DNA from: Pirellula sp.
GTDB taxonomy: Bacteria; Planctomycetota; Planctomycetia; Pirellulales; Lacipirellulaceae
Direction: 5' to 3'
Length of the DNA stretch: 64,000 nt
NCBI GenBank assembly: GCA_013822725.1
Contig: PNKX01000009.1
Span: forward strand, 62,001 to 126,000
Position numbers and translations under genes: made by a program. A model generated the notes under the pieces. It was not told where the DNA came from. It saw only the letters and a list, made by a program, of their open reading frames with translations, and searched no databases. Shown piece after piece: positions 1-64,000 of this stretch; position 1 is the stretch's first letter, and the number at the start of each line of letters is the position of its first letter.

Positions 1-1
1 A

Positions 2-154
2 GCCGATTTGATGGCGATCATTCCAAAAAAGGAGTGGATCGACTTCTCCCACCGCCTCATCGCCCACGGCCGGCAGGTCTGCATCGCCCGCAAACCAAAG
101 TGCGAGGTGTGCGTGATGAACGACTTCTGCCCACGGATCGGCGTCACTGCCTGA
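2..154 (+). CDS. nth: Endonuclease III, C-terminal end (partial)
   Basis: This is the last 50 codons of a gene entering from the left edge. The protein is a DNA glycosylase/AP lyase of base-excision repair that removes oxidised pyrimidines. The visible part carries the four-cysteine iron-sulfur cluster loop of the family in the spacing C-X6-C-X2-C-X5-C (CIARKPKC, then EVC, then VMNDFC). The preceding [11 protein letters not shown] segment also fits endonuclease III. The helix-hairpin-helix and the catalytic Lys/Asp lie outside the window. The stop TGA is 22 bases before dcd, on the same strand, so the two could be co-transcribed. Confidence 0.88.
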
Positions 155-176
155 ACTTCCCTCGACGGAGCGCCCC

Positions 177-749
177 ATGATTCTTTCCGGTCAAGAAATC
201 GCGGCCCGCCTCGGCGGCGACGTGAAGATCGAGCCGTACAATCCCGCGGCGCTCAACCCCAACAGCTACAACCTCACCCTGCACGACGAGGTGATGGTCT
301 ACGAGGAAGTCGTCCTCGACATGGCCAAAGCGAACCGCGTGCGGCGAATCCAGATTCCACCCACGGGATTGGTCCTCAGCCCCAACCAGCTCTACCTCGG
401 CCGCACCGCCGAGCGAACTGAGACGCACAACCTCGTGCCGCAGATCGAGGGCCGCTCGTCAGTCGGCCGCCTGGGCCTGTTCGTCCATGTCACCGCGGGC
501 TTCGGCGACGTCGGCTTCTGCGGCTACTGGACGCTCGAAATGTTCGCCGTCCAACCGATCCGCATCTACCCCGGCGTACCGATCTGCCAGATCTTCTATC
601 ACGAGATCACAGGCGCCTACGACGAGTACTCCAGCAAGTACCAACACAACCACGACATCCAGCCGAGCCTGCTGTTCCAAGAGCTCAGCGCCCCAAACGG
701 CGCCGACCCGCAGCTGCCGCTCAACTTCGAAGCTGAGCTAATCCAGTAG
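177..749 (+). CDS. dcd: dCTP deaminase
   Basis: A 190-residue cytosolic enzyme that converts dCTP to dUTP (or to dUMP in the bifunctional variant), feeding dTMP synthesis. It has the trimeric dUTPase-like fold signatures: SYNLTL near residue 30, the active-site stretch EGRSSVGRLG near 90, and the catalytic-glutamate strand YWTLEM near 120. Length matches the usual 170-195 residues. The ATG follows a GGAG about 7 bases upstream. Sequence alone does not decide between monofunctional and deaminase/diphosphatase forms. The gene is followed by a GGGTGGCACGCC-family palindrome that separates it from the convergent ATPase gene. Confidence 0.92.
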   Translation: MILSGQEIAARLGGDVKIEPYNPAALNPNSYNLTLHDEVMVYEEVVLDMAKANRVRRIQIPPTGLVLSPNQLYLGRTAERTETHNLVPQIEGRSSVGRLGLFVHVTAGFGDVGFCGYWTLEMFAVQPIRIYPGVPICQIFYHEITGAYDEYSSKYQHNHDIQPSLLFQELSAPNGADPQLPLNFEAELIQ

Positions 750-761
750 CCGCGGCAACAC

Positions 762-851
762 GGGTGGCACGCCCAGAGCTACTCCGCAGGGCGTGGCGAA
801 CCCTTCCACAAGGCAACCACGCCCATCGGAGTACCTCTGGGCGTGCCACCC
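762..851. repeat. GGGTGGCACGCC-family palindrome, copy 1
   Basis: A 90-base imperfect inverted repeat whose outer arms are GGGTGGCACGCCC and GGGCGTGCCACCC, with an inner pair around ACTCCG...CGGAGT and GGGCGTGG...CCACGCCC. It lies between convergent dcd and the ATPase gene and could end transcription from both sides, but it lacks a T-run. Copies are at 25927, 34604 and 38527. Confidence 0.85.
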
Positions 852-873
852 AATCCTTGCGTCTCGCCATTCC

Positions 874-2403
874 CTACATAATCGCAAAGTAGTTCGACAC
901 CGCGTAGTCGAAGTACTCCGCCGTCATCTCCGGCGGTTTGCTGATGTAGTGGCAGTAGTTTACGATCTGCAGCAACAAGTCGCGCGGCTGGCAGCAGCGG
1001 AACGGGCGGTTCACCGCCTTGTAATGCTTCTCGATCACGTGATCGAGCGCCGACTGCTCGAACCGAATCCCCAGCTTCGGCGCCATGATCTGAAACAGCG
1101 CGCGAAACTCCTCTTCCGACGGATCGAGCACTTCGATCTTGTACGGAATACGCCGCAAGAATGCGTCGTCGACCAACTGCTTCGGTTCTAAGTTGGTCGA
1201 GAAGATAATCAACTGATCGAACGGCACCTGGATCTTCTTGCCGTTGCCCATCTGCAGGAAGTCGTACCGCTTTTCGAGCGGCACAATCCAGCGATTGAGC
1301 AGCTGATCGGTCGTCATCCGCTGCCGGCCGAAGTCGTCGATCACCAGCGTGCCGCAATTGCTCTTCAGCTGGATCGGCGCCTCGCTGACGTTGACGCCGG
1401 CGCTGGCCTGCACTTCGAGCGCATCCATCGTCAACTCGCCGCCGACGACGATCGTGGGGCGTTTGATCCGGACCCACCGCTGATCGACCGGCCGCGTCTG
1501 CAACGGGCCCGTCGGCTCATTGAGGGGCGCCTCGGTATGCAGCCCCGGGTCGAAGACCCGCATAATTTCGCCGTCGATCGTGATCGCCCGAGGAATCCAA
1601 ATGCAATCGCCGAACGCCGACGTCACGCGCTCGGCGATGCTTGTCTTGCCGTTACCCGGCGCGCCGAATAGAAACAGACCACGGCCTGAATTCACCGCCG
1701 GGCCGAGCCGTTTCAGCATGCTCTTGTTGATCAGCAGATCGGCGAACGCCCGCTCCAGGTCGTTCTGCGTCGGATGCTGCTTGGTGAGACTCTGCTGCGC
1801 GACGCTCGCGCAGTACGTTGAGAGCGGCACTGGCGCCGCGCCGAAGTAGCTGCAAAGCTCCGACAGTTTCTTGGCTCGCTCGCGACCAAGGTCGGTCAGC
1901 TGATAAATAAAATCGTTCATCGGGGCCGAGCCGCGGAACGCGACCAGTTGCCCCAACTTCATCTCCTGCAGCACCGGCGCCAACAGGCGAAACGGAATCG
2001 CGTGCTGCTCGGAGAGCGCCCGCCCGCTCATCTCGCTGCAGGCGCTCAGGCACTTGAGCGCCAGGTGTTCGAGTTGACCTTCGGTGACGCCCGCCGCCTT
2101 GAGCGACGCCGGTTCTTCCGGCCGCCAAGGTTCCGAATCGTCGGCTTCCGCGTTGCGCGACATCGGGGGCGGCGTCGTCCGAATCGAACGCGCCGCCGCG
2201 ACCGCCGGCGGATCGAGCATTGTCGTGTGCGAAATTGCCGTATCGCGATTCGCTGCCGCTACGGCCACGCCACTCGCTTGCCCTTCGACGCGCGTGCTCG
2301 CGGCTAGCTGGTGGATCCGTGCGAGCATCGACTCCAAGTCGTTCGGCCCCCCCATGGCTGCGGGGCGCTCCGGCGTCGAAACAGGCGTATCGGTGGTGCT
2401 CAT
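874..2403 (-). CDS. AAA+ ATPase, planctomycete type
   Basis: A 509-residue cytosolic P-loop ATPase. Walker A is GAPGNGKTS near residue 247, Walker B is LVIDDFGRQ near 351, a sensor-1-like STNL is near 401 and RRIPYKI follows near 413. The first ~80 residues are low in complexity. A helical region around 110-190 looks like a winged-helix or adaptor segment. The reading frame is open for 57 more codons upstream, but I chose the ATG at 2403 because the extension has no planctomycete-like features. The substrate is unknown. Related AAA+ proteins are remodelling motors or MoxR-like chaperones; no partner gene adjoins it. It is convergent with dcd and divergent from purU. Confidence 0.75.
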
Positions 2404-2583
2404 CGTAGGCGCAACTGCCTGGGGAGCGGTAGAAAAGAGGAAATGTAGGTGCGCGCTATCCGCACAAGCTATCTTACGTCGTAGACTACCCCCGCGCCGG
2501 CGATGCTGTTCCGCCGCCAGCGCCGCCCTCACAATCCGCACGATCCAACTGAACCACTGCTCACGCGCCCCCACACCGACACG

Positions 2584-2643
2584 CCCATTTAGCCTCGTCC
2601 GCTCGCGGCGGGCACGCGGGCTATCGCCGCGCGGCTAAATGGG
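2584..2643. repeat. CCATTTAGCC-family palindrome, copy 1
   Basis: A 60-base inverted repeat with outer arms CCCATTTAGCC and GGCTAAATGGG enclosing two smaller GC-rich hairpins, so it can fold as a three-way junction. It lies between the divergent ATPase gene and purU. Beyond the right arm, bases 2651-2674 are identical to 25170-25193 next to another copy. Confidence 0.9.
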
Positions 2644-2707
2644 CTCTCTTGAAATCATTGTCCATCCGCGCCGCGCGCCCCGTCTCGTCACCTCACATCT
2701 CTCGCAC

Positions 2708-3562
<855 letters not shown>

Positions 3563-3571
3563 TTCCTGTTG

Positions 3572-3780
3572 AACCACGACGACACGGCGGACACGACGAA
3601 AAGCGGCGACTATTCAGTCTTTCTTTGCGCCTTCGCGCCTTTGCGTGAGATATTGAGAAGAGAAGTTAGGTCTCACGCAAAGGCGCGAAGGCGCAAAGGA
3701 AATACAATGACCGGCAGTGATCGCTCTTAGTTTTCTCGTCGTGTCCGCCGTGTCGTCGTGTCGTCGTGTCGTCGTGGTTA
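3572..3780. repeat. Nested inverted repeat, locus 1 (two layers)
   Basis: Outer arms: about 3572-3600 (AACCACGACGACACGGCGGA...) and 3733-3780, the right arm being longer because TCGTCGTG is iterated. Inner arms: 3622-3650 (CTTTGCGCCTTCGCGCCTTT...) and 3670-3698, nearly perfect complements. One inverted repeat therefore sits in the loop of another. It fills the purU to 3804 interval; both flanking genes read rightward. Confidence 0.88.
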
Positions 3781-3803
3781 TTCATCCCCCTTGAAGTACG
3801 AGA

Positions 3804-4274
3804 ATGTTGTCAGTTCAGTTGGAGTGCCAAGACTGCGGCTGGTGGACCCTTTGCGGTGAAGCGGAGGTCGTGCGACGGCTTCGTCCCCTCGGCCATTTCC
3901 GCCGCGCGACCGATCCTCCGGAGGAGATCGTTCGCGAGGTTCTGGGGACTGACGGCAAGAACCTCGCTTGCGATCGGTGCAAGAAGACGACGCTGAAGCT
4001 GACGCTCGACCCCGATCAATCCGACGACGACGATTGGGAACAGGTCGTCATCTGCGAAATCTGCCGCGAGCCGATCCCGCCCGAGCGGCTCGAGTTCAAA
4101 CCCGACGCCCGACGCTGCGTCGGCTGCCAGGACGCCGCCGACCGAGGCCGTTCGTTCGTCGAGCCCGACTTTTGCCCCAAGTGCGGCGCGCTGCTCGAAA
4201 TCCGCGTCAGCCGCGGCGGTGGGCCAACCCGCTACAAGCTCTTCTGCACGGGTTCGCCTTCCTGCAGACTGTAG
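3804..4274 (+). CDS. Multi-zinc-ribbon protein with a DksA-type C4 finger
   Basis: A 156-residue probably cytosolic protein with several cysteine pairs. C84-X2-C87-X17-C105-X2-C108 surrounds REPIPPERLEFKPDARR, which is the zinc-finger consensus of DksA/TraR proteins. Further pairs are CQDC near 8-11, CDRC near 57-60, CPKC near 127-130 and a closing FCTG..SC. The N-terminal coiled coil that DksA inserts into the RNA polymerase secondary channel is not present, so ordinary DksA activity should not be assumed. The ATG lies just past a nested inverted repeat and no strong Shine-Dalgarno is seen. The function is unknown; a nucleic-acid- or polymerase-binding role is inference from the finger. Confidence 0.72.
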   Translation: MLSVQLECQDCGWWTLCGEAEVVRRLRPLGHFRRATDPPEEIVREVLGTDGKNLACDRCKKTTLKLTLDPDQSDDDDWEQVVICEICREPIPPERLEFKPDARRCVGCQDAADRGRSFVEPDFCPKCGALLEIRVSRGGGPTRYKLFCTGSPSCRL

Positions 4275-4426
4275 ACAAGCAGCCACCGCCCCGCCGAATG
4301 TTTCGGCTCTTTCAAGTGAGCCCATAGAAAACGGGGCGAGCCTGCTCTAAGTTGAAAGATTCGCCTCGACTCGGACGACCCGTTTAGGGAATTCCGCCAC
4401 CGATTGCCCCCTGCCGCCCGTTCGCC

Positions 4427-6919
4427 ATGCCTCCCGATTCGCTTAACTTGATCGCCACTTCCGCCTTCGGCTTGGAGGCGGTCGTCGTTCGCGAACTGAG
4501 CGACCTCGGCTACCCAGCGAAGGTGGCGCGCCCGGGGCGGATCGCGTTCAGCGGCGACGCGAGCGCCCTCTGCCGAGCGAACATGTGGCTCCGCTCCGCC
4601 GACCGCGTGTTGGTGGAAGTGGCGTCGTTCCCCGCCGCCGACTTCGACGCTCTCTTCGACACGACGCGCGACTTGCCCTGGGAAGAATGGATCGCCGCCG
4701 ACGCCGCGATCCCTGTCGGCGGGCGTTCGATCAAGTCACAGCTTTCCAGCGTCCCCGCCTGCCAGCGGACAGTCAAGAAAGCGATTGTGGAGCGGCTGCT
4801 CCAGGCACGCCCCGGCGTCGATTTGCCCGAAACGGGACCGCCCGTCGCCGTCGAAATGTCGATCGTCAATGACATCGCGAATATCGATCTCGACACGTCG
4901 GGCCACGGCCTGCATCGTCGCGGGTACAGGACGCTCGCCGCCGCCGCGCAGCTGCGCGAGACGCTCGCTGCGGCGATGGTGCAGCTCAGCTTCTGGAAAC
5001 CTGATCGGCCGCTGGTCGACCCCTTCTGCGGCACCGGGACGATCATCATTGAGGCCGCGATGATCGGCCGGCGACTCGCTCCCGGTCGCAATCGCCAATT
5101 CGCCGCCGAAGGCTGGAACCAGATTCCCGCCGCCGCGTGGCAGGCCGCCCGCGAGGAAGCCGCCGACTTGGCGCTCCCCGCAATGCAACTGCGGCCGATC
5201 GGCTGCGACGCCGACCCCGAATCGCTCAAACTCGCCCGCTACCACGCGGGCCTCGCCGGGGTGGCCGATGACGTTCATTTCCAGCACCACACGTTCGACG
5301 AGCTGACCAGCAGCCGCCACTACGGCTGCGTGATCACGAACCCACCCTACGGCGTGCGGATGGGCGAAGAGGCGGAAATCGAAGAGCTCTACCGCTCGAT
5401 GCCCGACGTGCTGCGGCGATTGAAGACGTGGTCGCACTTCATCCTCACCGCGCACCCCGACTTTGAACGGCTCGTCGGGCAGGAAGCCGACAAGCGCCGC
5501 AAGCTCTACAACGGCCGGTTGCAATGCAATCTGTTTCAGTTCTTCGGGCCGAAGCCGCCGCGGCGGAAGGATGTGGCGGGTAAGCAGGAGAGCGCTGGAA
5601 GCGGAGAGGGTGTCGGGAGCCTTTTGCCACTGGAGACTCGCCCAGTCGAGGAGACCTTCCAGTGGCAAAAGGCTCCCGACACCGTTGAGCGCGAACCGCA
5701 AACGGAAAACGCCCTGCTTGGGGATTTGAATCTTGAGGCTCCCTCCCCCTCGAGGGGAGGGCTGGGGAGGGGGGCTGAAGTAGTGAAATCCCCTGCCACT
5801 TCAATCACCCCTCCCCTATCTCCTCCCACTCAAGGGGAGGGGGACCAAACGGATCTAGACGAGAGTGAAGATCGTTCGCGCCGCCAATCGCAATCGAATG
5901 CGGCCCAGCCGAGCCCCACGCCGCTCTCACTCCCTGCTCGCCCCCGCCCCGCCTTCGGCGGTCTCCGCGAAGAGGCCGACCGCCAGGCGGCTGAGTTCAG
6001 CAACCGGCTAAAGAAACTCGCCCGGCACCTTCGCCGCTGGCCGACGAAGCGCGGCGTCACCTGCTACCGCATCTATGAGCGCGACATTCCTGAAGTGCCG
6101 CTCGTGGTCGATCGTTACGAAGATGCGCTCCACATCGCCGAGTTCGATCGCCCCCACGACCGCACCGCCGCGGAGCATGCCGACTGGCTCGACCACATGG
6201 TGCGCACCGCCGCGGAAGCGCTCGAAACTCCCATCGAGCTGACGTTCCTCAAACATCGTCAGCGGCAGCGGGGCGCCGAGCAGTATGAACGCTTCGACGA
6301 TCAACAGGCGTTACGCGTGGTGAACGAAGGTGGCCTGAAGTTTCAGGTCAACCTGTCGGACTACCTCGACACGGGCCTATTTCTCGATCACCGCGTCACC
6401 CGCGGCATGGTCCGCGAGGCCGCGGCGGGCAAACGGATGCTCAATCTGTTCGCCTACACCGGTTCATTCAGCGTCTATGCGGCGGCGGGCGGGGCGATTG
6501 AAACGGTCACCGTCGATCTCTCGCCGGTCTACCTGGAGTGGGCGGAGAAGAACTTCGAGCTCAACGGCCTGCAAGGAATTCAAAACCAGTTTGTCCGCGC
6601 TGATTCGCGTGAGTTCGTCGCGTCGCTTAACGGCCGTCCGCAGTTCGATCTCGCCGTCGTTGACCCGCCAACGTTCTCCAACAGCAAGCGCGTCGAGGAC
6701 GACTGGGACGTTCAGCAAGACTACGCATGGCTGCTGAACGAAGTCCTGCGCTGCATGAATCCTGGCGGCGTGATTTACTTCTCGACGAACTCGCGGAAGT
6801 TCAAGTTCGACGAACAGCTACGCGGCGCAACGGTCCGCGAGATTTCCAATAAGACCATGCCTGAAGATTTCCGCAACAAACGAATCCACCGTTGCTGGCG
6901 GATCGTTAAAGAAGCGTAG
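4427..6919 (+). CDS. rlmL: Fused 23S rRNA m2G2445/m7G2069 methyltransferase RlmKL
   Basis: An 830-residue two-enzyme fusion that modifies 23S rRNA with S-adenosylmethionine. The THUMP region is near 1-160. The RlmL methyltransferase has DPFCGTGTI near 203 and NPPYGVRMG near 306. The RlmK half has LNLFAYTGSFSV near 674 and VDPPTFSNSK near 746. E. coli RlmKL is about 700 residues; the excess sits in a linker at about 381-515 that contains two palindromic DNA repeats read through in frame (5609-5683 and 5741-5845). These encode low-complexity Gly/Ser/Pro/Glu-rich sequence. Both catalytic halves look intact. It is convergent with the small membrane gene at 6959. Confidence 0.93.
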   Translation: MPPDSLNLIATSAFGLEAVVVRELSDLGYPAKVARPGRIAFSGDASALCRANMWLRSADRVLVEVASFPAADFDALFDTTRDLPWEEWIAADAAIPVGGRSIKSQLSSVPACQRTVKKAIVERLLQARPGVDLPETGPPVAVEMSIVNDIANIDLDTSGHGLHRRGYRTLAAAAQLRETLAAAMVQLSFWKPDRPLVDPFCGTGTIIIEAAMIGRRLAPGRNRQFAAEGWNQIPAAAWQAAREEAADLALPAMQLRPIGCDADPESLKLARYHAGLAGVADDVHFQHHTFDELTSSRHYGCVITNPPYGVRMGEEAEIEELYRSMPDVLRRLKTWSHFILTAHPDFERLVGQEADKRRKLYNGRLQCNLFQFFGPKPPRRKDVAGKQESAGSGEGVGSLLPLETRPVEETFQWQKAPDTVEREPQTENALLGDLNLEAPSPSRGGLGRGAEVVKSPATSITPPLSPPTQGEGDQTDLDESEDRSRRQSQSNAAQPSPTPLSLPARPRPAFGGLREEADRQAAEFSNRLKKLARHLRRWPTKRGVTCYRIYERDIPEVPLVVDRYEDALHIAEFDRPHDRTAAEHADWLDHMVRTAAEALETPIELTFLKHRQRQRGAEQYERFDDQQALRVVNEGGLKFQVNLSDYLDTGLFLDHRVTRGMVREAAAGKRMLNLFAYTGSFSVYAAAGGAIETVTVDLSPVYLEWAEKNFELNGLQGIQNQFVRADSREFVASLNGRPQFDLAVVDPPTFSNSKRVEDDWDVQQDYAWLLNEVLRCMNPGGVIYFSTNSRKFKFDEQLRGATVREISNKTMPEDFRNKRIHRCWRIVKEA
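5609..5683. repeat. GGTGTCGGG-family palindrome inside rlmKL
   Basis: A 75-base inverted repeat with ~25-base arms starting GGTGTCGGGAGCCTTTTGCC and ending in its complement. It lies wholly inside the coding sequence, in frame, in the inter-domain linker. A second copy with GGGGACC in place of GGGAGCC is at 51591-51665 in non-coding DNA. Confidence 0.93.
5741..5845. repeat. CCCTCCCC-rich palindrome inside rlmKL
   Basis: An inverted repeat with a left part CCCTCCCCCTCGAGGGGAGG followed by GCTGGGGAGGGG, and a right part CCCCTCCCCT...CTCAAGGGGAGGGGG. Inner arms are around GCTGAAGTAG and CACTTCAATC. It is in frame within the rlmKL linker and has no stop codon in that frame. Confidence 0.85.
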
Positions 6920-6958
6920 CCCAGCAGCTGCTTGCGGCGAGAGCAGAAGCGGTTTTGT

Positions 6959-7330
6959 TTAGAAGGGACTTAGCGATTCCCCGACGGTGACGGCGGCGAG
7001 TCCCATCGTGAACAGCAGACCGCAACCGAAGAGTAACGGAGCGATGGCCCGATGGTGGATTCCAAGCCACCGCAAATAAGCATCGGCAATTGGGCCAGCA
7101 AAGTAGCAAAGGTTGGCCACGATCGCTCCCAAGACGCATTCAACCGCTAAACGCACCCAATTGGAATTGCCGTCGCCCCACGCGGCGGCCAGAGTGATCA
7201 CGAGCCCGACTAACGCCAGATTGTAAACGAGGCGCCATCGTTCCCAGCGAAGGAACACATCGCGCACTGCGCCGGCGAATGTTTCCTTCGCCGGATCCCC
7301 ATGCTGCATGTGAGACATGCTGATGCTCAT
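6959..7330 (-). CDS. Small integral membrane protein, unknown function
   Basis: About 123 residues from the ATG at 7330 (ATGs at 7318 and 7309 are also possible; codons further upstream are TTG/GTG). Three hydrophobic segments are visible: LVYNLALVGLVITLAAAW, VRLAVECVLGAIVANLCYFA and a C-terminal segment around APLLFGCGLLFTMGLAAVTV, so a three-helix inner-membrane protein is likely. No catalytic motif is recognised. It lies downstream of the sugar-isomerase-like gene on the same strand with about 60 bases between and could share its transcript. The function cannot be told from sequence. Confidence 0.6.
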   Translation of the reverse strand: MSISMSHMQHGDPAKETFAGAVRDVFLRWERWRLVYNLALVGLVITLAAAWGDGNSNWVRLAVECVLGAIVANLCYFAGPIADAYLRWLGIHHRAIAPLLFGCGLLFTMGLAAVTVGESLSPF

Positions 7331-7389
7331 GAACTGCTGTCTGGCTTCACTGCGTCTCGTCACCAAGACGCCTAATACAGTCTACTTTA

Positions 7390-8301
7390 TCAGCAAACTA
7401 GCGGTCGCAGAACGCGATAACTAATTTCGAGAGATTTACGGCGTTTTTCCAGGTTCCCCTCGAACGCGTGGTCTTCGACCTCGACGCACACCGGTCCGTC
7501 GTAGCCGACGTCGGCGAGTGCGCCGATGTACTTCCCCCAATTGACGTCGCCGAGGCCGGGAATCTTCGCCGTGCTGCGCTGCATTGGCGGCACCAGCGAA
7601 CCGAGGCGGTCGAGTTTCTCGACGTCGATCCGCATATCTTTCGCGTGGCTGTGGAAAATCCGCTGCCCGAATTCGTAGACCGGGGCGATCGGATCCATCA
7701 ATTGCATCCGCAAATGCGACGGATCGTAATTTAACCCGAAGAATACCGAAGGAATTACCTCGAACATCCGCCGCCAGATGGCTGGCGTGCGGGCCAGGTT
7801 CCAGCCGAACGGCCAACTCTTATCGATCATCATCGGGCAATTTTCGATGCCGACCCGCATGTTGTGATCTTCCGCGTAGCGAATGATTTCCGGCCACACT
7901 TTTTCGTACTTCAGTAGATTGTCTTCGAGCGACTCGTACTGATTGGCCCCGATAAACGTGTTGATGCCGGGCAGCCCGAGCTTCGTCGCGGCGTCGATGA
8001 CCTTGCGGATGTGAACCCGCGCGATCGACGCTTCTTCGGCGTCGTGCGATAAGGCGTTCGGATAATAGCCAAGCGCCGAAATCGCGACGCCGTATTTTTC
8101 GCAGAGCGCCCGCGTGTCATCCGCCTGCGCTTGGCTGAACTCTGCGCAGTCGAGATGAACGACGCCGCCGTATTCGCGGTCGACTGTGCCGGGCGGCCAG
8201 CACATTACTTCGACGCAGTCGTAACCGATCTCCGAAGCGTGCTTGAGCACCTCTTCGAGCTTCAGATCGCCAAAGATGGCCGTCACAAAACCAAGCTGCA
8301 T
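7390..8301 (-). CDS. Sugar phosphate isomerase/epimerase family protein
   Basis: A 303-residue cytosolic TIM-barrel protein of the xylose isomerase-like/AP endonuclease 2 superfamily. The divalent-metal ligands expected for the fold are visible in order: Glu in RVGIENCPMM, Asp and His in NYDPSHL, His in FHSHAKD and Glu in VCVEVEDHAF. The exact sugar substrate cannot be assigned; planctomycetes have many such paralogues. The ATG is preceded by AAGGAG at good spacing. It starts 18 bases after the stop of the trans-sulfuration enzyme gene, so it is the third gene of a probable minus-strand operon. Confidence 0.85.
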   Translation of the reverse strand: MQLGFVTAIFGDLKLEEVLKHASEIGYDCVEVMCWPPGTVDREYGGVVHLDCAEFSQAQADDTRALCEKYGVAISALGYYPNALSHDAEEASIARVHIRKVIDAATKLGLPGINTFIGANQYESLEDNLLKYEKVWPEIIRYAEDHNMRVGIENCPMMIDKSWPFGWNLARTPAIWRRMFEVIPSVFFGLNYDPSHLRMQLMDPIAPVYEFGQRIFHSHAKDMRIDVEKLDRLGSLVPPMQRSTAKIPGLGDVNWGKYIGALADVGYDGPVCVEVEDHAFEGNLEKRRKSLEISYRVLRPLVC

Positions 8302-8319
8302 CTTAATGCTCCTTCTATT

Positions 8320-9465
8320 TCAAACGGCCGCAAACGCCGATTCCAAGTCGTCTCGCAAATCCTCGAACGCCTCCAGCCCGACTGAAAGCCGAATCAGCCC
8401 GTCGGCGATCCCATGCTTCGCCCGATCCGTCGCGTCGTAGCTAGCGTGCGACATCGACGCCGGCTGCTCGATCAGCGACTCGACGGCGCCGAGGCTCACG
8501 GCGAGGCTAAACAGCTTGGTCGACTCTGCAAATCGCTTGCCGGCCGCGAGATCGCCGCGAATCTCAAACGACATCATCGCCCCAAACTGCCCGCCCATCT
8601 GCCGGTGGGCCAGTTCGTGGCCAGGATGCCCCGACAACCCCGGGTAGAGTACCCGCGCCACCCGCGGGTGGGAAGCCAGCCACTCGGCGAGCGCCTGCGC
8701 GGTGCGGCATTGCTCGCGCACCCGCAGTTCGAGCGTCTTCAGTCCACGCGAGCAGAGATACGACTCCAGCGGCCCCATCACGGCGCCGGTGGCGTTCTGC
8801 ACGAAGTAAAGTTCCTTAAGCAGCGCCGCGTCGCGGACGACGAGCGCGCCCCCCATCGCGTCGCTGTGGCCGCCGATATACTTGGTGGCTGAGTGCATGA
8901 CGATATCAGCGCCAAGCTCCAGCGGCCGCGTCAGGACGGGCGTGGCGAAGGTGCTGTCGATGCCGAGCAGCGCGCCGTGGCGGTGGGCCAGCTTCGCACA
9001 GGCGTCGATGTCGGTGATCGACATCCGCGGATTGCCGGGGCTTTCGATCCAGACAAGCTTCGTCGCTGGCGTGATCGCCGCTTCGACTTTGGCGAGATCG
9101 TTCGTGTCGACGAGCGTCACGTTGATGCCGGCGCGGTTGGCGATCTTATGGAGGAGCCGGTAGCTGCCGCCGTAGATGTCGCTCCCCGCCACGACGTGAT
9201 CGCCGCTCTTGAGCGAGGCGATCACACAATGCGTCGCCGCCATGCCGGTGGAGAATGCGAGGGCGCCGACGCCTCCTTCCAGCGAGGCGAGCGTCGTCTC
9301 AAACGCCTTCCGCGTCGGGTTGCCGCTGCGGGAGTAATCGAACTCCCCCCACTCGCCAGCGCCCGGTTGCACAAACGTCGTCGCTAGATGAAGCGGCGGC
9401 ACAACGGCGCCGGTTTGGGGGCAAGGTTCGTTGCCGACGTGGATGGCGCGGGTGCGGAATTGCAT
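8320..9465 (-). CDS. Trans-sulfuration family PLP enzyme (cystathionine lyase-like)
   Basis: A 381-residue fold-type I PLP enzyme of the Cys/Met metabolism family (cystathionine gamma-synthase, beta-lyase, gamma-lyase). The phosphate-binding FDYSRSGNPTR is near residue 44, the cofactor Asp is in GIDSTFATP near 171, and the PLP lysine is in SATKYIGGHSD near 194. The C-terminal SLGAVESLIEQPASMSHA is closest to cystathionine gamma-lyase/synthase signatures. The substrate cannot be fixed by eye. It follows a paralogue on the same strand, separated by a palindromic repeat, and together they suggest cysteine/methionine interconversion. Confidence 0.88.
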   Translation of the reverse strand: MQFRTRAIHVGNEPCPQTGAVVPPLHLATTFVQPGAGEWGEFDYSRSGNPTRKAFETTLASLEGGVGALAFSTGMAATHCVIASLKSGDHVVAGSDIYGGSYRLLHKIANRAGINVTLVDTNDLAKVEAAITPATKLVWIESPGNPRMSITDIDACAKLAHRHGALLGIDSTFATPVLTRPLELGADIVMHSATKYIGGHSDAMGGALVVRDAALLKELYFVQNATGAVMGPLESYLCSRGLKTLELRVREQCRTAQALAEWLASHPRVARVLYPGLSGHPGHELAHRQMGGQFGAMMSFEIRGDLAAGKRFAESTKLFSLAVSLGAVESLIEQPASMSHASYDATDRAKHGIADGLIRLSVGLEAFEDLRDDLESAFAAV

Positions 9466-9534
9466 GGCGATATATGGGAATCGAGTTCAGTGTTCGCGAA
9501 CGCGCTGACGACACGACGAACCATGCCGCTGCGG

Positions 9535-9592
9535 CCATTTAGCCGCGGGCGGTAGCCCGCGAACCCGCCGCAAGCGGACGGGGCTAAATGGG
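9535..9592. repeat. CCATTTAGCC-family palindrome, copy 2
   Basis: Outer arms CCATTTAGCC / GGCTAAATGG, with inner hairpins GCGGGCGGTAGCCCGC and CCGCCGCAAGCGG. The left flank CCATGCCGCTGCGG is shared with the copies at 56335 and 60160. It sits between the two trans-sulfuration genes and would be transcribed if they form one operon. Confidence 0.92.
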
Positions 9593-9628
9593 TGTGGTGG
9601 TGTGGGGAGATTTATTGCGCCGCCGGGA

Positions 9629-10879
9629 TCATGCGGTGGCGTCGAGCGCCTGCCCCAAATCGGCAATGAGATCGTCGGCGCTTTCGATGCCGCAGCTCAT
9701 CCGAATCATGTTGTCGTAGATGCCGAATTGCTTGCGGGCTTCGGGCGTCTGCTGGTAGTAGCTCATCACGAGCGGCTGCTCGATGAGCGATTCGACGCCG
9801 CCGAGGCTCGGGGCGATCCGCGGGATCTTCACCGCGTCGATCACGTCGGCGGTGGCCCGCCAATCGGCGTCTTTCACCAGGAACGTCACCAGGCCGCCAA
9901 AACCGCGCATCGTCTTGCGGGCGATTTCGTAGTACGGGTGCGACGGCAAGCCCGGATAGTAGACCCGTTCAATCCGCGGATGTCCGGCGAGGAACTCGGC
10001 GACCATCATGCCGTTCTCGTTGTGCCGCTGCATGCGGAGCTCAAAGGTCTTCAGGCCGCGGCCGAGCAGGTAGCAATTCTGCGGACCGTTGACGGCACCC
10101 ATGATGCCGCGAAGATTGCGGACCGGCTCCATCTTCTCCTTCGAGCCGATCACCGTGCCGGCGAGCAGATCGTTGTGGCCGCCGAGGTACTTGGTGGCCG
10201 AGTGGAGGACGAAGTCGATGCCCGCTGCAATCGGCCGCAGATTGTAGGGGGTAGCGAGCGTCGCGTCGATCAGCGTGTCGACGCCGCGCTTGCGGCCGAT
10301 CTCGGCGAACCGTTCGAGGTCGATGACGCTGAGGTGGGGATTCGTCGGCGACTCGCTGATGAGCATCCGCGTCTTGGGCGTGATCGCCGCTTCCATCGCA
10401 GCGTAGTCGCACGTCTTCACCTGTCGCGTCGTCACGCCGAACCGCCCCAGATGCTTCGTGCAGAACTCGCGGCTGCGGTGATAACACTCGTCGAAGAAGA
10501 TCACTTCGTCGCCGGCGCTCAGCTTCGCCATCAGCAGGCCCACCAGGGCCGCCATACCGCTGGAGTAGAGGACCGCGTCTTCGCCCCCTTCCAGCGCGGC
10601 GAGCTTCCGCTCGACGACCCGCTCGCCCGGATTGCCGTAGCGGCCATACTCTTCGCGCTGCTGGTCTTGCTCGATGAAGTCGATGATCGATTGCGTGTTC
10701 TCGAACGTGTAGGTCGAGGCGCAGAAGATCGGATCGGTGATCGAGTCGCCTGGCTTCTGGCGCGCCTCGCCGGCGTGGACGGCGACGGTGGCGAATTGCT
10801 GATCGGCAGTCGGGAGGGCCGGTGAGACGGTTGGTTCGTCGGCCGCGGTCTTCGGGCGGGACATCTGGACTTGGCTCAT
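9629..10879 (-). CDS. Trans-sulfuration family PLP enzyme (cystathionine synthase/lyase-like)
   Basis: About 416 residues; a second member of the Cys/Met metabolism PLP family. It has the cofactor-binding REEYGRYGNPGER, the Asp in TLIDATLATP and the PLP lysine in HSATKYLGGHND. SLGGVESLIEQPLVMSYY near the end is the family's C-terminal signature. The N-terminal ~45 residues are a low-complexity extension. The frame is open to 10960, but that stretch overlaps a terminator hairpin, so I start at the ATG at 10879 (10888 and 10864 are alternatives). It is only moderately like its neighbour at 8320, so the two probably have different reactions. A possible attenuator leader lies upstream. Confidence 0.85.
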   Translation of the reverse strand: MSQVQMSRPKTAADEPTVSPALPTADQQFATVAVHAGEARQKPGDSITDPIFCASTYTFENTQSIIDFIEQDQQREEYGRYGNPGERVVERKLAALEGGEDAVLYSSGMAALVGLLMAKLSAGDEVIFFDECYHRSREFCTKHLGRFGVTTRQVKTCDYAAMEAAITPKTRMLISESPTNPHLSVIDLERFAEIGRKRGVDTLIDATLATPYNLRPIAAGIDFVLHSATKYLGGHNDLLAGTVIGSKEKMEPVRNLRGIMGAVNGPQNCYLLGRGLKTFELRMQRHNENGMMVAEFLAGHPRIERVYYPGLPSHPYYEIARKTMRGFGGLVTFLVKDADWRATADVIDAVKIPRIAPSLGGVESLIEQPLVMSYYQQTPEARKQFGIYDNMIRMSCGIESADDLIADLGQALDATA

Positions 10880-10946
10880 TTCTGGCATCTCGGTGAGTGG
10901 ACGTTGGCCTCCGGCTCCACCGTGCGAAGGCTCAGGCCCAGGCACG

Positions 10947-11095
10947 AAAAAAAGCCGCATGCGCCCTCGGCGAATGCGGCTTGATGCTCACCAAGCTCCG
11001 TTAAATTTGCCGCCGCCCCACTGCCAATAACGGCAAGGGGGCAACGGCTTGGCTCTTTAGCAGTCACGGCTGCAAGCGGCCACAAATCCCGAGTT
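10947..11095 (-). promoter_or_regulatory. Candidate attenuator leader or small RNA
   Basis: On the minus strand, a promoter-like sequence at 11102-11130 would start a ~150-base transcript. It has a hairpin CCCC.TTGCCG...TGGCAG.GGGG (11016-11041), a small GCTTG/CAAGC hairpin (10979-10996), then a strong terminator: GCCGCATTCGCC pairing with GGCGCATGCGGC followed by seven T (10947-10980). The start codon of the PLP enzyme lies ~60 bases further on, the layout of a premature-termination riboswitch or attenuator. I could not match it to SAM-I, SAM-II, SAM-IV or SAH consensus motifs. A free-standing small RNA is the alternative. Confidence 0.5.
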
Positions 11096-11101
11096 ACTAG
11101 A

Positions 11102-11130
11102 AGTTTAAGCCCGGCTACAGGGAGTTGCAA
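11102..11130 (-). promoter_or_regulatory. Sigma-70-type promoter of the trans-sulfuration leader
   Basis: Read on the minus strand: -35 TTGCAA (11125-11130), a 17-base spacer, -10 TAAACT (11102-11107). The predicted start is near 11095, just upstream of the leader hairpins. Matches to consensus are partial (4/6 in each box) but the spacing is ideal. Confidence 0.5.
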
Positions 11131-11251
11131 GTCGCTGGCGCCTCAAAATCACCCCCCGTTGGCGGGAGGAGATGGCGTTGACCTCGGTGCAACCGGCTGG
11201 GACGATCCCCGCCCCGCACTGCTCAGAGACACCCTCTTGGGGCTAACCCCG

Positions 11252-11863
11252 ATGACCCGCCTTGTTTGCCGCGCCGCGATGGCGCCACTCCTACTGACGA
11301 TCGGCCTCGGCGTCGTCGGCTGTCGTTCACCCTATTACTCCGACCGTGGCGCCGGCATCGGCGCTCTCGGCGGCGCGGGCGTAGGCGCGCTCGTCGGCAA
11401 CGCCGTCGGCAGCACGGCGGGCGGCGCCCTGATCGGCGCCGGCGTGGGCGCGCTCGGCGGCGCCGCCGTGGGCACGGCGCTCGATGACATTCAGGCGCAG
11501 AACCGCGCCGAGATCGCGATGGCGATGGGCCGCCAAGTGCAGGCTGGCGCAGCGACTCCGGAAGAGGTGATCGCGATGACGCGCTCGGGCGTCAATCCGC
11601 AGTTAATCTCGAACTACGTTCGCACCTCGGGCATGGCGCGGCCGATGACGGCCAACGATGTGATTTACCTCCACAACAACGGCGTCGCGTCCGAGGTGAT
11701 CCAAACGATGCAGGCGCCGCCGATCCCGATGGGCCCGGCGCCTGTGATGGTCGCGGGTCCGCCGGTGGTCGTCCAGGAGCACTACTACCCGCCGCCCTAC
11801 TGGGGTCCCGACTACCATTGCCACAGGCCGGGGGTGAGTTGGGGCGTTTCGGTGGGGCGCTAA
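11252..11863 (+). CDS. Glycine-zipper lipoprotein
   Basis: A 203-residue probable lipoprotein. From the ATG at 11252 the N-terminus is MTRLV, a hydrophobic stretch, then a lipobox-like GVVGC near residue 25. Next comes an Ala/Gly-rich region (about 33-75: GIGALGGAGVGALVGNAVGS and similar) typical of glycine-zipper domains that insert in membranes. The C-terminal half has PEEVIAMTRSGVNPQLISNY, a helical motif found in planctomycete envelope proteins, and a Pro/Tyr-rich end. The frame is open 31 codons upstream, but only the chosen start gives a signal peptide. It is divergent from the PLP-enzyme operon. The role is unknown. Confidence 0.75.
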   Translation: MTRLVCRAAMAPLLLTIGLGVVGCRSPYYSDRGAGIGALGGAGVGALVGNAVGSTAGGALIGAGVGALGGAAVGTALDDIQAQNRAEIAMAMGRQVQAGAATPEEVIAMTRSGVNPQLISNYVRTSGMARPMTANDVIYLHNNGVASEVIQTMQAPPIPMGPAPVMVAGPPVVVQEHYYPPPYWGPDYHCHRPGVSWGVSVGR

Positions 11864-11936
11864 AAATGGATAAACTCCATCCTGTACAAGCAGATTTTGC
11901 TTGCGACCCGCACGCCCGGTGCCCATGCTTGGACGC

Positions 11937-12503
11937 ATGGCGAAAAAGCTCCCAAAACCATCGCTCGGCCTTCCTTCGGCGGAACGGATCGAGCAGTCCA
12001 TCTACGTCATTCGCGGACAACGGGTAATGATCGACTCCGATCTGGCCCGCCTTTACGGCGTCGCCACCGCGGCCGTCAATCAGGCAGTCCTACGGAACGA
12101 GGAGCGTTTCCCAGAGGATTTCTCGTTTATCCTTACGTGGCAAGAGTTTACGGACTTGAAATCACAAACTGTGATATCAAGTTTGGGCCACGGCGGCCGG
12201 CGGACGCCGCCGCGGGTCTTCACCGAGCATGGGGTCGCGATGCTTTCGAGCGTCCTCCGCTCGCCCACGGCGGTGAGCGTCAATATCGCGATCATGCGGA
12301 CCTTCGTCCGCTTGCGGCGTTTGTTGGCGACGCCGGGTGAGTTGGTGCAGCAGTTGACTGGCCTCGCCGAAACGGTGAAGCTCCATGATCACCAAATTCG
12401 GGCGATCACCGACGTCCTCCAGCGGATGATGGAGCATCCGACGCCGCCCCGCCGGCGAAAGGGCTTTCACGTCACGCCAGACTCAGCGGAACCTGATCCG
12501 TAA
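11937..12503 (+). CDS. ORF6N domain protein
   Basis: About 188 residues. The N-terminal half (IYVIRGQRVMIDSDLARLYG, then NEERFPEDFSFILTWQEF) matches the ORF6N domain (PF10543), a DNA-binding module common in phage antirepressors. The typical RTPPRVFTEHGVAMLSSVLR follows near residue 80. The C-terminal third is helical and then basic. Here it stands alone between a lipoprotein gene and cinA, with no phage genes around it. Possible starts are the ATGs at 11925 and 11937; neither has a clear Shine-Dalgarno. Such solitary copies are frequent in bacterial chromosomes and probably act as transcription regulators, but no target is evident. Confidence 0.85.
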   Translation: MAKKLPKPSLGLPSAERIEQSIYVIRGQRVMIDSDLARLYGVATAAVNQAVLRNEERFPEDFSFILTWQEFTDLKSQTVISSLGHGGRRTPPRVFTEHGVAMLSSVLRSPTAVSVNIAIMRTFVRLRRLLATPGELVQQLTGLAETVKLHDHQIRAITDVLQRMMEHPTPPRRRKGFHVTPDSAEPDP

Positions 12504-12542
12504 CCTACAGCCCTCCAGTAAGCAGCTAGGAAACTCCCGCCG

Positions 12543-13799
12543 ATGCGTGCAGAAATTATCGCCATCGGCGACGAGATCATCACCGGCCAACGCCTCGATA
12601 CAAACACGCAGTGGCTCGCCGAGCGGCTCACCGAACTCGGCGTCGACGTGGCGTTCCACTCGACGATCGGCGACAGCCTCGCTGACAACGTCGCGGTCTT
12701 CAAGGCGGCCATCGAACGGGTCGACGTCGTGGTCGCGACCGGCGGCCTCGGCCCCACGGCCGACGATCTGACGCGTGAAGCGATCGCGCAGGCTGTCGGC
12801 GTCGGCCTGGAGCGCGACGAAGCATCGCTGCAGTGCATCCGCGAACTATTTGAACGACGCGGCCGGCAGATGCCAGAGCGGAACGCCGTGCAGGCCGACT
12901 TCCCGGTCGGGGCCACGCCGATCCCGAACGAGCATGGCACGGCGCCCGGCGTGGCCATGCACATCGAACGAACTGGCCGCGGGCCTTGCGACGTCTTTGC
13001 CCTCCCCGGCGTGCCGGCCGAGATGAAGCCAATGTGGCAGCAGACCGTCGCTCCAGCCATCGCGGCCGCGCGTGGCGAAGCGCGCGTCATCCGCCATCGA
13101 CGGATCAAATGCTTCGGCGTCGGCGAGAGCCAGCTTGAGGCGATGCTCCCCGACCTCATTCGCCGCGGCCGCGAGCCTTCGGTCGGCATCACCGTGAGCG
13201 ACGCGACGATTACGCTCCGCATCACGGCGGCAGGGCCGAACGATCAGGCGTGTCTTGAGGCGATGGAACCAACCGCGGCGACGATTTACAAACTCCTCGG
13301 CACGATTGCCTACGGCGAAGAAGAAGACGAACTCGAAACCGTCGACGCCCGGCTGCTAGAGCAGCAGCACAAAACGGTCGCCGTCGCCGAGTGGGCCACC
13401 GGCGGATTGGTCTCCGAGTGGCTTGCAAAAGCAGCGCCGGTCGACGACGTGCTGGCGGGCGGATTCGTCATCGGCAGCCTTCGGCAACTTGAGCAACTCA
13501 CCGGCGACGCCGCGCTCCACGACGCAACGCCGAGCGACTCCGCCGTCGCGACCGTCGCCGCCGAATGGGTCCGGCGCGCCGTCGGCGCCGACTACGGCAT
13601 CGGCATCGCGGCGTTTCCGCCGGCGGCTGACGGTCCGGAGGCGAAGGTCTGCATCTCGATCGCCGCGCCAGACCGCACCCGACGATTGCAGTTCGGCTGC
13701 GCCTCGCATCCGGCGATCAAACAGTCCCGGACGGCGAAGCAGGCCCTCAACGCCCTCCGTCTGATTCTGCTGTCGAAGGAGCCGGAAGCCACCGGCTGA
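12543..13799 (+). CDS. cinA: CinA-family protein with a degenerate C-terminal domain
   Basis: A 418-residue protein with the full CinA layout. The N-terminal MoCF-like domain (about 1-170: IIAIGDEIITG, then ATGGLGPTADDLTREA) belongs to the COG1058 group, linked to ADP-ribose pyrophosphatase activity. The C-terminal domain (about 255-410) corresponds to PncC, the NMN amidohydrolase. The usual AESCTGG reads AEWATGG (residue ~282) and the downstream YSNEVK-like segment reads GSLRQL, so the Ser, Tyr and Lys thought to be catalytic all appear replaced. The family is tied to NAD recycling, which fits the neighbouring nadE. ATG with no strong ribosome site. Confidence 0.88.
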   Translation: MRAEIIAIGDEIITGQRLDTNTQWLAERLTELGVDVAFHSTIGDSLADNVAVFKAAIERVDVVVATGGLGPTADDLTREAIAQAVGVGLERDEASLQCIRELFERRGRQMPERNAVQADFPVGATPIPNEHGTAPGVAMHIERTGRGPCDVFALPGVPAEMKPMWQQTVAPAIAAARGEARVIRHRRIKCFGVGESQLEAMLPDLIRRGREPSVGITVSDATITLRITAAGPNDQACLEAMEPTAATIYKLLGTIAYGEEEDELETVDARLLEQQHKTVAVAEWATGGLVSEWLAKAAPVDDVLAGGFVIGSLRQLEQLTGDAALHDATPSDSAVATVAAEWVRRAVGADYGIGIAAFPPAADGPEAKVCISIAAPDRTRRLQFGCASHPAIKQSRTAKQALNALRLILLSKEPEATG

Positions 13800-13861
13800 G
13801 CTTCGTATTCAAGCAGTATGTCCCGCCTATCGCGCCGCCCGCTGCGGCGTATACTTTTGGC

Positions 13862-15859
13862 ATGCTGAAACTCCGACTCGCCGCCGCTTCGTTGAACCAG
13901 ACCCCGATGGACTGGGTCGGCAACCGCGACCGCATTCTCGCAGCCATCGCCGAGGCGAAGGCCGCCGACGCCGCGATCCTTTGCCTCCCCGAACTCTGCA
14001 TCACCGGCTACGGCTGCGAGGACCAATGCTTTTCGATCGGCCTGCAGAAGACGGCCCTCGAAATGCTCGCTGAGGTCGCCCCAGCCACCGCCGGCATGGC
14101 GGTCGCCCTCGGCTTGCCGCTGATGGTCAATCGCGGCCTCTACAATGCGGCGGCGATGTTGTGCGACGGCGAGTTGCTCGGCTTCACGCTCAAGCAGCAC
14201 CTCGCTGGCGACGGCATCCACTACGAGCCGCGCTGGTTTCGTAAATGGCCGCCCGGAGCCGTCGAGCGCATTGAGATCGACGGTCGCGAAATACCCGTCG
14301 GCGACTTGCTCTACAACTGCGGCGGCGTCCGCATCGGCATCGAAATCTGCCGCGACGCCTGGGTCGCCGATCGCCCCGGTTCGCGCCTCGCCGCCGGCGG
14401 CGCCGACATTATTCTGAATCCCACCGCGAGCCATTTTTCGTTCGGCAAGCAGGAAGTCCGCCGGCGGTTGGTGCTCGAAGGCTCGCGAACCTTCGACGTG
14501 GCGTTCGCCTTCGCCAACCTCCTCGGCAACGAAGCGGGCCGCGCCATTTTCGACGGCGGTACGCATATCGCCAGCAGCGGCCGGATGCTCGCCGAGGGTC
14601 CGCGACTGACCTTCGGCGACCACGCGCTGATTTGCGCCGACGTCGACGTCGAAGCGAACCGCCGCTTGAAAGCGACCTCCAGCGAACCGAGCCTGCCGCC
14701 GCAGGCCTACGGCGGCGAGACGGTCCGATCTGCGTTCAAACTCAAATCACCGACAGTCCCCTGCCCCGCCGCGCAGCCGTCGCCGTGGGATTCGTCGTCG
14801 CCGCCAAAGCACGAAGAAATCGCGCGAGTCTTGCCGCTGGCGATCTTCGACTACTTGCGGAAGAGCCACAGCCGCGGCATGGTCGTCTCGCTGAGCGGCG
14901 GCGCCGATTCGTCGGCCGTCACGACGCTCGTGTGGCTGATGACAAAACTCGGCGTGTCTGAACTCGGAGCAAAACAGTTCGCCGCCCGCCTGCCGCAGCT
15001 TCGCGATCTCGCGAAAGCCGATACGCCGGAAGCGATGGTCGGCCGCCTGCTCACCTGTGTCTATCAGGCAACCCGCAATAGCGGCGAGACGACGCGCCAC
15101 GCCGCGGAGACGATCGCCAAGGCTACCGGCGCCGAGTTCCTTCACTGGAACATCGACGCCCTCGTCGACGGCTACGTCGCCACCGTCTCGCAGGCTACCG
15201 GTCGCGAGCTGACCTGGGACCGCGACGACGTCGCTCTGCAGAACATCCAAGCCCGCGCCCGCGGCCCCGCGGCGTGGCTGCTGGCCAACCTCCGCGAAGC
15301 GCTCTTGCTGGTCACCAGCAACCGCAGCGAGGCAGCCGTCGGCTACGCCACCATGGACGGCGACACATGTGGCGGGCTTGCCCCGATCAGCGGCGTCGAC
15401 AAGGCGTTCCTGCTCGATTGGCTCAAGTGGATGGAAACGACCGGCCCACTCGGCGTCGGTCCGCTAGCGGCGCTGGCGGTCGTTAACAGCCAGCAACCGA
15501 CGGCCGAGCTCCGCCCCGCCGCCGAAGGGCAGACGGACGAAGGCGATCTGATGCCCTACCGCGTCCTCGACGCCATCGAACGGGCCGCCATCCGCGACAA
15601 GCTCACGCCGGTCGAAGTGCTGGAAACCATCCGCCCGCAGTTCGCCGACGAAACGGTCGCCCAACTCGGTCAGTGGGTTGAACTTTTTTTTAAGCTGTGG
15701 TCGCACAACCAATGGAAGCGCGAGCGCTTCGCTCCCGGGTTCCACGTCGATGACCGCGGCCTGGATCCAAAGGGCTGGTGCCGGTTCCCGATTCTTAATA
15801 GCGGGTTTGATCGTGAACTGGCTGCACTGCGCGAGCACGTCAAAACCTTCGCCAACTGA
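13862..15859 (+). CDS. nadE: Glutamine-dependent NAD+ synthetase
   Basis: A 665-residue cytosolic enzyme making NAD+ from deamido-NAD+, ATP and glutamine. The N-terminal nitrilase-like glutaminase domain shows the triad: Glu in LPELCITGYGCED, Lys in TLKQHL and Cys in GIEICRDAW. The C-terminal synthetase has the PP-loop SLSGGADSSAV near 342 and TSNRSEAAVGYATMDGD near 485. Length suits the two-domain form. A TATACT at 13850 lies ~12 bases before the ATG and could make the message leaderless, though no -35 box is evident. It follows cinA by 62 bases on the same strand; both act in NAD metabolism. Confidence 0.93.
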   Translation: MLKLRLAAASLNQTPMDWVGNRDRILAAIAEAKAADAAILCLPELCITGYGCEDQCFSIGLQKTALEMLAEVAPATAGMAVALGLPLMVNRGLYNAAAMLCDGELLGFTLKQHLAGDGIHYEPRWFRKWPPGAVERIEIDGREIPVGDLLYNCGGVRIGIEICRDAWVADRPGSRLAAGGADIILNPTASHFSFGKQEVRRRLVLEGSRTFDVAFAFANLLGNEAGRAIFDGGTHIASSGRMLAEGPRLTFGDHALICADVDVEANRRLKATSSEPSLPPQAYGGETVRSAFKLKSPTVPCPAAQPSPWDSSSPPKHEEIARVLPLAIFDYLRKSHSRGMVVSLSGGADSSAVTTLVWLMTKLGVSELGAKQFAARLPQLRDLAKADTPEAMVGRLLTCVYQATRNSGETTRHAAETIAKATGAEFLHWNIDALVDGYVATVSQATGRELTWDRDDVALQNIQARARGPAAWLLANLREALLLVTSNRSEAAVGYATMDGDTCGGLAPISGVDKAFLLDWLKWMETTGPLGVGPLAALAVVNSQQPTAELRPAAEGQTDEGDLMPYRVLDAIERAAIRDKLTPVEVLETIRPQFADETVAQLGQWVELFFKLWSHNQWKRERFAPGFHVDDRGLDPKGWCRFPILNSGFDRELAALREHVKTFAN

Positions 15860-16278
15860 AGTACCGCATCGTTGCCTGCTCTCCACGCCGCCACACCCAT
15901 TTAGCCCCGCCGCTTGCGGCGGGTCGCGGGCTACCGCCCGCGGCTAAATGGCCGAACCTTGGTGGCCGGCCGCGAGTGTGGCGCCAGCATTTTTGGCGTC
16001 GCCACCGCCACCGCTGGCGGCGCGTTAATTTGGGAACTTGCGCGAAAATCTACCGCATCTACGGAAACCCCTGATTAATCCGCATTTCTGAGTCCGATAA
16101 GTTGTTCCGAGCCCGGAGAACGTCGCCGCTCGTGCGACGGCCTTCGAGCGCTTGCCACAAATCAACGGCAGGAAATGGCGAGCTCGCGTCGACCGGGGGG
16201 TCGATGCGACGACTGACGGGGTCCTTCCCGGGGGGGACGGATTGGTCGAGCTCTCGTCGCACTAGGGGGAATGTACGG
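15860..16278. other. Intergenic region upstream of the BBP7 gene
   Basis: This stretch holds a CCATTTAGCC palindrome (15896-15952) and then a presumed long 5' leader of the outer-membrane gene. An open frame from 16102 continues into that gene but has no signal-like sequence and is probably untranslated. I see no clear promoter hexamers. Confidence 0.5.
15896..15952. repeat. CCATTTAGCC-family palindrome, copy 3
   Basis: Arms CCCATTTAGCC and GGCTAAATGGCC around two GC-rich hairpins, in the opposite orientation to copy 2. It lies 36 bases after the nadE stop codon. Confidence 0.92.
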
Positions 16279-17490
16279 ATGAAATCGCTTTTCAATCGCT
16301 CGACGGCGGCCGTGGTCGCTGCAGCGCTCGCCTGCGGGGCCGGTAACACGGCCTCGGCTCAGTCGCCTCAAACGCCGGCTTCGCCTTTAGCCGGCGGGCA
16401 AGCCGCCTACCAAGGGGGCGCCTACATGGACGCCCACGGCGACCAAATTATCATGCCCGCCAGCTACTGCGAGCCAAGCGCCGGCTACGGCGAAATGTGC
16501 GCTCCCGGTGATGGTTGCGGCTACGGCGATGCCGGCTACGCCGACTACGGCGGCTACAGCGCACCGGAACAGTGCGGCCCCTACTACTTCGACATTGCCG
16601 CCAACGCCGTCTTCCTCCAGAGCGACCGCTCGTTCAAGAACGTCCCGCCGCTCGGCTCGATCGGCGTCGCCGGCCCAACGATCCTTGATGCGGCCGACTT
16701 GAACGAGGATTACGAACCTGGTTGGGAAATCGCCGCCCGGCTCGACTTCGGCCCGCTGTCGGTCCTCGAAATGACCTACATGGGCGTTTACGACTTGGGC
16801 TTCGGCTCGACCGTCAACTCGGTCGACGTGGCCCCGAACGGCGCCGACTTTCAACTCAACTCGGTCTTCTCCGACTACGGCATCGACCCGATCGACGGGC
16901 TCGACGAAGGCTCGGTTTACAGCGTTGATTACCAGTCCGATCTGCAAAGCACGGAGCTCACCTACCGTCGCTATTGGCTCGGTCACAATCCACGAATCTC
17001 TGGTACTTACCTCGCTGGCTTCCGCTACGTCCGTATGACGGAAGAGATGAACTTCGACGCCATTGCCCTGAACGGCGACAGCAACATCAACTGGCAATCA
17101 TCCAACGACCTCGTCGGCGCCCAGTTGGGAGCCGACTGCTGGATCGCTCTCCTTCAGGGCCTCCGCCTCGGCGGCGAAACCAAAGGCGGCATCTACAACA
17201 ATCGTTACGAGTACGGACACAGCACCGCCATCCCTGACCCCGATATTGACAACGTCGATTTCAGCGAAGACGGCAACCAGGTCGCCTTCGTGGGCGAAGC
17301 CAAGATTGACCTGGTCGCCGACATCCTCCCCAGCATCTCGATCCGGGGCGGCTACCGCGTCATGTACATGAGCAGCCTGGTGACTGTCGGCAACAACATC
17401 GACCCGACGGACGTCGCCTCGACGTTCCTCTACACCCAAGGCGACGCCGTGTACAACGGCTTCCACGGCGGCATCGAGTACATCTGGTAG
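16279..17490 (+). CDS. BBP7 family outer-membrane beta-barrel protein
   Basis: A 403-residue predicted outer-membrane protein. MKSLFNRSTAAVVAAALACG followed by AGNTASA is a clean Sec signal peptide with cleavage near residue 28. A Gly/Tyr/Cys-rich linker (about 40-95) precedes alternating amphipathic strands ending in the aromatic YNGFHGGIEYIW, as expected for a barrel. ELTYRRYW, LAGFRYVRMTEEM and RLGGETKGGIYNNRYEY are typical of the planctomycete BBP7 family (PF07585). The ATG at 16279 is preceded by AGGGGGAA. A strong intrinsic terminator follows. Its cargo or role is unknown; such proteins are abundant in Pirellulales envelopes. Confidence 0.85.
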   Translation: MKSLFNRSTAAVVAAALACGAGNTASAQSPQTPASPLAGGQAAYQGGAYMDAHGDQIIMPASYCEPSAGYGEMCAPGDGCGYGDAGYADYGGYSAPEQCGPYYFDIAANAVFLQSDRSFKNVPPLGSIGVAGPTILDAADLNEDYEPGWEIAARLDFGPLSVLEMTYMGVYDLGFGSTVNSVDVAPNGADFQLNSVFSDYGIDPIDGLDEGSVYSVDYQSDLQSTELTYRRYWLGHNPRISGTYLAGFRYVRMTEEMNFDAIALNGDSNINWQSSNDLVGAQLGADCWIALLQGLRLGGETKGGIYNNRYEYGHSTAIPDPDIDNVDFSEDGNQVAFVGEAKIDLVADILPSISIRGGYRVMYMSSLVTVGNNIDPTDVASTFLYTQGDAVYNGFHGGIEYIW

Positions 17491-17520
17491 TCTCGATCAG
17501 CCGATCGTCAAACGACTTTG

Positions 17521-17555
17521 AACCGCTGGGCGAACCGTCGCCCAGCGGTTTTTTC
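17521..17555 (+). terminator. Intrinsic terminator of the BBP7 gene
   Basis: A perfect 13-base stem, AACCGCTGGGCGA with its complement TCGCCCAGCGGTT, ACCG loop, followed by TTTTCGTTTT. It ends the transcript 31 bases after the stop codon. Confidence 0.93.
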
Positions 17556-17755
17556 GTTTTGCCGCCGACCCGACCGCCGTCTTCAACGCTTTCGCGCATC
17601 GCGCCCTCGCCTTCAAAGCGTAAATAGGCCGACCTTGGCGAAGTCAGTCACGCGCCCTTGGCAAAAGTGGCGGAGAATCTCGTAAAAGTCGCGCGCCCGC
17701 CCCGTATACCCTTGTTGGCGGGCAGAATTCCATTGAAATTCAGTCTGCACGGTTT

Positions 17756-17784
17756 TTGCCTATTCTGACGCCGCGAATTACAAT
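17756..17784 (+). promoter_or_regulatory. Sigma-70-type promoter of the giant surface protein
   Basis: -35 TTGCCT (17756-17761), 17-base spacer, -10 TACAAT (17779-17784). The predicted start is near 17791, giving a 60-base leader to the ATG at 17851. Confidence 0.6.
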
Positions 17785-17850
17785 AGCGGCTTGTCTGCGC
17801 GAATTGCAGGCCAAGACGGCACAAGAGACTTCTCCCAGGAGTTAGAGGTA

Positions 17851-20800
17851 ATGGGCAAGGGCAACTGGTTTCGTCGCGAGCGCAAGCGCGTACAGGGCAA
17901 GTCTCGGCAACCTGGCGCTGCGAGCGCCAAGCGCGAGCGCTTCCGCAACGATCGCACCATTCTTTCGCTGGAGGCGCTCGAAGATCGCCGCGTCTTGGCG
18001 CAGTTTACGGTAACGACGCTGGACGATACGTTTCTCGACGGCACTGATCGCGTTCCCTTCCCCGGTTCCTTGCGCGCCGCCGTCATTGCCGCCAATGAGT
18101 TTGAAGACGGCGATACCATTCTGTTTGCGGTCAACGGCACGATTACGCTCAACGGCGGGCAGATGGAGATCACCGAGCCAGTTCGCATCCTGGGGAATGC
18201 GGCGCGCAATCTTTCGGTCAGCGGCGACGGAGCGAGTCGCATCTTCACCATTGCCGACGACGATGACGAATCGCTGATGTCGGTGGAAATCTCCGGCATC
18301 ACCCTCACCAACGGAAACGGCACGGGAGGCGATGATGATGACGGGCGCGGCGGCGCCATCAAGACGTTCGAAAACCTCACCATGACCGAGGTGATTATCG
18401 ACGGCAACAGTGCGGGCGGCGGCGGGGGCGGCGTCTATATTGGCGGCGGCCGTCTCGAATTGTCGCGGAGCCTCGTGGTGGGCAACACGGCTCAGGGCGC
18501 AGGCGGAGGGGGGCTGCTGGTCGGCGAGGTGAGCGAAGACGCCGAGGCTCCAGTTCCCGTCGTCACGGTGATTGATTCCACGTTCTTCGGGAACGGCGTC
18601 AGCGGCGACGAAACGTACGGCGGAGCCATCCTCAACGTTTTCGGAGACCTGAGGGTGCGGCAGTCGACGATCGTCGGCAACCGCGCGAGCAACGCCAGCG
18701 ACGGCGTCGCCGCCTTCGGCATTCCGGATCCCGGGGAGCCCGCGGAGGGAGAGGAACCGGCAGCTCTGCCGGAGTTCCCTAGAACTCTCATCCTGTCGTC
18801 GATTCTGTTCGGTAATAAGAGCAACCCCCTCGACGCCAACGGCGAGGATTTGTCGGTCGTCGGCCCCGACGCAGTGCCCGAGGGGGGCGAGGAGGCGTTG
18901 CCGCTATTATCGACGATCACTAGCCTGGGAGGGAGTATCCTCGGTGTGCTGGAGGGCCGGGTTGAACCGGAAGCCTCCGACCAGGTGGGAGTTGATCCGC
19001 TACTGAGCCAAGGGCTCGTGAACAGGGGGGGGCCGACGAACGTTCTCTATCCCGAGCCAGGCAGCCCCGCGATCGACGCGGGCAACGACGGCTCGAAAAT
19101 TGAGGAACCGGTCACGTTCGGGCCCACGTTCCACGATCAGCGCGGCCGGCACTTCGTGCGCAGCTATGGCTACAAAGATCCCGAGGAGCCCCTGATCGAC
19201 GTCGGAGCGGTCGAAGTCCAGGCGGGCCTTTTCGTCGTCGATCTCGTCGCCGACGAGAGTGATCGTCAATATTCCACTCCGCTTTCGGGATACCTCTCCG
19301 GCGATTTTTCGCTGCGTGAAGCGCTCTTGTTCTCCGAGCTGAACCCAGAAATCGACGTGGTGGAATTCAGCGACGGGCTGCGATTGGCGGGCGGAACGAC
19401 CATCACGCTGACCAGCGGCGTTGCTCTGCCGATCGCCCAATCGGTGACGATCAACGGCCCCGATAACTGGTTGCTGACCGTGGCCGCCTTCGACCCGACG
19501 CCGCTGTTGAAAAACTCCGATGGATCGCGCGTCTTCACGATTGACAACGGGGCGGCGGGCGCGCTGAGCGACGTGTTCATTAATAACATGACCGTCTCCG
19601 GCGCCGATGCCGCCGGCTTCGGCGGCGGCATCTACAGCCGAGAGAACCTCACCCTGCAGAGTCTGACGATTCGCAACAACGCGGCCAGCCTGCAAGGCGG
19701 AGGCGTCTACCTCCAGTATGGCGACCTCAGCATCGACGGGACGACGATCAACAACAATCGCGCCGGCGACGATGGCGGCGGCATCTACGTAGAAGGGACC
19801 GACGGAGCGCCTGAAGTCGTCATTATCCAGTCGACGATTTCCGGAAACGTCGCTGCGGATCGCGGCGCGGGGATCACCAACGACAACGCCCATGTGACCA
19901 TTAAGTACAGCACGATTACCAAGAACCAGTCGGCCTCGACGCTGGCCAGCGGTATCGTGACCTTCGGCGCGGCTGCCGTGACGGAAATCGGTTCGACAAT
20001 CGTATCAGGTAACGTCAACAACGACCTAGGCGCCTACAACTTAGCCAATTCCGCCTCGTATCTGTCGCTCGGCTACAACATCATCGGCAACGGCAACTCG
20101 ACGGCATCCTTCATCGGCCCCGGAGATTTGCGCGGCGTTCTCGATCCGAAACTTGCTCCGCTGTCGATTACCGGCGGTCGCGTAGCCACGCACCGTCCCC
20201 TGCAAGGCAGTCCGGCTATTAACGGCGGCGATCCAACGGCCGTCGCCGGCGAAGGTGAAGTCCCCGAGTTCGATCAGCGCGGCGAGGGATTCAGCCGCGT
20301 CTACGACGACGACGGCAGCGGCGGGCGGATCGACATTGGCGCTTACGAATCGCAGCCGAGCCTGCTAGTCGTCGACTCCAGCGGCGACGCCGACGACGGC
20401 AATTATACGGTCGGCCACTTAACGCTGCGCGAAGCGGTCAACATCGCCAATCTCAATCCTCTCCGCGATACGATCGTCTTCGACACGACGGCGCTTCCCC
20501 CGTCGATCACGATCGAGATCACAACGCTGCAGCTTTTAGATGACCTGAGCATTTTGGGCCCGGGGTCGGGCGTTCTGGCTCTGGAGTATCTCTACGGCGC
20601 CCAAGACGCACCGGCGCCGATGTTCACCGTCGACAACCAGTTAGCCAGCCTGCTGGACGTGACCATTAGCGGCTTGGAAATGCGCAACGGAGCTCTTGGC
20701 GCCATTCTCAGTCGCGAAAATCTTAAGCTGGACGACCTGTTATTCGTAGGCAACAGTTCGTCGGTGCGAGGCGGTGCGCTCTTTCACGAGAGTGGATCAT

Positions 20801-22674
20801 TGTCGCTGTCCAACAGCCTGATCACTGGCAACTCTACGGCCGGCGCTAATGCCGACGGCGGCGCCATCTTCATTCAGAACGCCGTCGCGGACATCAAGTT
20901 CACGACCATTGCCGGCAATGGCGCCACCCAAAGCGGCGGCGACGGCGGCGGCCTCGCCATCCTCAACTCCGTCCTGACCGGCGAGGAACTCACCATCAGC
21001 GGAAACTCCGCTACCGGCGGCACATCGCGCGGCGGCGGATTCTACGCAGAAAACAGCACCGTGACGCTCCAGGCCAGCGTCGTCAGCGGCAATTCGACGA
21101 ACGGCACCAACGGAGTCGGCGGCGCCATTGCCTCTTACGGGTCGGTCGTCACGCTCAGCGGAAATACGATCGTCAATTTGAACTCGACGCTGGGGTCGCA
21201 AGCGCCCGGCGGAGCCATTTACATGAGCGGCGGCAGTTTGAACGTCGCCAATGCCCAGTTCGCTCAGAACTCGACGTCCGGTCTGCTCGCCTCCGGTGGC
21301 GCCATCGCGCTGGTCGGAGGGGCCTCTGCCAACATCTCGAACGCCGCCTTCGTGCAGAACTCGGTCGCCGGCAGCGGCAGCCACGGCGGGGCTATTTATC
21401 ACGTCGGCAGCGGTAATACGCCTGGCACGGTAACGATTCGCAATAGCCTCATCGCCGACAACGTCGTCACGAACGCTCAGTCGAACGGCGGCGGCGTGTA
21501 CTCCGACACCAACCTGTCGGGAACTCAGAAAACGTCGATTATCAATTCCACCGTTTCCGGGAATAGCGCTCCCCACCGCGGCGGCGGCGTGTACAACGCC
21601 GACGGCGTGACCGAGATTTTGCACAGCACGATCTCAAACAATTCGACCAGCTTCATGAATAGCGGGTCGGGAGTCGCCAGCCTCGCTAATGCGTCGACGC
21701 TCACGAAGATTTCCCACTCGATTATCGCCGGCAACGTCGGAGCCCGCGCCGCATCGCCGACCGGCAGTGATGTCGATTTCGTCGACGCGCAGTTCGTCAG
21801 TTCGATCCAATCGCTCGGGTACAACGTCATTGGCATCGGCAACGCTCAGTCGATTTTTAATAAAGTCGGCGATAAAGCTGGCATCAAGGATCCGCTGCTC
21901 GCGCCCCTGGCCGACAATGGTGGAGATCCTGACGCAGCGTTCCCCTTGCTAACCCACGCCTTGCTCCCGGGCAGCCCCGCCATCAACGCCGGTAGCCCGA
22001 CGTTTACGCCCAATGCTTATGTCCCGGCGCTCACCACCGACCAGCGGGGCCCAGGCTTCGCTCGCGTCAAGGGCGGCAGCATCGACGTCGGCGCCTTCGA
22101 GTCGGATCTGACGACTCCCCTCCCCGCTGACTTTAACGGCAGCGGCGCCGTCGACGGCGCCGACTTCCTTACCTGGCAACGCAACTTCGGCAAGACCGGC
22201 GGCATTAAAGCCGACGGCGACGCCAACGGCGACGGCAACGTCGACTCGACCGACCTTGCCGCCTGGAAGAACGGCTTTGGAACAGTGGCTGCCTCAGCCG
22301 CTGCTTCGTCATCGTCCAGCGTCAGTTCGAGCGCTGCCTTGATGGCTGAAGAGGAGGTCGCGTCCGCTCCGACGACGGAACCGGTTGCCACGTCAACTCC
22401 TGCTGTCGTCGCCGAAGCGCCCGTCGCAGCGAGCCGCGGCCGGTTCGACTCGCTCGCGTCGCTCGGCCGAACTGCCGTCACTGCGAAGTTCGCCGCGACG
22501 CCCGTTTTGGACGAGGCGATCCTGTGGAACGGGCCCGCTGCTCCAACCAAGCGTTCCGTCTCCATCTATCTGGACGAGGAGAAGTCGGCGGAACTCGATC
22601 TGCTGCTGGCCGACGAGGCTGGGAGCGAGGCTGAAGACGCCGCCTTTGCCGCCTGGGGCGAGGAACTTCTCTAA
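17851..22674 (+). CDS. Giant cell-surface beta-helix protein with dockerin
   Basis: A 1,607-residue predicted surface protein. The N-terminus is rich in Arg/Lys and ends in LSLEALEDRRVLA (residues 38-50), the LEPR-XLL-like motif that heads planctomycete exported proteins. Three similar modules follow (about 51-457, 458-837, 838-1420). Each starts with a CSLREA-like motif (GSLRAAVIAAN, FSLREALLFSE, LTLREAVNIAN), runs into parallel beta-helix repeats (NNMTVSGADAAGFGGGIYS and similar) and ends with a choice-of-anchor Q motif (SPAIDAG, SPAINGG, SPAINAG, then IDVGA or IDIGA). A dockerin-like pair of calcium loops (DFNGSGAVDGADF; DANGDGNVDSTDL) sits at 1424-1477, then a Ser/Ala-rich tail. The ATG follows GGAG. 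A role in surface attachment or glycan binding is inference. Confidence 0.85.
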   Translation: MGKGNWFRRERKRVQGKSRQPGAASAKRERFRNDRTILSLEALEDRRVLAQFTVTTLDDTFLDGTDRVPFPGSLRAAVIAANEFEDGDTILFAVNGTITLNGGQMEITEPVRILGNAARNLSVSGDGASRIFTIADDDDESLMSVEISGITLTNGNGTGGDDDDGRGGAIKTFENLTMTEVIIDGNSAGGGGGGVYIGGGRLELSRSLVVGNTAQGAGGGGLLVGEVSEDAEAPVPVVTVIDSTFFGNGVSGDETYGGAILNVFGDLRVRQSTIVGNRASNASDGVAAFGIPDPGEPAEGEEPAALPEFPRTLILSSILFGNKSNPLDANGEDLSVVGPDAVPEGGEEALPLLSTITSLGGSILGVLEGRVEPEASDQVGVDPLLSQGLVNRGGPTNVLYPEPGSPAIDAGNDGSKIEEPVTFGPTFHDQRGRHFVRSYGYKDPEEPLIDVGAVEVQAGLFVVDLVADESDRQYSTPLSGYLSGDFSLREALLFSELNPEIDVVEFSDGLRLAGGTTITLTSGVALPIAQSVTINGPDNWLLTVAAFDPTPLLKNSDGSRVFTIDNGAAGALSDVFINNMTVSGADAAGFGGGIYSRENLTLQSLTIRNNAASLQGGGVYLQYGDLSIDGTTINNNRAGDDGGGIYVEGTDGAPEVVIIQSTISGNVAADRGAGITNDNAHVTIKYSTITKNQSASTLASGIVTFGAAAVTEIGSTIVSGNVNNDLGAYNLANSASYLSLGYNIIGNGNSTASFIGPGDLRGVLDPKLAPLSITGGRVATHRPLQGSPAINGGDPTAVAGEGEVPEFDQRGEGFSRVYDDDGSGGRIDIGAYESQPSLLVVDSSGDADDGNYTVGHLTLREAVNIANLNPLRDTIVFDTTALPPSITIEITTLQLLDDLSILGPGSGVLALEYLYGAQDAPAPMFTVDNQLASLLDVTISGLEMRNGALGAILSRENLKLDDLLFVGNSSSVRGGALFHESGSLSLSNSLITGNSTAGANADGGAIFIQNAVADIKFTTIAGNGATQSGGDGGGLAILNSVLTGEELTISGNSATGGTSRGGGFYAENSTVTLQASVVSGNSTNGTNGVGGAIASYGSVVTLSGNTIVNLNSTLGSQAPGGAIYMSGGSLNVANAQFAQNSTSGLLASGGAIALVGGASANISNAAFVQNSVAGSGSHGGAIYHVGSGNTPGTVTIRNSLIADNVVTNAQSNGGGVYSDTNLSGTQKTSIINSTVSGNSAPHRGGGVYNADGVTEILHSTISNNSTSFMNSGSGVASLANASTLTKISHSIIAGNVGARAASPTGSDVDFVDAQFVSSIQSLGYNVIGIGNAQSIFNKVGDKAGIKDPLLAPLADNGGDPDAAFPLLTHALLPGSPAINAGSPTFTPNAYVPALTTDQRGPGFARVKGGSIDVGAFESDLTTPLPADFNGSGAVDGADFLTWQRNFGKTGGIKADGDANGDGNVDSTDLAAWKNGFGTVAASAAASSSSSVSSSAALMAEEEVASAPTTEPVATSTPAVVAEAPVAASRGRFDSLASLGRTAVTAKFAATPVLDEAILWNGPAAPTKRSVSIYLDEEKSAELDLLLADEAGSEAEDAAFAAWGEELL

Positions 22675-22713
22675 CCGGGGGACGCCAAACTGTCGCGCTC
22701 CGTCGCAAATCTC

Positions 22714-22753
22714 GCGGCCCGCCACGCCCTGCAGCATGGCGGGCCGCTTTTTT
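22714..22753 (+). terminator. Intrinsic terminator of the giant surface protein
   Basis: GCGGCCCGCCA pairs perfectly with TGGCGGGCCGC across a 12-base loop and is followed by six T residues, 40 bases after the stop codon. Confidence 0.94.
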
Positions 22754-22793
22754 GCTGCGCGAACCCCGCCTAGGTCGCTTGCGTCATCGAAGG

Positions 22794-22799
22794 TATAAT
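22794..22799 (+). promoter_or_regulatory. Candidate -10 box of hflX
   Basis: A perfect TATAAT lies 70 bases before the hflX start. The -35 region (TAGGTC with a 17-base spacer) is poor, so this is a tentative promoter. Confidence 0.4.
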
Positions 22800-22868
22800 C
22801 AAGCGTAGCGGCAGCCTGCTGATCGAATTCGCCGCCATCCGACCGACCAAAGGAGTTCCCCCCCACAA

Positions 22869-24203
22869 GTGTCAAATACCGATCGCAAGCAGAGCGTCGA
22901 CAGCGAGTCCGCCGTGCTGGTTGGCGTTCAGCTTTCCGAAGATTCTTATCACGGCGATCCCCTGGACGAACTGACCGGCCTCGTCGAAACGGCCGGCGCC
23001 ACGGTGGTGGGTCGCCTCACTCAAAAGCGGCAAGCGCCAGACGCCGCCACCTACGTCGGCCACGGCAAGGTCGATGAACTGAAATTCCTCGTCGACGCCA
23101 CCGAGGCCGACGTCGTCATCTTCGACAACGACCTCTCCCCTGCCCAGATCCGCAATCTGGAAGAAGCGCTGAAGGTTAAAGTCCTCGACCGCACCGAGGT
23201 GATTCTCGACATCTTCTCGACCCGCGCGCAAACGCACGAAGCTCGCCTCGCGGTCGAACTCGCGCAGCTCGAATACTCGCTTCCCCGCCTCAAGGGCATG
23301 TGGAAGCACTTGTCGCGCATGAAGATGGGCGTCGGCATGCGCGGCCCTGGTGAAAAGCAGCTCGAAACTGACCGCCGCCTCGCCGAGAAGCGCATCACCG
23401 ATCTCCGCCGCGACCTTGAGAAGGTTCAAAAACGCAAGGAACGCGAAGTCGCCGGCCGCCGCGACCGGATGACCGTCTCGCTCGTCGGTTACACGAACGC
23501 CGGCAAGAGCACGCTGATGAACGCGCTGACCGACGCCCATGTGCTGGCCGAAGACAAGCTGTTCGCCACGCTCGATACCCGCACCCGCCGCTGGCAGCTG
23601 CCCGGCTGGGGGCCCGTGCTTCTGAGCGACACGGTCGGGTTCATCCGCAACCTGCCGCATAATTTGGTGGCGAGCTTCAAAGCGACGCTCGAAGAAGCCC
23701 GGCAGGCCGATCTGCTGATTCACGTCGCCGACGCCAGCAGCCCCGTCGCCCTCGACCAGATCAAGGCGGTCTACGACGTCCTCCGCGAAATCGGCATCGA
23801 GGAAAAAGACGCCCTACTGGTCCTCAACAAAGTCGATCAGGTCGACGATCCGTCGAGCCTCGAAGCGATCCGCCGGCTTTATCCGTCGGCCGTGACGATC
23901 AGCGCTCGCACCGGCGACGGCCTGCCGCGGCTCGCCGCCGCGGTGAGCGACGCCCTCAGCCAAGACTTTCTCGATCTCGAGTTTCGCTTCAGCGTCAGCA
24001 ACGGTCGACTGCTCGCGTACCTCGCCAAGTATGGCGAAGTGATCAGTCGCACGTTCTCAGGCGATCATGCAACCGTCCATTGCCGCCTCTCACGGCAGCA
24101 CCTTGGCGCGCTGCGGGACGATCCGGAGATCGAGATCCACCCCTACGTCGCGGCGTCAATCAATCGCCGCGATGCCGATGGAGCCGTTGGCGAAGTTGCC
24201 TAA
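22869..24203 (+). CDS. hflX: Ribosome-associated GTPase HflX
   Basis: A 444-residue cytosolic GTPase that binds 50S subunits and splits stalled or stressed ribosomes. The N-terminal HflX domain (about 15-190) contains YVGHGKVDEL, DNDLSPAQIRNLE and the signature GMRGPGEKQLETDRR, with a coiled-coil stretch after it. The G domain has G1 GYTNAGKST near 206, G3 DTVGF near 251 and G4 NKVD near 320. The start is a GTG with AAGGAG ~12 bases upstream; no ATG suits. The length is normal. The SDR gene follows after 50 bases on the same strand. Confidence 0.94.
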   Translation: MSNTDRKQSVDSESAVLVGVQLSEDSYHGDPLDELTGLVETAGATVVGRLTQKRQAPDAATYVGHGKVDELKFLVDATEADVVIFDNDLSPAQIRNLEEALKVKVLDRTEVILDIFSTRAQTHEARLAVELAQLEYSLPRLKGMWKHLSRMKMGVGMRGPGEKQLETDRRLAEKRITDLRRDLEKVQKRKEREVAGRRDRMTVSLVGYTNAGKSTLMNALTDAHVLAEDKLFATLDTRTRRWQLPGWGPVLLSDTVGFIRNLPHNLVASFKATLEEARQADLLIHVADASSPVALDQIKAVYDVLREIGIEEKDALLVLNKVDQVDDPSSLEAIRRLYPSAVTISARTGDGLPRLAAAVSDALSQDFLDLEFRFSVSNGRLLAYLAKYGEVISRTFSGDHATVHCRLSRQHLGALRDDPEIEIHPYVAASINRRDADGAVGEVA

Positions 24204-24253
24204 ACGGGCTTGAGTGCTTTGTCGCATGTCAATGGAGTGGGCAAAGCACTAGC

Positions 24254-25057
24254 ATGGCTCGCCGTTCGTTCGCCCATAGCCGCGTTCTGATCACCGGCGC
24301 CTCAAGCGGCATTGGCCGGGAACTCGCGCTCGCGTTCGCCCGCCGCGGCGCCGGCGTGATGCTGGCCGCCCGGCGCGAGTCGGAGCTCCACGTCGTCGCC
24401 GACCAATGCCGCCGGCAATCGGCAGGGGTCGACGCGATCCTCCTCGCCGGCAATCTCACCGACCCCGCCTACCGCCGCGCGCTCGCCCAAACGGCGACCG
24501 AAAAATGGCACGGCCTCGACATCCTGGTCAACAACGCCGGCGTCAGCGCCCACGGCCGGTTCGCTGGCAGCGACGAAGCGACGCTCCGCCAGGTGATGGA
24601 GCTCAACTTCTTCGCCGCCGCTGAACTCACGCGCCTCGCCCTCCCGCTGCTCAAACAGGGTGAGCGGCCCGCGATCGTCAATATCGGCTCGATAATCGGC
24701 CACCGTGGCCTCCCGCTCAACAGCGAATACGCCGCCAGCAAATTCGCCCTCCGTGGTTGGACTGAATCGCTCCGCGCCGAACTCGCCGCCGACGGCGTCG
24801 ACGTGCTGCTGGTGAGCCCCGGCACGACCGAGACCGAGTTCTTTGACCATCTGATCGCCAAACGGGCCGACCTGCCCTGGGGCGAGTCGACCGCCATCCC
24901 CGCCGCCGCCGTCGCCGAGCAAACGGTGCGGGCCTTGGAACGAGGCCGTCACGAGATTTTCCCCAACTGGCGCGGCCGTGCTCTGGTTTACGCCAATCGT
25001 TTGGCGCCTGGACTAATCGACCGCGTCGTCGCTAAACTCGGCAGCCCGCCGCCATGA
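24254..25057 (+). CDS. Short-chain dehydrogenase/reductase
   Basis: A 267-residue classical SDR. It shows the nucleotide-binding TGASSGIG near residue 14, the NNAG motif near 93 and the catalytic Ser...YAASK (Tyr near 159, Lys four later), so it should be active as an NAD(P)H oxidoreductase. ARR after the second strand suggests NADP(H) preference, but this is weak. The C-terminal extension (HEIFPNWRGRALVYANRLAP) resembles the DltE/YqjQ-like SDR group. The frame is open to 24080, but that part overlaps hflX; the ATG at 24254 begins the domain. The substrate is unknown. Confidence 0.88.
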   Translation: MARRSFAHSRVLITGASSGIGRELALAFARRGAGVMLAARRESELHVVADQCRRQSAGVDAILLAGNLTDPAYRRALAQTATEKWHGLDILVNNAGVSAHGRFAGSDEATLRQVMELNFFAAAELTRLALPLLKQGERPAIVNIGSIIGHRGLPLNSEYAASKFALRGWTESLRAELAADGVDVLLVSPGTTETEFFDHLIAKRADLPWGESTAIPAAAVAEQTVRALERGRHEIFPNWRGRALVYANRLAPGLIDRVVAKLGSPPP

Positions 25058-25103
25058 ACCGCGGGCGTCATGAATCGCAACCGCACGCCCCATCACGCCA
25101 CGG

Positions 25104-25162
25104 CGATTTAGCCTTGTCCGCTCGTGGCGGGCACGCGGGCTGTCGCCACGCGGCTAAATGGT
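25104..25162. repeat. CCATTTAGCC-family palindrome, copy 4
   Basis: Variant arms GATTTAGCC / GGCTAAATGG; the interior matches copy 1 (2584) closely, including a TCGTGGCGGGCACGCGGGCT core. Similarity continues rightward: 25170-25193 is identical to 2651-2674. Confidence 0.88.
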
Positions 25163-25225
25163 CGTTCTGGAAATCATTGTCCATCCGCGCCGCTCAATCC
25201 ATTCCGTGACCGTTATTCCTGCCAA

Positions 25226-25942
25226 ATGCTCGACATCCTCTACGACGATGGCCCCTGCCTCGTGATCAACAAACCGTCGGGCGTGCTTACGCAGGCGCCC
25301 GCGGGAATTGACAGCCTCGAAATCCAGATCAAGCAGTTCTTTCGCGAGCGCGAAGGCAAGCCTGACGACGCCAACGTCTACCTCGGCATTCCCCATCGAC
25401 TCGACCGACCCGTCAGCGGCGCCATCGTCTTCGCCCGCCACGTCCGCGCGGCGCAAAGGCTCTCGAAACAGTTTGAAGATCGCACCATCAGCAAATCATA
25501 TTGGGCGTTCGTCGAAGGAGTCGTCGCGCCCGACGAAGGGACTTGGCGCGACTTCCTCCACAAACGTCACGGCATGGCGCAAACTGAAATCGTCGCCGAG
25601 GATCATCCCGCCGCCAAGCACGCCGTCCTTCATTACCGCGTGAGGTGGCAAGGCTCGACGGGCGCCTGGCTCGAAATCGAACTCGAGACGGGCCGCACGC
25701 ACCAGATCCGCATCCAAGCCTCCTCGCGCGGCCACGCCGTCGTTGGCGATTCGCAATACGGCAGCACGCAACCCTTCGGCGATCCGAATTTAGAAGAACG
25801 CGACCGCCCGATCGCGCTTCATGCTCGGCAACTCGGATTCCACCATCCGATGACGAATGAACCGGTCGACGTGGTGGCTCCACTGCCGGCAACGTGGGAT
25901 GCGCTTAATCTGCCAAAAGAGCTTCAGGGTGGCACGCCCTGA
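25226..25942 (+). CDS. RluA-family pseudouridine synthase
   Basis: A 238-residue RNA-modifying enzyme that isomerises uridine in rRNA or tRNA. The catalytic aspartate is in PHRLDRPVSG (near residue 58). LEIELETGRTHQIRIQ near 150 is the second conserved RluA motif. There is no N-terminal S4 domain, so it is the short RluA-type form; the exact uridine target is not predictable. The ATG at 25226 is preferred, since the longer frame overlaps a palindrome. The last codons (QGGTP, stop TGA) lie inside the left arm of a GGGTGGCACGCC repeat, so the repeat provides the C-terminus. Confidence 0.9.
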   Translation: MLDILYDDGPCLVINKPSGVLTQAPAGIDSLEIQIKQFFREREGKPDDANVYLGIPHRLDRPVSGAIVFARHVRAAQRLSKQFEDRTISKSYWAFVEGVVAPDEGTWRDFLHKRHGMAQTEIVAEDHPAAKHAVLHYRVRWQGSTGAWLEIELETGRTHQIRIQASSRGHAVVGDSQYGSTQPFGDPNLEERDRPIALHARQLGFHHPMTNEPVDVVAPLPATWDALNLPKELQGGTP

Positions 25943-25998
25943 AAGGGCGTGGAGAGCCCACGCCAACTGCAGCCACGCCCTTTCAGGGCGTGCCACCC
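25927..25998. repeat. GGGTGGCACGCC-family palindrome, copy 2
   Basis: A 72-base inverted repeat, GGGTGGCACGCCCTGAAAGG against CCTTTCAGGGCGTGCCACCC-type sequence (outer arms almost perfect for 24 bases). It overlaps the 3' end of the pseudouridine synthase gene and separates it from the convergent membrane glycosyltransferase gene, so it may act as a bidirectional terminator. Confidence 0.93.
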
Positions 25999-26019
25999 AA
26001 AGATGCAGGACGCATTCGC

Positions 26020-27546
26020 TCAACCAAACCCGCGCCAGCCGCAACTCTGCAGCCAGTTGTAAATCCAAGGCTGCATCCACGGATTCCAAGTCGGATAGCT
26101 CGCCGACAGCACAGAGAACGTCAGCAGCACCAGCGCCACGGACATCCCCCGCCGACACTGCGAGAGCCGATCGGCCGCCGGCAACATCGCCAAGAGCCAC
26201 AGCGGCGCCAGCCAGAAGAGCCAGCGCAGCCCGCTCGTCATCCCGCCGTAATTGCGGTCAATCTGCGGGCGCAGCCCGATGTAAAACGTCAGCACGACCA
26301 CCGTCAGTAGCGCAATCCCCGCCGCCAGTTGCCGCTCCGCGCTCGTCCCGCGGCGCAACCAGAACCACGTTCCCCACGCGCTCAGCAGCCACATCGGCGT
26401 GAGCGAAAAGATGCCGTGATGTCCCACGAAGCAGTGGAACGCATAATCGAGCTTGCTCGGCTCTCCCTTATCGATCCCCTGCGGATCGAGCCAATAACTC
26501 TGCCGCTCTTTGCCGCCAAGCGTGTAGCTGTAGTGATACCAGTTGTCGTCCGGATCGGTCGCGCTGCGATGCGCATACGGCGGGCGCCAACTGTCGTGGG
26601 CCCAGTAATTCGTCCCAAACGCGGCCGCGAGCACCAGCACCGCGAGCGGCGCGAAGCCCGCCGCCGTCAGCCGCCAGTTCATCCACAGTAGCGCCGCAGC
26701 CAATAGCGCAAAGAACGCCAGCGCCGGCAATTCATTCGCCGCCGTGAACGCCGCCGCCAAGCCCGCCAGCGCGTACCAACGCAGCTTCTGCTGGCCGTCG
26801 CACCAGATATTCACGAAGGCATACAACGCGACCGACGCACTCACCGCTGCGATCGTGTGATTGTTCAGCACCGCGATAAACGGCGTCAGCATCGTCCCGA
26901 ACGCCGCCGCGGCGACGACGAAAATCCGGCCCCAGTCGGTCTTCCCGAACCGCTCCGCCAGACTTGCGATCATCGCGAGCATCAAGAGCGTCGGCAGCAC
27001 CTGCACCGTGAACAGCATCAGCCGGCCGACTTCATACGGATTGTCGGCCAGCGTCCAGCCCGTGACCTTGTTGATCGCCCAGTATTCGACCGCCAACAGC
27101 ACGATCAACAGCGGCGGCTTGCTAGAGTAGAGATGCATCTCGCCGTCGCGGCCCCGATGCTTCACCATGTCGATCGTGTTCCAGACGTTCGCATCCATGA
27201 ATGCGTCGATCTCGAACGAGCCTGATTCAGCGAGCGCTCGAATCGCGAGCCAGCGGCTTCGGTCGTTGCCGCTCAGAAAGGGCCGCTGCCGACGCTCTTC
27301 GCGTTCGATCAGTTGCTTGGCGGCGGCGAGCTTCGCCTGGAGCGCGTCCTCGCTGATCTTTTCGGCCCGAAATTTTTTCTCCGCCGCAGCCAATCGCTGG
27401 CCAATACGACTCACTTCGAGTTCCTGCCGATTGACGGCATTCACCGCCAGCAGCCGCCCCGACATATCGCCCGCCGCCAGCGCGATCAACAGGGCGTAAA
27501 CGCCGAGCCGGAGCCGGCGCGTCGGATCAGCGGCGACCTCGGTCAT
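26020..27546 (-). CDS. Multi-pass membrane protein, GT39/ArnT-like
   Basis: A 508-residue inner-membrane protein with about ten hydrophobic helices (for example GRIFVVAAAAFGTMLTPFIA and LAAGIALLTVVVLTFYIGL). After the first helix there is a 60-residue charged helical region (QELEVSRIGQRLAAAEKKF and onward), then SGNDRSRWLAIRALAESGSF, which carries the Asp-Arg pair seen early in dolichyl-phosphate-mannose-type glycosyltransferases. The start overlaps the stop of the upstream GT2 gene by four bases, so they are translationally coupled. A likely role is moving a sugar from a polyprenyl-phosphate carrier to an acceptor outside the membrane; donor and acceptor are unknown. Confidence 0.7.
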   Translation of the reverse strand: MTEVAADPTRRLRLGVYALLIALAAGDMSGRLLAVNAVNRQELEVSRIGQRLAAAEKKFRAEKISEDALQAKLAAAKQLIEREERRQRPFLSGNDRSRWLAIRALAESGSFEIDAFMDANVWNTIDMVKHRGRDGEMHLYSSKPPLLIVLLAVEYWAINKVTGWTLADNPYEVGRLMLFTVQVLPTLLMLAMIASLAERFGKTDWGRIFVVAAAAFGTMLTPFIAVLNNHTIAAVSASVALYAFVNIWCDGQQKLRWYALAGLAAAFTAANELPALAFFALLAAALLWMNWRLTAAGFAPLAVLVLAAAFGTNYWAHDSWRPPYAHRSATDPDDNWYHYSYTLGGKERQSYWLDPQGIDKGEPSKLDYAFHCFVGHHGIFSLTPMWLLSAWGTWFWLRRGTSAERQLAAGIALLTVVVLTFYIGLRPQIDRNYGGMTSGLRWLFWLAPLWLLAMLPAADRLSQCRRGMSVALVLLTFSVLSASYPTWNPWMQPWIYNWLQSCGWRGFG

Positions 27547-28586
27547 CCGGCCTCATGCTCCTGACCAGTTGGATTGCCAGTAGGATTGACGGCCGTGGGA
27601 GTCGCTGCCGTCGCGGTCACTGCCTTCTCGCGCGGCGAGGTGTATTGAGCGATCGAGAACTCGTCCCGCTGTCGCGAAACCGACGCCGCGATCATTTCGG
27701 CGACAAACCCCATAGCCAGCAAGTTCGATCCCAAGAGCAACATCGTCATTGAGTAGAAGAGCGCCGCCGTTTCATGGAGATGAACGGCTTCTTCCGCTCC
27801 CTGCCAAGGCATGCGCGACCAGCACCAGATGAACGCCAGGTAAAACATTCCAAGCGCGCCCATCATCAGCGAGATGAGCCCCGCCGAGCCAAGCCAATGC
27901 TGCGGCCGCTGCCCGTAGCGCGTGATGAATTGCACCGTGAGCAAATCGAGCATTCCCTTCGGGATCCGCGTCCAACCATATTTAGACACGCCCGATAACC
28001 GCGGCCGATGCTCGACCGCCGTCTCGCCGATCTTAAATCCACGTGCCGCCGCCAACACCGGCACGAACCGATGGAGCTCGCCATAGAGCCGAATCTCATG
28101 AATCACGTCGCGACGGTACGCCTTCAGCCCGCAGTTGTGATCGTGCAGGTGAACGCCGGTCAGCTTCCCGACCAACGTGTTGAACACCCACGACGGATAT
28201 CGTTTGTGCCACGGGTCGTGCCGCTCGCGCTTCCAGCCGCTTACGACGTCGGCGCCCCCGTCGAGCACCGCGAGCAGTTTGGGGATCTCCGCCGGACTGT
28301 CCTGCAAGTCGGCGTCCATGGTGACGATAATTTCGCCCTGCGCCGCATCGAACCCGGCGCTCAGCGCCGCCGCCTTGCCAAAGTTTCGCCGGAAGCGAAT
28401 CCCCAACACCCGCGGGTCGGCCGTCGCCAGGCGCTCGATGATCGACCACGAGAGATCGCGCGAGCCGTCGTCGATGAAGATGATCTGCAAGTCATACCCG
28501 CGCGCGACCGCCGCCTCGCTCAGCTCATGATGAAGCTGCTCAAGCGTCCCCTCTTCGTCGAACACCGGAATTACGACGCTGATCAT
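27543..28586 (-). CDS. Polyprenyl-phosphate glycosyltransferase, family 2
   Basis: A 347-residue GT-A-fold enzyme that probably charges a polyprenyl phosphate with a sugar. VVIPVFDEEGTLEQL is at the N-terminus, FIDDGSRD near 39 and the metal-binding DADLQDSP near 91. NCGLKAYRRDV near 151 is typical of the DPM1/ArnC/GtrB group. Two transmembrane helices near 232-255 and 275-300 anchor it. The C-terminus is a Thr/Ala/Pro-rich tail. It overlaps the downstream GT39-like gene by four bases; the pair would make and use a lipid-linked sugar. Confidence 0.88.
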   Translation of the reverse strand: MISVVIPVFDEEGTLEQLHHELSEAAVARGYDLQIIFIDDGSRDLSWSIIERLATADPRVLGIRFRRNFGKAAALSAGFDAAQGEIIVTMDADLQDSPAEIPKLLAVLDGGADVVSGWKRERHDPWHKRYPSWVFNTLVGKLTGVHLHDHNCGLKAYRRDVIHEIRLYGELHRFVPVLAAARGFKIGETAVEHRPRLSGVSKYGWTRIPKGMLDLLTVQFITRYGQRPQHWLGSAGLISLMMGALGMFYLAFIWCWSRMPWQGAEEAVHLHETAALFYSMTMLLLGSNLLAMGFVAEMIAASVSRQRDEFSIAQYTSPREKAVTATAATPTAVNPTGNPTGQEHEAG

Positions 28587-28605
28587 AAGATTTGAATCTG
28601 CACTT

Positions 28606-28688
28606 CAGCCCCGGGCTCCGCCCGGGGGGTAGCACCAAGTTTGACATCGCGTCCAACGGCAGTTCACCCCTGGGCGGAGCCCGGGGCT
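28606..28688. repeat. CCCCGGGCTC-family palindrome, copy 1
   Basis: Arms AGCCCCGGGCTCCGCCCGGG (28606 on) and CCCCTGGGCGGAGCCCGGGG (28667 on), each itself partly palindromic; GGGTAGCAC follows the left arm. A shorter relative begins at 44224. Confidence 0.85.
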
Positions 28689-28870
28689 ACAAATCGACGC
28701 GGCTTACTCCAACATACCAGAATCCCCGCCCCCCCATTAGCCGCGACGCGTTAGCGGAGCGCGAGGCCCCATCAATCCACCGCCAAACGCCGTCGCAACC
28801 CCTACATCCCGCTCGACGCTCCGGCAAGCTGCTCTAGGGCCCGGCGAAGAAACGCATAGAATGAACTATT

Positions 28871-28949
28871 CGGCCGTCGGCTATCAGCTATCGGCTCACG
28901 GCCAGACAAATCTGTTTGGCTGACAGCCGAAAGCCGACAGCTGACAGCC
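28871..28949. repeat. GGCTATCAGC/GCTGACAGC palindrome
   Basis: Left arm GGCCGTCGGCTATCAGCTAT (28871 on), right arm ending AGCCGACAGCTGACAGCC (to 28949), with a small AGACAAATCTGTTT hairpin between. It ends 16 bases before the GTG of the permease gene, so it would lie in the leader and could hide or expose the ribosome-binding site. Confidence 0.8.
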
Positions 28950-28965
28950 CCCTAAGGAGCCGGCC

Positions 28966-30405
28966 GTGCCGCGCGTCGTTTCGTTTATCGTCCTGGTCGC
29001 CATCTTGGCGTTCATCGCCGCGATGTTTTTCAAGGTGATGGCCCAGTTCGTCCTGCCGTTATTCCTGGCGGCGGTGTTGGTCGTCGTCTTCAAGCCGCTG
29101 CACGTTTGGGTTCGCGATCGCCTGCCAGGCAGGTTGCGACTTTCGGCGCTCGTGACGACGTTTCTCATCATGCTCGTCGTCTTGCTGCCGACGGCGTGGG
29201 TCGGCTGGAACGCTTATCTCGAAGGTCGGCAGGTCTTCAACTACCTCCGCGTTCCGGAGAACCAACGGAAGGTCATTACGAAAATCGAGGGCGCGGCCCA
29301 GCCGTTCGTACAGTTCTACGAACAGATCGTTCCGCAATCGGTTGAGAAAGGATCGGAGGGGTCAGCGAACGGAGCGGTGGCGGTCGCGCCAGTGGAAACC
29401 GATCCGCAACCGCAGGTCGAACTGCAAACCCCGCCCGTCGTGGAGACGCCGGAAGTCGATATCGCCGCCGCGCCTCCCGCGACGACCGCCGCCGAACTCT
29501 CCAAGACAATTCCGCCGGCGAAGAAGCCCTTCACGACGAAAGATCTCTTCGACATCGCGTTTGGCTTCATCAGCGGCATTCTGTTCGACACGCTCGACGG
29601 AGTGCTCCGCACGCTGCTCGGCCTGCTGATCATGATCCTGGCGCTGTATTACTTCCTCGCCGACGGTCCGGCGATGATTCACACGATGATGCGGCTCTCG
29701 CCGCTCGACAACGAGTACGAGCGCGAACTGCTCGATAAGTTTTCCAACGTCAGCCGCGCCGTCGTTCTCGCCGTCTTGGCAGCCGCCGTCGTCCAAGGAT
29801 TGCTCGCCGGCGTCGGCTTCTACTTCGCCCTCGCTCCCGGCGGCCCGATCTTCTTGCTGATGATGACCACGATGGTGCTGTCGGTCGTCCCGTTCGTTGG
29901 CGCCGCAGGCGTGTGGATTCCGACCTGCATCTGGATCTATCTCTATCAGGAGCGCATCGTCGACGGCGTCACCGTGACCGGCGATCCGCTGACGGCAATC
30001 CTGCTCGCCATCTATTGCGGCGGCGTGGTGTCGACGATCGACAATCTCATCAAACCGCTGGTGCTTCACGGTCAATCAAATCTCCATCCCCTTCTGGCGC
30101 TGATGAGCGTTCTCGGCGGCGTGAAGGCCCTCGGCCCCGTCGGCATCCTCGTCGGCCCGATGCTGGTGGCGTTTATCCACGCCCTGCTAGTGATGGTGAA
30201 TAAGGAGCTTCGCCTCCTCAGCAGCGGCGACATCGTCGACGGCCAGCGCCAGAAGGTGATGTTCCCACTCGGCCCCGGCGATCCTACTTCGCCGCTAGGC
30301 GACGATGCGTCTGCCTCGCCGGCGGCGTCCGACGCCCCCGCCAAACCGCTTGGCCCCCTCGCCCGCGTCCGCAACGCCGCGAAGAACCGCAAGCGGAAGA
30401 AGTAG
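28966..30405 (+). CDS. AI-2E family transporter (PerM-like permease)
   Basis: A 479-residue inner-membrane protein of the AI-2E exporter/PerM family, whose members export small molecules or exchange Na+ and H+. Hydrophobic helices occur at 5-40, 65-85, 205-235 and through 260-430. Conserved C-terminal stretches are present (ALYYFLADGPAMIHTMMRLSPL, and ALMSVLGGVKALGPVGILVGP). Between residues ~115 and 185 there is an unusual Glu/Pro/Thr-rich loop (VETDPQPQVELQTPPVVETP), longer than in most homologues. The start is a GTG with AAGGAG upstream. The substrate is unknown. Confidence 0.85.
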   Translation: MPRVVSFIVLVAILAFIAAMFFKVMAQFVLPLFLAAVLVVVFKPLHVWVRDRLPGRLRLSALVTTFLIMLVVLLPTAWVGWNAYLEGRQVFNYLRVPENQRKVITKIEGAAQPFVQFYEQIVPQSVEKGSEGSANGAVAVAPVETDPQPQVELQTPPVVETPEVDIAAAPPATTAAELSKTIPPAKKPFTTKDLFDIAFGFISGILFDTLDGVLRTLLGLLIMILALYYFLADGPAMIHTMMRLSPLDNEYERELLDKFSNVSRAVVLAVLAAAVVQGLLAGVGFYFALAPGGPIFLLMMTTMVLSVVPFVGAAGVWIPTCIWIYLYQERIVDGVTVTGDPLTAILLAIYCGGVVSTIDNLIKPLVLHGQSNLHPLLALMSVLGGVKALGPVGILVGPMLVAFIHALLVMVNKELRLLSSGDIVDGQRQKVMFPLGPGDPTSPLGDDASASPAASDAPAKPLGPLARVRNAAKNRKRKK

Positions 30406-30475
30406 GCGTCGCCGACGACGCTCCCAACCTTCCCGAAGGTTGGTCGAAATCCGAAACTACCGCGGTAACTCCCCC

Positions 30476-30504
30476 TTGCAGCAATCCCACGAGCGGCATA
30501 GGTT
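30476..30504 (+). promoter_or_regulatory. Sigma-70-type promoter of feoAB
   Basis: -35 TTGCAG (30476-30481), 17-base spacer, -10 TAGGTT (30499-30504). The predicted start falls inside the Fur box that follows immediately. Confidence 0.5.
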
Positions 30505-30509
30505 GTAAA

Positions 30510-30524
30510 TGAGATTGATTCTCA
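30510..30524. promoter_or_regulatory. Fur box upstream of feoAB
   Basis: TGAGATTGATTCTCA fits the 7-1-7 Fur operator form (TGATAATnATTATCA) with 11 of 14 defined positions. It sits at the expected transcription start, 39 bases before the feoA ATG, so iron-loaded Fur should repress the operon. Confidence 0.7.
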
Positions 30525-30562
30525 ACAAACTTCGATTCAGGCCCGCACGCCCGGGAATCTTC

Positions 30563-30886
30563 ATGATTGCCGCCCTCGAACCTTCACCGACGCCCGCTCG
30601 ACGCTTGTCAGAAGCGGCGCCGCAGTTGGTACTGCTCTCAACGCTCCCCGCTGGCTCCTATGCCCGTGTCGCGCATGTAAGCGCCCATTCCGACGACCTC
30701 CGCCGCCTGCAGGCCCTTGGCGTCTGCGTCGGCCGGTGTATCCAGCTTGTGAAGGCTGGCGACCCGATGATCATCAGCGTCGTCGGCGCTCGCGTCGGCC
30801 TCTCGGCCCGCCTCGCCACGGAAGTCCGCGTCACTCCGATCACCGCTGAAGATTTGACCTTCCTTCCCTTGGCCAACGCATCGTGA
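30563..30886 (+). CDS. feoA: Ferrous iron transport protein A
   Basis: A 107-residue cytosolic SH3-like protein that supports FeoB. The core (LLSTLPAGSYARVAHVSAHS, then RLQALGVCVGRCIQLVKAGD and ISVVGARVGLSARLATEVRV) matches FeoA along its length. There is a ~30-residue N-terminal extension. The frame is open from an ATG at 30509, but that codon is part of the Fur box, so the ATG at 30563 is used. The stop codon overlaps the feoB GTG in GTGA, implying translational coupling. Confidence 0.88.
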   Translation: MIAALEPSPTPARRLSEAAPQLVLLSTLPAGSYARVAHVSAHSDDLRRLQALGVCVGRCIQLVKAGDPMIISVVGARVGLSARLATEVRVTPITAEDLTFLPLANAS

Positions 30887-32901
30887 GTTCCGGCGCCCCA
30901 GAGCTGTCATTGCCGATCTTGCCCACGACGCCAGCGGCGTCTGGCGGCGCCGCGACGATCGCCCTGGTCGGCAACCCGAACGCCGGCAAGACGTCGCTCT
31001 TCAATCGCCTCACCGGCATGCGGGCGAAGACAGCCAACTTTCCCGGCACCACCGTCGAACATCGCCGTGCGAGCATGACGCTCGGCGAATTTGAAACGAC
31101 CATCGTCGATCTCCCGGGTCTCTACAGCCTCGACCCGACCACGCCCGACGAGCGCGTCGCTTGCGACGCCCTCGAAGGCCGGCTCGCGGGAATGGCCGAA
31201 CCCGACTTAGTGCTGCTAGTCGTCGATGCGACCAACCTCGAGCGGAATCTTTTCCTCGCCAGTCAGGTGCTGGAGCTCGGCGATCCGACTGTGGTCGCGC
31301 TCAATCTCAGCGACGCCGCAGAGAAGCAAGGGATCACGTTCAATCTGCCGGAGCTACGACAGCGCCTCGGCTGTCCAGTGATCCTGGTCTCCGCGCGCAC
31401 CGGGCAAGGGATCGACGAACTCGTCGGCGTCGTGCAACAGACGCTGCGTGAACGAAAGGCGCCCGAAGTCCACTCTGATCTTGCCTCTTGCGGCTCGTGC
31501 AACGGTTGCCAGTTCTCGGCCCGCTACGACTGGGCCGCGCGCGTCCGCAGCGCCAGTGTTCGCGGCGAGGCGACGGCTCAAGGCCGCGTCACCGAGGCGA
31601 TCGATCGCGTCCTCACCCACCGCGTCGGCGGGTTGCTCGCCTTCGCCCTGGTGATGGCGGCGACGTTCCTCACAATCTTTTGGGCAGCGACGTTCCCAAT
31701 GGATCTCATCGACGGCCTCTTTGGAGCCGCTGGCGAAACAATCGGCGCCTGGCTGCCCGACGGCGACCTGCGCAGCCTGCTGACCGACGGCGTCATCGGC
31801 GGCCTCGGCGGAATGCTCGTCTTCCTGCCGCAAATCTGCCTGCTCTTCTTCGTGCTGGCGTTACTGGAAGACTCGGGCTACATGGCTCGTGCGGCGCTGG
31901 TGATGGATCGACTGATGCACAAAGTTGGCCTGCCGGGGAAGGCGTTCGTGCCTCTTCTGTCGGCGCACGCCTGTGCGATTCCGGCGATCATGTCGACGCG
32001 CGTCATCGAAGACCGCCGCGATCGGCTGGCGACGATCATGATCGCCCCGCTGATGACCTGCTCCGCGCGGATTCCGGTCTACGCGATGGTCGCAACGCTA
32101 CTCTTCCCGCAAAGCTCGCTGCAGCGTGCGCTGATCTTCACCGCCGCATACGCTCTCGGCATCACCGCCGCGCTAGGCATGGCGTGGGTCTTCAAGCGAA
32201 CGTTACTCAAGGGACCGGTGCGGCCGCTGGTGATCGAACTGCCGAACTACCGCCTGCCGTCGCTGCGGAATGCCTTCTTGCTCACCTTCGACCGGGCGGC
32301 CGCGTTCGTGAAGACGGCCGGTACGACGATTTTGGTGATCTCGCTGATCCTGTGGGCTCTGGCGACCTATCCGAAGACGAGCGTCGATGAGATGCCGGCC
32401 GAGGTCCAGACGCAGTTGGCCGAACTAGCGGCGGCCGGCGACGAGGCGGGCGTTGAGCATCTCACGCAACAGGTGGAATTGCAATATTCGTTCGCTGGGC
32501 GCATCGGCCGGGCGATCGAACCCGTCTTCGAGCCGCTTGGCTTCGACTGGAAAATGAGTGTTGGCGTGCTGAGCTCGTTCGCCGCCCGCGAGGTAATCGT
32601 CTCGACGATGGCGGTTCTCTACGGCCTCGGCGCCGAGGGGGCCGACGACGGCGTCAACTCGCTCCTCGCCTCTCTGGGGGCTTCGAAGCATGCCGACGGG
32701 TCGCCCGTCTTCACCACCGCCACCTGCCTCAGCCTGCTCGTGTTCTACGTCCTGGCGATGCAGTGCCTGCCGACGCAGGCGGTTACCCGCCGCGAGACGG
32801 GCAGCTGGAAATGGCCGTTGATCCAGCTCGGCTACATGACCGCCCTAGCGTACATCGCGGCGCTGCTGACCTACCAAACCGTGCACCTCTTGCAGCTTTA
32901 G
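30883..32901 (+). CDS. feoB: Ferrous iron transporter B
   Basis: A 672-residue inner-membrane Fe2+ transporter with an N-terminal G domain. G1 is GNPNAGKTSLFNRLTG near residue 30, G3 is DLPGLY near 76, and the G4-like region is NLSD near 144. Gate regions with the FeoB signatures follow (VFLPQICLLFFVLALLEDSG near 310; PLLSAHACAIPAIMSTR near 357, including the conserved Cys). A short CGSCNGC cluster after the G domain (near 203) is unusual. The start is GTG, overlapping feoA by four bases. The operon is Fur-box controlled, so this is low-iron uptake. Confidence 0.95.
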   Translation: MSSGAPELSLPILPTTPAASGGAATIALVGNPNAGKTSLFNRLTGMRAKTANFPGTTVEHRRASMTLGEFETTIVDLPGLYSLDPTTPDERVACDALEGRLAGMAEPDLVLLVVDATNLERNLFLASQVLELGDPTVVALNLSDAAEKQGITFNLPELRQRLGCPVILVSARTGQGIDELVGVVQQTLRERKAPEVHSDLASCGSCNGCQFSARYDWAARVRSASVRGEATAQGRVTEAIDRVLTHRVGGLLAFALVMAATFLTIFWAATFPMDLIDGLFGAAGETIGAWLPDGDLRSLLTDGVIGGLGGMLVFLPQICLLFFVLALLEDSGYMARAALVMDRLMHKVGLPGKAFVPLLSAHACAIPAIMSTRVIEDRRDRLATIMIAPLMTCSARIPVYAMVATLLFPQSSLQRALIFTAAYALGITAALGMAWVFKRTLLKGPVRPLVIELPNYRLPSLRNAFLLTFDRAAAFVKTAGTTILVISLILWALATYPKTSVDEMPAEVQTQLAELAAAGDEAGVEHLTQQVELQYSFAGRIGRAIEPVFEPLGFDWKMSVGVLSSFAAREVIVSTMAVLYGLGAEGADDGVNSLLASLGASKHADGSPVFTTATCLSLLVFYVLAMQCLPTQAVTRRETGSWKWPLIQLGYMTALAYIAALLTYQTVHLLQL

Positions 32902-32965
32902 GTCGAGCGGCGACGGCGAACTTGGTAGGCTGGGAGATTCACCCAGACCCAAGAACCATCGCATC

Positions 32966-34120
32966 ATGCGCATCTACCTCGACAACGCCGCCACGAGTTG
33001 GCCCAAACCCGACCCCGTCTACGCCGCGGTCGACCACTACCAACGCGAGATCGGCATCGCCGCCGGTCGCGGCGGCTACAACGACGCCGTCGCGGCACAG
33101 CGGATCGTCGAGTCCGCCCGACGCGAGCTCGCCGCCCTCATCGGCGCGCCGAACCCCAGCCACATCATCCACGGCTGCAACGGCACCGATTCGCTGAACC
33201 TGGCGATCCACGGCACGCTCCGCCCCGGCGACCATGTCATCGCGTCGGTGACCGATCACAACTCGGTGCTGCGCCCGCTCGCTGACGAGACGCGCCTGCG
33301 AGACGTGCAGGTGACCTATGTGGGCTGCGACTCGCAGGGGCTGATCGATCCCGACGATGTGCGACGCGCCATCCAGCCAAAGACGCGGATGGTGATCGCC
33401 ACCCACGCCTCGAACGTCACCGGCGCCATCCAGCCGCTTGCCGAGATTGCCGCCGTCGCGAAGGGTGCCGACAAACTGCTGATGGTCGACGCCTCGCAAT
33501 CGGCGGGGCATGTGGGCATCGACGTTCAGAAGCTAAACATCGACCTCCTAGCCGCTAGCGGCCATAAGGGCCTGCTGGGACCGCCGGCGACCGGTTTCCT
33601 CTTCATCCGCGAGGGAGTGGAAGATATCGTCCATCCGACACGCCAGGGAGGCACGGGATTCGAAAGCCAACTTGACCGTATGCCCGACGAGCTGCCGACG
33701 CGCTACGAGGCGGGCAGCCTCAACGGCTCCGGCATCGCCGGTCTAGCGGCAGCGGTGCGCTTCCTACGCGAGCGGACAATCAAAGCAGTAGCCGACCACG
33801 AGAACATGCTCGTGAAGCGATTGTGGGAGGGCCTTGAGTCGCTCCCCGGCGTGCGACTCTACGGGCCGTCCCCCTCCCCCCACCGTGGGCCCGTTGTCAG
33901 CTTCAGCGCCCGTGGATATGATCCGCAGGAGTTTACGGCTGCCCTCGATTCGGCGCGCGGCATCCAGGCTCGCGCCGGTCTCCACTGCGCCCCGAAGATG
34001 CACCAGGCGCTCGGAACCTTCGACGCTGGCGGCCTCGTGCGGATGAGCGTCGGTTGGGCGACGACGGTCGCGGAGATCGACGAAGTTCTCGCCGTGGCGT
34101 CGGCTGTTGCTGGCGCGTAA
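32966..34120 (+). CDS. Class V aminotransferase-fold protein, cysteine desulfurase-like
   Basis: A 384-residue PLP enzyme. It has IYLDNAATSWPKP at the N-terminus, THASNVTGAIQPL near 151, the cofactor Asp in MVDASQSAGH and the PLP lysine in ASGHKGLLGP near 198. A Cys in RAGLHCAPKMH near 343 aligns with the active cysteine of desulfurases of the CsdA-like/SufS-like group. The substrate is probably cysteine, releasing sulfur, but a different role is possible. It lies 64 bases after feoB; iron uptake plus sulfur mobilisation would fit iron-sulfur cluster supply, which is inference. Confidence 0.82.
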   Translation: MRIYLDNAATSWPKPDPVYAAVDHYQREIGIAAGRGGYNDAVAAQRIVESARRELAALIGAPNPSHIIHGCNGTDSLNLAIHGTLRPGDHVIASVTDHNSVLRPLADETRLRDVQVTYVGCDSQGLIDPDDVRRAIQPKTRMVIATHASNVTGAIQPLAEIAAVAKGADKLLMVDASQSAGHVGIDVQKLNIDLLAASGHKGLLGPPATGFLFIREGVEDIVHPTRQGGTGFESQLDRMPDELPTRYEAGSLNGSGIAGLAAAVRFLRERTIKAVADHENMLVKRLWEGLESLPGVRLYGPSPSPHRGPVVSFSARGYDPQEFTAALDSARGIQARAGLHCAPKMHQALGTFDAGGLVRMSVGWATTVAEIDEVLAVASAVAGA

Positions 34121-34142
34121 GTCGTTGCGGCCAACCACCAGG

Positions 34143-34598
34143 ATGGAGTTTGAGGAGATGGCCAAACGTCCCGCTGAAGCTGACGGCAACGAGCCTTGGT
34201 ACGCCGACGGCCTTCGCTTCGCCTGCACAGGCTGTGGCGACTGTTGCGGCGGCGGCCCCGGCTACGTCTGGGTTAACCAGGCCGAGATCGACGCCCTCGC
34301 CGCCCGCGTCGAGATGACGCCCGAGGCGTTTGAGAAAAAGTTCGTCAATCAGATCGGCGTCCGCCGCTCGCTCAAGGAGCGTCGGAACTACGACTGCGTC
34401 TTCCTCGACGGCGAAACCCGCCGGTGCACTGTCTATGAGCAACGGCCCCGCCAGTGCCGCACCTGGCCCTTCTGGGATTCGAACATTCGGACCCCTGAAG
34501 CCTGGGAAGCCGCTCAAGAGGCCTGCCCCGGCTGCGGCCACGGGAAGCTCTACTCGCTCGAGACGATCACCGAGCAAGCGGCAGTCATTCGGATCTAG
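34143..34598 (+). CDS. YkgJ-family cysteine cluster protein
   Basis: About 151 residues. The cysteine set of the YkgJ/Fe-S oxidoreductase-like family (UPF0153) is clear: FACTGCGDCCGGGPGYV near 25, CTVYEQRPRQCRTWPFW near 98 and a closing CPGCG. The family probably binds a zinc or iron-sulfur site; its biochemistry is not established. Starts at the ATGs at 34143 and 34158 are both plausible (GAGGAG precedes the second too closely). It sits 22 bases after the desulfurase-like gene and fits with metal or Fe-S chemistry. Confidence 0.85.
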   Translation: MEFEEMAKRPAEADGNEPWYADGLRFACTGCGDCCGGGPGYVWVNQAEIDALAARVEMTPEAFEKKFVNQIGVRRSLKERRNYDCVFLDGETRRCTVYEQRPRQCRTWPFWDSNIRTPEAWEAAQEACPGCGHGKLYSLETITEQAAVIRI

Positions 34599-34603
34599 CC
34601 TGC

Positions 34604-34694
34604 GGGTGGCACGCTCAGAGGCGCAGCCGATGGGCGTGGAGCGTCTGACTAGGGTTCGCCACGCCCTGCGGCTTCGCCTTAGGGCGTGCCACCC
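34604..34694. repeat. GGGTGGCACGCC-family palindrome, copy 3
   Basis: Arms GGGTGGCACGCTCAGAGG... and ...TTAGGGCGTGCCACCC with an inner GGGCGTGG / CCACGCCC pair; the pairing is more diverged than in the other copies. It lies downstream of the YkgJ gene. Confidence 0.8.
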
Positions 34695-34934
34695 GAAAAT
34701 CGCCCTGCTAGCAGTCGATCGAAAGAATTTGGCCGACTTTAACGATTAGCTGAAGTCTGGCGGCTATCCCGGTCGATGCTAGTTTCCGGGTAGGCATACC
34801 ATGCCTTCCGCGGGTCGTTCTTTGACAACTGATCATCGCTAGCAACCGAAGAAATCGGCGTAAGTGCCGAAAAATCGTCGCGCAATCTCTCTAAGTTAGG
34901 GCGATTTGCGGGTTCGACGACGGGTCGAGCTTTC

Positions 34935-34963
34935 TTGACTCTAATGCTTACGCCAATTACACT
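34935..34963 (+). promoter_or_regulatory. Sigma-70 promoter of the HU gene
   Basis: -35 TTGACT (34935-34940), 17-base spacer, -10 TACACT (34958-34963). This is the best promoter match seen in the window. It gives a leader of about 75 bases to the GTG at 35043. Confidence 0.75.
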
Positions 34964-35042
34964 TGGAGCGAGTGAATGCCCTTCACTAGCACGGTCGTCG
35001 TCCGCCGAAAGGACCTCGAGCCTTGTCATAGGGGAACTCTTC

Positions 35043-35492
35043 GTGACCAAGAAAGAAATCGTGAAGACTATCTCAGAAGAGATTGGTCTCACGCAGTTGA
35101 AGACCAAAGAAATCGTCCAAAAGACGTTCGACGCCATCGTCGAAACGTTGGTCGAAGATCATCGGATTGAGCTGCGGAATTTCGGCGTCTTCGAAGTGAA
35201 GCGTCGGGCCGCTCGCAAAGCGCGTAACCCGCGTACCGGTGAGAAAGTCTTTGTCCCCGAAAAGTTTGTGGTCACCTTCAAACCGGGCAAAGAGATGGAG
35301 GAGCGAGTCCGCGAGCTCGAGCGTCGCGCCAACGAGGCCGCTCGCCAGCAGGCTCTGCAGAGCAATCATGCCGCGGCTCCGCCGCCGGCACAAAGCAATC
35401 ACGCCGCGGTTCCGCCGCCGGCAGCGCCTCCCACACACGAAACATATGGCTCCGCAACGAGTTACGAGCCCGGCTCGGGCAGCTCGGCGTAG
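35043..35492 (+). CDS. HU-family DNA-binding protein with C-terminal extension
   Basis: A 149-residue nucleoid protein. Residues 1-90 are an HU/IHF fold: [35 protein letters not shown] (beta-arm region) and [17 protein letters not shown] normally stops near 90-100; here a charged helix ([17 protein letters not shown]) leads to a Pro/Ala-rich tail with a tandem [11 protein letters not shown] / [11 protein letters not shown] repeat. The start is a GTG with AGGGGA upstream; the frame further left overlaps the promoter and is not coding. The tail could mediate protein contacts or non-specific DNA compaction. Confidence 0.88.
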
Positions 35493-35774
35493 CAGCCGCA
35501 TCTGGTCTTTTCTCTGCTGACAGCAATGCCGGCAGGAGGTCGGTCAAGGTCAGTCTCGACGTAAGTCGATACCCTCGCTAGGATTGCCGCCCCTCGTCAG
35601 AGGGTTTGCAGTCGCCGACAGCTTTTCAGGAATCTAATCGAACCACGTTGATCGCGCCCTTTCGTAGCGCATGGACGCGTTCGACAAAGCGTAAACAGTG
35701 AGATCGTTGGACGTTACGACGCACTTTGCATTGGGCGTGACGTCCTGTTTGCAGCTCAAGGAGGAGCTACGCAC

Positions 35775-35993
35775 ATGCGCAATTGGCTCATATCAACCGC
35801 GCTGGCCTGCACGCTGCTAAGCAGCACGGGCTGTTTGATTCCAATCTATTCCGGCGACCCGGCGCGACGTGCGCAGGAGCTGTTTTATAGTTCAGAAAAC
35901 CTCCGTGCCCTGCTCGACGAGTGGGAACGGATCTGGTTTCTGGATATGCCGACCCATCTGACGCCCCACAGCGTCCACGGCGGCATCATCTAG
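35775..35993 (+). CDS. Small lipoprotein
   Basis: A 72-residue protein with a typical lipoprotein signal: MRNWLISTALACTLLSSTGC, the lipobox cysteine at residue 20. The mature part is ~52 residues and includes ARRAQELFYSSENLRALLDEWERIWFLDMP, one amphipathic helix. A very good ribosome site (AAGGAGGAG) lies 11 bases before the ATG. Small lipoproteins with this SENLR...EWERIWF helix are, from memory, frequent in planctomycetes and their function is unknown. The 280 bases before it hold no further gene. Confidence 0.75.
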   Translation: MRNWLISTALACTLLSSTGCLIPIYSGDPARRAQELFYSSENLRALLDEWERIWFLDMPTHLTPHSVHGGII

Positions 35994-36169
35994 TCCGACT
36001 GGCCCGCGAGGGCCGGATCGATCTGACCGTCCACGCGCGGCGTGTGCGGGCCCTTCACGGCCCGCGCACGCCGTTTCCATGCGCCGGTTGCCCGAGGCGA
36101 GGCTGGCAGGCTAGATTCACAAGGTCGTCGCTGCACCATGACCGCTCGCCTTTAGCCACCTGCCGCCCG

Positions 36170-37123
36170 TTGACTGTCGCCCCTCCAACGCCGCCCGCCG
36201 CGCCCGCAATCGACCTGCAAGTCACGCTCGGCCGGCTCGCGCTCCCCAATCCGATCCTCGTCGCGTCGGGGACTTTTGGCTACGCCCGCGAGATGGAGAG
36301 CCTCGTCGATCTCTCGCGCTTGGGCGGCATTCTGCCGAAGACGGTCACCCGTCAAGCCCGGCCCGGCAACGCCCCTTGGCGAACGGTCGAAACGCCCTCA
36401 GGAATGCTCAACGCGATCGGGCTCGACAACGACGGGATCGAAGCCTTTCTCGCCCACCACCTTCCCTACCTGGCTAGTCGCGGAACGCCGATCATCGTGA
36501 GCATCGCCGGCCGCACGGCGCAAGAGTTCGTGGAAATGTCGGCGATGGTCGGCGACGCCGCTGGCGCCGCGGCGGTGGAACTCAACATCTCCTGCCCGAA
36601 CGTCAGCCACGGCGTCGACTTCGGCGTGAACGCCACGCTCTGCGAAAAGCTGGTAGCCGATTGCCGCGCCGCGTGCCGATTGCCGATCATCGCCAAGCTG
36701 ACGCCGAACGTCACCAGCATCGCCGAGATTGCCAAGGCGGCGGAAGCGGGGGGCGCCGACGCAATCTCTTTGATCAACACCTGCCAAGGGATGGCGATCG
36801 ATTGGAAGCGAAAGCGACCGATCCTCGGCAACGTCATCGGCGGCCTCAGCGGTCCGGCGATCAAGCCAATCGCCCTCCGCTGCGTTTACCAGGCGGCCCA
36901 GGCAGTGAAAACGCCGCTCATCGGCATCGGCGGCATCGCGACGATCGACGACGTGATGGAATTCTTGGTCGCCGGGGCCTCCGCGGTTCAACTGGGGACC
37001 GTCAACTTCTACAATCCAACCGTTTCGATGACCGTGCTCGACGCCCTCCCCGTGGCGATCGCGTCGCTCGGCGCCACGAGCGTGGCGCAAGTCGTCGGTT
37101 CGCTGCAAATCAAACGAAACTAG
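36170..37123 (+). CDS. pyrD: Dihydroorotate dehydrogenase, class 1B type
   Basis: About 317 residues; a flavoenzyme oxidising dihydroorotate to orotate in pyrimidine synthesis. FMN-barrel signatures are visible: NPILVASGTFGYA, ETPSGMLNAIGLDNDGIE, LNISCPNVSHGVDFG, the loop Lys in IIAKLTPN and PLIGIGGIATIDDVMEFLVAGASAVQLG. The pattern is that of the cytosolic 1B form, which normally pairs with PyrK; no pyrK is in the window. The start is uncertain: a TTG at 36170 best fits the domain, and the only nearby ATG (36138) is out of frame. It heads a pyrD-trpS-acpS run with tight spacing. Confidence 0.88.
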   Translation: MTVAPPTPPAAPAIDLQVTLGRLALPNPILVASGTFGYAREMESLVDLSRLGGILPKTVTRQARPGNAPWRTVETPSGMLNAIGLDNDGIEAFLAHHLPYLASRGTPIIVSIAGRTAQEFVEMSAMVGDAAGAAAVELNISCPNVSHGVDFGVNATLCEKLVADCRAACRLPIIAKLTPNVTSIAEIAKAAEAGGADAISLINTCQGMAIDWKRKRPILGNVIGGLSGPAIKPIALRCVYQAAQAVKTPLIGIGGIATIDDVMEFLVAGASAVQLGTVNFYNPTVSMTVLDALPVAIASLGATSVAQVVGSLQIKRN

Positions 37124-37144
37124 CCTCCGAAAAGAATCTCGCCC

Positions 37145-38116
37145 ATGCGCGTCCTCAGCGGCATCCAACCGTCCGGCCCCTTCCACTGGGGCAACTACTT
37201 CGGCGCCATTCGGCAGTACGTTGAGCTGCAGGATCAAGCGGCCGAGGCGTACTACTTCATCGCGAACCTCCACGCGCTCAACACGGTGCGCGATCGCGAT
37301 CTGCTGCGGCAGTACACGCTCAACGGCGCGATCGACCTGCTGGCTCTCGGATTAAATCCCGAGAAGGCCGTGCTGTTCGTGCAGTCGGACGTGCCGGAGG
37401 TGAGCGAACTTTGCTGGCTCCTCCTTACCGGCACGCCGATGGGATTGCTCGAACGCTGCGTCAGCTACAAGGACAAGATCGCCAAGGGGCTCAAGGCCGA
37501 CGCCGGACTCTTTACCTATCCCGTCCTCCAGGCAGCTGACATTCTCGCGTACGACTCGAACGTCGTCCCGGTCGGCGAAGACCAGATCCAACACATCGAA
37601 GTCTGCCGCGACATCGCCGGCAGCTTCAATCATCACTTTGGCGAGACGTTCGTCATGCCTAAGGCGAAGGTGCTCGATGCCTCGGCCAAGGTGCCGGGCC
37701 TCGACGGCGAGAAGATGTCGAAGAGTTACAACAACACGCTCGCCGTCTTCGACGACGTGAAGGCGCAGCGCAAGCAGATCATGCGGATCACGACCGACAG
37801 CCGGCCGATGGAAGAGCCGAAGAATCACGAAGGGGACGTGCTGTTCGATTTGTACAAGCTGGTGGCGACGGAATCGCAGATTGCCGACATGGGCGCTCTC
37901 TACGCTCGCGGCGGCTTCGGCTACGGCGAAGTGAAGAAGGCGCTGGCTGATGCAGCGGAGGCGTTCTACGCCACAGCTCGCGAACGACGCGCCGACTGGG
38001 CCGCCCGCCCCGATGACGTGCGCGACGTGCTCAAGGCAGGCGCTGCCAAGGCCCGTGCAAAAGCGGCCGCGACGCTCGCTCGCGCCCAAGCCGCCTGCGG
38101 TGCGAAAGGATACTAA
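37145..38116 (+). CDS. trpS: Tryptophanyl-tRNA synthetase
   Basis: A 323-residue class I aminoacyl-tRNA synthetase charging tRNA-Trp. The HIGH-type motif is PFHWGNYFGA near residue 12, and the KMSKS motif is GEKMSKSYNNT near 194. The tryptophan-pocket region includes YPVLQAADILAYDSNVVPVGEDQ near 121. Length is typical of the bacterial 320-340 form. The C-terminal 30 residues are Ala/Lys-rich. The gene follows pyrD by 21 bases and acpS follows it by 2. Confidence 0.95.
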   Translation: MRVLSGIQPSGPFHWGNYFGAIRQYVELQDQAAEAYYFIANLHALNTVRDRDLLRQYTLNGAIDLLALGLNPEKAVLFVQSDVPEVSELCWLLLTGTPMGLLERCVSYKDKIAKGLKADAGLFTYPVLQAADILAYDSNVVPVGEDQIQHIEVCRDIAGSFNHHFGETFVMPKAKVLDASAKVPGLDGEKMSKSYNNTLAVFDDVKAQRKQIMRITTDSRPMEEPKNHEGDVLFDLYKLVATESQIADMGALYARGGFGYGEVKKALADAAEAFYATARERRADWAARPDDVRDVLKAGAAKARAKAAATLARAQAACGAKGY

Positions 38117-38118
38117 CG

Positions 38119-38520
38119 ATGGCCGCTCGCATCATTGGCATCGGCACCGACATCATCGAGTGCCTCCGCATCGCCCAGATGATCGAACGTCACGGCGAAA
38201 TCTTCATCCGCCGCGTCTACACCGATCACGAGATCGCCTATTGCTCCTCAAAGCGTGCCGCGACGCAACACTACGCCGGCCGTTGGGCCGCGAAGGAAGC
38301 GGTGCTGAAGGCCCTCGGCACCGGCTGGGTCCGCGGCATCAGCTGGCGCGACGTTGAAGTTCGCCACAAGGCAGGCGGCGCGCCGATCGTCGCCCTCCGC
38401 GGCGGAGCACGGGAGGTCTTCGAGCGATCGGGGATCGCTCACATGCACCTCAGCATCTCGCACTGCCGCAGCCACGCGACGGCTTATGCGATTGCCGAAG
38501 CTGACCCTGTCGACGAATGA
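38119..38520 (+). CDS. acpS: Holo-[acyl-carrier-protein] synthase
   Basis: A 133-residue enzyme that transfers 4'-phosphopantetheine from CoA to ACP. The magnesium site is visible: Asp in GIGTDIIECLRI near residue 9 and Glu in GRWAAKEAVLKALGTG near 59, with SISHCRSHATAYAIA at the end. The start is just 2 bases after the trpS stop, so the two are co-transcribed. A palindrome follows the stop codon. Confidence 0.93.
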   Translation: MAARIIGIGTDIIECLRIAQMIERHGEIFIRRVYTDHEIAYCSSKRAATQHYAGRWAAKEAVLKALGTGWVRGISWRDVEVRHKAGGAPIVALRGGAREVFERSGIAHMHLSISHCRSHATAYAIAEADPVDE

Positions 38521-38526
38521 GCTTTT

Positions 38527-38617
38527 GGGTGGCAAGCCCAAAGGTACTCCGCAGGGCGTGGCGAAGCCTTATTTCACTGCAACCACGCCCATCGGAGTAC
38601 CTCTGGGCGTGCCACCC
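38527..38617. repeat. GGGTGGCACGCC-family palindrome, copy 4
   Basis: Nearly the same as copy 1 (762-851), including the inner ACTCCGCAGGGCGTGGCGAA and CCACGCCCATCGGAGTACCT segments. It lies between convergent acpS and topA, probably ending both transcripts. Confidence 0.92.
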
Positions 38618-38632
38618 GTTTCGAGGGCAGAA

Positions 38633-41365
38633 TCAGTCGTCGCTCTCTTCGACGGCCGCTTTCTTGGCAGCCTTATTCGTGGTTTTCTTGACTGCCTTTT
38701 TCGCCGCAGGCTTCTTCGTGACGCCCTTCTTCGGCGCCGCCTTTTTGGTGGCCGCTTTCTTCTTCGCCGCCTTCTTCTTCGGCGGCCCCATCGCCGCCTT
38801 TTCGGCGAGCATCGACAGCGCTTCGTCGAACGTCAACTCCTCGACCGTCATCCCCTTCCGCAGCGAGAGATTCGTCTCGCCGTCGGTGATGTACGGACCG
38901 TAGCGGCCGTCGAGCACTTGGATCGGCTTCTCCGTCACCGGCGACGGCTTCTCGAACGTCCGCAGCGGTTCCTTCTTCGCTGCGGCGCCGCGGCCGTGGG
39001 TCTTTGGCTGGGCGAGCAGTGCGATCGCCTGCTCGAACGTGACGTCCAACGGCGAGACGTCGCTCGGCAACGAACGAGTGTCATCGCCGCATTTGATATA
39101 CGGCCCGAAGCGGCCGTTGAAGGCCATGATCGGCTCGTTTTTCTCGGGATGATCGCCCAAGTTGCGCGGCAGCGTCAGCAACTTCAGCGCGGTCGCTAGG
39201 TCGATGTCAGCGGGGCTCATCCCCTTGAGCAGCGACGCGTTCTGCGGCTTCTCTTCGTCCTCAGGCGTGCCGCGCTGGATGTACGGCCCAAAGCGACCAG
39301 TCTTCAAGTAGACCGGCTTGTGCGTGTCGGGGCAGATGCCGAGCGGCTCGTCGCCCTGAGCCGCCTGCTCCAGCAACGCGAGCGCCATCTCCAGGGTCAC
39401 TTCATCGGGCGGCGTCTCTTCCGGCAGCGAACCGGTCCGCTCGCCCTGTTCGACGAACGGCGAGTAGCGGCCGACGCGAACGAACACCGGCGCCTGTCCC
39501 TCGGGCGTACCGATGAGGATGCGGCCGATGCGAGCCGGATCGATCTCGTCGATCTTGTTCTCGAGTTGCTTCTTCAGCCCCGGCGTGCCGTTGCCGTAGT
39601 AAAATTTGTCGAGGTAGCTGACCGACTCTTGCTCGCCGCGGCTAATCGCGTCGAGGTCGTCTTCCATCTGAGCGGTGAACTGATAGTCGACCAGCGACGA
39701 CAGATGCTCTTCCAGCAACTGCACCACCGAGAACGCCACCCACGTCGGCACCAGCGCGTTCTGCTTCTTGAAAACGTAGTTGCGCGCCAAGATCGTGTCG
39801 ATAATCGACGCGTAAGTACTCGGCCGGCCGATGCCGCGCTCTTCGAGCGCCTTCGTCAGCGACGCTTCGCTGAACCGTCCCGGCGCCTGCGTCGTATGCT
39901 CTTTCGCATCGAGCGCCACGCACGTCAACAATTCGCCGACTTCGACGCTCGGCAACACCTTTTCCTGGTCGGCGAGTTCCGCGCTAGGATCGTCGGAACC
40001 TTCGACGTAAGCCCGCAAATAGCCTGGGAAGTCGATCGTCTTGCCGCTCACCTGGAAGACGCAACCTTCGCCTTCGATGGTGATCGAAATCCGCCGGCCG
40101 CGGGCGTCGGCCATCTGGCTGGCGATCGTCCGCTTCCAGATCATCTCGAAGATGCGGAACTCGTCGACGCCAAGCTGGGGACGCATCGTGTCGGGGAGTT
40201 CGAACGGATGTCCGGCAGGCCGGATCGCCTCATGCGCTTCCTGAGCGTTTTTCACTTTCGAGCGGTAAATCCGCGGCTCAGCGGGCAGGAACTCGCTGCC
40301 GTAGTTCTTGTCGACCAGGTCGCGAGCGCCCTCGATGGCGACCGACGCGAGGTTGGTCGAGTCGGTACGCATGTAAGTGATGTGGCCGTTTTCGTACAGG
40401 CTCTGCGCCACCTGCATCGTGCGCCGGGCAGTGAACCCGAGCTTGCGGTTCGCTTCCTGCTGGAGCGTGCTGGTGGTGAACGGCGGCGACGGCTTGCTGC
40501 TGTAAGGCTTATCTTCGATCGAGGCGACGCGGAACTTGCCGCTGCGGATCTTCGCCGCGAGCGCTGCCGCCGCGTCGCCGTCGAGCAGCATCATCTCCGG
40601 GTTCTTCAGCTTGCCGGTGGACGAGTCGAAATCTTTGCCGACAGGGATGCGGCGCCCGTCGACAGAAATCATCGTTGCTTCGAGGGACTGCTTATCAGCC
40701 TTCGCAAAGCTACCGAGCAAATCCCACCACGTCGCCGAGACGAACGCCATCCGTTCGCGCTCGCGCTCGACGATCAACCGCACCGCGACGCTTTGCACAC
40801 GCCCGGCGGAAAGTTTCGGGCGGACCTTGCGCCACAACAGCGGCGAGACCTCATAGCCATAGAGCCGGTCGAGAATCCGCCGCGTTTCCTGCGCCCGGAC
40901 CAAACCTTCATCGACTTGGCGGGGCGATGCGATCGCCGCCTGAATGGCGTCTTTGGTGATTTCGTGGAAGACGAGGCGGTGGACCGGCACCTTCGGCTTC
41001 AGGATCTCCAGCAGATGCCAGCTGATCGCTTCCCCTTCGCGATCCTCGTCCGTCGCCAGATAGAGAGCGTTGGCCCCCTTCAGTTGATCTTTCAGTAGCT
41101 TGATCTGCTTCGTCTTCCCGGGCGGGATGACGTAGATCGGCTTAAACCCGTCGGTGACGTTCACACCCAGGTTCGCCCACGACTCCTTCTTATATTCCTC
41201 GGGCACCTGCTTGGCGCCCTGCGGCAAATCGCGAACGTGGCCGATGCTGGCCTCGACGCGATAGTTTTTGCCCAGGTACTTGCCAATCGTCCGCGCCTTG
41301 GCCGGAGATTCGACGATCACCAGCGCTTGGCCGGCGGATTCGGAAGTGGAGCTTTTTTTGGCCAT
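38633..41365 (-). CDS. topA: DNA topoisomerase I
   Basis: A 910-residue type IA topoisomerase relaxing negative supercoils. The Toprim domain is near 10-140 (VIVESPAKARTIGKYLG; acidic motif ATDEDREGEAISWH). The active-site tyrosine is in GHITYMRTDST near 329. After the core there are four C-terminal repeat units marked RYSPFVEQG, RFGPYIQRG, RFGPYIKCG and RYGPYITDG in place of zinc fingers. The last ~50 residues are almost all Lys/Ala (KKKAAKKKAATKKA and onward), resembling histone H1-like tails, before ESDD. It is convergent with acpS. Confidence 0.95.
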   Translation of the reverse strand: MAKKSSTSESAGQALVIVESPAKARTIGKYLGKNYRVEASIGHVRDLPQGAKQVPEEYKKESWANLGVNVTDGFKPIYVIPPGKTKQIKLLKDQLKGANALYLATDEDREGEAISWHLLEILKPKVPVHRLVFHEITKDAIQAAIASPRQVDEGLVRAQETRRILDRLYGYEVSPLLWRKVRPKLSAGRVQSVAVRLIVERERERMAFVSATWWDLLGSFAKADKQSLEATMISVDGRRIPVGKDFDSSTGKLKNPEMMLLDGDAAAALAAKIRSGKFRVASIEDKPYSSKPSPPFTTSTLQQEANRKLGFTARRTMQVAQSLYENGHITYMRTDSTNLASVAIEGARDLVDKNYGSEFLPAEPRIYRSKVKNAQEAHEAIRPAGHPFELPDTMRPQLGVDEFRIFEMIWKRTIASQMADARGRRISITIEGEGCVFQVSGKTIDFPGYLRAYVEGSDDPSAELADQEKVLPSVEVGELLTCVALDAKEHTTQAPGRFSEASLTKALEERGIGRPSTYASIIDTILARNYVFKKQNALVPTWVAFSVVQLLEEHLSSLVDYQFTAQMEDDLDAISRGEQESVSYLDKFYYGNGTPGLKKQLENKIDEIDPARIGRILIGTPEGQAPVFVRVGRYSPFVEQGERTGSLPEETPPDEVTLEMALALLEQAAQGDEPLGICPDTHKPVYLKTGRFGPYIQRGTPEDEEKPQNASLLKGMSPADIDLATALKLLTLPRNLGDHPEKNEPIMAFNGRFGPYIKCGDDTRSLPSDVSPLDVTFEQAIALLAQPKTHGRGAAAKKEPLRTFEKPSPVTEKPIQVLDGRYGPYITDGETNLSLRKGMTVEELTFDEALSMLAEKAAMGPPKKKAAKKKAATKKAAPKKGVTKKPAAKKAVKKTTNKAAKKAAVEESDD

Positions 41366-41844
41366 CGGTCGGCTGCGGGCTGGGCGAGATCGCGAAATCA
41401 GGGCAGAGGGAACATCAACTCACGTCGCTCGTTGCTGGATTTATCCGTTCACGGGCGAGGCGGCCGTAAACAAACTTTCGCTAAGCGGCAGTCGCGGACA
41501 ATCTGGGGCAATCGTCAGGAACGGCGCCAGCTGAAAATTTTCCCTAGCTATCGCCAACTTCCAAAAGCTAGCCGCAACGCCCACCCAACTCTCCAAAACC
41601 GTCGCCGGCGAAACGGCTGGCAGCCCCTTCACCGACACGCGCGAATCGGCGATACTCCCTTGTTGGGATTGCGTTTACGTCGATTCCCCATAGAATCAGC
41701 ATCCTTCATTTCGCGACTTCCGCTGGTCAATCATTACTTTTCGGCATGGCGGCCTGTCAAGAAGCCTGACCAAGAATAAAAGCTCTTCCTTGGACAGGAT
41801 TCGCAGCCGCCGAGCCGGCGATAGCACGACTTTAGGACAATTTC
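41366..41844. other. Intergenic region between divergent topA and the PpiD-like gene
   Basis: No gene is supported here. On the minus strand, TTGACA at 41756-41761 with an 18-base spacer to TAATGA is a weak candidate promoter for topA, but it would give a long leader. No strong hairpins or repeats were seen. Confidence 0.4.
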
Positions 41845-44226
41845 ATGTCGAGCCCGTTTCGCTATTTTCGCAAGCACACCAAGGTGTTCATGGCCGTAGC
41901 GGTCGTGCTGCTGATGTTCATTTTCGTCCTCGGCAGCGCTCTGAACGGCGGAGGCCCCGGCGGCGACGGAAATCCAGCGAATGCCACCGTGGCGACCTGG
42001 AACGGCGGGTCGCTCGACCAGAATCAGCTCAATGCGCTCGTTGCCCACCGCCTGATCACTGACGAATTCTTGAAGCGAGTGTTCGCCCAAGGCGGCGGGC
42101 GCTCAGAGTACGACCTGCCGATCGACATTCCGTGGCGCGGCCTGCTCCTGGGCGACCAGCAGCGCGACAACCTTGAGCAGATCGTCATTCAAACCGACGT
42201 CGAAGCTGATCTCGCCAAGCGCGCCGGCATCACCGTCAGCGACGATCTGATCAGCGACTACATCGCCAAGATGGGGCTCGGCAATCTGAACTCCGAGCAG
42301 CTCGAACAAATTCTCGCCAGCGTCGGCAACGGCAATCCCCGCACCAGCGAGGGGATTGTGATGGGAACGCTCCGCAAAATGTTGGCGGCCCACTTTTACA
42401 CGCGCATGTATGCGGACCCGGCGCTCGTGGTCTTGCCCCACCAGCGGTGGCAGGACTGGAAGCAAGTGAACGATCGGATTTCGGTCCAAGCGGCAATCTT
42501 GCCCGTGGAAAAGTTCTTGGCTGAAGTGCCTGAACCGACCGAAGAGCAGTTGCTTGGGCTGTACAACGATTTCAAGGAATTCGACCCGGGACGTCGCGTC
42601 GACGTCGGCGGTCGCGTCCTCCCGTCGCCCGATCCAGGCTTCGCCGAGCCGCAGCGAGTTCGACTGCAATACCTCAAAGGAAGCGTGGTCAACCTGACCG
42701 AGACGCTGCTGGACAAGGTCTCAGAGACCGACATCGCTTACTATTACGAACAGAACAAGGACACCAATTTCCTGAAGATGGATGTCCCGGCATCGCCGTC
42801 GGCGCCAGCCGAGGGGGCCACGGAATCGACCGACCCCGCCGCGCCGGCTGCTGAGACGCCTGCCGCGACGGAAGCTCCCGCCGAACCGGCCGCCCCTAGC
42901 GAAGAACCGGCGACGCCGGCCGCCGAAGCGCCAGCAACCGAAGCGACGCCCGCGGAACCGGCAACGTCCGACACGGAAGCCGCGCCACCAGTGGAGGAAG
43001 AAAAGTCTTCCGACGCTCGACCGGCCAGCCCCTTCCGTTTGGCTTCGTTCCAAGATGCGCCCGCTGCCGCTGACGAAACTGCAGAGCCCGAGACGCCTGC
43101 CGCGACGGAGCCAGCCAGCGAAGCGCCTGCGGCGACGGAAGCTCCTGCTGATGCCTCCGACTCGACTCCCGCCGACGACGCTGCCGAGGGCGAAGCGACT
43201 TCCACAGCGTCGACTCCTCCAGCCGCCGCTGACGCCGACAAGTACGAGCCGCTGGAAAGCGTTCGCGACGAAATCCGCCGCGAGTTGGCCCGTGAGCTGG
43301 CGACCAAGGAACTTGACCGCATCATGGGCGAGTCGATGGCCCAGTTGCAAACCGAGTTCAATATGTACGGCATCGCCGTGATCGAGGCGACCGAGGCCGG
43401 GAAGCCGGCGCCCAAGCCGCCGGCCAAGCTTGCCGATCTGCAGTGGTTGGCCGACAAGAACGGACTCGTCTACGAAAAGACGAGCCCTCTGACGTTCCCG
43501 GAACTCATCGACACGCAAGTCGGCAAGGCCGTTGGCGATGCAAACCAGCCGATCTCCGTCGCTCAAGCCGCCTTCCTGACGCTGAAGCCGTTCGAGCCGT
43601 TTATGGCCGCCGAGTTGGAAGGCGATACGTTTATCGTAATGAAGACGGAAGATATCGCCCGCCGAATTCCGGAGTTCAAGGAAGTCCGCGACAAAGTGGC
43701 GGCAGCCTGGAAACAACGCGAAGCGGCCAAGCTCGCTGAGAAGAAGGCCAAGGACTTAGCGATTGAGATTCAGAAGAGCAACACGCCTTTCGACCAGTTC
43801 TTCTTCGCCGACCGCGGCTTCGAGGTTGTTAAAGAAACCGCGCTGTTCAGCTGGCTCAACTACCCGACCGGACGCGCCGGCTTCGGCTCGTTGCCGAGCA
43901 TCAGCGACGTTCCCGAGTTGAAGGGCATCGGCCCGCAGTTTATGGAAACAGTGTTCGGCCTCGCCGACAACGAAACGGTCGGCCTGCTAAACCACGACCA
44001 GACGGCGGCCTACGTTGTTCGCGTCGCCCGCAAGCAATGGAGCGATGACGACTTGAAGAAACTCTTCCTGGAAGAATCGGAGTCGTGGGCTGGCGGCCGC
44101 GATATGCTCTTCAAGCACGCGTCCGTCTTCAACAGCGCCGTCGAGAATGACATGTTCACGGAGCGAGCCGGCCTGAAGTTCGACGAGAAGTGGCTGCAAG
44201 AACGTCAGAAGCGGCAACAAAAATAG
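41845..44226 (+). CDS. PpiD/SurA-N-like membrane-anchored periplasmic protein
   Basis: A 793-residue protein with one N-terminal transmembrane helix (about 13-34: VFMAVAVVLLMFIFVLGSA) after a short basic stretch, so most of it should be periplasmic. Residues 45-300 look like the SurA/PpiD N-terminal chaperone domain, ending in VSETDIAYYYEQNKDTNF. A ~145-residue Ala/Pro/Glu/Thr-rich segment (about 315-465) then interrupts the fold, and a helical part (YEPLESVRDEIRRELAREL and onward) resumes. I cannot find a parvulin isomerase domain, so it is probably a folding chaperone rather than an isomerase. The stop TAG coincides with a palindrome. Confidence 0.75.
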   Translation: MSSPFRYFRKHTKVFMAVAVVLLMFIFVLGSALNGGGPGGDGNPANATVATWNGGSLDQNQLNALVAHRLITDEFLKRVFAQGGGRSEYDLPIDIPWRGLLLGDQQRDNLEQIVIQTDVEADLAKRAGITVSDDLISDYIAKMGLGNLNSEQLEQILASVGNGNPRTSEGIVMGTLRKMLAAHFYTRMYADPALVVLPHQRWQDWKQVNDRISVQAAILPVEKFLAEVPEPTEEQLLGLYNDFKEFDPGRRVDVGGRVLPSPDPGFAEPQRVRLQYLKGSVVNLTETLLDKVSETDIAYYYEQNKDTNFLKMDVPASPSAPAEGATESTDPAAPAAETPAATEAPAEPAAPSEEPATPAAEAPATEATPAEPATSDTEAAPPVEEEKSSDARPASPFRLASFQDAPAAADETAEPETPAATEPASEAPAATEAPADASDSTPADDAAEGEATSTASTPPAAADADKYEPLESVRDEIRRELARELATKELDRIMGESMAQLQTEFNMYGIAVIEATEAGKPAPKPPAKLADLQWLADKNGLVYEKTSPLTFPELIDTQVGKAVGDANQPISVAQAAFLTLKPFEPFMAAELEGDTFIVMKTEDIARRIPEFKEVRDKVAAAWKQREAAKLAEKKAKDLAIEIQKSNTPFDQFFFADRGFEVVKETALFSWLNYPTGRAGFGSLPSISDVPELKGIGPQFMETVFGLADNETVGLLNHDQTAAYVVRVARKQWSDDDLKKLFLEESESWAGGRDMLFKHASVFNSAVENDMFTERAGLKFDEKWLQERQKRQQK

Positions 44227-44300
44227 CCCCGGGCTCAGCCCGGGGGGCCGGCTCCCATACCAGTAAGCAACGTCGCGCGTAGTGCTACCCCCTGCGGAGC
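44224..44300. repeat. CCCCGGGCTC-family palindrome, copy 2
   Basis: Starts TAGCCCCGGGCTCAGCCCGG (44224 on) with the partner GTAGTGCTACCCCCTGCGGAGCC (44278-44300); a diverged relative of 28606-28688. Its first three bases are the stop codon of the PpiD-like gene. Confidence 0.72.
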
Positions 44301-44340
44301 CAGAGGTTGAAAGCGCTACAGCATGGTATTACGCGATCTG

Positions 44341-44397
44341 ACAACAAAAGCCCGCCTTCCACATGCGTGGACGGCGGGCTTTGTTGTTTCTAGCCAG
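44341..44397. terminator. Bidirectional terminator
   Basis: ACAACAAA.GCCCGCC pairs with GGCGGGC.TTTGTTGT around a CCAC/GTGG inner stem. T-rich on the right for the PpiD-like gene and on the left for glgB read in the minus direction. Confidence 0.85.
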
Positions 44398-44411
44398 TAG
44401 CTTATTCAATC

Positions 44412-46637
44412 TCAACCGCGCGTCGGCTTCAGCACCACCACCGACAGCGGCGGCAAGGTGAGCGAGATCGAGAACGGCCGCCCGTGGCTTTCGCTCTTCT
44501 CGGCCATCACGCCCGGGTAGTTCCCCACGTTGCTCCCGCCGTAGTAAGCCGAGTCGGAGTTGAAGATCTCGCCGTACCAGCCCCCTTCCGGCACGCCCAA
44601 GTGGTAGTTGTGCCGCGGCACCGGCGTGAAGTTGCAGGCGACCAGCGTGTAGTCATTGGGGTCCTTGGCCCGCCGCAGGTAAGCCAGGATGCTGTTCGCG
44701 TAGTTGTGGCAATCGATCCACTCGAACCCGGTGCTCTCGAAGTCGACCTGGTGGAACGACTTCTCATTGCGATAGAGCTGGTTCAGATCGCCCATCATCT
44801 TTTGGACGCCCTGGTGGGTATCCCACTGCAGCAGGTCCCATTGCAGTTCGCTGTCGTGGTTCCACTCGTTCCATTGGCCGAACTCGCAGCCCATGAACAG
44901 CAGCTTCTTGCCCGGGTGGGTCCATTGGTAAGCGTACAGCAACCGCAGGTTGGCGAACCGTTGCCATAGATCGCCTGGCATCTGATCGAGCAAGGCGCCC
45001 TTACCATGCACCACTTCGTCGTGTGAGAACGGCAGAGCGAAGTTCTCAGTGAACGCGTAGATCAGCGAGAACGTCAGTTCGTCGTGGTGGTACTGACGAT
45101 GAATCGGCTCGTGCCGGAAGTACCGCAGCGTGTCGTTCATCCAGCCCATATTCCACTTCAGGCTGAAGCCGAGTCCGCCGAGATAGGTCGGCCGGGAGAC
45201 GCCGCCCCACGCGGTCGACTCTTCGGCGATCGTCAACGTCCCGGGATACTGCTGGTGGACCTGCTCATTGAATTCCTTGACGAACGAAATCGCTTCCAGG
45301 TTCTCGCGACCGCCGTATTGGTTGGGGATCCACTCCCCTTCGTTGCGGCTGTAGTCGAGGTAGAGCATCGACGCCACCGCATCGACCCGTAGGCCGTCGA
45401 TGTGGTACTTATCGAGCCAGAAGAGCGCGTTCGACGTGAGGAAGTTCCGCACTTCGTTCCGGCCGTAGTTGAAAACGTTCGTGCCCCAATCGGGATGCTC
45501 GCCTTGCCGAGGGTCGGCATGCTCGTAGAGAGCCGTGCCGTCGAATTTGGCCAACCCGTGACCATCCTTCGGGAAGTGGGCCGGCACCCAGTCGATCAAC
45601 ACGCCAATGTTGTGCTGATGACAAAAGTCGACGAAGTACATGAAGTCTTCGGGCGTGCCGTAGCGGCTGGTGGCAGCGTAGTAGCCGACCGTTTGGTAGC
45701 CCCAGCTGCCGGTGAAGGGATGCTCGCTGACCGGCATCAGTTCGAGGTGGGTGAACCCCATCTTCTGGCAGTATTCCACCAACTGGTGCGCCAGATCGCG
45801 GTAGTTGAGCCACTGCGTTTCGCCGCCGTGGTTCTGCTTCCAGCTGCCGAGATGGACCTCGTAGATCGACATCGGCGCATCGAGCGAGTTGGCGCCAGTC
45901 GCCCGGTTGGCCATCCACTCGCCGTCGTTCCACTTGTAGCTGTTGAGGTCGGCGACGATGTTCGCCGTCCGCGGCGGCAACTCGGCGGCGAACCCGTACG
46001 GATCACATTTTTCGATGACGTTCCCGCCGCGGGCTTTGACGGAGTACTTGTAGAGCAAGCCTGGCTTCGCGTCGGGGATGAACAGTTCCCACACGCCGGT
46101 CGGAATATGCTTCCGCATCGCGTGCTTACGGCGGTCCCAGCCGTTGAAGTCGCCGACGATGCTGACGCTCTCGGAGTTGGGGGCCCACACGGCGAAATTG
46201 ACGCCGGTGACGCCACCGATGGTCCGCATGTGGGCGCCAAGCTTCTCGTAGCTCTGCCAGTGGCGGCCTTCGCCGAGCAGGTAGAGGTCGTATTCGCTCA
46301 GCAGCGGCGGGAAGGCGTACGGGTCGTGCGACGTCGTCTGCTCGCCCGCTGAATTCACTGCCCGCAGTTGGTAGGTCCGCCCTTGTTCCACGTCATGAAT
46401 CTCCGGTCCACAGATGGCTTCGAACAGGCCCGCCGGGTGAATCCGCCGCATCGGCTTCGACTCCCCTGCCCTCGGATCGACCAGCCATGCCTGTTGCGAT
46501 TGCGGCAGGTAAGCCCGCACCGCCAACGCCTGACGGCCATTCTCTTCGATCACATGCGGGCCCAGCACCTCGAACGGATTTTCGTGGTAGCCGTGGATAA
46601 CTGGGTTAATCGCGTTGACGTCGACGGTGGATCGCAC
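44412..46637 (-). CDS. glgB: 1,4-alpha-glucan branching enzyme
   Basis: A 741-residue GH13 enzyme introducing alpha-1,6 branches into glycogen. The N-terminal part (about 1-110) and a CBM48-like domain (near 115-215; [20 protein letters not shown]) precede the barrel. The catalytic nucleophile Asp is in [18 protein letters not shown] near 421, the acid/base Glu in [10 protein letters not shown] near 475 and the third acid in [12 protein letters not shown] near 542. Length fits bacterial GlgB. No other glycogen genes are nearby, so regulation is not evident. It ends at the shared terminator at 44341. Confidence 0.95.
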
Positions 46638-46803
46638 GGTGGTCTATCCTGCTTACTGTTGTACTTGAAACGGTGGCAGCCTGCTTGGGTCGCTGCGGCC
46701 GGTAATCGTTACGGTGAGGGGTCGGGAGGCAATCTCTGAGGCGTCGCGGGGCCCTGGATGGTCCCGTCTGACAGCCGAATTTCTCAAGGCGGGGCGGGAC
46801 TGT

Positions 46804-47418
46804 TTAGCCGGCGGCGAGGGTCGAGGGGCGGAACGCATCGCCCAGCGTGGCCGCGGCTTGGGTCGCCCGGCGGAAGCCTTCGGCGGCGAGCGTGAACCGG
46901 CCGCGACGCGGACGGGCGACGACGACCGACTCGACTTCCGGCATGCCAGCCGTCGCTTCGGCTTCTTCCTCACCGGCGAACTGCCAGAGGCGGCAGTCGA
47001 CTTGGTGATAGTTCAGGGCCCGATCAACGCGTTTCCACAGGTCGTGGTCACGGACCGGCACGACGCGGCCGAAGCGTTCCCACTGCCAACCGTTGGCGCG
47101 CCAATCGTTCAGGCCGCGCTTCAGGCCGCGGTTGACGTAGCGGCTCTTGGTGACGAGCGTCACGCGAGCCGAGTGGTCGATCGCTTCAAGTCCGCGGACG
47201 ACGGCGAGCAGTTCCAGCCGTTCGTGGCAGTCGATGGGTTCAAAGTCGTTCGCCGAAAAGCTTTCGCCAGTGGCGACGTTCTCCAGCACAAACCGCCACG
47301 AGCCCCCTTGGTTGGGTTCGATCGCGGCTTCGGCGAAGAGCAAATAATGGGCGGCGGGGGCGGTCATCATCGCAGTCGTTCCAGCAGAGTCGCACGAAGT
47401 GGGGTTCGTCGAACTCAT
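46804..47418 (-). CDS. RNase HI-fold protein, catalytic residues missing
   Basis: About 204 residues from the ATG at 47418 (47367 is also possible). Residues ~35-140 align well with RNase HI: RLELLAVVRGLEAI, then TLVTKSRYVNRGL, then NDWRANGWQWERFGRVVPVRDHDLWKRVDRAL. Of the four catalytic acids only the Glu in RLEL is kept. The first Asp (FTDGS) is FAEAA, the third (STDSQYV) is VTKSRYV, and the final His and Asp are absent. The protein may still bind RNA/DNA hybrids without cutting. It lies 166 bases upstream of glgB on the same strand. Confidence 0.8.
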   Translation of the reverse strand: MSSTNPTSCDSAGTTAMMTAPAAHYLLFAEAAIEPNQGGSWRFVLENVATGESFSANDFEPIDCHERLELLAVVRGLEAIDHSARVTLVTKSRYVNRGLKRGLNDWRANGWQWERFGRVVPVRDHDLWKRVDRALNYHQVDCRLWQFAGEEEAEATAGMPEVESVVVARPRRGRFTLAAEGFRRATQAAATLGDAFRPSTLAAG

Positions 47419-47645
47419 CAGGCGGGAACCTTGGCGGCGGCGTCCGTGGGCCAAGGCGTTGACTGTAGGCGGGGGAGTCGCGTCCGTTGCGAATCAGACC
47501 GTGACACTTGCTCGATCTAGAGAACGGTATCGGCAGCCTTTTCGCAATCGCTCCAGTTTAACAGCGAAAAAGTGGAGCCTAATATGGACTTACGACCTGC
47601 CGTTTGCGCGAAGCGCACGGCCGCCCGCGGTCGAACGCACCGATG

Positions 47646-47915
47646 TTAACGGTCGAAGCGACGGCGCTGAGAGTGCTGGGCATTGACCAGTTCCGCCAAC
47701 CGTTGCCGGTCAGAGAGGGTCGCCCCCCCGTCGAGAACAGCCCAGGTGAGCCGCGTGATTTCCTGCTCGATCAACCGTGCGTCGGCCCGAGCTTCAGACT
47801 GAGAAACGACCGGGACTGGCGAATCTTGCTGACCAACGTGAGCCGTCCGGAAAGGAATCGGGGTCGCGCTGAGGTCGAAGGCGTTGGTATCGCGTAGCAT
47901 GGTCATCCACTCCAT
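47646..47915 (-). CDS. Small hypothetical protein
   Basis: An 89-residue soluble protein without signal or membrane segments. The C-terminal half, RLIEQEITRLTWAVLDGGATLSDRQRLAELV, looks like the helical start of planctomycete anti-sigma/FecR-like proteins (a short helix pair with xDGxx in the middle), but the rest of such proteins is missing. The coding evidence is one complete frame with sensible codon use and no competing frame. The function is unknown. Confidence 0.5.
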   Translation of the reverse strand: MEWMTMLRDTNAFDLSATPIPFRTAHVGQQDSPVPVVSQSEARADARLIEQEITRLTWAVLDGGATLSDRQRLAELVNAQHSQRRRFDR

Positions 47916-48468
47916 TGCCGCCCTAGGAAACGGGCCGGTCTTTCAACTAACTCGACACGGAATCGGTCGGTGCGGTTCACATCCTGCGACGCCGCCGGAA
48001 GAGTTGAAAACCGATGGAAGCAACTCGTATGCCGCATGTTTAAATCTCTCGCTAAGGGCCTCTCCGGCGCTACTCCTCCACTGCTGTAAGATCACGCCCC
48101 GCAACGATTTGCGGATTCTTACGAGCTAGCACCCCGAGTAGCGGCAACCGCAGCCAAGCTCACCTCCATCTCGCCTAGCTCCGGTGCAGCCCTGCACGGA
48201 ATGTCGGCAGCCGCGCACGGCTCCAGGAAACGCCGTTGCCGGTCGCGGAATCCGTTCCGAGCTAAGCGGTTAGGCACGATATACGGTCCACGGGCAACCG
48301 CAATGCCGCCGCCCTACTGCTCACCACCCGCCAAGGGGGCTCGGCGCGAGATAAGCTTGCGATAGAGCGGAGTTCCTCAGGGTACGCCCGCCGCTCTCCC
48401 ACCTCGCCGCCCCGAATCCTTCGGGGTCCCGCCCCCAAAGTCAGGCAGCCCTTCAGCGGAGAATTCTC
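47916..48468. other. Gene-poor region before 48469
   Basis: A stretch of 550 bases without a supported gene. The last ~200 bases would be the leader of the gene at 48469; a small hairpin CCCCGAATCCTTCGGGG lies at 48412-48428. No promoter hexamers or repeat family copies were recognised. Confidence 0.45.
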
Positions 48469-48858
48469 ATGCAATTCGGAATGTACTTGGTCGACAACGG
48501 GCTCCTTTCCACCCAGGCTTTTTACAAGTCGCTGAAGCTGCAGATGCGCTCGCGGCCGCAGCTCGGTACGATGGCGATCCAAACTCGCCGACTTACCGTC
48601 AAGCAGATGTTCATCATCCTGCAGGAGCAATGCGACACGCCGCAGCAGATGTTCGGCGAGATCGCGGTTCGGCTCGGTTACCTCACGAACGAAGATCTCA
48701 ATCAGCTGCTCGACGAGCAGTCTCGCAATATGGCGTCGCTCCGCGACGTGCTGGTGGAGCATGGCTTCCTGTCGGCGGAGGTCGTTGATCAACAGTATGC
48801 GGCGTATCGCCGAAGCACGCGGCAGGCGGAGCCGGAGCTTGAGTTGGCGAACGCCTAA
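48469..48858 (+). CDS. Protein of four MshEN/GspE-N-like repeats
   Basis: A 129-residue soluble protein with no signal peptide. Four tandem ~30-residue units can be laid out: FGMYLVDNGLLSTQAFYKSL, LGTMAIQTRRLTVKQMFIIL, FGEIAVRLGYLTNEDLNQLL and LRDVLVEHGFLSAEVVDQQY. Each follows the pattern of the N-terminal domain of GspE/MshE ATPases (LGxxLVxxGLLTxxQL), where it can bind cyclic di-GMP. No ATPase domain follows. A regulatory or adaptor role in secretion or motility is a guess. A terminator-like hairpin follows the stop codon. Confidence 0.7.
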   Translation: MQFGMYLVDNGLLSTQAFYKSLKLQMRSRPQLGTMAIQTRRLTVKQMFIILQEQCDTPQQMFGEIAVRLGYLTNEDLNQLLDEQSRNMASLRDVLVEHGFLSAEVVDQQYAAYRRSTRQAEPELELANA

Positions 48859-48890
48859 CGTTGCGTTGGGCGCTTTGAATACATTGTCAG

Positions 48891-48924
48891 TTAGCCCTCG
48901 GCACTTCATGCCGGGGGTTTTTTG
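48891..48924 (+). terminator. Intrinsic terminator, repeat-like
   Basis: TTAGCCCTCGGCACTTCATGCCGGGGGTTTTTT: a CCCTCGGC/GCCGGGGG stem followed by six T. It terminates the gene at 48469 and resembles the adjacent palindrome at 48937. Confidence 0.88.
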
Positions 48925-48936
48925 TTACGCCGTTTG

Positions 48937-48965
48937 AGCCCCCGGTTTGAAGAACCGGGGGCTAA
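48937..48965. repeat. TTAGCCCCCGG-type palindrome
   Basis: AGCCCCCGGTTTGAAGAACC then GGGGGCTAA: 11-base arms around TTGAA. Read on the minus strand it begins TTAGCCCCC, and that TAG is the stop codon of the HD-domain gene. Confidence 0.88.
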
Positions 48966-50293
48966 GTGGCGAGGTCGACGGCTTGGGCGAGGAGATCGGT
49001 GAGGCCGGGGAGCGTGCGGAGGTCCGTGGCCAAGCGGGGGTGGGCGAAGAGCCGCACGCGCTTCACATAGTCGTCGAACTGCTGCTTGGCGAGCGTCTTC
49101 ACGACCGGTGAGACGTCCCCGAGTTGCCGGTAGCGGCCTTCCTTCGGAAAGAACACCTCGATCTGGAACTCGACCTCAAGCTCGATCGGCGGGGCGTCGA
49201 ACAAGATCTCGTGCGGGGCGACGACGCGCGACAACGCTCGGCTCGCCAGTCCCGCGAACTGCTCCGCGCAGCGCACCAGCCACGGGTAAGGACGTCGGGC
49301 GAGTCGCTCGTACAGCGCCGACTCCTGGAACAGGCTGCACTGGGCGACCCGTTTGTAGAGCCGCCGCGACGGGCCGAAGAGGCCGTCGAGGAGCTCTGCC
49401 GAAGGGCCATCGCCCGCCGCCTTGCGCAGGGCGTCGATCATCGGCTGCTCCGTGAGGCGAAAGAGCGCATCAACGTCGAGATGCGGATGGAGCAGGAAGA
49501 ATGCCCGCTGCAGCATCGCCGTCGCCGCACGGACGGCGTGGTGCCAGTAAACCTCGCTGAACATCACATAACGGGCGAAGACCATCATCTCAGCGGCGGT
49601 CTTCCCCTTGTCGGTAATGGCCAGGGAGTCGCCCGCTTCGTTCAGGCAAAGGCTCTGGATCAATCGCGGCTGATCGAAGTTGCGACCGTAAGGGACGCCG
49701 GCATGGAGACTATCGCGCATGAGATAGTCCATCTTGTCGACGTCGATCGGCCCCGAAAGCATGCTCCGTAGCAGCCGGCCGCAGCGGTCGGCGGGCTTGT
49801 GGGAAAGCATCTCGACCACGTCGCGGGGCTGGATATTCCATTCGTGCCGCAGCACGTCGGCCAGTTCCCCTTCGAGCAGGAAGCTGTTGGCGAACAGTTC
49901 GTGGCTCGGCACTTGCCGGAGGCTGATGTCTTCGATTGGGTGGCAAAAGGGCCAGTGGCCAAGGTCGTGCAGCAGCGCGGCCACGAGGAACCGCTCGGCG
50001 GCCGCGGGGGGAACCGCCGCTTCGAAACGGTCGTTGTCGGCGAGGCGATCGAGATAGAGCAGCGCCATTCGATAGACGCCGAGCGAATGCTCAAACCGCG
50101 TGTGGTTGGCGGCGGGATAGACGAGGCTTACGAGGCCGAGTTGGCTGATATTCGCGAGCCGGCGGAACTCCGGCGCGTCGACCAAGTGGCGGACGCGCGG
50201 CGTGAGCGGGACGTCGATCTCCGGCGGAATCCGGATGAGGTGCCGGCTCGCACGGAGGGCGGCGACTTCAGGGATTTCGCGGAGGGTAGGCAT
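48962..50293 (-). CDS. HD-domain phosphohydrolase, dNTPase-like
   Basis: A 443-residue soluble metal-dependent hydrolase of the HD superfamily close to SAMHD1/dGTPase proteins. Metal ligands are visible: His in NHTRFEHSLGVYRMA near 69, the HD pair in ALLHDLGHWPFCHPIED near 108 and Asp in DVDKMDYLMRDSLHAGV near 183. A dNTP-hydrolysing role is inferred from the family. The ATG at 50293 starts MPTLREIPEV; the longer frame reads into repeat-like DNA. The TAG stop lies inside the palindrome at 48937. Confidence 0.88.
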   Translation of the reverse strand: MPTLREIPEVAALRASRHLIRIPPEIDVPLTPRVRHLVDAPEFRRLANISQLGLVSLVYPAANHTRFEHSLGVYRMALLYLDRLADNDRFEAAVPPAAAERFLVAALLHDLGHWPFCHPIEDISLRQVPSHELFANSFLLEGELADVLRHEWNIQPRDVVEMLSHKPADRCGRLLRSMLSGPIDVDKMDYLMRDSLHAGVPYGRNFDQPRLIQSLCLNEAGDSLAITDKGKTAAEMMVFARYVMFSEVYWHHAVRAATAMLQRAFFLLHPHLDVDALFRLTEQPMIDALRKAAGDGPSAELLDGLFGPSRRLYKRVAQCSLFQESALYERLARRPYPWLVRCAEQFAGLASRALSRVVAPHEILFDAPPIELEVEFQIEVFFPKEGRYRQLGDVSPVVKTLAKQQFDDYVKRVRLFAHPRLATDLRTLPGLTDLLAQAVDLAT

Positions 50294-50355
50294 GGGGGTG
50301 AGAGGGCAGTCGGCAGTGGGCAGTAGTGCGTTTGGTTGTTGATGTTCCGTTTTGG

Positions 50356-50415
50356 CCATTTAGCCGCGGGCGGTAGCCCGCGCATACCCGCCGCGAGCGG
50401 ACGGGGCTAAATGGG
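50356..50415. repeat. CCATTTAGCC-family palindrome, copy 5
   Basis: Arms CCATTTAGCC / GGCTAAATGGG with the two inner GC hairpins, same orientation as copy 2. It separates two minus-strand genes and supplies the TAG stop of the gene to its right (50407). Confidence 0.93.
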
Positions 50416-51240
50416 CGTTGTGGCGTGGTGGATTGGGGCGAGCGACTGAGCGATTGCAACCGGGGGTACGTTGTTGTTCTGCGGGATGACCTCCGTGACC
50501 GTGGCGCGAACGCCGGGTTTCTTCTCCCCTCGGTTCATCCCTGGTAGGAAGCTGCCTTCGACGAGGAAGCGCAGCAGGATCGTCGCGACAAAGAAGAGGG
50601 CAAAGTGAAAGAACCCTGTCATCGGCTCGAAGTCGAAGGCGACGAACGCGGCGAACGTCCCGATGCCGATGGCGATGCCGACGAGGACGCCGATCTGCCA
50701 GATCTCCAGACCGGTGATTGAATAGGGCTCGCTGCCAAAAACGGTGTAGCCAACGTACCAGTAGACGCCCCAGGTGAGGGCGTAAACGAGACCGCACCCG
50801 ACGCTGCGAATGAGGAGATCGGTTCCGGTAAAAGCCCCCATTTCATCGTCGCGGAGGAAGGTGTAGCCGGCGTAAGCCAGCGCCGGGCCGAGCAAGATGG
50901 CGCCCCCGGCCAGGATGTAAGTGAGCGAACCGGCGAGTTGTTCGCGGCTGTTGCCGAGCAGGAACGCGATCGCGGTCACGAGCACCACGGCCCCGCCAAT
51001 CATCAGCGCGGCGTTGAGCTGAAACTTGGTTTCTTTGCGCTTGATCGGCTTGAGGACGTTGCGTCCCTTGGCATCCTTGGCGCCCGCTTCGGCCTCGGGG
51101 GCGTGGATGATGACTTCATCCTCGGCCTTGGGAATCTGGATCGTTCCCTTGCACTTGGGGCACGCGCCGGTCTTGCCGCCGTGCTGGTCGCCGACCTTGA
51201 AGCGCGCGTGGCAAGAGGGGCAGATGACATGGATGGGCAT
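50407..51240 (-). CDS. Membrane protein with N-terminal zinc ribbon
   Basis: A 277-residue protein. The N-terminus MPIHVICPSCHARFKVGDQH with GACPKCKG is an MJ0042-like zinc ribbon (two CXXC pairs). A ~45-residue charged linker follows, then six or so hydrophobic helices (for example LNAALMIGGAVVLVTAIAFLL and MTGFFHFALFFVATILLRFLV). The final HHATTPI and the TAG stop are encoded by a CCATTTAGCC palindrome. Planctomycetes have many zinc-ribbon-plus-helix proteins of unknown function, and this appears to be one; the ribbon probably faces the cytoplasm. Confidence 0.75.
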   Translation of the reverse strand: MPIHVICPSCHARFKVGDQHGGKTGACPKCKGTIQIPKAEDEVIIHAPEAEAGAKDAKGRNVLKPIKRKETKFQLNAALMIGGAVVLVTAIAFLLGNSREQLAGSLTYILAGGAILLGPALAYAGYTFLRDDEMGAFTGTDLLIRSVGCGLVYALTWGVYWYVGYTVFGSEPYSITGLEIWQIGVLVGIAIGIGTFAAFVAFDFEPMTGFFHFALFFVATILLRFLVEGSFLPGMNRGEKKPGVRATVTEVIPQNNNVPPVAIAQSLAPIHHATTPI

Positions 51241-51326
51241 GGCGTGATTCTTGTCGTGTCGTGTGTCGATTGGTCGGTGAGCGATTTTTGGCGACAGATG
51301 TCAGCGGCGCCTAAAGCTCTTTAGTA

Positions 51327-51332
51327 ATTATA
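51327..51332 (-). promoter_or_regulatory. Candidate -10 box of the zinc-ribbon membrane gene
   Basis: On the minus strand, a perfect TATAAT 87 bases before the ATG at 51240. The -35 region at 17-base spacing (CGCTTC) is poor. Confidence 0.4.
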
Positions 51333-51429
51333 GTTACGTTGATCTGGTTGAAGCGACAGGTGGCGTCGAGGCGACAGTTGCGACAATGTGCGGAGCGTGT
51401 AGGGCGACGTGGATGGGGTGGCGACGTGT

Positions 51430-51460
51430 CCCGCCGCGAGCGGGCGGGGCTAAATGGGCG
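51430..51460. repeat. CCATTTAGCC-family, half copy
   Basis: Only the right half (CCCGCCGCGAGCGGGCGGGG followed by CTAAATGGGCG) with the right flank GTTGTGGCGTGG is present; the left arm is missing. Either a deletion product or a partial insertion. Confidence 0.85.
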
Positions 51461-51590
51461 TTGTGGCGTGGCGAGGGGTTCGTGGCGCGTACCGTGGGCC
51501 ACGTTGTTGACCGTCGCCAGCCCCATTCATAGAGGATTGAGGGGCCAATTTCGAGACTCTATTTTTGGCCACCCTAGCGGACGCGGAGAA

Positions 51591-51665
51591 GGTGTCGGGG
51601 ACCTTTTGCGACTGGAAAATATTCTAAATCGCAAACTGCCCCAGTCGCAAAAGGTCCCCGACACC
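51591..51665. repeat. GGTGTCGGG-family palindrome, non-coding copy
   Basis: A 75-base inverted repeat with 26-base arms starting GGTGTCGGGGACCTTTTGCG. The same family as the in-frame copy in rlmKL (5609); both are preceded by GCGGAGA. Confidence 0.94.
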
Positions 51666-51672
51666 GTCATGG

Positions 51673-52173
51673 TCAGCCGATCTCTTTGAGATCGTCTTCG
51701 TTGATCGGCGAAAAGCCCTTCGAGGTGAGCGTGTCGAGGGCGATCTCGATGTTGTCGACCATCAGGGCGACCGCCGGTCGGCCGTGGGGGCGGGCCAGCA
51801 GCGGATAGACCTGGGTGATGTTCACCTCCGACTGCAGCAGCGCCGTGCAAACCTGCAGCAACGGTTGCGGCGTGTCGGGGAGTTCGACGCCGATCAGGTC
51901 GGATTCGACGATCGCCAGGCCGGCCCGTTCGAGGACCTCACGGCCTGCCTCGGGATCGCTCAGCAAAAAGCGAACGACGGCACATTCCGTGGAGTCGGAG
52001 ATCGTCAGGGCGACGATCCGGACGTTGCTCCCCTCGAAGCGGCGGACGACTTCCAGGAGCTGGCCGACGCGGTTTTCGAGAAAGACGGTGAACTGGCGGA
52101 TCGAAGGGTAGTCGCGGCCGCGCATCGTGGCGAAATCGATTCCGGAATGCTCGCCGCCGCCGCTACTGCTCAT
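51673..52173 (-). CDS. Protein with two ACT domains
   Basis: A 166-residue cytosolic protein built from two ACT-like domains: about 20-85 (SIRQFTVFLENRVGQLLEVV) and about 95-160 (LLQVCTALLQSEVNITQVYP, then ALMVDNIEIALDTLTSKGF). ACT domains bind amino acids or similar small ligands, so this is probably a sensor or regulatory subunit, perhaps of an amino-acid pathway; no partner enzyme adjoins it. The ATG at 52173 follows AGGAG at 8 bases. The frame to 52269 is not convincing. Confidence 0.8.
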   Translation of the reverse strand: MSSSGGGEHSGIDFATMRGRDYPSIRQFTVFLENRVGQLLEVVRRFEGSNVRIVALTISDSTECAVVRFLLSDPEAGREVLERAGLAIVESDLIGVELPDTPQPLLQVCTALLQSEVNITQVYPLLARPHGRPAVALMVDNIEIALDTLTSKGFSPINEDDLKEIG

Positions 52174-52403
52174 CGATGCCGCTCCTGCTGGGCCGGTCAG
52201 TTTCGGCCGCTGCTGCCTGGGGTCTCCTGCGAATGGATTTACTATAGGGGGGTGAATTGGGGGATGCAACGTGATTTGGGGGGAAGCGCGCTCCGCTGCG
52301 CGTCGCGGCTAACGGTGGGTACGGGGGTTTTGTAGGATGGGGGGTCCTGCCCCGGCGGGTTGTTGACCCGCGGCTTCCTTGCCTGCCCGAAAGTGCCTGA
52401 TCG

Positions 52404-52784
52404 ATGGAACATGTGTTTGAAGTTGACGTGCGCTACTACGAGACCGATGGCCAGGGGGTGGTCCATCACTCGAACTACTTTCGGTACTTCGAGCTCGCGC
52501 GGGTGGAGATGCTCAAAGCGATGGGGCATGACTACCAGGATCTGGAGCGCGACGGGATCATGCTGGTCGTCCACAGCATCTCGGCCAAGTACCACCGACC
52601 GGCAAAGTTTGGCGACCGGTTGCGGATCGAGACCAAAGTCGTCAAAGCGACGATGGCGCGGATCGAGCATGCCTATCGCGTGGTGGTGAACGGCAAGCTG
52701 ATCGCGGAGGGGGCGAGTACGATTGCTTGCGTCGATCGCGAGGGGAATATTCGGCGGATGCCGGAGCATATTATTGGGGAGTAG
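52404..52784 (+). CDS. YbgC-type acyl-CoA thioesterase (4HBT family)
   Basis: A 126-residue hot-dog-fold thioesterase. The active-site Asp is in YYETDGQGVVHHSNYFRYFE near residue 14, the standard 4-hydroxybenzoyl-CoA thioesterase pattern. Length is typical. YbgC proteins are often near the Tol-Pal genes; none are present here, so the substrate (short-chain or hydroxybenzoyl-CoA) is undetermined. A nested inverted repeat follows directly. Confidence 0.9.
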   Translation: MEHVFEVDVRYYETDGQGVVHHSNYFRYFELARVEMLKAMGHDYQDLERDGIMLVVHSISAKYHRPAKFGDRLRIETKVVKATMARIEHAYRVVVNGKLIAEGASTIACVDREGNIRRMPEHIIGE

Positions 52785-52790
52785 GATTTT

Positions 52791-52973
52791 TTGCCGCGAA
52801 GAGGCGCAGAAGGACGCAAAAAAAGAAGAATAAGACGACCGCGGATTTCGCTGATTGCACGGATGAATTCAGAAGCAGTAAATCCGTTGCATTCATCCGT
52901 GAAATCTGTGCAATCCGCGGTTCAACATTCTTCCCTTATTTTTTTGCGGTGTTTGTGCCTTTTTGCGGCAACC
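52791..52973. repeat. Nested inverted repeat, locus 2 (two layers)
   Basis: Outer arms about 52791-52828 (TTGCCGCGAAGAGGCGCAGA...) and 52935-52973 (ending GTGCCTTTTTGCGGCAA). Inner arms about 52837-52867 (GACCGCGGATTTCGCTGATT...) and 52890-52922 (ending GTGCAATCCGCGGTT). It lies between two rightward genes, and about 20 bases before the PfpI ATG. Confidence 0.9.
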
Positions 52974-52990
52974 AATTTTCACTGGAGTAG

Positions 52991-53566
52991 ATGATGGCCG
53001 CCAAGCGCGTATTGATGTTGATCGGCGACTTCGTCGAGGACTACGAAGCGATCTTTCCGTATCAGGCTGTGTTGATGGCGGGGCACTCGATCGATACGGC
53101 TTCGCCTGGCAAGCAGGCGGGATCGACGGTCGCGACCGCGATTCATGATTTCGAGGGGCATCAGACCTACACTGAGAAACGCGGGCATCAGTTTCCGGTG
53201 ACCATCGATTGGGAAAAGGTCGACGCCGCCAACTACGACGCGCTGGTGATTCCAGGCGGGCGTTCGCCGGAGCATTTGCAGCTGAATGAGCGCGTCATTG
53301 AGATCGTGCAGCAGTTCTTCGCCGCGAACAAGCCAGTGGCGTCGACTTGCCATGGCGGGCTCATTCTAGCGGTCGCCGATGTGGTGAAGGGACGGAAGTG
53401 CCAGTCGTATCCGTCGGTGCGGCCCGAGTTGCAACGGGCCGGAGGAATTTGGGATGAACCGACGCCGGGCCTTGATGGCGTGACCGTCGACGGCAACCTA
53501 GTGACGGCGGCGGCTTGGCCGGGGAACCCGGCTTGGATGCGGGAATTTTTGAAGCTTCTGGCGTAA
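52991..53566 (+). CDS. DJ-1/PfpI family protein
   Basis: A 191-residue class I GATase-fold protein. The nucleophile elbow is PVASTCHGGLILA near residue 118 (Cys followed by His), and the first acid is in VLMLIGDFVEDYEAIFPYQ near 18. It resembles the PfpI/YhbO/YajL group, described variously as proteases, glyoxalases and deglycases; the activity cannot be told from sequence. Either ATG (52991 or 52994) may start; the GGAG fits the second slightly better. Confidence 0.88.
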   Translation: MMAAKRVLMLIGDFVEDYEAIFPYQAVLMAGHSIDTASPGKQAGSTVATAIHDFEGHQTYTEKRGHQFPVTIDWEKVDAANYDALVIPGGRSPEHLQLNERVIEIVQQFFAANKPVASTCHGGLILAVADVVKGRKCQSYPSVRPELQRAGGIWDEPTPGLDGVTVDGNLVTAAAWPGNPAWMREFLKLLA

Positions 53567-53571
53567 ATCTC

Positions 53572-53708
53572 TAACCACCAAGGCACGAAGGAAATCACCA
53601 AGAAGAGAAGACAAATTCAAAAAACAGCAATACAGAGAAGCATTGATGTGAATCCCATGCTTCTCTTTTCTTGGTGTCTTCCTTCGTGCCTTAGTGTCTT
53701 CGTGGTTA
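53572..53708. repeat. Inverted repeat of the nested type, locus 3 (one layer)
   Basis: Left arm 53572-53610 (TAACCACCAAGGCACGAAGG...), right arm 53660-53708 (ending TTAGTGTCTTCGTGGTTA). The loop is A-rich with no second long repeat. It lies in the convergent gap between pfpI-like and GATase-like genes. Confidence 0.88.
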
Positions 53709-53721
53709 GTCTTCAGCGCAA

Positions 53722-53764
53722 TAAAAAAGGCCCGGCGTTGGCTTCCTCTACCAACGCCGAGCCC
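53722..53764 (-). terminator. Terminator of the GATase-like gene
   Basis: On the minus strand GGCTCGGCGTTGG pairs with CCAACGCCGGGCC and is followed by six T (53723-53728 read as AAAAAA on plus). It lies about 100 bases beyond the stop codon at 53865. Confidence 0.85.
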
Positions 53765-53864
53765 GACCTTTTCAACGTAGCGGCCACGCTGAATCCATTC
53801 AGGCCGCTGGAGCACGATGTCCGGACCGCGTGGCGGTCCGGCTAGTGTTTCATCTCGTTGACTA

Positions 53865-54626
53865 CTACGCAGCAACCAGGCTGGGGACGCCGGCCGGAAC
53901 CATGCCGCGGGCGATTTCGACGCCCATGATGAACTCTTCGAAAATTCGCCCGTCGAGCGCTGAGGCAGTCGACGCTTCGGGATGGAACTGGGTGCCGAAG
54001 GCGAACCAATCTTCCATGGTGCTTTCGATCGCTTCGACGATGCCGTCGGGGCAGCGGGCGGTCACTTGGAAGCCGGGGGCGATTTCGTCGACGGCCATGT
54101 GGTGCATGCTGTTGACCCGCAGTTCGCCGTCGCCGTAGACGCGATCCATGATCGAGCCCGAGGCGAGTTGCAACGTGTGGCGGTGATCGGGGTCAAGCGG
54201 ATCGAGATGCGGCAGAGCGCTCGGCATGTCCTCAGGGATGTGGAGCATCAGGTTGCCGCCCTGCGAGACGTTGATCAACTGCATGCCGGCGCCGATGCCG
54301 AGGACCGGCATGCGGTGTTCGGCGATGAGGCGGACCAACATGCGGTCGGACGACTCGCGGCGGGGATCTTGCAGGCGAACGGTCGGGTGGAGCATCCAGC
54401 CGTCGCGACGGGGGTCGAGGTCGGCGCCGCCGATCAGCAGGACGCCGTCGAGGCGGGCGAGCAGGTGCTCGAGGTCTGATTCGTTATCGTACGGAGGAAT
54501 GAGGACCGGCAGGCCCCCAGCTTGCGTGATCGCGTCGAAATATCCGGCGGCGACATACGCGAACGCGGTCGAATTCTGATTAGCGGAACGAAAGTCGGTG
54601 TTGATTCCGATAAGCGGCTTGGACAT
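53865..54626 (-). CDS. Class I glutamine amidotransferase-like protein lacking the nucleophile
   Basis: A 253-residue protein of the gamma-glutamyl-GABA hydrolase (PuuD/peptidase C26) group. The fold markers are there: KPLIGINTDFR at the start, DGVLLIGGADLDP near 60 and GTQFHPEAS near 211 with the His-Glu pair. But the nucleophile elbow, normally GICRGMQ, reads GIGAGMQLINV near 110, so the Cys and its following Arg are gone. A hydrolase function is therefore doubtful and a binding or regulatory role is more likely. The ATG follows AAAGGGA. Upstream is a long gene-free stretch. Confidence 0.85.
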   Translation of the reverse strand: MSKPLIGINTDFRSANQNSTAFAYVAAGYFDAITQAGGLPVLIPPYDNESDLEHLLARLDGVLLIGGADLDPRRDGWMLHPTVRLQDPRRESSDRMLVRLIAEHRMPVLGIGAGMQLINVSQGGNLMLHIPEDMPSALPHLDPLDPDHRHTLQLASGSIMDRVYGDGELRVNSMHHMAVDEIAPGFQVTARCPDGIVEAIESTMEDWFAFGTQFHPEASTASALDGRIFEEFIMGVEIARGMVPAGVPSLVAA

Positions 54627-55121
54627 GGAAGTAATCCCTTTCCGGCGCCATCATGGCGCACCCTGTGGTTTCCCTACGGCGGCGAGCATTGCGGGGGCTC
54701 GCTCGATGAGGCCAACGGAAAGAGGTTCGCTTGCGACCCGCACGGGCGGCAGAAGGTTCGACGGACAACTGAACTCAGATCAAGCGAACTTGGAGCGCGG
54801 CAAACGTGTCGGCTAGCAGTAGCTGGCGTGACGACCCATCCGTGGGCGTTGCAGCGCGGCAATGATTGTCTGAGGCGGCTGTCCGACGCTTCGTGCCCGC
54901 ACGGGGAACTGGGTCGGAACGACTTCCCTATCGACTGGCCTCGAAACTCCTTTTTAGGCGACCGTGTCACCGGTCCGGATCGTGGATGCAAGTCTGAAGC
55001 GAAATGTAACGACTTCGACAGCCTTGGCAAACGAATTGACGATCTTGCGTCGGACAGGCGGTGCTAGCACAAGATGAGCGGGGTTTGGCGGTTTTCTGTG
55101 GGTTCACTTTTGGGATGCTAG
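54627..55121. other. Gene-free stretch
   Basis: About 500 bases between the GATase-like gene start and nested repeat locus 4. A 118-codon frame exists on the minus strand (54674-55030), but its Ser/Arg/Pro-rich translation looks non-coding. No promoter or RNA structure was recognised. Its size is odd for this dense window and may be a decayed gene. Confidence 0.4.
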
Positions 55122-55430
55122 CTAACCACCAAGACACGAAGGCACGAAGGAAGGCACCAAGAAGACAGGGAGGCATTGTTGAGGCAGAGGGCTGGTTTTT
55201 GGGCTGTCAAAGGCGTTTTAACCACGAAACACACGAAAGAAGCGAAAAAGGAGGAGTGATTTGCACCGCTGATTGACGCTGATGATCGCTTATGAATTTG
55301 ATTTCTATTAGCGATCATTAGCGTCAATCAGCGGTGACTCTCCTTCCCCTTTCGTTCATTTCGTGTGTTTCGTAGTTAAAAAGTATTCTTCGTGTCTTCC
55401 TTCGTGCCTTGGAGCCTTGGTGGTTCGCAT
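55122..55430. repeat. Nested inverted repeat, locus 4 (three layers)
   Basis: Layer 1: 55122-55165 (CTAACCACCAAGACACGAAG...) with 55386-55430. Layer 2: 55216-55253 (TTTTAACCACGAAACACACG...) with 55339-55381. Layer 3: 55264-55290 (CACCGCTGATTGACGCTGAT...) with 55307-55336. Each pair is close to fully complementary, so three inverted repeats lie one inside another. Both flanking genes read leftward. Confidence 0.92.
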
Positions 55431-55439
55431 TTAAAGCAT

Positions 55440-56207
55440 TCAGGCAGCGAAGAGGCCGCGGATGAGGTCGAAGCCGATCGTGAAGATCGCGGCGTCGACG
55501 AGCATGTGGCCGAGCCAAGGGCCCAGGAGCGAGCCGGTGCGGTCGTAGAGCCACGCCCAAAAGGCCCCGCCGATCGCGACGCAGGCCGAGAGGAGGTAGG
55601 TGAGCGGGCTGTCGAAGCCGCAGAATTTGCCCAACACCAGGACGTGATGAGCCATGAAGCCGAGAGAGGAGATCACGATCGCCGGCGTGAGCGACGTGAA
55701 GCGGCGGAGTTGGCCGAAGACGAACCACCGCCAGTAGTACTCTTCCATGAACGAGTGGATGAGGGCGTAGAACAGGCCGAGGAGGCCGTACTTCCAGGCG
55801 GAGTCGATCCCCCAGCCGCTGACTTTGCCGATGACGATCTCGGTCGCCTCGACCACCGGGTCGCTGTTGCGCAGCACCGCGAGATAGAGCGCGAAGATCG
55901 CCGCGGCGACGATCGCTCCGAACGCAACGCCGAGTTCGAGGCCTTGCGAGTTGGGCGGACGGAGCGTGACGCGGCCGCGCTGGATCGCCAGCACCCAGAA
56001 GAGCGGAAAGGCGAATTGGATGGTTTTCACCGTACTGAAGATGGTGAGCTGCAGCTGCGGCGGCATCGCGTCGGCCTGGAAGAAGTAGACCCAGGTGACG
56101 ATTGTCGGGAGGACGAGCGCGATGAGAACCGCGACGAGATCGCGCGGGCGCGGCGGCGTGGCGCTTGCCGGCGTGGGAAGTGAGGGCGTTGGTGCAGATT
56201 CGGACAC
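55440..56207 (-). CDS. CPBP family intramembrane metalloprotease
   Basis: A 255-residue inner-membrane protein of the CAAX-protease/bacteriocin-processing (ABI) family. The active-site motifs are intact: the EE pair and Arg in SFMEEYYWRWFVFGQLRR near 155, FMAHH near 184 and the HMLVD motif near 235. About seven hydrophobic helices surround them, after a Pro-rich cytosolic N-terminus of ~20 residues. Substrates are unknown. The stop codon is only 10 bases from a nested inverted repeat. Confidence 0.88.
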   Translation of the reverse strand: MSESAPTPSLPTPASATPPRPRDLVAVLIALVLPTIVTWVYFFQADAMPPQLQLTIFSTVKTIQFAFPLFWVLAIQRGRVTLRPPNSQGLELGVAFGAIVAAAIFALYLAVLRNSDPVVEATEIVIGKVSGWGIDSAWKYGLLGLFYALIHSFMEEYYWRWFVFGQLRRFTSLTPAIVISSLGFMAHHVLVLGKFCGFDSPLTYLLSACVAIGGAFWAWLYDRTGSLLGPWLGHMLVDAAIFTIGFDLIRGLFAA

Positions 56208-56334
56208 GGGAGATTCCGCAGGGTGTGCGGTGGTTTTAGTTGAAATCGCGGCGATGGGGAATGCGAATGGCAGGGTTGGGTTGCGGGGGCGGATGACGCG
56301 AGGGTGCGCGATTCACCGCCCCATGCCGCTGCGG

Positions 56335-56394
56335 CCATTTAGCCGCGGGCGGTAGCCCGCGAAACCCGCTGCGAGCGCACGGGGCTAAATGGCC
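56335..56394. repeat. CCATTTAGCC-family palindrome, copy 6
   Basis: Arms CCATTTAGCC / GGCTAAATGG with both inner hairpins, left flank CCATGCCGCTGCGG and right flank GTGGCGGCGTGG. It lies between divergent genes (CPBP protease, KAS III-like). Confidence 0.93.
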
Positions 56395-56506
56395 GTGGCG
56401 GCGTGGAGGGCGTTTTGGCGGGGCGTTGTGGCGCGGCGGGGGGTTCGGTACGGTGGGTGATTCGCCGCCGCCGCTCGATTCTTGCCACTGCCCCCTCCCC
56501 TGCCCC

Positions 56507-57532
56507 ATGCGTTACCGCTGCGTTTATCTCGAAAGCTTCGGCTACACGCTTCCGGAGGAAGTCGTCACCACCGACGAGCTCGAGCGGCGGCTGGCGCCGG
56601 CGTATCAACGGCTGCGGTTGCCGGAGGGGCGGCTGGAGCTGATGACCGGCATCCGCGAGCGGCGGTTCTATCCGCCGGGGACGCGGCCGGGAGAAATCAG
56701 CATCGAAAGCGGCCGGCGGGCGATCGCGGCGGCGGGGATTGATCCGGCTCAGATTGGGGCCCTGGTGCATGGCTCAGTATGCCGCGATTATCTCGAACCA
56801 GCGACGGCGTGCGGCGTGCATCACGCGCTGGGCCTGCCGGCGGAGTGCCTGATCTACGACGTCTCGAACGCCTGCCTCGGCATCCTGAGCGGGATGGTGC
56901 AGGTGGCGAACATGATCGAGCTGGGGCAGATTCGCGCCGGGCTGATCGTGGGGACCGAAGATGGGCGGTCGCTCGTGGAGACGACGGTGGAGCGACTGAA
57001 CAATGACGCTTCGATCGATCGCCGCGGTGTGAAGCCGTACATCGCGTCGCTGACGATTGGTTCGGGGAGCGTGGGCGTCGTGCTGTGTGATGAAGCGCTA
57101 AGCCACGAGCGGCATCGGCTGCTTGGCGGGGCGGTGCTGGCGAATACTGCGGGGCATGGGCTCTGCCAGAGCGAGGGACTCGAAACGTTCATGCGGACCG
57201 ACAGCGAGCAGTTGATGCTGAGCGGCGTCGAGACGGGGCGGCGAACGTTTGAGCCGTTCCTGCGCGAGGTCGGCTGGTCGCGGGAGCAGATCGACAAGAC
57301 GATTTGCCATCAGGTGGGCGTCGCCCATCGCAAGCTGCTGTTTGAGCAGTTGGGGCTCGACGAATCGCTTGATTACTCGACGTTCGAAACGCTGGGGAAC
57401 ACCGGCGCCGCGGCGTTGCCGTTGACGATGGCCCTGGCTGCCGAAGCGGGACGCTTCGCCAAAGGGGAGCGCGTGGCGATGCTGGGAATCGGGTCGGGGA
57501 TCAACTGCCAGATGCTGGGCGTGGAATGGTGA
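56507..57532 (+). CDS. 3-oxoacyl-ACP synthase III-like protein
   Basis: A 341-residue thiolase-fold condensing enzyme of the FabH/OleA type. The Cys-His-Asn triad is visible: Cys in YDVSNACLGILSG near 125, His in TICHQVGVAHRK near 270 and Asn in ETLGNTGAAALP near 301. Homologues start fatty-acid synthesis, or condense two acyl chains in olefin synthesis; without neighbours of either pathway the role is open. The ATG at 56507 begins MRYRCVYLESFGY; the longer frame reaches into repeat-flank DNA. Confidence 0.88.
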   Translation: MRYRCVYLESFGYTLPEEVVTTDELERRLAPAYQRLRLPEGRLELMTGIRERRFYPPGTRPGEISIESGRRAIAAAGIDPAQIGALVHGSVCRDYLEPATACGVHHALGLPAECLIYDVSNACLGILSGMVQVANMIELGQIRAGLIVGTEDGRSLVETTVERLNNDASIDRRGVKPYIASLTIGSGSVGVVLCDEALSHERHRLLGGAVLANTAGHGLCQSEGLETFMRTDSEQLMLSGVETGRRTFEPFLREVGWSREQIDKTICHQVGVAHRKLLFEQLGLDESLDYSTFETLGNTGAAALPLTMALAAEAGRFAKGERVAMLGIGSGINCQMLGVEW

Positions 57533-57548
57533 GCTTGGCGGTTAAATG

Positions 57549-57745
57549 CGGGGATTTTTAACCACGAAACACACGAACTGATACGAAAAAGAAAAAACGA
57601 TTAACCACGAATTACGCGAATCTGCGCGAATGAAATGCCGAGATAAACTGAAAAATCATTCGCGTCAATTCGCGTGATTCGCGGTTGCTCTCCTTCACTT
57701 CTCTTTCGTGTTCTTCGTGTGTTTCGTGGTAAAAAATCCCCGCTC
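57549..57745. repeat. Nested inverted repeat, locus 5 (two layers)
   Basis: Outer arms 57549-57580 (GCGGGGATTTTTAACCACGA...) and 57704-57745 (ending GTGGTAAAAAATCCCCGC). Inner arms 57603-57634 (AACCACGAATTACGCGAATC...) and 57655-57687 (ending GCGTGATTCGCGGTT). It lies between the convergent KAS III-like and GNAT genes, with the GNAT stop codon 7 bases away. Confidence 0.92.
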
Positions 57746-57751
57746 CCGCAT

Positions 57752-58756
57752 TTACAGCGTCGATTCTTTCCGAAACACGACCCCGTAGTCGATTTCAGTA
57801 AACCCGAACTTCAGATAGAAGTCGCGCGCGGCCGCGTTGCTCGCCATTGTTTGGGCTTCGATCGTCGTCACGCCGCGGCGGCGTAAGATTCTGATCGCTT
57901 CGCCGAGGAGATAGCTAGCGTACCCCTTGCGGCGGAACTTTTCGTCGACCTGCAGATCGAACAGGCCCGCGGCTGTCATCCCCCAACAGGTTGAAAGGGG
58001 CTGCATGTCCCAGAACGACGCCGTCGCGACGCTGCGATTCTGCGTCTTGTCGAACAGGCTGAAGACGTCGCGTTGCGAAGAACCCCAGACGCACGCTTCC
58101 CACCAAGTTTTCGGTTCGGGGTCGATCTTTTCGATCAACTGCGTCGTCCGCTTGATCGCCCGCAACTCGCGCGAGACGGGAGGCCGCACGCGGGCGAGGT
58201 CGCACTGCATGATCAGCACGCGGTCGATCTCGCGGTAGTTCGCCCGATCAGCGGCAGTGCGCAGGACTTGGTCGGTCTGCAGGACGCCGGGGATCTCGCT
58301 GCCGCCGTAGAGGCCGAGGTAGAACGAGTTAAGCGGATTGACGCCGCCGGCGTAGAGGACGGTCGCCCCGCGGCTACGCAGGTACTCTTCGCTCGCCCGC
58401 AGCAGGTCGTCGGCGAGCGGTCCCTCGGCGTCGCTCCCCCCCTGCACCATCAGCATTTGCGTCGTGCCGAGCGACGTGTCGAGTTGCAACCCGTCGTCGG
58501 TCGGACCGAAGCCGCCGTGAACGAAGCCGACCGGCACGTCGTCACGGGTGGCGACGATCAATCCCTGTCGTTCGAAGTTGAGTTTCGAGAAGACGGCGTA
58601 TTCGAGCAGCGGCGGCGAGATCGGCTGCAGCACCCCGCGCTGCGGCGGCTGGCTGCGCCAGATCGCGGCGAGGTGAGGGGGATCGGAGTTGCGGAAGGCT
58701 CGAAGGCGATACACGAGTTGGTCCGTGTCAGGCGGCAGCGGCAAAACGGCGCGCAA
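57752..58756 (-). CDS. GNAT family N-acetyltransferase, two-domain type
   Basis: A 334-residue protein with two GNAT folds. The N-terminal half (about 15-165) is weaker. The C-terminal half has the acetyl-CoA loop FDLQVDEKFRRKGYASYLLGEAIRI near 268 (R/Q-X-X-G-X-G/A variant) and ASNAAARDFYLKFGFTE near 308. The two-domain arrangement recalls mycothiol synthase, but no mycothiol genes are present. The start is uncertain: the frame opens with a TTG at 58756 and has no good ATG near the domain. It lies between two nested inverted repeats. Confidence 0.82.
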   Translation of the reverse strand: MRAVLPLPPDTDQLVYRLRAFRNSDPPHLAAIWRSQPPQRGVLQPISPPLLEYAVFSKLNFERQGLIVATRDDVPVGFVHGGFGPTDDGLQLDTSLGTTQMLMVQGGSDAEGPLADDLLRASEEYLRSRGATVLYAGGVNPLNSFYLGLYGGSEIPGVLQTDQVLRTAADRANYREIDRVLIMQCDLARVRPPVSRELRAIKRTTQLIEKIDPEPKTWWEACVWGSSQRDVFSLFDKTQNRSVATASFWDMQPLSTCWGMTAAGLFDLQVDEKFRRKGYASYLLGEAIRILRRRGVTTIEAQTMASNAAARDFYLKFGFTEIDYGVVFRKESTL

Positions 58757-58822
58757 GCCGTGATTATGTCACGCGAGTGGGTTGCGGCAAAGACGCACGC
58801 TAGGCGCCGGGAGATGCAAAGT

Positions 58823-59031
58823 CAGGGAAATTGAACCGCCACGGACGCCAAGAGCGCCAAGGAAATGCGGGGAGATTTACCACGAAACACACGAAGCACA
58901 CTAAAAGTGAAAAAGCGTTGCATCGCTCATATTCTTTCTTTGGTGTGCTTCGTGTGTTTCCTGGTAAAAGGCATTTCCCCTTGGCGCTCTTGGCGTCCTT
59001 GGCGGTTATTTCTTGAAATTGCAATTTCCCT
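58823..59031. repeat. Nested inverted repeat, locus 6 (two layers plus a short outer one)
   Basis: Outermost short pair CAGGGAAATT (58823-58832) with AATTTCCCTG (59022-59031). Main outer arms 58833-58867 (GAACCGCCACGGACGCCAAG...) and 58970-59007 (ending GCGTCCTTGGCGGTTA). Inner arms 58874-58906 (ATTTACCACGAAACACACGA...) and 58934-58969 (ending GTGTTTCCTGGTAAA). Confidence 0.9.
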
Positions 59032-59053
59032 GCAAGACAGAGTAGGCGCGGCG

Positions 59054-60010
59054 TCACGCGGCGGGGCGAATCTGATCCTTGCCGCGGCGGCGTTCGCGGC
59101 GGGCGCGGCCGTTGTTCTTTTGCTCCCGCCAGCGGCGATGGAGCCACCAGTATTGGTTCGGGGCGATGCGAATCAGATCTTCCAGGCAGCGGGTGTACCA
59201 CTGCGTCAGCAGAGGAATTGAGCCGAGTTTGAAGTCGGCGTCGGCGGGGTCGACCAGGTCGGCGACCCGCATTTCGAAGTGCATCGGCTCACCCTTCCGG
59301 AAAACGCAGCCTGCCGAGGTGGGGGCGTTGCCGCTGAGCGTAAACAGGGCGACCGCTTTGTGGGTCGAGGCGGGACGGCCGAAGAAATCGACCCAGCAAG
59401 CCGCCTCGCCGGCATGCTGGTCGCCGAGCAGGACGAGCGTGCCGCCCGACTTCAGCAGTTCTTCGATCTGTTGGCTGCTCCCATGTTTCGGGAGAATGTA
59501 CTGGCCGGTGGCCTCGCGGAATTCGTTGATCCAGCGGTCGAGATAACCGTTGTCGAGCGTGCGGGCGATCGTGTGGGTCGGAAAGCCATGAAGGCCGAGG
59601 AGGTAGCCTCCCATCTCGAAGTTGCCGAGGTGGCCGGAGATGATCACCACCGGCCGGCGATCGAGCAGGCGGCGCACCATCAGCCGCATCTGCGGCATCG
59701 CGAGGTGGGTGCGCCAGTTGGTACGGTTGATCTTCCGCGGGGCGTGGGCGATCTCGCAGACCATCAGCAGCAGATGTTCCCACATGGCGAGCGCGATCGC
59801 TGCGTGCTCGGCCGGCGACTTGTCGGGGAAGGCGGTCTGGAGATTTTCTTCCACCGTGGCGCGGCGGAGTTTGAAAACATGCCAGAAGAGCCAACCAAGC
59901 CGCCGCGACCAGGCTTGGCACGTCGACAATGGCGCCGCCTGGATGATGCAGACGACGGTGCGCACCGCGACGTAGGCGGCGTAGTCGATGATCAGCTTCG
60001 TACGATTCAC
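59054..60010 (-). CDS. LpxL/HtrB-type lipid A acyltransferase-like protein
   Basis: A 318-residue membrane-associated acyltransferase. The catalytic HX4E motif is SGHLGNFEMGG near 130, followed by TLVLLGDQHAGEAACWVDFFG near 200 as in LpxL-type enzymes. An N-terminal hydrophobic segment (AAYVAVRTVVCIIQAAP) would anchor it. The C-terminus is very basic. The start GTG at 60010 has AAGGA upstream; the frame to 60055 needs a TTG. It implies acylated lipid A or a similar lipid in the outer membrane, in line with a Gram-negative-type envelope. Confidence 0.87.
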   Translation of the reverse strand: MNRTKLIIDYAAYVAVRTVVCIIQAAPLSTCQAWSRRLGWLFWHVFKLRRATVEENLQTAFPDKSPAEHAAIALAMWEHLLLMVCEIAHAPRKINRTNWRTHLAMPQMRLMVRRLLDRRPVVIISGHLGNFEMGGYLLGLHGFPTHTIARTLDNGYLDRWINEFREATGQYILPKHGSSQQIEELLKSGGTLVLLGDQHAGEAACWVDFFGRPASTHKAVALFTLSGNAPTSAGCVFRKGEPMHFEMRVADLVDPADADFKLGSIPLLTQWYTRCLEDLIRIAPNQYWWLHRRWREQKNNGRARRERRRGKDQIRPAA

Positions 60011-60338
60011 GGCGGCGACGGTTCCTTCCCTGGAAGCGGGCGGTATTTTGCACAATTTGGGCGAGAGGGCCTAGGGCGAATTGCGGGGGGAATTCGTGGG
60101 CGGTGGGCGCGCGTGCTAGCCGTACGGCGGCGGGAGTTGTGTGATCCATGCCGCTGCGGCCATTTAGCCGCGGGCGGTAGCCCGCGCTTCGGCGAAACCC
60201 GCCGCGAGCGGACGGGGCTAAATGGGCGTAGTGGCGTGGGGGGACGTTTGGCGGGGCGGTGGCGATTGGTTGTCGGTGGTTTGTCGCGTCGGTTACGATG
60301 CGATGGTCCACACTTTTCTGCTACTAACGAGGGGCGGC
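60011..60338. other. Intergenic region between divergent genes
   Basis: Contains the CCATTTAGCC palindrome copy 7 and its right flank (GCGTAGTGGCGTGG). No other gene, promoter or structured RNA was recognised. Confidence 0.5.
60160..60226. repeat. CCATTTAGCC-family palindrome, copy 7
   Basis: Arms CCATTTAGCC / GGCTAAATGGG; the loop is longer than in other copies because CTTCGGCGAA is inserted between the two inner hairpins. Left flank CCATGCCGCTGCGG is shared with copies 2 and 6. Confidence 0.93.
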
Positions 60339-63300
60339 ATGATTCGCACACTTGGTTGGGGACTTCTCCTCGGTTATCTGACTGCAGCCCAGTTGGTTGG
60401 CGCCGTGGAACCGTGGGCCGATCCGCGGCTGGAGGTGGTCGACGGGATCGCGGTGTGGCTTGACGGGGGCGCGCAGACGAAAGCACGAGCTGCGCTCGGC
60501 GAAGCGCCGATCGTCGATGGGGGCGCCGTCGAGGCGTGGCACGATGGCTCGGGCCGGCGGCGCGACGTTAAGCAACCTGACGAGGCGCTGCGGCCAGTCT
60601 GGCGGGTCGACGGCGAAGCAACGACGGTGCGGTTCAGCGGACGCGGTCCGTATCTGATCGCTGAGGAACTCGGACTCTCGCTGCACGATGCGACAGTCTT
60701 TATCGTGGCGGCGCCATTCCACAACATGGGGGAGTTCCGCGGTCTGCTCGCGCTTCATGCGACCGATCAGGCCGATTTCAACTCGGGGCTAAATATCGAT
60801 CAAGGGTCGGCGTCAATGCCTTCCTTCTCGACCATCAACGTCGAAGGGGCAGGCGCCGGCGGGCAGCAGAACCTGCGGCGCGGCAGCGATGATTTCTTGA
60901 AGTGGCAACGGCTATGCGTCGCCACGAGCGTCGGCGACGAGGGCGTCGCCTTGTACGTCAACGGCGCGAAAGAAGGAACGCGGGCTCGTGGCGAGTCGGT
61001 GATTGCCGGCGATCGGCTGATCGTCGGCGGACGTTTCACCGGCGGCATCGAAGGAGTGCGTTATCTCTTCGCGGGCGAGATTGCCGAGGTGATCGTTTAC
61101 GACCGCCTGCTCAGCGACGACGAGCGCGCGAAGGTCGACGCCTATCTGGCGACGAAGTACGCCAACATGGGCCCCGTGCCGCCCCCCGCGGACATGCCAG
61201 GGATGCGCCGCGTCAAACTCGTCGATGCCCCGCCGCCGGTGCAGATGTTCGTGCCGGGGTTCAGTGTGCGGGAACTGCCGGTGAAGTTGTCGAACATCAA
61301 CAATGTTCTCTACCGCGAAGACGGAGCGCTCGTGGCGCTCGCCTACGACGGCAACGTCTACCTGCTGCGCGGCACCGACGGCGACGGCGTCGAGGATGAC
61401 GCGCAGGTTTTCTGGAAGAATGAGGGGCAGCTTCGCGCCCCGATTGGCATGGCGCTCACGCCGCCGGGTTACGAGCGCGGCCGCGGCGTATTCGTCGCCT
61501 GCCGTGGCAAGATTGTGCTGCTCCTCGACAAAGATCAAGACGATGTCGCCGAGGAAGAAGTGATCGTCACCACTGGGTGGCCGGAACTCTTTGTGCAGGT
61601 CGACGCGCTCGGCGTCGCCGTCGATCCGCGCGATCACGCGATTTATTTCGGCATCGGGACGGAGAACTTCACTGACGGCTACCTGCGCGATGAGAACGGC
61701 AACGCGAAGTATACGCTCGACAACGAACATGGGACAATCTTGCGCGTGGCGCCCGACTTCAAATCGCGGGAGATCGTCGCGACGGGGATACGCTTCCCGG
61801 TGGCGATGCGGTTCAACAAGGATCAGGAGCTGTTTTGCACTGACCAAGAAGGCGCCACCTGGCTGCCGAACGGCAACCCTTTCGACGAGTTGCTCCATAT
61901 CAATCGCGGCCGGCACTATGGGTTCCCGCCGCGACATCCGCGGCATTTGCCGAACGTGATCGACGAGCCGAGCGTGTTTGATTATCGGCCGCAGCATCAA
62001 TGCGCGACGGGGCTGAACTTCAACGAACCGGCAACTGATGGGACGACCTTTGGGCCCGACTGGTGGCGGAGCGATGCGCTGGTGACCGGCTACTCGCGCG
62101 GCAAGCTCTATCGGACGAAGCTCGCACGCACTGGGCAAGAATATGTGGGGCAAAACCAGATCATCGGCGCCACGAACATGTTGCCAGCCGACGCCTGCGT
62201 GGCGTCCGACCGTTCGCTCGTGATCGCCATGCACAGCGGCGGGCCCGACTGGGGTAGCGGCCCAAGCGGCGATGGAAAACTCTACAAAGTGACCTACGAA
62301 GAGCGCGACGACGCGCCGATTCCGTCGCTAGTCTGGGCCGAGTCGCCGCGCGAGGTCCGCATCGCATTTGATCGGCCCGTTGATCCGGCGAGTCTCAAGG
62401 ATCTCGCGAAGCGCATCTCGATTGACAGCGGCGAGTTCGTCGGGGCCGGCGATCGGTTCGAGTCGTTTCGGCCCGGTTACGCGGTCGTGGAGCGACAGAT
62501 GAACTCGGCGCGGTTAGGCGTTGAGGTGCAGGGAGTGCAACTCACCGCTGATCGGCGGACGCTCATTGTCACCACGGCGCCGCAGCGGCTCGCGGTGAAC
62601 TACGGCGTGTCGTTGCCGGGAATTTCGACAACTAAAGATGCTAAAGATGCTGTGAAGTCACCGCCTGTCGAATCATTGCCGCAGTATCCCGACGTGGAGT
62701 TGCAATACGATCTCTGCGGCGTCGAGGCAACGTGGGAGCCAGCGGTAGGCGAGCCGATTCGCATCTGGCTTCCGCATCTTGATCTCCAAGCATCGCGCGA
62801 ACTGACGGTAGGCAGCGCTCAGCATGACGCCTTTTGGCGAGCGCTGCGTGCGGACGGAACCTTGCGACTGCGAACCTTGGTCGATCTGCGCGACCTCTTA
62901 CGCCCAGCCGTCCAGCCGGGGGCCAAGCTTGATCACGAGTGGCCCGCCGAGGAAGTCAAGCTCTACTTCACCCCGGCGAACGGTGAACCTCTAGTAGACG
63001 GTAAGGCGGCCGCACTCGGCGTGGCGATTGGCGCGGGAGCGTCGGTGTTTAGTCTGGCGCCTGGCATTCGACTCGTAGAAGTGACGCTGCCGGTCGCTGA
63101 GTTCCGTCCGCCTGAGGTGCATCTAAGTTTTTCCACCAATGAAGAGCGCGGTGAAAGTCGTCGACTTCGGACACTGGCGCTGCGGCGGTTCCTGCTGCCG
63201 TGGGCTGAGCAATCGACCAAGCCGGCGGAGTTGGTCGACAATCGCGATCTGCCAGAGCTCGCGGGGGGCAATTGGCTCCGAGGCCAGCAAGAGTTCTTCG

Positions 63301-64000
63301 GCACCACCGCCAACTGCGCGAAATGCCACGCGATGCGCGGCGTCGGCGGCAAGATTGGGCCAGACCTTTCGAACCTGCCGCAGCGCGACTACGCTTCGGT
63401 GTTGCGCGACGTGACGCAGCCGAGCTTTGCGATCAACCCCGACTACGTCTCGCAAACGGTGCTGCTTGCCGATGGACGGGCCCTGGCCGGGACGACGCGC
63501 GTCGACGGCGAGAATCTGATCGTCGCCGATCAGGAAGGGAAGGAAACGAGCGTCCCGCGCGCGGAAGTCGAAGAACTCGCGCACTCGCCGCAGTCGATCA
63601 TGCCGGAAGGTTTGCCGAAGGCGCTCGGCGAAGAGCGGCTGCGCGACTTGATGACGTTTCTGCTCGTCGAGCCGCCGCACATGCCGGTTTACGGCGAACT
63701 CCCCCCTCCCCCGCCGCGACGGCTGGCTGATCTAGAAGCGGTGCTGGCTGGCGCCGAGAAACTTGATTCGCCACGGCCGCTGCAGGTAGTGCTCGTCGGC
63801 GGAGCCAAGGACCACGGCCCCGGCGAGCATGACTACCCCGCCTGGAAAGTGATGTGGCAGCAATTGCTTGAACTGGCAGATGGCGTCCAAGTGACGACGG
63901 CCGAGAATTGGCCCAATGCCGACCAATTAAAATCCGCCGATGCGATCGTCTTTTTTCAAAAGGGCGAATGGACGCCCGAGCGGGCCCGCGACCTCGATGC
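60339..64000 (+). CDS. PVC-type haem-binding protein with LamG, propeller and ThuA domains (partial)
   Basis: At least 1,220 codons, running past the right edge without a stop. A signal peptide (MIRTLGWGLLLGYLTAAQLV, then GA) sends it out of the cytoplasm. Residues ~30-285 look like a LamG/concanavalin-type lectin fold (DGIAVWLDGG near 36; FAGEIAEVIVYDRLLSDDER near 243). Residues ~300-660 are a PVC-type beta-propeller (NVYLLRGTDGDGVED, GVFVACRGKIVLLLDKDQDD). The haem c motif CAKCH is at 993-997, followed by GGKIGPDLSNL. From ~1145 a ThuA-like domain begins (LQVVLVGGAKDHGPGEHDYP). The ATG follows GAGGGG. It is probably a periplasmic carbohydrate oxidoreductase; the substrate is unknown. Confidence 0.87.
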   Translation, partial: MIRTLGWGLLLGYLTAAQLVGAVEPWADPRLEVVDGIAVWLDGGAQTKARAALGEAPIVDGGAVEAWHDGSGRRRDVKQPDEALRPVWRVDGEATTVRFSGRGPYLIAEELGLSLHDATVFIVAAPFHNMGEFRGLLALHATDQADFNSGLNIDQGSASMPSFSTINVEGAGAGGQQNLRRGSDDFLKWQRLCVATSVGDEGVALYVNGAKEGTRARGESVIAGDRLIVGGRFTGGIEGVRYLFAGEIAEVIVYDRLLSDDERAKVDAYLATKYANMGPVPPPADMPGMRRVKLVDAPPPVQMFVPGFSVRELPVKLSNINNVLYREDGALVALAYDGNVYLLRGTDGDGVEDDAQVFWKNEGQLRAPIGMALTPPGYERGRGVFVACRGKIVLLLDKDQDDVAEEEVIVTTGWPELFVQVDALGVAVDPRDHAIYFGIGTENFTDGYLRDENGNAKYTLDNEHGTILRVAPDFKSREIVATGIRFPVAMRFNKDQELFCTDQEGATWLPNGNPFDELLHINRGRHYGFPPRHPRHLPNVIDEPSVFDYRPQHQCATGLNFNEPATDGTTFGPDWWRSDALVTGYSRGKLYRTKLARTGQEYVGQNQIIGATNMLPADACVASDRSLVIAMHSGGPDWGSGPSGDGKLYKVTYEERDDAPIPSLVWAESPREVRIAFDRPVDPASLKDLAKRISIDSGEFVGAGDRFESFRPGYAVVERQMNSARLGVEVQGVQLTADRRTLIVTTAPQRLAVNYGVSLPGISTTKDAKDAVKSPPVESLPQYPDVELQYDLCGVEATWEPAVGEPIRIWLPHLDLQASRELTVGSAQHDAFWRALRADGTLRLRTLVDLRDLLRPAVQPGAKLDHEWPAEEVKLYFTPANGEPLVDGKAAALGVAIGAGASVFSLAPGIRLVEVTLPVAEFRPPEVHLSFSTNEERGESRRLRTLALRRFLLPWAEQSTKPAELVDNRDLPELAGGNWLRGQQEFFGTTANCAKCHAMRGVGGKIGPDLSNLPQRDYASVLRDVTQPSFAINPDYVSQTVLLADGRALAGTTRVDGENLIVADQEGKETSVPRAEVEELAHSPQSIMPEGLPKALGEERLRDLMTFLLVEPPHMPVYGELPPPPPRRLADLEAVLAGAEKLDSPRPLQVVLVGGAKDHGPGEHDYPAWKVMWQQLLELADGVQVTTAENWPNADQLKSADAIVFFQKGEWTPERARDLD

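Follow-up and report, generated by a model that had tools for sequence, protein, structure and literature searches.

The window, a stretch of 64,000 nucleotides from the source genome (G000, positions C9:62001-126000), carries three collinear nested pairs of inverted arms at 55124-55425, in the gap between a class-I GATase-like gene and a CPBP/Rce1-like gene. Each layer of this nest belongs to a separate repeat family (d, b, and g, from the outside inward), and the locus is laid out as follows.

53865-54626, minus strand: class-I GATase-like gene (Peptidase C26), one flank of the nest gap
55124-55163, plus strand: outer layer, left arm, family d (AACCACCAAGACACGAAGG...), orthologous in G003
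55164-55215: left spacer between the outer and middle layers, single copy in the search of its own genome
55216-55252, plus strand: middle layer, left arm, family b (TTTTAACCACGAAACACACGAA)
55264-55293, plus strand: inner layer, left arm, family g (CACCGCTGATTGACGCTGATGATCGCT)
55294-55306: apical loop of the nest, inside the inner g arms
55307-55336, minus strand: inner layer, right arm, family g
55345-55381, minus strand: middle layer, right arm, family b
55386-55425, minus strand: outer layer, right arm, family d, which also aligns with the right arm in G004
55440-56207, minus strand: CPBP/Rce1-like gene, the other flank of the nest gap

The outer arm pair, taken at 55121-55166 and 55383-55428, was 85% complementary, the middle pair 84%, and the inner pair 93%, and the inverted-repeat score of the nest was 69, compared with a best score of 14 in local Markov shuffles of the window. 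The three successive nested inverted repeats described in an earlier note on this DNA were thus confirmed. So was the proposed hairpin stack of about 300 bases: the predicted fold of a single strand was one stack of ~300 nt containing all three layers, both as DNA (-99.6 kcal/mol; z, -15.1) and as RNA (-160.7 kcal/mol; z, -19.5). The spacers, called short in that note, were so on the right side, where the outer and middle layers are separated by almost nothing, but not on the left, where the distance is ~50 nt; no second copy of this left spacer was found in its own genome. A search of Rfam with the nest gave no match at the gathering score and returned just miRNA precursor models far below the cutoffs, as expected from any long hairpin, and a known structured RNA was therefore rejected. 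A Rho-independent terminator was rejected as well, since no G+C-rich stem with an immediate T run was found in 55124-55425. A literature search with the repeat sequence word produced no match.

In the superfamily to which these units belong, each arm is an array of degenerate ~9-nt repeats, and most units have AACC...GGTT ends. The family a arm reads AACC-GCCAAGGAC-GCCAAGAGC-GCCAAGG, and GAAATGC is common at the inner edge of family a and c arms. A loose arm pattern matched 329 arms in G000, 99 in Lacipirellula limnantheis I41 (G003; NZ_CP036339.1), and 158 in G004, a third species of that genus; G001, G002, and G005, three further genomes of the same GTDB genus, had no match, and the backward pattern, used as a control, gave 0 matches. 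Judged from these matches, the superfamily is a lineage-specific burst in three Lacipirellula-clade genomes. Across the phylum, 67 of 294 genomes had at least one match, mostly few, and in G219, from a distant family of the phylum, a family a unit with the same 18-mer stands as a lone 67-bp hairpin with a 12-nt tip. The arm arrays vary in copy number independently, as seen at G000:C1:11309 and G003:C1:6434357, where the 9-nt repeat GAGCACGAC is expanded in one L. limnantheis arm and the loop is 95% identical.

The loops of families a, c, and d had near-chance similarity between copies, were ~95% alike between orthologs where both retain the unit, and failed to align with the gap of relatives that have no unit. 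No paralogous loop was found for these families in the sample, and a search of its own genome with the whole nest matched arms and b/g-like stretches only. Several d units (G000:C1:177308 and others in G003 and G004) hold a further repeat family, TCATCCTGAGCGGAGCGAAGGATCTAG, in their loops, which is outside the census described below. Open reading frames derived from repeats occur in the window at 53498-53875, 52727-52990, and 58800-59201 (NHEDTKARRK, TADFADCTDE, and ITAKDAKSAKGK); they are probably spurious, though they could be annotated as hypothetical proteins.

Nesting was counted in 1.65 Mb (769 kb from G000 plus 440 kb from each of the other two species, G003 and G004), where 396 of the 521 good arms had an inverted partner. 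The census requires both arms of a unit to be recognized, and some seemingly empty loops hold families outside the model; it contained 346 paired units, 217 from the superfamily, in a total of 17 families. Nesting is real, strongly nonrandom, and ordered. Fifty-five superfamily units were enclosed by the loop of a second one, compared with just 2 pairs lying side by side (at most 150 bp apart). For G000 alone the counts were 30 of 109 superfamily units nested and 1 pair side by side, compared with 1.7 nested (maximum, 7) and 8.9 side by side (minimum, 3) expected from 300 runs of random intergenic placement. All 55 nested pairs followed the order a > {d,c,b} > {e,f,g,h,i}, with no inverted and no within-family case, and the host-capable families (a, b, c, and d) among themselves were in rank order by 16 to 0. 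Units of d, c, b, e, f, and i occur inside family a, and members of e, f, g, h, and i inside d, c, and b; family b can also sit inside d or c, and the reverse never occurred. The GTAG-type REP family r4 may stand outside superfamily units, and the REPIN-like families r1, r2, and r3, the first two of which adjoin Y1 genes of this clade, were not nested in the sample. Thus, the suggestion that any one type may take an inner or an outer place held for the middle families (b recurs as the outer layer at 57548-57743 and as the inner layer at 58876-58968, as the earlier note had stated) but not otherwise, the family order being strict. At one locus, G000:C1:7907-8157, the arms are interleaved and not nested (left c, left a, an e hairpin, right c, right a); its ortholog in G004 is without the left a arm.

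Many gaps carry quite different families across the three species. Five further hairpin loci in the window were compared, the last two of them nests within 4 kb of the three-layer nest.

3575-3760: nest c > i
52815-52948: two-layer hairpin of other families
53576-53707: single d hairpin
57548-57743: nest b > e, between convergent KAS III-like and GNAT genes
58834-59007: nest a > b with outer arms AACCGCCACGGACGCC (C9:120834), inner b at 58876-58968

The first of these gaps holds c > i in G004 also and the GAATGACG family in G003, the second c > f in both species, and the third an unrelated hairpin in G003 and a three-layer nest of the c > b > e/g type in G004. A different hairpin family, of the GAATGACG type, occupies the fourth in both relatives; in the fifth, G003 has a > f plus the remnant of one c arm, and G004 has no such arms. 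In total, nine orthologous sites (C9:129037, C9:120834, C9:155730, C9:57433, C9:164486, C1:1480, C1:90637, C1:140301, and C1:176303) had a common outer unit and an inner unit that differed or was missing between species; a gap with a common inner and a different outer unit was sought, and none was found. At C9:129037 the flanks of the one outer hairpin agree in all three species, and its occupant is e (G000), f (G003), or b (G004). At C9:155730 the outer b holds e in G000 and i in G004 and is empty in G003, and at C9:164486 r4 stands alone in G004 but has a hairpin inside it in G003. The C1:140301 site is a > c in G000 and G004, and only G003 has a different inner unit, which thus represents a replacement.

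The gap of the three-layer nest behaved differently from what the earlier note had expected. Gene order is conserved around it, and all three layers were present in G000, G003, and G004, while no hairpin was found there in G001, G002, G005, or G011. This is the all-or-none pattern that the note had set against its own proposal of intermediate states with one or two layers, and the order of insertion is not readable at this gap. The idea of separable units is supported genome-wide, by types at several depths and nine sites with a changed inner unit, but not at the gap for which it was put forward. In G004 the right arm of the outer layer aligns with that of G000, and the left arm has decayed. 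In G007, a genome of a different genus, the GATase-CPBP gap has a single c-type hairpin (L228; JAADGV010000098.1, 2765-2949); this is probably an independent event, because the family is different and so is the distance, and it would point to recurrent use of the gap. Substitutions between G000 and G003 in the stems of the three layers broke 19 pairs and kept 6 through one-sided changes, with 0 two-sided changes. Thus, the changes break more pairs than they keep and look like neutral decay, and selection for the fold was not seen at the nest.

The units have the composition of REPINs, with inverted conserved ends, a variable spacer (loops near chance), and a hairpin fold. However, no Y1/RAYT gene (PF01797) with superfamily ends was found among the loci viewed in G000, G003, G004, and eight arm-bearing genomes of the phylum; the viewed Y1 genes were flanked by other hairpins or by none. 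A cognate RAYT was rejected, as the RAYTs seen in this clade lie beside hairpins of other families. In the same genus, ordinary REPIN-RAYT pairs lie at G000:C2:21715-22633 (L108), G004:C1:3206040 (L115), and G000:C9:41616-42054, where Y1/RAYT-like genes have hairpin families of their own nearby (GGGGTCGGGGACC, AAAGCCGCGACCGGCGG, and GGGTGGCACGCC). Assignment to the GTAG/CGTC class of REPs was also rejected, the flanks of the nested families being (T)TGAACC, TTTTAACC, and GGAACC, without a GTAG or CGTC tag; it is the separate family r4 (GTAGCCGCGGG...) that begins with GTAG. Facing arms 0.45 to 4 kb apart numbered 5, versus 4 in the opposite order, with no excess that would point to an autonomous partner between them in the 1.65 Mb covered.

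Our reading, with moderate confidence, is that the nest consists of three REPIN/MITE-like repeats and that new units prefer the apical loop of an existing hairpin. A new unit would settle preferentially in the loop of a hairpin already present; stacks would therefore grow from the outside inward, and the occupant of a loop would turn over faster than the outer hairpin. We infer that an enzyme supplied in trans may transpose a single-stranded hairpin into the exposed loop; by analogy, a HUH/Y1-type enzyme would fit this step, a single-stranded loop being a natural target of the Y1 type. Neither such an enzyme nor a target-site signature was found in the loci viewed, where the flanks in empty-site alignments were 80 to 87% identical, too diverged to place insertion points or to read a target-site duplication. 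Other observations also count against loop insertion. Arm-to-arm identity gave no sign that the inner units are younger than the outer ones (normalized difference, -0.02; P = 0.09). The arms of family a, which among these families is always the outermost, are some of the best matched (0.94, compared with 0.85 for c and 0.81 for d). Copying of a whole hairpin would copy its loop, yet the loops are unique per site and conserved between orthologs, which argues against simple copy-and-paste. The viewed Y1 genes are without these ends, and the C1:7907 arms are interleaved. With neither a cognate transposase found nor a measurably younger age of the inner units, and with a different loop at each site, the mechanism is unproven.

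The main rival, which we regard as rather unlikely, is an exchange of cassettes, in which outer arms that are common to many loci recombine or convert and swap whole interiors, so that nesting would reflect the arms used and not insertion into loops. The high homogeneity of family a arms is consistent with this, as are chimeric pairs (at C1:176303, for example, both G000 and G003 combine a left c arm with a right a arm) and the C1:140301 site, where G003 has a replacement for the c unit and also a different number of repeats in the outer arms. However, conversion should leave donor interiors, whereas no paralogous loop turned up in the sample and no match to the nest beyond arms and b/g-like stretches in its own genome, and arms of 20 to 40 nt are short for homologous recombination. 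A function at gene ends, as bidirectional terminator or 3' protection of mRNA, for which any hairpin would suffice and occupants would be replaced while the site stays filled, is improbable. Convergent gaps had 24 hairpins in 23.3 kb, a higher density than the 19 in 41.6 kb of divergent gaps, and one gap is often filled by different families across species and even in another genus; but only 23 of 91 convergent gaps hold a hairpin, the nest has no terminator-like site, its stem changes break pairs and do not compensate, and by pattern the superfamily is missing from three genomes of the same genus. It is likewise doubtful that a dedicated system spreads arms alone, placing them as an inverted pair around otherwise unique DNA and preferentially in the loops of higher-rank families, with an enzyme that is neither a RAYT nor a known transposase and with the rank order as a targeting code between families. 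Local mutational growth, with template switching or slippage at hairpin tips adding arms without mobility, agrees with the short tandem arrays, the one-arm copy number difference at C1:11309, and the unique loops, but is very improbable, since identical arms occur at hundreds of places, with the family a 18-mer even in G219, and growth de novo cannot account for them at unlinked sites.

If insertion into loops is correct, small bacterial repeats find in hairpin loops a landing place that is both safe and preferred. The ordered stacks would then record successive repeat invasions of the genome, and the system would be a natural test of target choice by REP-like elements without a recognized transposase. 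The nests also account for many of the spurious small ORFs (KDAKSAKGK and NHEDTKARR types) expected from planctomycete genomes.

REPINs are inverted REP doublets with conserved ends and variable spacers (PMC3116915), and the units described here resemble them in being intergenic and present in hundreds of copies, with two conserved inverted ends and a less conserved spacer, as well as in their hairpin fold and lineage-specific amplification. They differ in that the ends are ~9-nt repeat arrays with AACC rather than a REP 16-mer, no RAYT gene was found adjoining them, and they are nested in a fixed family order. Repetitive hairpin elements of sponge mitochondria, which form double hairpins via tandem insertion (PMC2800124), are similarly mobile-like and intergenic with variable loops, whereas here nested arrangements far exceed tandem ones. 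Single-strand targeting is established for IS200/IS605 (PMC6006769). Insertion sequences that target REPs (ISPpu9, ISPpu10, ISPsy8, and others; PMC1525189) likewise use hairpin repeats as insertion targets, but there the insert is an autonomous element and here it is another small hairpin. REP dimers within other palindromes are known for A. variabilis GTAG-15, T. roseum GTAG-23, and H. neapolitanus CGTC-1 (PMC3733652, section 7) and share with our nests a palindromic repeat inside another palindrome; those cases have two layers and fixed partners, whereas the stacks here reach three or four layers, draw on about ten families, and have partners that are interchangeable between species. Since REP dimers in palindromes and insertion sequences in REPs have been published, hairpins as targets are not new. 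Overall, two-layer precedents exist in the literature, and the ordered multilayer system is the new part.
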